Shown here one piece after another: positions 1-24,985 of a DNA stretch of 24,985 nt. The translations under genes were made by a program, and so were the position numbers. This DNA comes from a virus: IMG/VR virus record IMGVR_UViG_3300044641_001358, positions 1 through 24,985 of that record; one strand, given 5' to 3'. Below the pieces are notes generated by a model that saw only the letters and a program-made list of their open reading frames with translations, had not been told where the DNA came from and did not search any database. How positions within the stretch are numbered: position 1 is the stretch's first letter; each line of letters opens with the position of its first letter.

Positions 1-1
1 A

Positions 2-115
2 TTGTTGAAGGATGAATTATTAAAATTAAAAATTAAAATTGACAATTCTGGTTGGGATAGTCTTTCTACAAAAGAAGCAGGATACTGGCATAGCAATAAA
101 CAGTTATTGAAATAA
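2..115 (+). CDS. C-terminal fragment of an unidentified protein
   Basis: An open frame enters from the left edge and runs 37 codons to a TAA at 113-115. The visible tail is Lys/Leu-rich and then reads DNSGWDSLSTKEAGYWHSNK before the end. Its stop lies one base before the -33 element of the next promoter, which is where a gene end would be expected. The start lies outside the window. The family is not recognisable from so short a piece, and chance openness over 37 codons is possible, so confidence is moderate. Confidence 0.45.
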   Translation: MLKDELLKLKIKIDNSGWDSLSTKEAGYWHSNKQLLK

Positions 116-146
116 TTTGAACTTTGCATAAAAAGAATTATATTTA
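116..146 (+). promoter_or_regulatory. Bacteroidetes-type promoter (TTTG-N19-TATATTTA)
   Basis: TTTG at 116-119 is followed by a 19-nt spacer and TATATTTA at 139-146. This matches the known Bacteroidetes sigma consensus TTTG-N19-TAnnTTTG except for the last base. Transcription would start near 152, giving a leader of about 15 nt before the ATG at 168. It lies in the short gap between two genes. Confidence 0.7.
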
Positions 147-167
147 TAATAAAACAGATAACAATAT

Positions 168-644
168 ATGGAAAATTTACAACAACTGTTGGAAGCAACA
201 GAACAAAAATCAAACACTAGCATAAAGATATTTATGTTAGAAAAGGCGATAGCCGAACTAACTGGTACTACTTTGGTATTAAGGGAACAAGTATCCAAAC
301 TTACAGGGGAAGTATCAGTATTACAAAGTAGACTCAATGAAACACCGAAGGTGGCATCACAAGAGATAAAGCTAACTTCAAATAATGATTTGGTATCATC
401 AAAGGATAACCAACCTTTTTTACCTGATACTACTTACTATTCAACTATCAGAAGAATAATGGAAGTAAAAGACTACCAACACGTAGGGAAGAAATTCCAA
501 AAGTATTTGATTGAATTAGTAGAGAAACCTGGTGTATTTGAATTACATCGTGATTGTGAACTACGTCCAATTGAACAAGGAATGCGTATGTCACACTGTG
601 TTGAAGGTGGTAAAATAAAGCGTTATAGAATTCAATATCAATAG
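168..644 (+). CDS. hypothetical phage protein with N-terminal coiled coil
   Basis: 158 aa, family not recognised. Residues 1-65 are rich in Leu, Glu and Gln with heptad-like spacing (LREQVSKLTGEVSVLQSRL), suggesting a coiled coil and oligomerisation. A polar linker of about 25 residues follows. A compact C-terminal segment (about 85-158) is rich in charged and aromatic residues and includes KFQKYLIELVEKPGVFELHR and a Cys-containing stretch. That layout of coiled coil plus small basic globular domain is common in phage DNA-binding or antirepressor-like proteins, but no diagnostic motif is visible. It has its own consensus promoter 21 nt upstream, and the next gene starts one base after its stop, so the two are probably co-transcribed. 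Confidence 0.8.
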   Translation: MENLQQLLEATEQKSNTSIKIFMLEKAIAELTGTTLVLREQVSKLTGEVSVLQSRLNETPKVASQEIKLTSNNDLVSSKDNQPFLPDTTYYSTIRRIMEVKDYQHVGKKFQKYLIELVEKPGVFELHRDCELRPIEQGMRMSHCVEGGKIKRYRIQYQ

Positions 645-645
645 A

Positions 646-1020
646 ATGACAGAAAAAGAATTGTTTAGTTTAGTTAAAAAGTTAATACCAGATTTAAAGG
701 AGACTTCAACCTTTAGTTATAAGGATGGCTACAGTGATGATTTAAAGCTCACCATTGAACTCAAATGTCGCCGTAGGCACTATGACTACCTACTGATAGA
801 AAGATCCAAATACAAGCAGCTATTGCGCAATAAACGTATGAGATATATCAACTCAACACCGGAAGGAATATTCTCTTTCAATTTAAATAAAATTGAAGAA
901 CCAAATTGGTGGACAGAAGAGTTACCAGCAACAACTGACTTCAATCGTTCACAACGTATCAACAAGGAAGTTGGTTACCTCAATATAAAAGATGCGAAAA
1001 ATATTACAGATATTTTGTAA
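646..1020 (+). CDS. hypothetical protein, possible PD-(D/E)XK nuclease-like fold
   Basis: 124 aa. Residues 30-40 read SDDLKLTIELK, an Asp (31/32) followed by a beta-strand-like run ending in E38-x-K40, the arrangement of the PD-(D/E)XK catalytic core. A basic, aromatic segment (CRRRHYDYLLIERSKY) and a strand-like RYINSTPEGIFSFNL follow. This layout (acidic strand, E-x-K strand, helix, strand) fits small phage nucleases or resolvase-like proteins, but the assignment rests on motif shape only. It starts one base after the preceding stop, and the downstream promoter's -33 element is embedded in its last codons. It could equally be a non-catalytic hypothetical protein. Confidence 0.8.
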   Translation: MTEKELFSLVKKLIPDLKETSTFSYKDGYSDDLKLTIELKCRRRHYDYLLIERSKYKQLLRNKRMRYINSTPEGIFSFNLNKIEEPNWWTEELPATTDFNRSQRINKEVGYLNIKDAKNITDIL

Positions 1021-1044
1021 TTTAAATTTTAACTCGTATATTTG
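1014..1044 (+). promoter_or_regulatory. perfect Bacteroidetes consensus promoter inside gene end
   Basis: TTTG at 1014-1017, a 19-nt spacer, then TATATTTG at 1037-1044: an exact match to TTTG-N19-TAnnTTTG. The -33 element overlaps the last codons of the 646-1020 gene. The predicted start near 1051 lies only about 65 nt before a strong terminator hairpin, so the only product would be a very short RNA. Confidence 0.7.
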
Positions 1045-1050
1045 TAATGT

Positions 1051-1120
1051 ATTTTCCAACGTCGTAACTCTGATGGTTCGCGACTAAGACCTCGAATGGG
1101 ATATTCGGGGTCTTTTTATT
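1051..1120 (+). ncRNA. candidate ~70-nt small RNA (two stem-loops, own promoter and terminator)
   Basis: The predicted transcript from the perfect promoter at 1014-1044 starts near 1051. It contains a first imperfect hairpin (GTCG 1061-1064 and AAC 1066-1068 pairing with GTT 1076-1078 and CGAC 1081-1084). A 12-bp terminator hairpin (1086-1114) and a T-rich tail follow at once. No start codon with a useful frame lies inside. Promoter, compact fold and terminator together are the signature of an independently transcribed small RNA. The alternative is that the hairpin simply ends the upstream operon and the promoter reads through it. No known RNA family was recognised and the start site is inferred. 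Confidence 0.4.
1086..1120 (+). terminator. rho-independent terminator
   Basis: AAGACCTCGAAT (1086-1097) pairs with ATTCGGGGTCTT (1103-1114) across a 5-nt loop, with 12 base pairs of which one is a G-U wobble. T-rich TTTATTT follows. It would end transcripts from the upstream genes and from the promoter at 1014-1044. Confidence 0.75.
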
Positions 1121-1143
1121 TGCAAAAATAATTCATTAATTTA

Positions 1144-1174
1144 TTTGACAATTCAAAACTTTTTCGTATATTTG
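1144..1174 (+). promoter_or_regulatory. perfect Bacteroidetes consensus promoter
   Basis: TTTG at 1144-1147, a 19-nt spacer, and TATATTTG at 1167-1174 match the consensus exactly. It lies just after the first terminator and ahead of a second terminator-like hairpin (1202-1242). Transcription from about 1181 would yield another RNA of about 60 nt unless termination is bypassed. Confidence 0.7.
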
Positions 1175-1201
1175 TTTATATTAACTATATATACAATTCT
1201 T

Positions 1202-1242
1202 AAATCCCTTGCCACTCTGAATCGGTAGGGGATTTTTGTTTT
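1202..1242 (+). terminator. terminator-like hairpin directly after a promoter
   Basis: AAATCCCTTGCC (1202-1213) pairs with GGTAGGGGATTT (1224-1235) over a 10-nt loop. That is 12 pairs including two G-U wobbles, followed by TTGTTTT. No gene lies between the promoter at 1144-1174 and this hairpin, so it ends a leader or small RNA rather than a coding transcript. It may also act as an attenuator for the gene at 1288. The next promoter's -33 TTTG lies in its T-tail. Confidence 0.65.
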
Positions 1243-1265
1243 ATCAAACTTTTTTCGTATATTTA
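1235..1265 (+). promoter_or_regulatory. Bacteroidetes-type promoter for the 1288 gene
   Basis: TTTG at 1235-1238, a 19-nt spacer and TATATTTA at 1258-1265. It differs from the consensus only in the last base. The predicted start near 1272 leaves a leader of about 16 nt before the ATG at 1288. The preceding CTTTTTTCG resembles the context of the promoter at 1144-1174, which has CTTTTTCG before its -7 box. Confidence 0.7.
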
Positions 1266-1287
1266 TATATATATAAAAACAATAGTT

Positions 1288-1509
1288 ATGGGCAGACTAA
1301 TTAACTTCAATGGGTGGATAGATGAAGAAGGTGAAGCATCATTACCAGAATTTTATGAGATGAATGCAGATGAGAAGAATGCATACATCAGTAGTATTGT
1401 AGATAAACCTGAAGAGATGCGTTCAAACATACAGAAACATATTGTAAGGTTTTTTTACAAAGGTCCAACAGAAAAACAGAAACATTTCTTTACACTTGAT
1501 GATGAGTGA
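1288..1509 (+). CDS. small acidic hypothetical protein
   Basis: 73 aa, not recognised. The N-terminal two thirds are acidic (many Asp/Glu, e.g. WIDEEGEASLPEFYEMNADE); the C-terminal part carries a basic/aromatic patch (KHIVRFFYKG) and ends acidic. No signal peptide, membrane segment or Cys motif is visible. It sits alone between two terminator-like hairpins with its own near-consensus promoter, so it is a monocistronic unit. Small acidic phage proteins of this sort are often early regulators or host-takeover inhibitors, but nothing in the sequence fixes a function. Confidence 0.75.
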   Translation: MGRLINFNGWIDEEGEASLPEFYEMNADEKNAYISSIVDKPEEMRSNIQKHIVRFFYKGPTEKQKHFFTLDDE

Positions 1510-1526
1510 TAATTTGAATATATTTA
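1495..1526 (+). promoter_or_regulatory. weaker promoter-like site overlapping a gene end
   Basis: CTTG at 1495-1498 is followed by 20 nt and TATATTTA at 1519-1526. The spacing and both boxes are off by one from the consensus, so it is weaker than the sites at 1014, 1144 and 1235. It repeats the arrangement seen there: a promoter at the end of a gene with a hairpin just downstream (1554-1598). Confidence 0.35.
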
Positions 1527-1553
1527 TTATTACTATTCTAATAATGGTTAAAT

Positions 1554-1598
1554 AAATCCCGCTTTTGGCTTCTCCTATTGCCAGGCGGGATTTTGCTT
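1554..1598 (+). terminator. rho-independent terminator after the 1288 gene
   Basis: AAATCCCGC (1554-1562) pairs perfectly with GCGGGATTT (1585-1593). An inner TGGC/GCCA stem (1566-1569, 1580-1583) extends it across a small internal loop. TTGCTT follows, so the T-tract is modest. The AAATCCC/GGGATTT outer stem resembles that of the hairpin at 1202-1235. Confidence 0.65.
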
Positions 1599-1606
1599 AA
1601 ATAGCG

Positions 1607-1614
1607 TATATTTA
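1607..1614 (+). promoter_or_regulatory. TATATTTA-N5-ATG start motif
   Basis: TATATTTA ends exactly 5 nt before the ATG at 1620. There is no TTTG at the normal distance upstream. The same box and the same 5-nt gap precede the genes at 4218, 19283 and 22981. If it works as a -7 box, transcription would begin at or beside the ATG, giving a leaderless mRNA. It could instead be an AT-rich translation signal. Confidence 0.4.
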
Positions 1615-1619
1615 TATAA

Positions 1620-2477
1620 ATGGAATACAGAGAATGCAGAACCTGTGCTGAATACTTACCAATAGATGATTTCTATTATTCTATTAACGAGAGAACTGGT
1701 AAGATACGTTTAAGTACTCCTGATTGCAAAGTGTGCGCTAAAGATAGGGAAAGAAAAGAAAGACGTGCTATCAAGGATGCTGCTGGTATAGGTAGCGAAA
1801 AAGTTTTTAATACACCCAACAAATATAAAGACATACATCAAAAGAGACAAACCTTTGGCGTTATGCTAGCAATGGGATGGAAGTTCAATGAAGAGAATGG
1901 TATATGGTATGATGATATCAAGAAGACAAGCGACGGTAAGTGCATTGGGGTATGGGCTGAAAAGCCAAAGCCGATAAAGGTAAAACTTAAATTCGATGAA
2001 AATAAACCACCAAAGATTAAGTTTACAAATAAGCGAACGGAAGGTATGCTATCGGAGGAAGTGGTAAATCAAATATTGTATGATCACTATGTAAATAAAA
2101 TGAGCCTATCTGATCTTGCAATCAAATACAACACACATAAAAGTACCGTTGCAACATATACAAAGTATTTATACCATCAGGAGATGGCTAAAAGAAAAAC
2201 CACTAATATTATTCCAGAGAATAAAACAAGTGTATTACGCAAAAAACATTTCAAGAAAGACAAACCAAAAAGCATACCAACAATTACTTTAACAAACCCT
2301 AATCCAATGTTTACGGATGAATTGATTGCAAAAATTCAAAACGATTATTTTATGGGTGATTTAAAGTTTTATGAGGTGGTTGAAAAGTATTCAGGGTATG
2401 ATGCAAAGACAGCAGCATATATAATAAGAAAGACGTTAACAAAAATTAAATTGATTAAAGATGCCGATAAGGAGTAA
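1620..2477 (+). CDS. zinc-finger and helix-turn-helix DNA-binding protein
   Basis: 285 aa. Residues 1-40 carry a four-Cys zinc site: C6-x2-C9 and C36-x2-C39. A basic stretch follows (KDRERKERRAIKD, about 41-53). Residues about 144-184 form a likely helix-turn-helix (SLSDLAIKYNTHKSTVATYT), the shape of a resolvase- or sigma-4-like DNA-recognition unit. A second, weaker helical pair occupies about 229-275. Basic Lys/Arg linkers join the parts. This suggests a DNA-binding regulator or packaging accessory factor. It starts right after the TATATTTA-N5-ATG motif, and its end overlaps the next gene by 17 nt. Known phage regulators with this exact layout were not recognised. Confidence 0.85.
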   Translation: MEYRECRTCAEYLPIDDFYYSINERTGKIRLSTPDCKVCAKDRERKERRAIKDAAGIGSEKVFNTPNKYKDIHQKRQTFGVMLAMGWKFNEENGIWYDDIKKTSDGKCIGVWAEKPKPIKVKLKFDENKPPKIKFTNKRTEGMLSEEVVNQILYDHYVNKMSLSDLAIKYNTHKSTVATYTKYLYHQEMAKRKTTNIIPENKTSVLRKKHFKKDKPKSIPTITLTNPNPMFTDELIAKIQNDYFMGDLKFYEVVEKYSGYDAKTAAYIIRKTLTKIKLIKDADKE

Positions 2478-2727
2478 ACGACAAAAGATAGGAGAGATTC
2501 AAGTACCACTTAATTATTTCGATATGAGTGCAGAAGAAAAGCACGATGTGTGTTTGGGTTTATTTGAGGTAATGATAGATACGTTGAACAGAACAGCGAA
2601 GCCGGAGTATGATAGGTTTATGATTCTGGATAAGCTTTTGGATAGCAGCATATTAAGTAATGTCGAGGATGAGAATTACGAGATAGCAGCTGTACTAAGA
2701 GATATACAATCACTCATTAATGCGTAA
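2461..2727 (+). CDS. small hypothetical protein with UVR-like motif
   Basis: 88 aa. The N-terminus is basic, the rest helical and acidic. Residues 70-86 (DENYEIAAVLRDIQSLI) resemble the UVR motif, a short helical hairpin used for protein-protein contact in UvrB, UvrC and McsA, where the pattern is acidic-x-YE-x-AA-x-LRD. The match is one motif only, so the function is open. It overlaps the gene before by 17 nt and the sigma-like gene after by 8 nt, which implies translational coupling and a shared transcript. Confidence 0.8.
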   Translation: MPIRSKRQKIGEIQVPLNYFDMSAEEKHDVCLGLFEVMIDTLNRTAKPEYDRFMILDKLLDSSILSNVEDENYEIAAVLRDIQSLINA

Positions 2728-3235
2728 AGAAATAGAGTTATACATAACAAAAAATTACTATGAACTTTTAAGCATTGCAAAGAAGATTACAAAGGGCAAT
2801 CAATTAAGTCAGGAATTACTGCACGAATGTATTATTCAGCTGTATGATAAGAATGACATTGTCCTACAGAAATATACAGATAATCAAATCAAATACTATA
2901 TCGTCGCTGTAATGCGAACGAACTGGTTTTCAAACACATCACCATTCTATTACAGAATAAGACGTGAGTCAGCAAAGTATGTGGACCTAAAGGAAGTACT
3001 GGAAATGGAAGCAGACCAGGAAAGCTTTGAAAAAGAACAATTATTGGTTATATTAGAAGAACAGTTCTGTGACCTTAATTGGTTTCATAAATCACTACTT
3101 GAATTATATATGACACTCGGTTCATTAAGCAAAGTATCAAAGCAAACAGGCATACCACTAACATCGGTGTCAACCTATATCAAACAATCAAAAGCAGAAA
3201 TTAAATTAAAAATAACAGAACAACTTAAAAAGTAA
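2720..3235 (+). CDS. sigma-70-family-like RNA polymerase sigma factor
   Basis: 171 aa, the size of a minimal two-domain sigma factor. Residues about 10-85 look like region 2 (helical, with SIAKKITKGNQLSQELLHEC and a Trp/aromatic/Arg-rich end around WFSNTSPFYYRIRRE). An acidic linker (about 88-115) follows. Residues about 118-160 resemble region 4, with a helix-turn-helix (GSLSKVSKQTGIPLTSVSTY). Such proteins would redirect the host RNA polymerase to phage promoters. It lies ahead of the late genes, so it could recognise the TATATTTA motifs found before them. Region 2 is divergent, so a non-sigma HTH protein cannot be excluded. Confidence 0.75.
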   Translation: MRKEIELYITKNYYELLSIAKKITKGNQLSQELLHECIIQLYDKNDIVLQKYTDNQIKYYIVAVMRTNWFSNTSPFYYRIRRESAKYVDLKEVLEMEADQESFEKEQLLVILEEQFCDLNWFHKSLLELYMTLGSLSKVSKQTGIPLTSVSTYIKQSKAEIKLKITEQLKK

Positions 3236-3237
3236 TT

Positions 3238-3858
3238 ATGGAACGAATTGCAAAAGGAATTATACATACTGAAAGTCCAATTGAACATTGGGGATTTCTA
3301 CCAGTAGAAGATAATGTAATACTAGATCTTGGATGCGGCATCAATAACAATGAACATATGCCAACCCCAATGCATTTTATTAACAGCAAAGCAAAACTGG
3401 TAGTAGGTGTGGACCCATCAGAAGAATCATACCAATGGTTTAAGACTAACTATGTAATCAAGAACTTTATTAACATCAAAGACTACGTCGATCGTATAGA
3501 AAAGTTTGAGCTTTATTTAGGCTATTACAAGCCCGATGTATTGAAGATTGATATCGAGGGATCAGAATTGTTTTTGAATGGCTTAAATCCAGAGTATCTA
3601 GCCAACACGCGCCATATAGGAATAGAGTATCATAACTTATCTTGTCTGGTATCCTGTGAACGATTGCTAAAGGATAATGGATATGAGTTAACATATTACA
3701 AATTCCCACATTTGGACATTGATTATCAAGGAGTATTATATGCACATAAGAAATCAATCACCACAAACAGATCACAGACAGTAGAAGAATGGCACGCACA
3801 AGAACTAAATAAATGGGGAGCAGATAATGACCCATTCAACAATATAGACAATTATTAA
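3238..3858 (+). CDS. FkbM-family SAM-dependent methyltransferase
   Basis: 206 aa. Residues 27-35 (VILDLGCGI) are the SAM-binding motif I, followed by the acidic motif II around GVDPSEES (57-64). Residues 100-110 (DVLKIDIEGSE) match the characteristic FkbM signature, in which the Asp and Glu lie in or next to the active site. FkbM enzymes usually O-methylate sugars or small molecules, so the likely substrate is a glycan. It is shorter than many family members but keeps the core. It starts 2 nt after the sigma-like gene's stop. With the glycosyltransferases at 4653-5949 it suggests a sugar-modification role, though its exact substrate is unknown. Confidence 0.85.
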   Translation: MERIAKGIIHTESPIEHWGFLPVEDNVILDLGCGINNNEHMPTPMHFINSKAKLVVGVDPSEESYQWFKTNYVIKNFINIKDYVDRIEKFELYLGYYKPDVLKIDIEGSELFLNGLNPEYLANTRHIGIEYHNLSCLVSCERLLKDNGYELTYYKFPHLDIDYQGVLYAHKKSITTNRSQTVEEWHAQELNKWGADNDPFNNIDNY

Positions 3859-3861
3859 ATT

Positions 3862-4203
3862 ATGGACGAACTACAAAGACTAGAAGAACTAAAGAAGGAA
3901 GCATTAGCAAATCCACTCAAGAAGAAACGTGGATGCAAAGACTGCAAGAAGAAAGCAGATCAACCCGTTGAAGCATTAGCAGAATCAGTTGAAGAAGAAC
4001 CAATAGGTCCAACAGAACAGGATATCAAATTAGCATTAGATCTAATGAATGGAAAACCAAATGAAAAAGATAGCAAGTTTATTCAATGGGTATTCAAATC
4101 ATTATTTGGTGAAGAGATACCTCCAGGTTGTGGTGGTTGCGGTGCAACATCTGAACGCAGATTAAGACATAGGTACAACTTGATAAGAGGAATAAAAGGA
4201 TAA
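3862..4203 (+). CDS. small protein with two CxxC motifs
   Basis: 113 aa, family not recognised. It has a charged, Lys/Glu-rich helical N-terminus (DELQRLEELKKEA). C25-x2-C28 sits in a very basic patch (KKKRGCKDCKKK). A second C90-x2-C93 lies in a Gly-rich turn (PPGCGGCGAT), and the tail is basic. The two pairs could bind one zinc ion, giving a small nucleic-acid- or protein-binding module. It lies between the methyltransferase and the small terminase gene, so a packaging-accessory role is possible but not shown. Confidence 0.8.
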   Translation: MDELQRLEELKKEALANPLKKKRGCKDCKKKADQPVEALAESVEEEPIGPTEQDIKLALDLMNGKPNEKDSKFIQWVFKSLFGEEIPPGCGGCGATSERRLRHRYNLIRGIKG

Positions 4204-4212
4204 TTATATTTA
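4180..4212 (+). promoter_or_regulatory. TATATTTA-N5-ATG motif before the small terminase
   Basis: TATATTTA (4205-4212) ends 5 nt before ATG 4218. The 16 nt from the box through the ATG (4205-4220) are identical to 19270-19285. A TTG at 4180-4182 lies 22 nt upstream, which is within the loose Bacteroidetes range but weaker than the N19 sites. Confidence 0.45.
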
Positions 4213-4217
4213 TTAAT

Positions 4218-4604
4218 ATGAAAGAGAAATCAACAGTATCCCAAATGGAAGAACGTATGGAACGAGTTTATGAGTTGATGTTATATGAACATCTATCATA
4301 CAATGAGTTTAAAGAGAAAGCTTCCAAAGAGTTTGGTATTACCACAAGGATGGCAGAGAACTACTGGAAAGAGGCTAGAGTGCGTCTTAAAGAACGTTTC
4401 GAACGTAACAGTGAGGAAATACTCCAGGATCATTTAAACCAGCTGTATGACCTTCTAAAGAGGTCTAGAGACGATAACAACAAACGTACAGAAAGAGAAG
4501 TTCTCGCTGACATTGCCAAGATAATGGGACTAGAAGCAACTAAGAAGATTGACTTGACAAGTAACGGTCAAACAATTGCAATAAACATTAACGTTACAGA
4601 ATAA
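4218..4604 (+). CDS. terS: terminase small subunit
   Basis: 128 aa, typical of small terminases. The N-terminal half is helical with an HTH-like segment (LSYNEFKEKASKEFGITTRM, about 27-46) for recognising the packaging site. The middle is a strongly charged coiled-coil-like stretch that would drive ring assembly (ENYWKEARVRLKERFERNSE). A C-terminal tail contains KIDLTSNGQ, a pattern often seen at the end of phage small terminases. Together with the large terminase gene two genes downstream it would select and hold phage DNA for packaging. The assignment rests on size, layout and position rather than a strict motif. Confidence 0.8.
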   Translation: MKEKSTVSQMEERMERVYELMLYEHLSYNEFKEKASKEFGITTRMAENYWKEARVRLKERFERNSEEILQDHLNQLYDLLKRSRDDNNKRTEREVLADIAKIMGLEATKKIDLTSNGQTIAININVTE

Positions 4605-4611
4605 TTTTTTT

Positions 4612-4626
4612 GCTATAATTGATAGC
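4612..4626 (+). other. small inverted repeat in the 4605-4652 gap
   Basis: GCTAT (4612-4616) and ATAGC (4622-4626) can pair across AATTG, with a T-run just before and TTTCGTTTTT after. The five-pair stem is too weak to be a confident terminator. It may be an operator or chance. Confidence 0.25.
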
Positions 4627-4652
4627 AACATTTCGTTTTTAAGATAATATAT

Positions 4653-5234
4653 ATGCATATAGAGTTCATCATACCAACCTACAGTAGAGTAAACCATCTA
4701 ATCACATTGATCAGTTCACTAATGGCACAATCAAATCCAAATTGGAAAGCACATATAGTTGCTGACTGTCCACCAGAAGATATTCAGAATAAAATTAAAG
4801 GTGTTGTTGATTTTTTTAACGATAAAAGAATTAAGCTAACCATATTACCAGAGAGATATAATGACTGGGGACATACACCAAGACAATATGGTGTGAATAA
4901 GTCTACAGAAGAATGGGTGATAATGACAGGAGAAGATAACTATTATGTCCCAGAGTTTGTAAATAGTATGTTAGTAGAAGGAAAGAATCAGCATTTTGTT
5001 TATTGTGATATGGTACATAACTGGATAAACCAAGAATACATTCCAATTAAAACTAAATTAAATCTTGGTCATATTGACATTGGAGCCTTTATGGTCAAGA
5101 CAAATCTGGCACAGAAGATTAAATTAAGAGTAAATGAAGAGTGGGCTGACTGGTATTTTGTTGAGGAGTTTGTTAATAAGTTTAAATACGCTAACATAAA
5201 AAAGGTAAACAAAGTATTATATGTCCACAATTAA
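4653..5234 (+). CDS. GT2-like glycosyltransferase (GT-A fold)
   Basis: 193 aa. The N-terminus (IEFIIPTYSRVNHLITLISS) is the nucleotide-sugar-binding opening of family 2 GT-A enzymes. A DxD-like metal site appears as G93-E94-D95 within TGEDNYY. The rest, with Trp-rich segments and an acidic WADWYFVEEF near the end, fits an acceptor region. It is shorter than many GT2 enzymes and lacks membrane segments, so it would act in the cytoplasm. It starts 48 nt after the small terminase gene and overlaps the next glycosyltransferase by 14 nt, forming a pair. A glycan donor or acceptor cannot be named. Confidence 0.85.
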   Translation: MHIEFIIPTYSRVNHLITLISSLMAQSNPNWKAHIVADCPPEDIQNKIKGVVDFFNDKRIKLTILPERYNDWGHTPRQYGVNKSTEEWVIMTGEDNYYVPEFVNSMLVEGKNQHFVYCDMVHNWINQEYIPIKTKLNLGHIDIGAFMVKTNLAQKIKLRVNEEWADWYFVEEFVNKFKYANIKKVNKVLYVHN

Positions 5235-5949
5235 AGTAGCAATATGTGTAGTAGCAAAAGGTGAAGACCATTATTTAAAAGAATGGCTAGACTATAATCA
5301 GAAATTAGGTTTTGATAAAGTATTATTATTTCAAAATGACTGGCGCACAGATTTGGAACATCCAATATTATTGAAAGGTATATGTGATGGCCCATCAATT
5401 CAAACACCATTATATAGCAGTATATTACAAGCTAACACTGAATATGATTGGTTGGCATTTATTGACTGTGATGAGTTTATCGTTTTAAAGAAACACAACA
5501 ACATCAAAGAACTAATAGAAGAATATAAAGATAGAACAGATGTAATTGGATTGAACTGGTTTATGTATGGGAATTTAGGTATTGAAAAGAGAGAGGGTAA
5601 TTCATTAATCAAGATGTTTACCAAAAGAAGTTCACAAATAAATCAACATATTAAAGTAATTGTGAATAAGAATGTGGATAGTCATATGATGTATCCACAT
5701 TGCACATATAAAGAATCAATGGATACAAATGGGAATAAATTCCTTGGTCCATTCAATCCTAACGGACCATCAGATGTTGCATATATAAACCACTATTATA
5801 ATAAAACAAAAGAAGATTGGATATTGAGATGTGAAAGAGGAAGAGCAGATTGTAACCTCAGAGCCACACCAGAACAATGGGACCTTGATGTGAATAATGA
5901 TAATGATATAGTTGATATGTCAGCTTATAACTTTATGTATGGCAATTGA
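5221..5949 (+). CDS. glycosyltransferase, GT92-like
   Basis: 242 aa. The N-terminus (KVAICVVAKGEDHYLKEWLD) with the following LGFDKVLLF, and the metal-binding D82-C-D84 in LAFIDCDEF, are typical of family 92 and related GT-A glycosyltransferases. Later blocks such as IGLNWFMYGNLG and the His-rich MMYPHCTYK fit the same group. It is a soluble enzyme. It overlaps the glycosyltransferase gene before it by 14 nt and the large terminase start by 11 nt, so it is embedded in the packaging operon. It probably transfers a sugar to a glycan or virion protein; the acceptor is unknown. Confidence 0.85.
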   Translation: MSTIKVAICVVAKGEDHYLKEWLDYNQKLGFDKVLLFQNDWRTDLEHPILLKGICDGPSIQTPLYSSILQANTEYDWLAFIDCDEFIVLKKHNNIKELIEEYKDRTDVIGLNWFMYGNLGIEKREGNSLIKMFTKRSSQINQHIKVIVNKNVDSHMMYPHCTYKESMDTNGNKFLGPFNPNGPSDVAYINHYYNKTKEDWILRCERGRADCNLRATPEQWDLDVNNDNDIVDMSAYNFMYGN

Positions 5950-7267
5950 TATAAATTTAACTAAAAAGCAATCTATTGCTTGGAAATTACTATTCGATGA
6001 TAAAACTAATGAGATACTTTATGGTGGATCAGCAGGCGCTGGAAAATCTTGGCTTGGTTGTTTGTGGATTGTTACACTCTGTTTAAAGTACGAGGGCATA
6101 CGTTGTCTGATCGGTAGAACAGTATTACAGCAATTAAAGCTAACCACATTAAATACGTTGTTTGAAACACTTCAAGCAATGGGATTAAAAGCAAGCGAAC
6201 ATTATACATATAATGGACAGTCCAATGTAATTACATTCTTTAACAAGAGTGAGATAATACTAAAAGATTTAGCATATCAACCATCAGATCCTAACTACGA
6301 TAGTCTAGGTGGTCTAGAACTATCAGCAGTATTCGTAGATGAAGCTGCACAAATACCACAATTAGCATACAACATCCTTAAATCACGTATTCGTTTTAAA
6401 CTAAATGAGTTTAAATTAATGCCAAAGATATTAATGACGTGTAACCCTGGACAAGTATGGCTTAAGAAAGTATTCTATCTACCATTTATAAGTGAGACAT
6501 TAGAAGAGAATAGAGCATTTGTCCCAGCATTACCATTAGATAATCCACACTTACCTGCATCTTATATTGAGATGCTTAAGTCATTACCACCAAGTCAACG
6601 TAGACGTTTACTAGAAGGTGATTGGAATTATGAGATGGAAGCTGACAACCTATTTGACTTTGATGATATATCAGCAGCAATATTTAAAGAGGCACCAAAA
6701 CCAGATGAAAAGAAATATATATCATTGGACGTAGCAAGGTTTGGTTCTGATAGGTCTGTCGCTTGCGTATGGGTAGGTTTAACGGTCGTTGAGGTGTTTG
6801 TCTATAGCAAACTATCAGCTGTTGAATTATCGTCCGAAATACGCAATCTAATAGCTAAATACGGAGTACATCCAAAGAACGTTATTGTGGATGCTGATGG
6901 AGTTGGTGGACCGGTTAGTGATATGTTAAGAGGAACAGACTTTGTCAATAACTCAAAAGCATTACACAACCAAAACTTCTTTAACCTGAAGTCACAATGT
7001 TATGTAAAACTATCTGAACTATTTAAGGAAGGGAAGATAAGCATAAACGTATTAGACACATCCTTAGTTGATGACTTGACACAAGAACTATTAGCAGTTA
7101 AATTAAAAGACGTAGATAAAGATAATAAGGTACAGGTAGGATCAAAAGACGATATGAAGAAAGTCCTTGGTAAATCACCAGATATTTCCGATGCATTGAT
7201 GATGCGTATGTACTATGAAATAAAAAACCTGAAAGCCACAGGTAGATACTCAATGGCTTACGTATAG
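5939..7267 (+). CDS. terL: terminase large subunit (ATPase and nuclease)
   Basis: 442 aa from ATG 5939; an upstream in-frame ATG at 5912 is possible, but the chosen start gives the conventional N-terminus MAIDINLTKKQ and an 11-nt overlap with the glycosyltransferase gene. Walker A is GGSAGAGKS (29-37), Walker B is VFVDEA (131-136), and a coupling motif follows at TCNPGQ (167-172). The C-terminal RNase-H-like nuclease carries Asp at 264 (SLDVARFG), 318/320 (VIVDADGVGG) and 415/418 (SPDISDAL). It is the motor and headful or site-specific nuclease that packages phage DNA through the portal. All key residues are present. Confidence 0.95.
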   Translation: MAIDINLTKKQSIAWKLLFDDKTNEILYGGSAGAGKSWLGCLWIVTLCLKYEGIRCLIGRTVLQQLKLTTLNTLFETLQAMGLKASEHYTYNGQSNVITFFNKSEIILKDLAYQPSDPNYDSLGGLELSAVFVDEAAQIPQLAYNILKSRIRFKLNEFKLMPKILMTCNPGQVWLKKVFYLPFISETLEENRAFVPALPLDNPHLPASYIEMLKSLPPSQRRRLLEGDWNYEMEADNLFDFDDISAAIFKEAPKPDEKKYISLDVARFGSDRSVACVWVGLTVVEVFVYSKLSAVELSSEIRNLIAKYGVHPKNVIVDADGVGGPVSDMLRGTDFVNNSKALHNQNFFNLKSQCYVKLSELFKEGKISINVLDTSLVDDLTQELLAVKLKDVDKDNKVQVGSKDDMKKVLGKSPDISDALMMRMYYEIKNLKATGRYSMAYV

Positions 7268-7269
7268 AT

Positions 7270-8004
7270 ATGATTAAATTTAAGATAGACGAAAAGGAAT
7301 ATATACTTCCTGAAATTATTAGCATAGAAAAGTATGCAAAAATATATAAGATAAAAGACTTATTTAGTGATGACTACTTTGCTGCAAGGTTATTAAACAT
7401 AATGACTGATGCACCAGTTGAGGACTTAATTCAATCTGATTATCAAGAAGTTAGCTATTTGGCTAATTATGTTATGTCATTAATACCGATAAATAAAGAC
7501 ATCCCATTTAAAGATAGATTTGTTTTAAACGGTGTTAATTATGGATTTTTCCCTAATTGGAAAGATTTAAGTTTTGCTGAGTTTGTAGATATGGATACCA
7601 TCTCAACCAAGAAACCAGAAGAAATTTTGGATTTACTGCATATTCTTGCAGCAATTATGTATAGACCAATTACACAAGAAACAACAGAACACGATTTTAA
7701 AATAGAAAAGTATGATGTAGATAAAATGAAACAGCGATCAGAACTGTTTAAAAAAGAGCTAGATGTGAAGTATGTTATATCAGCGCAGTTTTTTTTTATC
7801 AACTTCGTAAACAAATACTTAAATTATACCCAGCTGTCTTCGATTCAGAAGCTATCGATATGGAGCAAGGTCAAGATTTTGTGGACGATGCGCAAGGTGA
7901 TATGGTATCTAATTTTCAAAAAGCGTTCGGGTGGTATGTGGTCATCAACAGAGTTACTGGAAATGATATTACAAAACACGAAGCTGTCTTCCAAAAAACC
8001 CTGA
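7270..8004 (+). CDS. tail assembly chaperone-like protein, 0-frame product (frameshift site inside)
   Basis: 244 aa in this frame, starting 2 nt after the large terminase stop. The first 173 residues look genuine: VNYGFFPNWKDLSFAEFVDM and DLLHILAAIMYRPIT are conserved-looking helical blocks, and the part before nine T at 7789-7797 is coherent. Beyond the T-run the 0-frame reads a less natural tail (KRSGGMWSSTELLEMILQ) until a stop at 8004. The -1 frame instead gives a good globular sequence ending at 8084. Phage tail chaperones often express both a short and a frameshifted long form; here the fused form would be about 271 aa. The family name is inferred from position and the frameshift. Confidence 0.65.
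   Translation: MIKFKIDEKEYILPEIISIEKYAKIYKIKDLFSDDYFAARLLNIMTDAPVEDLIQSDYQEVSYLANYVMSLIPINKDIPFKDRFVLNGVNYGFFPNWKDLSFAEFVDMDTISTKKPEEILDLLHILAAIMYRPITQETTEHDFKIEKYDVDKMKQRSELFKKELDVKYVISAQFFFINFVNKYLNYTQLSSIQKLSIWSKVKILWTMRKVIWYLIFKKRSGGMWSSTELLEMILQNTKLSSKKP
7789..7797 (+). other. nine-T slippery site for -1 frameshift
   Basis: CAG-TTT-TTT-TTT-ATC in the 0 frame. Any T_TTT_TTT heptamer here allows tandem slippage to the -1 frame, which then stays open for 95 codons. No strong downstream stem was found; a weak CTTC/GAAG stem (7838-7851) lies about 40 nt after. A sequencing or assembly error in the homopolymer (T10 instead of T9) would give the same picture. Confidence 0.6.
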
Positions 8005-8084
8005 TTGAGATTTTAAACCAATTAACATTCCTGATACAGCACGATAAACTACAGGAACAACTTTTGAAGAAACAAAATAAATAA
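7797..8084 (+). CDS. -1 frame continuation of the tail-chaperone-like gene
   Basis: In the -1 frame the reading continues from the T-run as YQLRKQILKLYPAVFDSEAI, then DFVDDAQGDMVSNFQKAFGW, and ends in a charged helix (QEQLLKKQNK) at 8084, just 18 nt before the next gene. These 95 residues have the mixed helical character of a real domain. An in-frame ATG at 7860 exists, but it lies inside this conserved-looking stretch, so a separate gene starting there is less likely than a fused product made by frameshifting. The domain would form the T-like half of a G/GT-type tail chaperone. Confidence 0.6.
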   Translation, partial: YQLRKQILKLYPAVFDSEAIDMEQGQDFVDDAQGDMVSNFQKAFGWYVVINRVTGNDITKHEAVFQKTLIEILNQLTFLIQHDKLQEQLLKKQNK

Positions 8085-8095
8085 ATTTATATTTT
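8063..8095 (+). promoter_or_regulatory. promoter-like site before the duplicated-domain gene
   Basis: TTTG at 8063-8066, 21 nt, then TATATTTT at 8088-8095, ending 7 nt before ATG 8103. Both elements are near the Bacteroidetes consensus, with a slightly long spacer and the last base changed. It overlaps the end of the frameshifted gene. Confidence 0.45.
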
Positions 8096-8102
8096 ATAAT
8101 AG

Positions 8103-9107
8103 ATGACAAATTACTATCAAATATTACAGGATTTAAAAGGAATCGCCTATTATCATTACCAAATCAATTCATTTGGTGTTGGTGATATTACGCAGATTAC
8201 TATGGATATTGAGACCAAGAAGGAACCTAAGTACACAAAAATGTATGTTGTCCCTGGTACTACAACCCTAAATCAAAACGTAGTTAGTTATCAGTTCTCA
8301 ATAATTATACTTGACAGGATAGACGATGATTACTCAAATCAACGTGATGTTATGTCTGACACGTTAGAAATAACCAAAGACATATTCACAATCCTATATC
8401 AGTCATACACAACCGAATTTGGTAATTTCACATTATATTATGAACCATCTTGGGGACCTAATGTAACACCGTTCTTGGAAAGGTTTGAAACAATCCTAGG
8501 TGGATGGACGCTTAACATTACAATTAACGAACCATTTGATTACAATAGCTGTGTATTACCGATATCCGGATTAACATTACCAACATCGGTAAACAAAGTT
8601 AACTACAAGCAAATTATTGAGGACTTAGAAGATGTGGCTAATACCCACCTACAAATCAATTCATTTGGTTATGGGGACATAACTCAGTTAACAATGGATG
8701 TCATTACAAAGCAAGAACCAGAATACACTAGGATGTATGTGGTTCCAGCTGACACCATACTAAATGAAAACCAACTAACATTAAATTTTACAATAATAAT
8801 AGCAGATAGATTAGATGACGATTATTCCAATCAACAAGAAGTACTAGGTGACACATTGGAAATATGCAAAGATATATTCACTGTGTTATATTTATCAGAA
8901 TACGAAACTGAGTGGGGTGCCACCGTTGAACCATTTTTAGAAGCATATGAAACAGTATTATGCGGATGGTCAATGAACATCACCTTAACTCAACCATTCG
9001 ATTATAATAGATGTATACTACCAGAACGAAGCTTTGTACCTGGTTATAAATGGTCTGAATTGGCAGAACTATGGAAGGATGTCAATGACAACTGGAAAGA
9101 TGTATAA
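8103..9107 (+). CDS. structural protein made of two copies of one domain
   Basis: 334 aa. Residues 3-153 and 167-307 are two versions of the same domain. Shared blocks in order are QINSFGxGDITQ, TMD, EPxYTxMYVVP, DDDYSNQ, DTLEI, KDIFT, PFLE, GGW/CGW, NIT and PFDYNxC-x-LP. Copy 1 carries about 10 extra residues around 104-118. The tail after 310 (YKWSELAELWKDVNDNWKDV) is a short amphipathic helix. Its position between the large terminase and the fibre-like gene suggests a tail completion or minor tail protein. The fused pair could occupy two subunit sites in a ring or mediate a symmetry change. The exact role is inferred from context. Confidence 0.85.
   Translation: MTNYYQILQDLKGIAYYHYQINSFGVGDITQITMDIETKKEPKYTKMYVVPGTTTLNQNVVSYQFSIIILDRIDDDYSNQRDVMSDTLEITKDIFTILYQSYTTEFGNFTLYYEPSWGPNVTPFLERFETILGGWTLNITINEPFDYNSCVLPISGLTLPTSVNKVNYKQIIEDLEDVANTHLQINSFGYGDITQLTMDVITKQEPEYTRMYVVPADTILNENQLTLNFTIIIADRLDDDYSNQQEVLGDTLEICKDIFTVLYLSEYETEWGATVEPFLEAYETVLCGWSMNITLTQPFDYNRCILPERSFVPGYKWSELAELWKDVNDNWKDV
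8109..9023 (+). repeat. tandem duplicated domain inside the 8103 gene
   Basis: The two protein copies are encoded at about 8109-8561 and 8601-9023. Amino-acid similarity is obvious throughout. The DNA has diverged apart from short matches such as CAAATCAATTCATTTGGT, so the duplication is old and both copies appear to be under selection. Confidence 0.8.
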
Positions 9108-9113
9108 AAGAAA

Positions 9114-9121
9114 AATATTTA
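9114..9121 (+). promoter_or_regulatory. weak TATATTTA-like box before the 9129 gene
   Basis: AATATTTA ends 7 nt before ATG 9129. It is a poorer version of the box at 4205 and 19270 (first base changed), with the same placement as the 8088 box. No upstream TTTG is found at a usable distance. Confidence 0.25.
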
Positions 9122-9128
9122 AATAACT

Positions 9129-12100
9129 ATGGGTAATTTAACTAATCAATATGTAAGTCAGTCCTTTCAAGGATTATTGAAACTTGATAACAGCACTACT
9201 GGTGTAACATCCACGTTACAATATGTTCAAGATGGACTTGGCAATAATATTCCAATGCAGGTATCAACATCATCTGTTGTTATCACCGGTTCATTAATTG
9301 GATCAGCATCATACGCTACTCAAGCGCTATCTGCATCTTATGCACCAGACACAACTAATACTGGTTCACTAGTAAGCACTTCATCGTTTAACGCTTATAC
9401 ATCAAGTAATGATAGTAAGGTTAATTCGTTGATTGCTGCAACAGGAAGTTTTGTAACAGAAGCTGAGAGCGGATCATTTATGATTACTGGTAGCGTTGCT
9501 GGAGATACACTAACGTTTACTAAAGGTAACGGTTCACAGTTTAACTTACAAGTTAATACAGGCTCATTACCAGCTGGTGTTATTTCAGGTTCTCAACAAA
9601 TAACTAATTTAGGATTTGCCACTACTAGTTCTGTTAATCAGAAATTAGACACCGGCTCATTCAACACATATACATCAAGCAATGATAGTAAAGTTAATTC
9701 ACTTATCGCTAGCACTGGGTCTTATGCTACTACTTCATCGGTTACTTCGCTTTCGCAAAGCATAGCTATTACAGACTTAGCACAGAACAATAGATTAAAT
9801 TCAATAGAAGGTGTAACTGGTTCTTTCGTAACAGAAACTGAATCTGGTTCATTTATGGTAACAGGTAGTGCATCAGGTAATGTACTTACATTTACAAAAG
9901 GTAACGGTACTACTTTTAACTTATCAGTTGCTACAGGTAGTCAAAATAGAGATGGTTTAATTACCACAGGTTCTGTTGGTGGTACTCAATCAATCACAGG
10001 AAGTTTAGGTATTAGTGGTACACTTACTGCATTATCTGCATCAATTACTTATTTAGAAACAGTTTACGAAACTGCTTCAGTAATATACTCAAGTGGTTCA
10101 AACCAATTTGGTGACGCATCAAACGACACACAAACATTATGGGGTACAGTTAACTTACCATCAGGACCATTAGTTATAACAGGTAGCGTAACAGCATCAG
10201 CTGGATTTGTTGGTAACCTAACAGGTACTGCATCATATGCTACAAACGCATTGAGTGCAAGTAATGCTGTAAACTCAGACACTTCTATATCATCAAGCTT
10301 TTCACAGAACGCGACATCTGCAAGTCAAGCACAAAATGCTAACACAGCATCTTACGTGTTGAATGCAGTTTCATCATCATATTCAAATTTTGCTGTAAGC
10401 GCATCACAAGCACAGAATGCAGTATCTGCATCTTATGCGCCTGATACAACAAACACAGGTTCATTAGTAGTAAGTGTTGTACGTGGTCCAATAACATTTG
10501 AAGATGATGTTGTAGTAACAAAAGGTGATGGTACAACAAACACGTTCACAATTAATAATGTAGTTCAATCTGACAGTTCATCATATTCAAATTTTGCAGT
10601 ATCTGCATCTCAAGCACAAAATACTGTAAGTAGTTCGTTTGCAACTAATGCTGGTTCAGCATCATACGCACCAACAGTTATTCCTGATTGGGTTGCAACA
10701 ACAGGTTCAAACGTATTTGTTGGTCAACAAACAATTAATAATGATTTAACAATTTCATCAACAAACCCATTTGGTACGTTTGTTAATATGGTTAGTACTG
10801 GTACTACTTCATTTAATTTAGATAGTCCACTTACTCAGTTCCAATCAAATGGACAGATTATATTTACTAATACGTTAGCATCAACAGGTTCAAGTGATAT
10901 TACTTTCTTGACACAAAATGGTGGTGATATAATTCTTAATACTTCTAATTCAGGTTCTGTAGCAATTACAGGTAGTGTAAATATATCTGGTTCGGTTGTT
11001 GACATTAAAGCACCAATAGTAAGAATTACAGGTAGCTTAATTTTAAGCGGTTCTGCTGGCGTTGAATTAGATGTTAAAGGTGATGTAACAATCACTGGTA
11101 GTTTAAATGTATCTGGTTCACAATCAATTACACGCGATTTAAGATTATTTTCATCAGCGTCATATGGTGGTGTCGTTCCTGGTTTTTATATTACAGCGTC
11201 ATCACCGGTATCTCAATCAAATATTATATTTGCAAGTTTAGCCGGTGCCGATGGACAAGCACCTCTCGTCGCTAATCAAACTGGTTCAATCATAATATCT
11301 GGTTCAAATAATATTTTATTTGCTAGTAATAGAATTTCGTCTTCAACAGCGATCGGATATATAGGCAATAATAATATAGTTGGAACAATTCCAACATTAA
11401 ATCCCACTTCTTTACATTTTCCATCAATTTCTAATAATCAACTTCAAGCAGGAGTAGTATTTAATTTTACAACAAGTTCATTATCCCCAGCAAGTTTTAC
11501 TAATAATTTAGTTTATAGTAGTGTAAATGTAAACTCTCAAAGTGGTAGTATAGCGTTTGGTAATAACCTTATATTATTAGGACCTACAATAAATGCACAA
11601 ACAACAACACTTGGTTTACAAACAAGTGTATCTAGTAATGCACTTATTGGAACCGCATTAACACTAAATCAAAATAGTTCATCAATACTATATCAACAAA
11701 ATATAGGTGGTTTGACTGTTACTAATAATTATTCATCATCTGTATCAACAGCTGTTAATAATATTACAATGACACAAAACTTGTTTAACGGTTCTACACT
11801 TACTCTGGTTGTAAGTGGTTCAAATACAGCTAATAGAAGAACGTTTAACTCAAATTTAATTTCAGGTAGAAGTAATGAAATTAACTCTAATCAGAGTGGT
11901 TCTTCAGCTGGTCACTTAGTTGCTACAGCATTACTAGGCCAGAACTTAATTGTGTCAGCATCAAATACATCAACAACATCTGGTGGTACTGTAATAGTAG
12001 GTAGATTCAATGCTACCGGTTCATTACAAGAAAGTGCACAAGATACGGTATTCGTTGTAGGTAGTGGTGCAAGTGCTGGGGCTAGAAGAAACTCATTAAA

Positions 12101-12461
12101 AATTGATAGCTCAGGTAATACAGAATTAACTGGTTCAGTTAGTGTTACTGGTTCATTTAAAAGTCTTGGTAATGTTCAAATTACAGGTTCATTAAATGTA
12201 TCTGCTGATATATTATTTGCTTCAGGTTCTAATAAAACAATTGGAACATTTGTATTAGATGGTGCCAATCCTGGTGCTGCAACAGTATCAAATAGTTTAG
12301 TTACAGCAACTAGTTTAATATTCTTAACAAAACAGACAAATGTACATAGTGGTAACGGAACAGTAAGTGTAACATCAAAAGGTGCAGGAACATTCAATGT
12401 AACATCAAACCATAACGGAGACACAGATACAGTGGCTTACTTAATTATAAATCCAGCATAA
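9129..12461 (+). CDS. large Ser/Thr-rich repetitive fibre-like structural protein
   Basis: 1110 aa, dominated by Ser, Thr, Gly and Asn with recurring modules such as ITGSLNVSGS, SASYAPDTTNTGSLV, SYSNFAVSASQAQN and SGSFMITGSVAGDTLTF. The repeats imply an elongated beta-rich trimeric fibre or decoration shaft. The last about 80 residues form a distinct domain (GTFVLDGANPGAATVSNSLV up to a final DTVAYLIINPA) of a type I recall at the C-terminus of many Bacteroidetes phage and prophage structural proteins. It is probably a tail or head fibre involved in adsorption. Its TAA overlaps the next ATG by one base (TAATG), so translation is coupled. Fibre location (head or tail) cannot be decided. Confidence 0.85.
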   Translation: MGNLTNQYVSQSFQGLLKLDNSTTGVTSTLQYVQDGLGNNIPMQVSTSSVVITGSLIGSASYATQALSASYAPDTTNTGSLVSTSSFNAYTSSNDSKVNSLIAATGSFVTEAESGSFMITGSVAGDTLTFTKGNGSQFNLQVNTGSLPAGVISGSQQITNLGFATTSSVNQKLDTGSFNTYTSSNDSKVNSLIASTGSYATTSSVTSLSQSIAITDLAQNNRLNSIEGVTGSFVTETESGSFMVTGSASGNVLTFTKGNGTTFNLSVATGSQNRDGLITTGSVGGTQSITGSLGISGTLTALSASITYLETVYETASVIYSSGSNQFGDASNDTQTLWGTVNLPSGPLVITGSVTASAGFVGNLTGTASYATNALSASNAVNSDTSISSSFSQNATSASQAQNANTASYVLNAVSSSYSNFAVSASQAQNAVSASYAPDTTNTGSLVVSVVRGPITFEDDVVVTKGDGTTNTFTINNVVQSDSSSYSNFAVSASQAQNTVSSSFATNAGSASYAPTVIPDWVATTGSNVFVGQQTINNDLTISSTNPFGTFVNMVSTGTTSFNLDSPLTQFQSNGQIIFTNTLASTGSSDITFLTQNGGDIILNTSNSGSVAITGSVNISGSVVDIKAPIVRITGSLILSGSAGVELDVKGDVTITGSLNVSGSQSITRDLRLFSSASYGGVVPGFYITASSPVSQSNIIFASLAGADGQAPLVANQTGSIIISGSNNILFASNRISSSTAIGYIGNNNIVGTIPTLNPTSLHFPSISNNQLQAGVVFNFTTSSLSPASFTNNLVYSSVNVNSQSGSIAFGNNLILLGPTINAQTTTLGLQTSVSSNALIGTALTLNQNSSSILYQQNIGGLTVTNNYSSSVSTAVNNITMTQNLFNGSTLTLVVSGSNTANRRTFNSNLISGRSNEINSNQSGSSAGHLVATALLGQNLIVSASNTSTTSGGTVIVGRFNATGSLQESAQDTVFVVGSGASAGARRNSLKIDSSGNTELTGSVSVTGSFKSLGNVQITGSLNVSADILFASGSNKTIGTFVLDGANPGAATVSNSLVTATSLIFLTKQTNVHSGNGTVSVTSKGAGTFNVTSNHNGDTDTVAYLIINPA
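9333..10470 (+). repeat. near-identical repeat segments in the fibre-like gene
   Basis: Pairs of related DNA segments include 9333-9375 with 10428-10470 (SASYAPDTTNTGSLV), 9396-9437 with 9669-9710 (YTSSNDSKVNSLIA), and 10374-10393 with 10578-10597, which is identical over 20 nt (SSYSNFA). These could recombine and lengthen or shorten the fibre. Confidence 0.65.
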
Positions 12462-12946
12462 TGAATTTAGACGAGATAGCCCCTATTATTGAAGAGAAGT
12501 TTAAGAAAGCGTTAAAAGAAAGACGTTATCCATTTGGCTTTGCAAAAAACAAAGGGCTGTCTGATAAGGTTGCATCTGGATCATTATATAACAGTATTAA
12601 GGTTATTACAAAAGAAACTAAAGATGGTGCAACACTATCTGTAGCAATGAATGAATATGCACAGTGGGTACAATCAGGTAGATTACCTGGAAAGAAAGGT
12701 GTACCAATTGATGCCATAGAAAAATGGATTAAAAGTAGAGGCTTGAAAGGTAGAGATAAAAAAGGTAGATTTATCAAAACTAGAAGTTTCGCATTCGGGA
12801 TACAAAAGAACATCAAGAAGTTTGGTATTAGACCATCAAACTGGTATGATGTTGCAATTGACGAGATATTGGAAGATACCGAAATAATAAATCTTCTTGA
12901 GGGCGCAGCGATAGAAGACTTAATAAACGCAATAGAAGGAATATAA
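12461..12946 (+). CDS. HK97 gp10-like head-tail or tail completion protein
   Basis: 161 aa, basic. The N-terminal helix (NLDEIAPIIEEKFKKALKER) and the following GSLYNSIKV, with YAQWVQSGRLPGKKGVPIDA, match the pattern of small gp10-family phage morphogenesis proteins, which occupy the head-tail junction or end the tail tube. A Gly/Lys-rich loop (RGLKGRDKKGRFIKTRSFAF) and FGIQKNIKKFGIRPSN are also typical of this group. It begins inside the fibre gene's stop codon, so it is translationally coupled to it. The family is assigned from pattern, not a search. Confidence 0.75.
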   Translation: MNLDEIAPIIEEKFKKALKERRYPFGFAKNKGLSDKVASGSLYNSIKVITKETKDGATLSVAMNEYAQWVQSGRLPGKKGVPIDAIEKWIKSRGLKGRDKKGRFIKTRSFAFGIQKNIKKFGIRPSNWYDVAIDEILEDTEIINLLEGAAIEDLINAIEGI

Positions 12947-12947
12947 T

Positions 12948-14531
12948 ATGGCATTTGGATACCAAAGTCTATACCCTAACGGGCTAAATAGCAATACGCA
13001 AATAAGAAGGTCAACTGATATGGTCTACCAAAGAGGTGGAACATATGAAGTTGTTGTAACTGGAACCACATATCAGTCATCAATGGAACTAGATGTTGAT
13101 CTATATGCTGATTTAGATAAGGTTGGAAGAATGTCGGTTGTTCCTTATGATGTAAGTCAATCAGGTGCAACATATACATATAGATTTAATATAAGACCCT
13201 ATGATTATTTATCAAATTATATTGAATCACAACATTATCCTTACTACTGGTTAAACGATTGGTATTCAACAACCGAACAAATTAACTTAAATAATCCATA
13301 TCCAAATAGTGCAACTGTTAATATGTTGTATGGATTTAGATATTTGAGTGGAACAACAGTCGTTACAAGTTATACTGGAGCCCCAGAAACATCTTTTGTG
13401 CATTATACAGACATTCCATTGTGCGCAACATCAACAGGATTTACTGCATCAGGATTTACAAGCACAGGTGGTGATTTTGATTATGTGGGAGGTTCATTCC
13501 AAATGAATGAGAAGTTAATACTTCAGAACTTTGATCAAGAATTGGGCACCGTAATAGGCACAGGATTGACAATCAACACAGTTGATAGGTATCGAACATA
13601 TAGTCCTATGTCACAATACTTAATGGACTATCCTAGTGTGCCAGAAATGTCTGAGACAGCTAGATTTTTAACTGATGCATCACGTATTCAATATATACAA
13701 TCCAACGAAAATTACGTATTATATTACTTAAACGGACAGTCAGGAGATAGACAAGTGATAGAAGCAGACTTTGCGGTATTTGAATTTTATGATGAAAATA
13801 ATACACAGATAGATTACTTTGAACAACAACTTAATTTCTCTGGTACAACATATGCATCGCCAACTGGTAACACGGATACCTTACAGATATTTGCTTTACC
13901 TTGTGGACCTTCAGATATAACAAACATATTTGCAACTATCAATTGGGATGACGTAGCTTATTATAGAGTACAACTATTCTATGCTTGGCCAACTAACTCA
14001 AACTCAAATAGAATTACTCTAGGTCCAATAGGCCCTGTATCGGAAGCATTCTATTTCTATGTTGATACCAACTGTGGTCCAGAAGATACTCGTCTTGCGT
14101 TCTTAAATGCACGTGGTGGTTATGATTACTTCACGTTCACAAGATATCGTCAAGACACAAAGAAGATTAGTAGACAAACATATGACTCAAGATATTACGC
14201 AACTAATATCCAGTCAGCAGATAGAGATTATGGTAGAACAGTAAAGACATTTGCAACAGATGTAGATAGAGAAATAGTTCTTGAATCAGATTATTTAAGT
14301 GTTGAATATGGTAACTATCTAGAACAATTATTCTATTCACCACAAGTGTATGAGATGAGACCAGATTTTATTTCACAAATTGATAGACAAGACAAGGTAT
14401 ATAAAGATTTAAGACCTGTTCAAGTGTTATCAACTGAGGTGGAGACAATCACAAAGAAGCACAAAAAGTTAAATAAGTATAGAATTACATTGAAGTACGC
14501 AGATACATTCTTTGTTAATAAAGGATTTTAA
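12948..14531 (+). CDS. putative tail structural protein
   Basis: 527 aa, family not firmly recognised. It is rich in Tyr, Thr, Ser and Asn with alternating beta-strand patterns (GGTYEVVVTGTTYQSSMELD, TYTYRFNIRPYDYLSNYI), consistent with a beta-sandwich virion protein. Two Cys occur in a mid-region (LPCGP, TNCGP). The C-terminal part (RPVQVLSTEVETITKKHKKL, then YRITLKYADTFFVNKGF) reads like an ordered terminal domain. It is preceded by AGAAGGA about 8 nt before the ATG, one of the few Shine-Dalgarno-like sites here. It lies 3 nt before the 1571-aa tail protein and most likely contacts it in the distal tail. Confidence 0.75.
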   Translation: MAFGYQSLYPNGLNSNTQIRRSTDMVYQRGGTYEVVVTGTTYQSSMELDVDLYADLDKVGRMSVVPYDVSQSGATYTYRFNIRPYDYLSNYIESQHYPYYWLNDWYSTTEQINLNNPYPNSATVNMLYGFRYLSGTTVVTSYTGAPETSFVHYTDIPLCATSTGFTASGFTSTGGDFDYVGGSFQMNEKLILQNFDQELGTVIGTGLTINTVDRYRTYSPMSQYLMDYPSVPEMSETARFLTDASRIQYIQSNENYVLYYLNGQSGDRQVIEADFAVFEFYDENNTQIDYFEQQLNFSGTTYASPTGNTDTLQIFALPCGPSDITNIFATINWDDVAYYRVQLFYAWPTNSNSNRITLGPIGPVSEAFYFYVDTNCGPEDTRLAFLNARGGYDYFTFTRYRQDTKKISRQTYDSRYYATNIQSADRDYGRTVKTFATDVDREIVLESDYLSVEYGNYLEQLFYSPQVYEMRPDFISQIDRQDKVYKDLRPVQVLSTEVETITKKHKKLNKYRITLKYADTFFVNKGF

Positions 14532-14534
14532 TAT

Positions 14535-17500
14535 ATGGCCACACAGCAACAAACGGTTTTACGTGTTCAAACTAACATACCAGATAATACTATTGTAATC
14601 CAATCAGGATACACAGCTGTAATAACTGGTGATACATTTGGTATTTCATATTCAGGAACTGGTACAGCTAATGATCCGTATATTGGAACAACATCAGGTA
14701 TTTCTGAATTTACTTTTAGTATTAATGATAGAAACGGTATTTTATATTTTGAGTATTCTGGTTCAGGTGCAAACATATTATATGTTAATAATGTAGTACA
14801 AAGAAATGATTCAAACACAACAGTATCAGGAACGATTAATGTAAACGATACAGATATTGTTCGATTATATTTTGGTAATACTGGTAGTAAAATAATTAAT
14901 CTATATTTTGTTGAGACTGAAGAGGTTGTATATAAATACGAATTATTAGACCTATACAGTGACATACCAATTAAAATAAATAAATCATTTGCTGAATTGC
15001 AAGATATTGGAAAACGTAATTCTGACTACTCAATTGGTTTACAAATACCTGGTAGTAAAAAGAATAACAGATTCTTTGAAAGCTTTTTTAATGTGGACGT
15101 AGATACATTATATTTCAATCCATTGGCAAGAGTGCCTTGTAATGTTTTAGTTAACGATGAGTCATATTTTAATGGTTATTTAAAGCTAAATAAAATCTCC
15201 GTGTTGAATAGTAAAATCGAATATGATATTACATTATTTTCAAGTGTCGGTGATTTATTTGGTAAGATAGGTAATAACCTATTAAAGGATTTAAATTTTA
15301 CAGATACACAATATGGTATCAATCACGAGTTTCAACCATATGAAGTACAGAATTGGGATAGTAATCCATATTCAATTGATAATCCACCAGGATACTTTTA
15401 TCCAATTGTTCACAATGGATATGAATATAGTGGAGACACAGTTAATTTAAGTGGTGGAACAGTGGCTCAACAGACAAGATTATATACATCAACAATTGTA
15501 AGTGGATATACATCATATGCTGCAGCATATGCTGCCGGTGTTAAAAGATATAGATTAAATTCACCACAGGATGGATTATTAGATAATCAATTAAAACCTG
15601 CACTGAATATTAAAAACCTAATTGAATTAATGTTCAAGACATATGGTTATACAATTGATTCAGACTTTTTCAATACACCTTGGTTTAAGATGTTATATAT
15701 GTATGGATACTTTAGTTCTGATGCAACTAAATTTTCCTATAAATCACCTGTACCACAAACATTAGCATTAGGAGGTGTTAATGTAATCTTCGTTGAGACA
15801 TACGTAGATAGCAGTTCATTTCCTTGTGGTACGCAATATATTAAAACAGATAGAACATATACCATATATGTTGTAAAAGCTGGAACAGGAACACCTTGTT
15901 TATGTGCCGATGAGATTAATTTAAATCTTGTCTTTCAATTCTATCCTTGTTATGGTGGTCCATCGATCGATGAAATCGTACCTATAACTATAGCACCAAA
16001 TACAACTGGTACAACATATTCTTGGGTAAGTAATGAATATGTTGATTGTGGAAGTGGTTGTCCGTTTAGCTTAGAATACAGACAAAATTTTGTAGAATTA
16101 ACAACTGGTAACGTATCAATCTCACCCGCAGCTTTATCATATCTCCCTACAATACCAAACACAACAACATTATTTGTAGATGGAGACTATGTTGATTTTG
16201 GTTTGGTAATAGATCCACTTATAAAACAAATTGATTTTCTTTCATCTATAGCAAAGAAGTTTAATCTTGTGTTTATTCCTAATCCTGACAGACCTACTGA
16301 AATTAAAATAGAACCATATTCATACTATATTGGAACTGGTAACGTATATGATTGGACTAATAAGCTATCATATGATAAAGGATTTACAGTTGAACCGGCA
16401 CAAAATTATGTTGAGTCTGAACTTATACTTACTGATTTAGAGGATGGTGATTTTGGTAACAAGACATTTAAGGATCAAAATAATAGAATATATGGTCAAA
16501 ACTTTGTATACAATCAAACTGATTTTAAATCACAAACAAAAAAAATCGAGACAATATTTTCACCAGAATTATTGAGACAATGGGATACTCCAGATACAGC
16601 ACCTAATGGTGAAATTAAACTACCTCTAGGAATCAATTACGCGGCCTCTAGTTCGTCTCAATCTAGTGGAGGTACAGAGAAGGTCAGTTGGCAATATAAG
16701 GGTGTTAAAACAAAGCCTAAGCTGTTTTATAACTTAGGTTACTTTAACCCATTTTTAGATACATTAGGTGAAGTATTTACTTCTGTAGGTTCTATTTTAA
16801 CTAATAAGGTATATATTGCTGCTTCTGATGGCACTGGTCCACTAGGTAGAGAGGTTATACCAATCATAAGTCACAGTATGCCAATTGGTAATGATGACGC
16901 AAATAAAATTAATAATGATTCTATATCAGTATTGTTCAATTCAGAACAACCGGTAGATATTGGTGTCACACCATTTGATGTTTTTACTGAAAATGATTCA
17001 TATAATTTATTCTATTCCAATAGAGTAAATAATTTATACAACAAAAATACAAGGTTTTTGGGTGGATATTTTGATATAAAACTATCTGACATTGAGAACC
17101 TTAATCCTAATGATATAATTAAAATTAAAGACCAGTATTTTACGTGGAATAAAATAGACGCTTTTAATTTAACAAATCCTGAATTGACAAAAGTTGAGTT
17201 AATTCAATTCAACAACCAGGTAAATACATATCCAACTAGATATTTTCAATACTATTATTGTGATAATACTAATGTAATATTCAAGTTTAAAACGGATATG
17301 ACTAATCCATCATTAAGTGGAACTTCTTATGGGTGGTCAATATTCTATGACTATTCAATTGGTGTTTTAAATAATGCTGGTGTAACTCCTTTAACAGGCT
17401 TTACTAGTTGTGTTAGAGATGCAGCACAACAATTTGGCTATGGATATGTACCTTATACAATTTATGAAGTGACTGAAGCTGATTATAATGCAACTGGTAT

Positions 17501-19250
17501 AACTAGAAATTATGATACATTATGGTTAGAATTAAGTGATAATTATAATAACGTTTCTACAAAAGGTGATTTAAATCAATTTAATTTTCCAACATATGTA
17601 TATGGTTCAACTCTAGAAACGTATAATTTATTTGAAGATTGTGCACAATTTAATGCTGCAGCAACAGCATATGATATAGACCTAGGTTCATCAACATTCT
17701 ATGGTCCACCAGTTACACCGACACCAACACCAACTGCTACACCTGCACCTACTCCAACTCCTACACCTGCAATGAGAGGTTCATTGATAATGTCATTTGA
17801 TGAGTTAGTTCCTGATAGAGGTATTGATAATTACACTGTTACTGTTAATGGTCAAGATAGAGATGTACATTTTACAGAGATAGATAATTTATATTCAACA
17901 AATTTAAATCCTGGAGATGTTGTTGTTATTACATTAATAACTGATTCTACAATTACAAAAACTCTTGATGTATATAGAAGAGATTATACAACTGATGACC
18001 AAGGTAATGATATGGGTATTAGAGATACATATATTACAGGATCTACATCAAATACTGGTACTACAATATCTGTAACATTTACTGCAACCACAATTGCACA
18101 AGATTATAATTTTGAATATAGAGTTACTGCTATAACAACAGGAATAGCACCAACACCAACTCCAACAGCGGTACCAACTAATGGTACAAACGGTTCTGTT
18201 AATCATCATATCAGTTTATATCCAAATAATAAAATATTAATATTTGGTAATTTTACTCAGTTAGATGGTTCATTTAACACAGATGGAATAGCTAAATTTA
18301 ATACAGATGGTACTTTAGATACATCAGTAGATAGTAATTCAAATATTGGTTTACAAATACCTGGTGGTGGTGTTTTACATACCAATGAAACTATGACAAC
18401 GGGTCTTGGTACAATAAGTCTTGGTGGAGGAAATTTTGCTTATAATGGTACCAGAAGAGAAACTGATGGTACATTCAATGTTAGTACAAATATTACCTAT
18501 GCTGTAACTGGACTTACAAATTCACGAATGATTATTTATCCAGCTAGTAATAACAAATTTTATATATCCGGACAAGGATTATATTCTGGAACAACAACAC
18601 CATCAAATTTAGTTAGAATTAATGCTGGTTCAACATATACAATTGACACAGGATTTAATGCATACCCACTTGAAGATTTGGTCGCTTATTTCCCAGTGTA
18701 TGAACAAACCGATGGTAAAATATTAATTGGTGGTGTATACTCAGGACAAACTGGAATACCAGCAGGTTATTCATCAATAACTAGATATAATTCAAATGGT
18801 TCATTAGACACGTCATTTAGTGGTAATCCAATATGTAGAGTATTTACTGCAGATATAAAACAACATACAAATGGTAATATATATTATGTTGGTTATAGCT
18901 TTGGTATATTAGATCAGTATGGTACACCAATTGTTGGGGATGTTCCTTTTGCAAGCAGAGTAGATAATCTAGATATACAAAGTGACGGTAAAGCTATTCT
19001 TGGTGGTATATATTCGTTTGGCCCATCATTCACACCAGTAAACGGAATATGTAGAGTTAATACTAATGGTACATTAGATACTACATTTAATGCTGGTGGT
19101 TCAGGATTTGTGGGTGCATCAATTTATGATGTAAAAGTACAGCCGGACGATAAGATTATTGTTGGTGGTTCTTTCAGCACATATAACGGTTTTACATATA
19201 ACAATATAATAAGACTTAATGCAGATGGAAGTATTGACACATCCTTTTAA
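14535..19250 (+). CDS. large modular tail protein with C-terminal beta-propeller
   Basis: 1571 aa. Residues about 1-125 are a beta-rich domain. About 130-1055 form the body, with KSFAELQDIGKRNSDYSIGL and LARVPCNVLVNDESYFNGYL blocks of the sort found in distal-tail or hub proteins of Bacteroidetes phages. A Pro-Thr linker (about 1058-1079) leads to a beta domain (1080-1204), and a second short linker (about 1205-1215) leads to the end module. Residues about 1220-1571 contain seven blades built on GKI-x-[IV]GG and NxDGxLDTSF, the delta-60 (DUF5122) beta-propeller pattern, ending on a half repeat (ADGSIDTSF) that could close the ring. It probably forms the tail tip and binds the host surface. 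The propeller count is by eye. Confidence 0.85.
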   Translation: MATQQQTVLRVQTNIPDNTIVIQSGYTAVITGDTFGISYSGTGTANDPYIGTTSGISEFTFSINDRNGILYFEYSGSGANILYVNNVVQRNDSNTTVSGTINVNDTDIVRLYFGNTGSKIINLYFVETEEVVYKYELLDLYSDIPIKINKSFAELQDIGKRNSDYSIGLQIPGSKKNNRFFESFFNVDVDTLYFNPLARVPCNVLVNDESYFNGYLKLNKISVLNSKIEYDITLFSSVGDLFGKIGNNLLKDLNFTDTQYGINHEFQPYEVQNWDSNPYSIDNPPGYFYPIVHNGYEYSGDTVNLSGGTVAQQTRLYTSTIVSGYTSYAAAYAAGVKRYRLNSPQDGLLDNQLKPALNIKNLIELMFKTYGYTIDSDFFNTPWFKMLYMYGYFSSDATKFSYKSPVPQTLALGGVNVIFVETYVDSSSFPCGTQYIKTDRTYTIYVVKAGTGTPCLCADEINLNLVFQFYPCYGGPSIDEIVPITIAPNTTGTTYSWVSNEYVDCGSGCPFSLEYRQNFVELTTGNVSISPAALSYLPTIPNTTTLFVDGDYVDFGLVIDPLIKQIDFLSSIAKKFNLVFIPNPDRPTEIKIEPYSYYIGTGNVYDWTNKLSYDKGFTVEPAQNYVESELILTDLEDGDFGNKTFKDQNNRIYGQNFVYNQTDFKSQTKKIETIFSPELLRQWDTPDTAPNGEIKLPLGINYAASSSSQSSGGTEKVSWQYKGVKTKPKLFYNLGYFNPFLDTLGEVFTSVGSILTNKVYIAASDGTGPLGREVIPIISHSMPIGNDDANKINNDSISVLFNSEQPVDIGVTPFDVFTENDSYNLFYSNRVNNLYNKNTRFLGGYFDIKLSDIENLNPNDIIKIKDQYFTWNKIDAFNLTNPELTKVELIQFNNQVNTYPTRYFQYYYCDNTNVIFKFKTDMTNPSLSGTSYGWSIFYDYSIGVLNNAGVTPLTGFTSCVRDAAQQFGYGYVPYTIYEVTEADYNATGITRNYDTLWLELSDNYNNVSTKGDLNQFNFPTYVYGSTLETYNLFEDCAQFNAAATAYDIDLGSSTFYGPPVTPTPTPTATPAPTPTPTPAMRGSLIMSFDELVPDRGIDNYTVTVNGQDRDVHFTEIDNLYSTNLNPGDVVVITLITDSTITKTLDVYRRDYTTDDQGNDMGIRDTYITGSTSNTGTTISVTFTATTIAQDYNFEYRVTAITTGIAPTPTPTAVPTNGTNGSVNHHISLYPNNKILIFGNFTQLDGSFNTDGIAKFNTDGTLDTSVDSNSNIGLQIPGGGVLHTNETMTTGLGTISLGGGNFAYNGTRRETDGTFNVSTNITYAVTGLTNSRMIIYPASNNKFYISGQGLYSGTTTPSNLVRINAGSTYTIDTGFNAYPLEDLVAYFPVYEQTDGKILIGGVYSGQTGIPAGYSSITRYNSNGSLDTSFSGNPICRVFTADIKQHTNGNIYYVGYSFGILDQYGTPIVGDVPFASRVDNLDIQSDGKAILGGIYSFGPSFTPVNGICRVNTNGTLDTTFNAGGSGFVGASIYDVKVQPDDKIIVGGSFSTYNGFTYNNIIRLNADGSIDTSF
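17706..17771 (+). repeat. Pro-Thr linker in the 1571-aa tail protein
   Basis: ACC/CCA-rich DNA encoding a (TP)n run with interspersed Ala (TPTPTPTATPAPTPTPTPA). It separates the tail body from a beta domain. Confidence 0.8.
18147..18182 (+). repeat. second Pro-Thr linker before the beta-propeller
   Basis: Encodes APTPTPTAVPT. It joins the beta domain to the propeller and resembles the linkers in the next gene. Confidence 0.75.
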
Positions 19251-19269
19251 ATTTAAAGAAAAGATAAAA

Positions 19270-19277
19270 TATATTTA
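19270..19277 (+). promoter_or_regulatory. TATATTTA-N5-ATG motif
   Basis: TATATTTA ends 5 nt before ATG 19283. The 16 nt 19270-19285 equal 4205-4220. No TTG element sits at 17-23 nt upstream. Confidence 0.45.
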
Positions 19278-19282
19278 TTAAT

Positions 19283-20353
19283 ATGGGAAGGAAATATATA
19301 AAGCAGATAATAAATCAGAACTTCATCTATCCAAATGATAATGTAGCTGAATATGACGTTGAGATTGTACACGATATTAATAACAATTGTGTATCAGGAA
19401 GTGTAAGTAACTTCAGCGCAACAACCGTATCATCAACTGGTATTACGCTTTCATTGAATTATACTTGGTTATTAAACAATGCTGAAGCTTGGATTAGAAA
19501 TTCAAACCTATTAGCGTTTTGGTCATTACACTGTATAGTACCTGGTCAAAGTTTTTATAAGCCTTGGAGGCTTATTCAGAGTAGAAGTAGTAGTAATACT
19601 GCACTTATAAGTAATGCTGAAGTGGGTGTTTTAACAACCATTACCCCATCACAAATGGGTGTATCGTCTTTTACAAATGGTACCTATTATTTTGAACTTA
19701 GAATGATTGGTCACAGATGTATCTTTCCAATATGTCTTGATTTAACTATTAGTACAATTCCAACTCCAACTCCAACACCAACAGCAACAGGTGCACCACC
19801 AACACCCACACCTACGCCGACACCTACAGCAACAGGTGGTGTATGTTGTGTATCTGGTGTAACATTAAACGTAACAGATACTGGATGGATTAAATATACG
19901 CTATGTGATGGTACACAAGAATATAAAGAATATACAACAACTGGTAATAAAACAATCCCAGAATGTATTCAACAAAATAGCGTTAACTATGGTTTCCCAT
20001 TTGCTAATTTGGCAGAGTTTACGGTTACTGGTGCTGGTACACAATGTGGAGGAGTTTGTGTAACACCGACGCCTACACCAACGCCAACAGCTACAGTACC
20101 TGGAGGTTTAACAGCATATGGTGGATGTGGTAGAGGTAATAGTGTTGCAGACTCTTGTAATGATGCTGGAATAAATAATAGAACATTCTATTCTGATTGT
20201 GCTCCTGGTTCACTTGGTAATGGATGTTATGTATATACTGACACTGTTCCTAATGCATTAATAGGATTTACCAACGTATTTATGAGTGGTGCTAACTATG
20301 ATGTTAACTCAGCAACAGGCGTAATAACAGGATTGTCATCAGTACAATGTTAA
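19283..20353 (+). CDS. modular structural protein with three domains on Pro-Thr linkers
   Basis: 356 aa. Residues 1-158 form a beta-rich N-terminal domain that presumably attaches to the virion. Linker 1 (about 159-186) is a double (TP)n-ATG run. A central domain (187-259) carries paired Cys (VCCVSG, CGGVC). Linker 2 (about 261-273) leads to a Cys-rich C-terminal domain (274-356) with GGCGRGNSVADSC, YSDCAPGSLGNGCYVYTD and a terminal Cys. The Cys pairs may form disulfides, which suits an exposed adsorption domain. Linkers of the same kind occur in the gene before it, so both proteins draw on a common modular kit. It starts after the TATATTTA-N5-ATG motif. Confidence 0.85.
   Translation: MGRKYIKQIINQNFIYPNDNVAEYDVEIVHDINNNCVSGSVSNFSATTVSSTGITLSLNYTWLLNNAEAWIRNSNLLAFWSLHCIVPGQSFYKPWRLIQSRSSSNTALISNAEVGVLTTITPSQMGVSSFTNGTYYFELRMIGHRCIFPICLDLTISTIPTPTPTPTATGAPPTPTPTPTPTATGGVCCVSGVTLNVTDTGWIKYTLCDGTQEYKEYTTTGNKTIPECIQQNSVNYGFPFANLAEFTVTGAGTQCGGVCVTPTPTPTPTATVPGGLTAYGGCGRGNSVADSCNDAGINNRTFYSDCAPGSLGNGCYVYTDTVPNALIGFTNVFMSGANYDVNSATGVITGLSSVQC
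19760..19840 (+). repeat. Pro-Thr linker 1 of the 356-aa protein
   Basis: Two (TP)n-T-ATG runs in tandem (TPTPTPTATG, then TPTPTPTPTATGG). Codons vary (CCA, CCC, CCT, CCG), so it is protein-level conserved rather than a simple DNA microsatellite. Confidence 0.75.
20063..20101 (+). repeat. Pro-Thr linker 2 of the 356-aa protein
   Basis: Encodes TPTPTPTPTATVP before the C-terminal Cys-rich domain. Confidence 0.75.
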
Positions 20354-20364
20354 ACAAAAGAAAT

Positions 20365-20568
20365 ATGACTATACAAATATATTTAGATGAAACAAAGTTA
20401 AACCTATCAGATGTTAGTTTGACTAATTACAAACAACAAATGATGGATAAAAAAGAACAACTAGCGGATGTTGAAGTACTAATTCCACAATTTAATTTAT
20501 TAAAAGGGAACAAAGAATTATTAAACAAAGCGTTTGTAAATCAAATGGTTGAAAGTTTAAACCTATAA
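20365..20568 (+). CDS. small hypothetical protein before the tape measure
   Basis: 67 aa from ATG 20365 (MTIQIYLDETKLNL), preceded by AAAAGAAAT. A start at 20347 overlapping the previous stop is possible and would add six residues. It is helical, with a Lys/Gln-rich middle (YKQQMMDKKEQLADVEVLI), and has no Cys or membrane segment. It ends 4 nt before the tape measure gene, so it may be an assembly factor for it. No family was recognised. Confidence 0.65.
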   Translation: MTIQIYLDETKLNLSDVSLTNYKQQMMDKKEQLADVEVLIPQFNLLKGNKELLNKAFVNQMVESLNL

Positions 20569-20572
20569 CGAT

Positions 20573-22954
20573 ATGGCAAAAAAGAAAATTGAGATAGTTC
20601 TTGATGTTGATGGTAAACCTATTGATGTGGCAATTGATGCTACATTAAACTTAAAGCAACAGTTTAGAGAATTAACAAAAGAGTTAAACAAAACCAAAGA
20701 AGGTACCAAGGAATTTGAATTACTATCTACCAAGTTAGGTGATGTAAGAGATAAAATGGAGACTACTACAGCTAAGTCAAAAGACTTGTTTGGTAGTTTG
20801 TCATTATTACCTGGGCCTGTTGGTGCGTTTGCTGGTACTGTAGATAGTGCAATTGGTAGTTTAAAACTATTCACATCATTTTCATTCAAGGATTTAAAAT
20901 TCCAGTTAGGTGAGACATTAAACGATTTTAAAGATATTGCTAGTAACATTGGTAAAGCCACTGGTATTAGTAAGGTTTATACTGTTATTAACAATGCATT
21001 AGCCAAGTCGTTTGTTGCAGTAGGTATTGGAGAACAAGCCGCTGCTACTGGTGCTAGGGCTTTTGCTGCCGCATTAACAGCGACAGGTATAGGCGCATTG
21101 GTTGTATTATTGGGATTGGCTGCAACTGCATTATATGATATGGCTACTGGCGAGGATGAAGCCGCAGCAGCAACAGCTAAATTAAACAGAGAACTTGAAA
21201 GTCAAAATACATTACTGGATTTGAATCAAAAATCTGCTAAACGTAGAAATGCTGAGACAATTGCTGTAATGAAAGCACAGGGTAAATCTGAAAAAGAAAT
21301 CAGAGATACCATAAATAATCAAAACTATGCTGATTATCAATTAGCATTTGAAGCTGAAACGAACGCAAGAAAACTTTATAATGACAATTTAAATAAAGCA
21401 AATGCTGAGGATTTAAAAAAGCTTGCGGATAACTTAGCTAAAAAAGAAGAGGCTAGAAAAGATGCGTATTCAAATTATATTGTTGCTGGTAGAAATGGTC
21501 AAGCTGCTGAGTTAGCTGAACAGAAACAAGCACAAGACAAATCTTTACAAGCACAACAAGCATACCAACAAAAAGTTGAAGCAGACAGAAAAGCAGCTGC
21601 TGAGATGTTGTTAGATTTACAACAAGAAAATTCAGTACTTGCAATTAAGGATGAGAGAAAGAGACAAGACCAAGAATTATTAAATCAAAAAGCTAATGAA
21701 GAAACAAAAATTAAATCATTATTAATTAGCGAGCAGAAGAAAGCTGAGTTACTTGCACAGGTTACAACAAAATATAATGCAAAGGCTGATGATTTAAAAA
21801 TAAAACGTGAAGAAGATGATAAGAAGAAGGAACAAGAAAGATTAGAAAAGGTAGCTGAGTTTGTTGAAAAGCTTAGAGATATTGAATTAAATGCAATTGC
21901 TGATACACAAGCTAAAGCAAAAGCTGAAGCACAAAAAGGATTTGAGGACACTAAAAAAGATTTAGACAAAGCATTAGCTGATAAATTAATATCACAAGAT
22001 CAGTATAATACTGCAATCAAAAATGCTACTACTACATTAAACAATGAACTTAAAAAGATTGATGACGATAAAATAAAAGAGGATGATGATAAACGTATTA
22101 AGAAACTTGATGACGAACTTAAATTCTTACAGATCAAAGGTGAAGCATTACGTGCCGGTACACAAGCGTTTTATGATAATCAACGTGCAATATTAAATGC
22201 TGCTGAACAACGTGAATTAGCTGATACTACATTAACTGAAGAAGCAAAAACTGCAATTAAAGCAAAGTATGTTGAAGCAAGAAAGAAATTAGGTGAACAA
22301 GAGTTTGCTGCGAATGCTGCGGTTGTTTCACAAACATTGGATGCGGTTGCAAAATTGGCTGGTGCTATTGCTAGTTCATATGATGAAGAAGCTAAAACAA
22401 GTAAAGATGCGTTTGAGAAAAGAAAGAAATTACAAATCGCTACAGCATTAATGTCTGCGGCTTCTGGTATAATTCAAATCTTAACACAACCATCTACATT
22501 ACCATCACCAGCTGACTGGATTGTAAAAGGGATAAATGCACTTGCTGTAGGTATATCAACTAAAGTTCAAATTGATAATATTAAGAAAACACAATTTGGA
22601 GGTGGTGGTGCTGCTGCTGCACCAGAAAGTTTAGGTAAGAACTATGCTGATGGTGGTATGATTAACGGACCAAGACACGCAGCAGGTGGAGTTATGATTA
22701 ATGCTGAAGGTGGTGAGGCGGTAATGACAAGAGGTGCTGTAACTATGTTTGCACCTATGTTATCTATGATGAATCAAATGGGTGGTGGAACATCGTTTGC
22801 TGGTGGCGCATTAGGTGCAAGTCCAGATGCACCAACTTTAAATCAACCATCAGTAAATCAACAACCTATGATAATGAAAACATATGTTGTATCAAACGAA
22901 TTAACAACAGAATCAGAAAGACAAGCGAGGTTAAAAGACCTTTCTACACTTTGA
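20573..22954 (+). CDS. tape measure protein
   Basis: 793 aa. It has a typical tape-measure start (KKKIEIVLDVDGKPIDVAID), helical heptads, and a hydrophobic segment at about 165-187 (TATGIGALVVLLGLAATALY) that could insert into the host membrane during DNA entry. A long Lys/Glu/Ala coiled coil spans about 200-580. A second hydrophobic region occupies about 620-665, and a Gly-rich end reads NYADGGMINGPRHAAGGVMI. Its length sets the tail length; 793 residues suit a siphovirus tail of roughly 120 nm, by the usual rule of about 0.15 nm per residue. It sits downstream of the tail-tip genes, the reverse of the common order. Confidence 0.9.
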   Translation: MAKKKIEIVLDVDGKPIDVAIDATLNLKQQFRELTKELNKTKEGTKEFELLSTKLGDVRDKMETTTAKSKDLFGSLSLLPGPVGAFAGTVDSAIGSLKLFTSFSFKDLKFQLGETLNDFKDIASNIGKATGISKVYTVINNALAKSFVAVGIGEQAAATGARAFAAALTATGIGALVVLLGLAATALYDMATGEDEAAAATAKLNRELESQNTLLDLNQKSAKRRNAETIAVMKAQGKSEKEIRDTINNQNYADYQLAFEAETNARKLYNDNLNKANAEDLKKLADNLAKKEEARKDAYSNYIVAGRNGQAAELAEQKQAQDKSLQAQQAYQQKVEADRKAAAEMLLDLQQENSVLAIKDERKRQDQELLNQKANEETKIKSLLISEQKKAELLAQVTTKYNAKADDLKIKREEDDKKKEQERLEKVAEFVEKLRDIELNAIADTQAKAKAEAQKGFEDTKKDLDKALADKLISQDQYNTAIKNATTTLNNELKKIDDDKIKEDDDKRIKKLDDELKFLQIKGEALRAGTQAFYDNQRAILNAAEQRELADTTLTEEAKTAIKAKYVEARKKLGEQEFAANAAVVSQTLDAVAKLAGAIASSYDEEAKTSKDAFEKRKKLQIATALMSAASGIIQILTQPSTLPSPADWIVKGINALAVGISTKVQIDNIKKTQFGGGGAAAAPESLGKNYADGGMINGPRHAAGGVMINAEGGEAVMTRGAVTMFAPMLSMMNQMGGGTSFAGGALGASPDAPTLNQPSVNQQPMIMKTYVVSNELTTESERQARLKDLSTL

Positions 22955-22967
22955 TGAAATAAAAATT

Positions 22968-22975
22968 TATATTTA
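22968..22975 (+). promoter_or_regulatory. TATATTTA-N5-ATG motif before the protease gene
   Basis: TATATTTA ends 5 nt before ATG 22981. A TTTG at 22950-22953 lies only 14 nt upstream, too close for the standard promoter. Confidence 0.4.
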
Positions 22976-22980
22976 ATAGT

Positions 22981-24912
22981 ATGGGAAAAGATAAAATTTT
23001 TGAACTTAGGATAGAAGAAGATGATGAAATATCTGGCGTAGACCAAATTTCATTGGTTGATGAACCAGCGATTGAAGTCAATTGGCTTGCGTTTAATAAA
23101 CAAAAACCACACGAATTTCATATTCCTGATGGAGAAGATAACAAGTATGTTCAAATGCTTATTCAAAAAGCAGAAGATGAACAAGATATATTTGATCAAG
23201 GTTATGTAGTTGATGCAATTGAATTTATGGATAGCAGAAAGATGTTTGCTACCAATCCAAATGCAGCATCTGAATGGGATGATCCAGAATATCTTGTTAG
23301 ATACAAGTATATGTTAAATCCAAGAATAACTGGACAAGGAGCTGTTATACCAACAACAAGACAATTCTGTTCTAATTTAATTAGTAAGAACTATGTATGG
23401 CGTGTTGAAGAGATGGAGTCGACAAGAAACGATCAAGGTTCTTCAGCATTGGTATGGCGTGGTGGTTACAATTGTAGACATATATGGGGTAAAATCCGTT
23501 ATAGAAAAGATGCCACAATTGTAAACAAGGCGTCAATTAACAAAGGTAAAATTACAGAAGGAGTTTTCCCAACTGATCTTGGTGGTGAGTTTGACATATT
23601 AGGTTATCCTCAACCAGATACTGTTACCAAAAAAACAGAAAGAGCTGTAGATGATAATAGAGCAGCACCTTCAACAAAGAAGAACTTAGGATTATCAAAA
23701 CAAAAGATGGAAATCGTACCACCAAATGTAAATGTTTATGGTGTGCATACATTATACTTTCAAATGTGTCCTGGTGCGCAAGCTACCTTCGAGCATCTTG
23801 TATCAATGGATAATGATGATGACACCAAAGGAATGATTAGAAGTGCAGCACAAATAGCAGACAATGTATTCAGAATTGAATATGAAGTTATCAAAGCTGA
23901 AAGTGCAACACAACATCAGTATGAGGAAGCTGTAATACTAGTTGATGACTTTAAAGATTTAATGAGTGAGATAGACGAAGAGAGTGGAATGGTACACGAT
24001 GTATCATATATGGATGGTCATATCGAAAAGATTGCATCTTATCTAAAAGAAGATATGGGTTATGATGTAAGTACCATTGTTGGTTATAAAGATCCAGGAA
24101 TAGGCCGTCCAAAGAAAAGAAGAAGTAGCTATGAATCATATTCTGATTACCCGGATAGCGTTAAGAATAATGCTAAGGCGGTATTAAAATATGCGGAAGA
24201 AAATGGTTGGGGTGCTTGTGGAACTGAAGTTGGTAAAATACGTGCTAATCAATTAGCTAATGGAGAAGCAATATCAGAGGATACAATCAAAAGAATGTAT
24301 AGTTATTTATCAAGACACGCTGTTGATTTAGATAGTTCTAAAGGATATGGTGATGGTTGTGGTAAATTAATGTATGATGCTTGGGGTGGTAAGTCAGCTT
24401 TAAGCTGGGCTGAGAGTAAGATCAACGCTATTGAAAAGCAGAAAATGTCCAAACAAGAGTTCCAAGCTGACGATGAAAAGAGGATTGTTATTGGGCCAGC
24501 AATGATACCGGACTTAAAGATATTCCGTAAAGATGCTGATGGTAATCCATATTATGTATTCTTCTCAGCAGAAAGTATTAAATTGATTGCTGAAAAGTAT
24601 ATGCGTTTTAAGTACACTGATAACAATGACGAGATGCATAACGGTAAAGCTGTTAAGGATGTTTATGTATATGAGTCTTGGATTAAAGAAGATAAGGAAG
24701 ACAAGTCTAATAAGTATGGATTTGGTGATTTACCAATCGGTACCTGGTTCGTTGCAATGAAGGTAAGAAATGACAACGTATGGAATAAAATAAAGGCTGG
24801 TGAATTGAAAGGATTCAGTGTGTCTGGTTACTTTGAAGAGATAGCAAAGTTTGCAAAGGAAGAGATGTTCCTACAACAATTAGCTGAGGTTTTGAAAGGT
24901 ATTAAAGATTAA
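22981..24912 (+). CDS. XkdF-like prohead protease with several fused domains
   Basis: 643 aa. Residues 5-38 (VDQISLVDEPAIEVNWLAFN) are the opening typical of XkdF-type phage proteases. A domain at about 105-175 (TTRQFC, then GGYNCRHIWG) resembles the MuF C-terminal motif of head proteins. Residues about 390-480 carry a conserved module (YPDSVKNNAKAVLKYAEENG, then GYGDGCGKLMYDAWGG). The C-terminus (500-640) has the protease-like segment, with H553 (EMHNGKAV), DVYVYESWIKED (560-571) and S613/S615 in GFSVSGYF, the usual catalytic His/Ser region. It would cleave prohead proteins during capsid maturation. Position after the tape measure, with no portal or capsid seen, is unusual. Confidence 0.85.
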   Translation: MGKDKIFELRIEEDDEISGVDQISLVDEPAIEVNWLAFNKQKPHEFHIPDGEDNKYVQMLIQKAEDEQDIFDQGYVVDAIEFMDSRKMFATNPNAASEWDDPEYLVRYKYMLNPRITGQGAVIPTTRQFCSNLISKNYVWRVEEMESTRNDQGSSALVWRGGYNCRHIWGKIRYRKDATIVNKASINKGKITEGVFPTDLGGEFDILGYPQPDTVTKKTERAVDDNRAAPSTKKNLGLSKQKMEIVPPNVNVYGVHTLYFQMCPGAQATFEHLVSMDNDDDTKGMIRSAAQIADNVFRIEYEVIKAESATQHQYEEAVILVDDFKDLMSEIDEESGMVHDVSYMDGHIEKIASYLKEDMGYDVSTIVGYKDPGIGRPKKRRSSYESYSDYPDSVKNNAKAVLKYAEENGWGACGTEVGKIRANQLANGEAISEDTIKRMYSYLSRHAVDLDSSKGYGDGCGKLMYDAWGGKSALSWAESKINAIEKQKMSKQEFQADDEKRIVIGPAMIPDLKIFRKDADGNPYYVFFSAESIKLIAEKYMRFKYTDNNDEMHNGKAVKDVYVYESWIKEDKEDKSNKYGFGDLPIGTWFVAMKVRNDNVWNKIKAGELKGFSVSGYFEEIAKFAKEEMFLQQLAEVLKGIKD

Positions 24913-24916
24913 TAAA

Positions 24917-24941
24917 AAGGGTCCCCATTACAGGGACCCTT
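24917..24941. terminator. terminator hairpin after the protease gene
   Basis: AAGGGTCCC (24917-24925) pairs perfectly with GGGACCCTT (24933-24941) across a 7-nt loop, starting 4 nt after the protease stop. On the + strand only TTAT follows, a weak tail; on the - strand TTTATT follows, so it may serve both directions. The remaining 44 bases hold nothing else I can support. Confidence 0.7.
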
Positions 24942-24985
24942 ATCAGTTGGACAAATAGTTAGTAATAACCAACCGAATATTTTAA

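Follow-up and report, generated by a model that had tools for sequence, protein, structure and literature searches.

A probable −1 frameshifted, tail-chaperone-like phage gene with two C-terminal ends that appear to be under selection

Introduction

Frameshifted tail chaperones are already known from phages. In lambda, one gene of the tail module yields two products, G and GT, with a common N-terminus; a −1 slip at the heptamer G_GGA_AAG gives the longer product an extra C-terminal domain, G itself ends five codons later, and the gene lies between the tail tube and tape measure genes. In P2, E and E+E' are made by a −1 slip at TTTTTTG, a T-rich heptamer located late in the first frame, and E ends six codons past the site and adjoins the tape measure gene.

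The gene described here was found in a stretch of viral DNA of 24,985 nucleotides (IMG/VR record IMGVR_UViG_3300044641_001358, positions 1 to 24,985), hereafter referred to as the window. Like lambda G/GT, it is one gene of the tail module that would yield two products with a common N-terminus through a −1 slip at a heptamer, the longer one with an extra C-terminal domain, and like P2 E/E+E' it would slip on a T-rich heptamer late in the first frame. It differs from both in the length of the unshifted product, which continues for 68 apparently selected codons after a T_TTT_TTT site, and in its location after the terminase large subunit gene (terL); sequence similarity to lambda is undetectable, and none was found to P2. 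Based on sequence comparison, we consider it likely that the gene encodes a G/GT-like tail chaperone that is subject to −1 frameshifting and has two C-termini under selection. The novelty is the long, apparently selected unshifted tail, as the unshifted products of lambda and P2, the two systems measured here, end within 5–6 codons. The open-licence literature searched yielded general reviews and no report of this slip-site gene family.

The slip site and its two reading frames

The original prediction placed a −1 frameshift at a nine-T run in the gene that follows the large terminase, with the better-looking sequence continuing in the −1 frame for 95 codons to 8084. All of these coordinates were recovered when the open reading frames were re-read, and the homologues agree with the reading. 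The ORF at 7270–8004 (+ strand) encodes 244 aa and contains the nine-T run (T9) at exactly 7789–7797, in frame (CAG TTT TTT TTT ATC); this is the longest homopolymer of the window. Following the run, the 0 frame reaches its stop at 8002–8004 after 68 sense codons, and the −1 frame stops at 8082–8084 after 95. The −1 frame opens only at 7752, so it forms no separate long ORF, and the next ORF begins at 8103. The features of the gene are listed below.

7270–7797, + strand: shared N-terminal domain of 176 residues, present in both products (57–100% identity across 37 loci; pLDDT about 82)
7789–7797, + strand: T9 run with the slippery heptamer T_TTT_TTT at 7791–7797 (0-frame codons NNT TTT TTT), in frame at 86 family-1 and 38 family-2 junctions
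7798–8004, + strand: 0-frame tail of 68 codons and stop, giving the unshifted product of 244 aa (83 relatives without a stop, suppressed synonymous change, identity above dead-frame controls)
7797–8084, + strand: −1-frame tail of 95 codons and stop, mostly helical, giving the shifted product of 271 aa (conserved in all loci)
7798–8001, + strand: apparent dual-coding stretch in which the 0 and −1 frames are both used (stop density, synonymous change, recoding)

Conservation of the slip site in family 1

When IMG/VR was scanned with residues 1–176, 37 loci were returned, and the same arrangement was present at all 36 that extend to the junction. Scanning with profiles of the two halves identified 155 IMG/VR loci having both parts, and every one of them has its second part in the −1 frame relative to the first. 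The T9 junction of the window recurs unchanged at loci L002 and L003, which come from two further metagenomes. The slip-site gene is shared by this uncultivated phage and over a hundred relatives, which probably infect Bacteroidetes.

The original prediction held that T_TTT_TTT suits programmed −1 slippage, and it named as competing outcomes a ten-T run giving one continuous frame and homologues conserved in the 0-frame tail and not in the −1 tail. The heptamer was found in frame at 86 of 86 distinct junctions of the window gene and its relatives (family 1). The run has nine T in 71 of these, seven in 14 and ten in one, which still needs a −1 shift, and no relative's run brings both parts into a single frame. 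The −1 tail is conserved in all relatives, and the 0-frame tail as well. The single ten-T run occurs naturally at L091:1848-2600 (CTT TTT TTT TTC), where the −1 relation is kept since the run is offset against the codons.

TTC accounts for 27.5% of the upstream (N-domain) Phe codons, yet the junctions are always T_TTT_TTT. Ahead of the two invariant TTT codons stands TTT, ACT, TCT, CAT, CGT, AGT or CTT; the amino acid of this first codon varies while its third base is always T, and on a tree of 77 sequences seven changes of this codon are required, at least five of them on well supported branches. As the first codon's amino acid varies under a constant third base and TTC is common elsewhere, the pattern is what would be expected from selection on the heptamer itself.

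A second family and the cultured phage P12024S

With the AF2 model of the 0-frame product, matches to 36 viral models were obtained at E below 1e-3, including that of gene 38 of the Nonlabens (Persicivirga) phage P12024S. Gene 38 directly follows terL and carries its T9 as ATA CTT TTT TTT TAT; its −1 frame runs on as LSFRERLRDLYPELY..., overlapping the separately annotated ORF 39. Genes 38 and 39 (phrog_32199 and phrog_38404) resemble the window gene in having a homologous N domain and −1 tail, a T9 run and a place after terL. Unlike the window gene, the 0-frame tail of P12024S extends only 25 codons past the heptamer, and the locus is annotated as two unrelated hypothetical proteins. When the profiles of family 1 and of this second family (family 2) were compared, the hhalign probability was 99.6% for the N domains and 96.3% for the −1 tails.

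Family 2 comprises 38 distinct loci (P12024S and 37 others), all of which have the same in-frame heptamer, with T9 in 37 and T10 in one. Its overlap is also free of 0-frame stops. In the group with a 55-codon 0-frame tail, the observed/expected ratio of synonymous change was 0.13 in the overlap vs 0.73 after it; in the 79/84-codon group, the divergence after the overlap was too small to serve as a control. By this comparison the −1 tail is the older of the two, as it is common to both families, and the 0-frame tail looks like an overprinted addition of varying length.

PHROGs enters phrog_32199 and phrog_38404 as separate families of no known function, and the comparison offers a likely function for both. 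At P12024S (L162) 7869-8563, the two look like halves of one frameshifted gene, and the family of 55 residues corresponds to a truncated gene call. Gene callers thus split or truncate the slip-site gene.

Apparent dual coding after the slip site

The original prediction expected both products to carry substantial, different tails. The finding that the 0-frame tail is conserved too bears this out and constitutes the strongest part of the results. No 0-frame stop was observed in the overlap across 83 sequences (32 clusters under 80% nt identity), i.e., 0.000 stops per codon, compared with 0.077 for the same relative frame in the N domain and 0.149 after the overlap; the other frame of the overlap had 0.103. 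Upon random synonymous recoding of the −1 tail with the family codon usage, an equally long open 0 frame was obtained with a mean P = 0.007 per sequence. Stop-making transitions were 0/99 in the overlap, vs 21% and 46% in the controls.

Synonymous change in the −1 frame drops to 0.4–0.8 of expectation after the slip site, except at codons 38–44, and rebounds to 1.1–1.6 of expectation just past the 0-frame stop (observed/expected 0.68 in the overlap vs 1.32 just after). Identity was 62% in the 0 frame and 66% in the −1 frame, with dead-frame controls at 42–52%. The 0 frame extends 62–72 codons past the site in family 1. Because the 0 frame is kept stop-free and synonymous change is suppressed until the 0-frame stop, about 68 codons appear to be dual-coding, with both C-terminal ends preserved by selection.

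A 0 frame that is merely stop-free, for the sake of ribosome movement or of coupling to the next gene, with an irrelevant amino acid sequence, is an explanation that we regard as unlikely, though it has the most in its favour among the alternatives. The strongest signal is indeed the avoidance of stops, the NN/NS ratios (OLGenie-like) did not separate the overlap from the control, the 0-frame tail was modelled at low confidence (pLDDT 36–73), and its length in family 2 ranges from 16 to 84 codons. Given that the NN/NS ratios were undiscriminating, the analysis was based on the density of stops, the rate of synonymous change and profiles along the sequence. Synonymous changes that create no stop are also reduced, however, and radical 0-frame replacements (0.154) are depleted beyond conservative ones (0.218), giving a ratio of 0.71 against 0.89 and 0.95 in the controls. 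Furthermore, the stop falls at 68 codons in most family-1 members, a position partly dictated by a conserved Leu-Asn of the −1 frame. With undiscriminating NN/NS ratios and a poor model on one side and the depletion of radical changes on the other, the importance of the 0-frame amino acids is less certain than that of openness, and we infer a role for the 0-frame tail. If both frames are selected, the shift would choose between two functional protein ends rather than add one, which makes the gene a natural system for testing overprinting.

Probable mechanism of the frame change

A stimulatory structure or an upstream Shine-Dalgarno-like element is usual for programmed −1 frameshifting, and neither is obligatory. 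Downstream of the site, no consensus RNA fold was found in 30 sequences, the z score was about 0 in the window, and no conserved stimulatory hairpin was detected. The junctions are most simply read as U_UUU_UUU sites on which two Phe-tRNAs slip by −1 in tandem; their re-pairing after the slip is perfect. Most ribosomes would stay in frame and produce the 244-residue protein; some, with two phenylalanyl-tRNAs on T_TTT_TTT, would slip back by one base and produce the 271-residue protein, which would end in a different, helical tail. The two products would have 176 residues in common, and the slip rate would set their ratio. U_UU.Y counts among the better −1 tetramers in E. coli (PMC4066793).

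Alternatively, the RNA polymerase could add a U on the T9 run, and the second frame would then be read from the edited mRNA. Such transcriptional slippage is a real rival, since in many bacteria runs of nine are prone to slippage and selection against A/T runs becomes evident at that length (PMC1088944), and it would suit both the prevalence of T9 (71 of the 86 family-1 junctions and 37 of the 38 in family 2, the other being T10) and the failure to find a conserved stimulatory structure. The 14 junctions with only seven T, which belong to several lineages and retain the exact register for tandem ribosomal slippage, speak against it as the main route. We therefore rate it as rather improbable, and infer that the slippage is ribosomal.

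The −1 tail

Coding conservation in the −1 frame begins right at the slip site, from tail position 1. Invariant residues are found along the whole length of the tail (R4, P12, F15, G45, W46, N51, N56, D57, K60, H61, N74 and Q75), and third-position divergence is normal past the overlap. This bears on the view that the −1 part is an independent gene initiated internally, which is how P12024S_39 is annotated; in the window, an ATG at 7860 opens a 74-codon ORF that would suit such a start. The residues preceding it (YQLRKEIFKLFP.VFD, with the invariant R4, P12 and F15) are nevertheless as conserved as the rest, straight from the slip site, and the −1 relation holds in 155/155 loci. Internal initiation was dropped on these two grounds as highly improbable.

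Homopolymers are error-prone, yet an artefact of sequencing or assembly, like decay of the gene, has a negligible probability and was rejected, given that independently assembled metagenomes and a cultured phage share the site, that T7 variants exist and that both tails are conserved.

Structural models and the tail-chaperone reading

Separate models were made of the 0-frame product and of the −1 tail. In the AF2 model, the N domain consists of two β-hairpin plus helix units (pLDDT about 82). For the window protein, no informative family was recovered from Pfam, NCBIfam or PHROGs; the head-tail adaptor phrog_187 (E 0.05) and similar weak matches were taken as chance. The fused protein had no match in the annotated phage records and none in GTDB genomes, and the 0-frame product had no Foldseek match in the PDB.

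The original prediction described the gene as tail-chaperone-like. This is a plausible reading, short of proof. Profile comparison (hhalign) with the HK97, lambda and P2 chaperones showed no similarity, and one Acinetobacter phage chaperone reached a probability of only 24.5%. In a second structural look, the HK97 gp13/gp14 chaperone (PDB 2ob9) ranked first among 162 solved chains, but its score carries too little weight by itself: against N domain residues 1–73 it gave Z 3.4 and rmsd 4.0 over 72 aligned residues, and unrelated folds reach such scores. The chains listed for the −1 tail model in such a second look were all helical and unrelated. The place typical of G/GT, between the tail tube and tape measure genes, is not that of the present gene, and the tape measure gene is not adjacent.

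On comparative evidence, the layout matches that of G/GT, with two products having a common N-terminus and the longer one arising via a −1 shift. The location in the tail module, between terL and the tail-terminator-like gene, together with the weak HK97 chaperone fold match, suggests a tail chaperone, and it is plausible that the gene works like a G/GT chaperone; membership by homology is not claimed. On the model of lambda G and GT, binding to the tape measure protein would be the task of the shared part, and the −1 tail would bring in the tail tube subunit. In its widest form, the proposal is that a large unrecognised phage group, probably of Bacteroidetes, uses an unaided U_UUU_UUU site to pick between two functional C-terminal domains encoded by the same 55–84 codons of a tail chaperone gene, with an overprinted, lineage-variable domain in the 0 frame and an ancestral one in the −1 frame; we hold the case for and against this wider proposal to be evenly balanced.

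Neighbouring genes and host

The genes surrounding the slip-site gene are as follows.

5912–7267, + strand: terminase large subunit, directly upstream (upstream in 83/83 family-1 loci)
8103–9107, + strand: downstream neighbour, probably tail-terminator-like, matching phrog_30964 (the P12024S_41 family; downstream in 82/82 family-1 and 33/36 family-2 loci)
20573–22954, + strand: probable tape measure protein, which lies downstream at a distance of 12.5 kb from the frameshift gene (matches to phrog_9483 and phrog_1538 at E about 3e-5 to 6e-5)

The best annotated matches of the terminase were those of Flavobacterium phage 11b (48.5%) and Cellulophaga phage phi10:1 (42.7%). By its terminase sequence, the window phage groups with Bacteroidetes phages, which suggests a host in that phylum.

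Several further observations were made on the neighbouring ORFs. The ORF at 8103-9107 displays a tandem domain duplication, with two similar halves of about 150 residues each, whereas P12024S gene 41 is a single copy of 138 residues. It is followed at 9129-12461 by a protein of 1110 residues, repetitive and rich in Ser/Thr/Gly (SGSLNVSGS, ASYALSASYA), which is probably structural or a fibre. Two adjacent large proteins at 14535-20353 contain proline-threonine linkers of the TPTPTPT type, and the first of them also ends in NTDGTLDTSF-type repeats. Just upstream of the terminase, at 4653-5949, two glycosyltransferase-like ORFs overlap each other and the start of terL.
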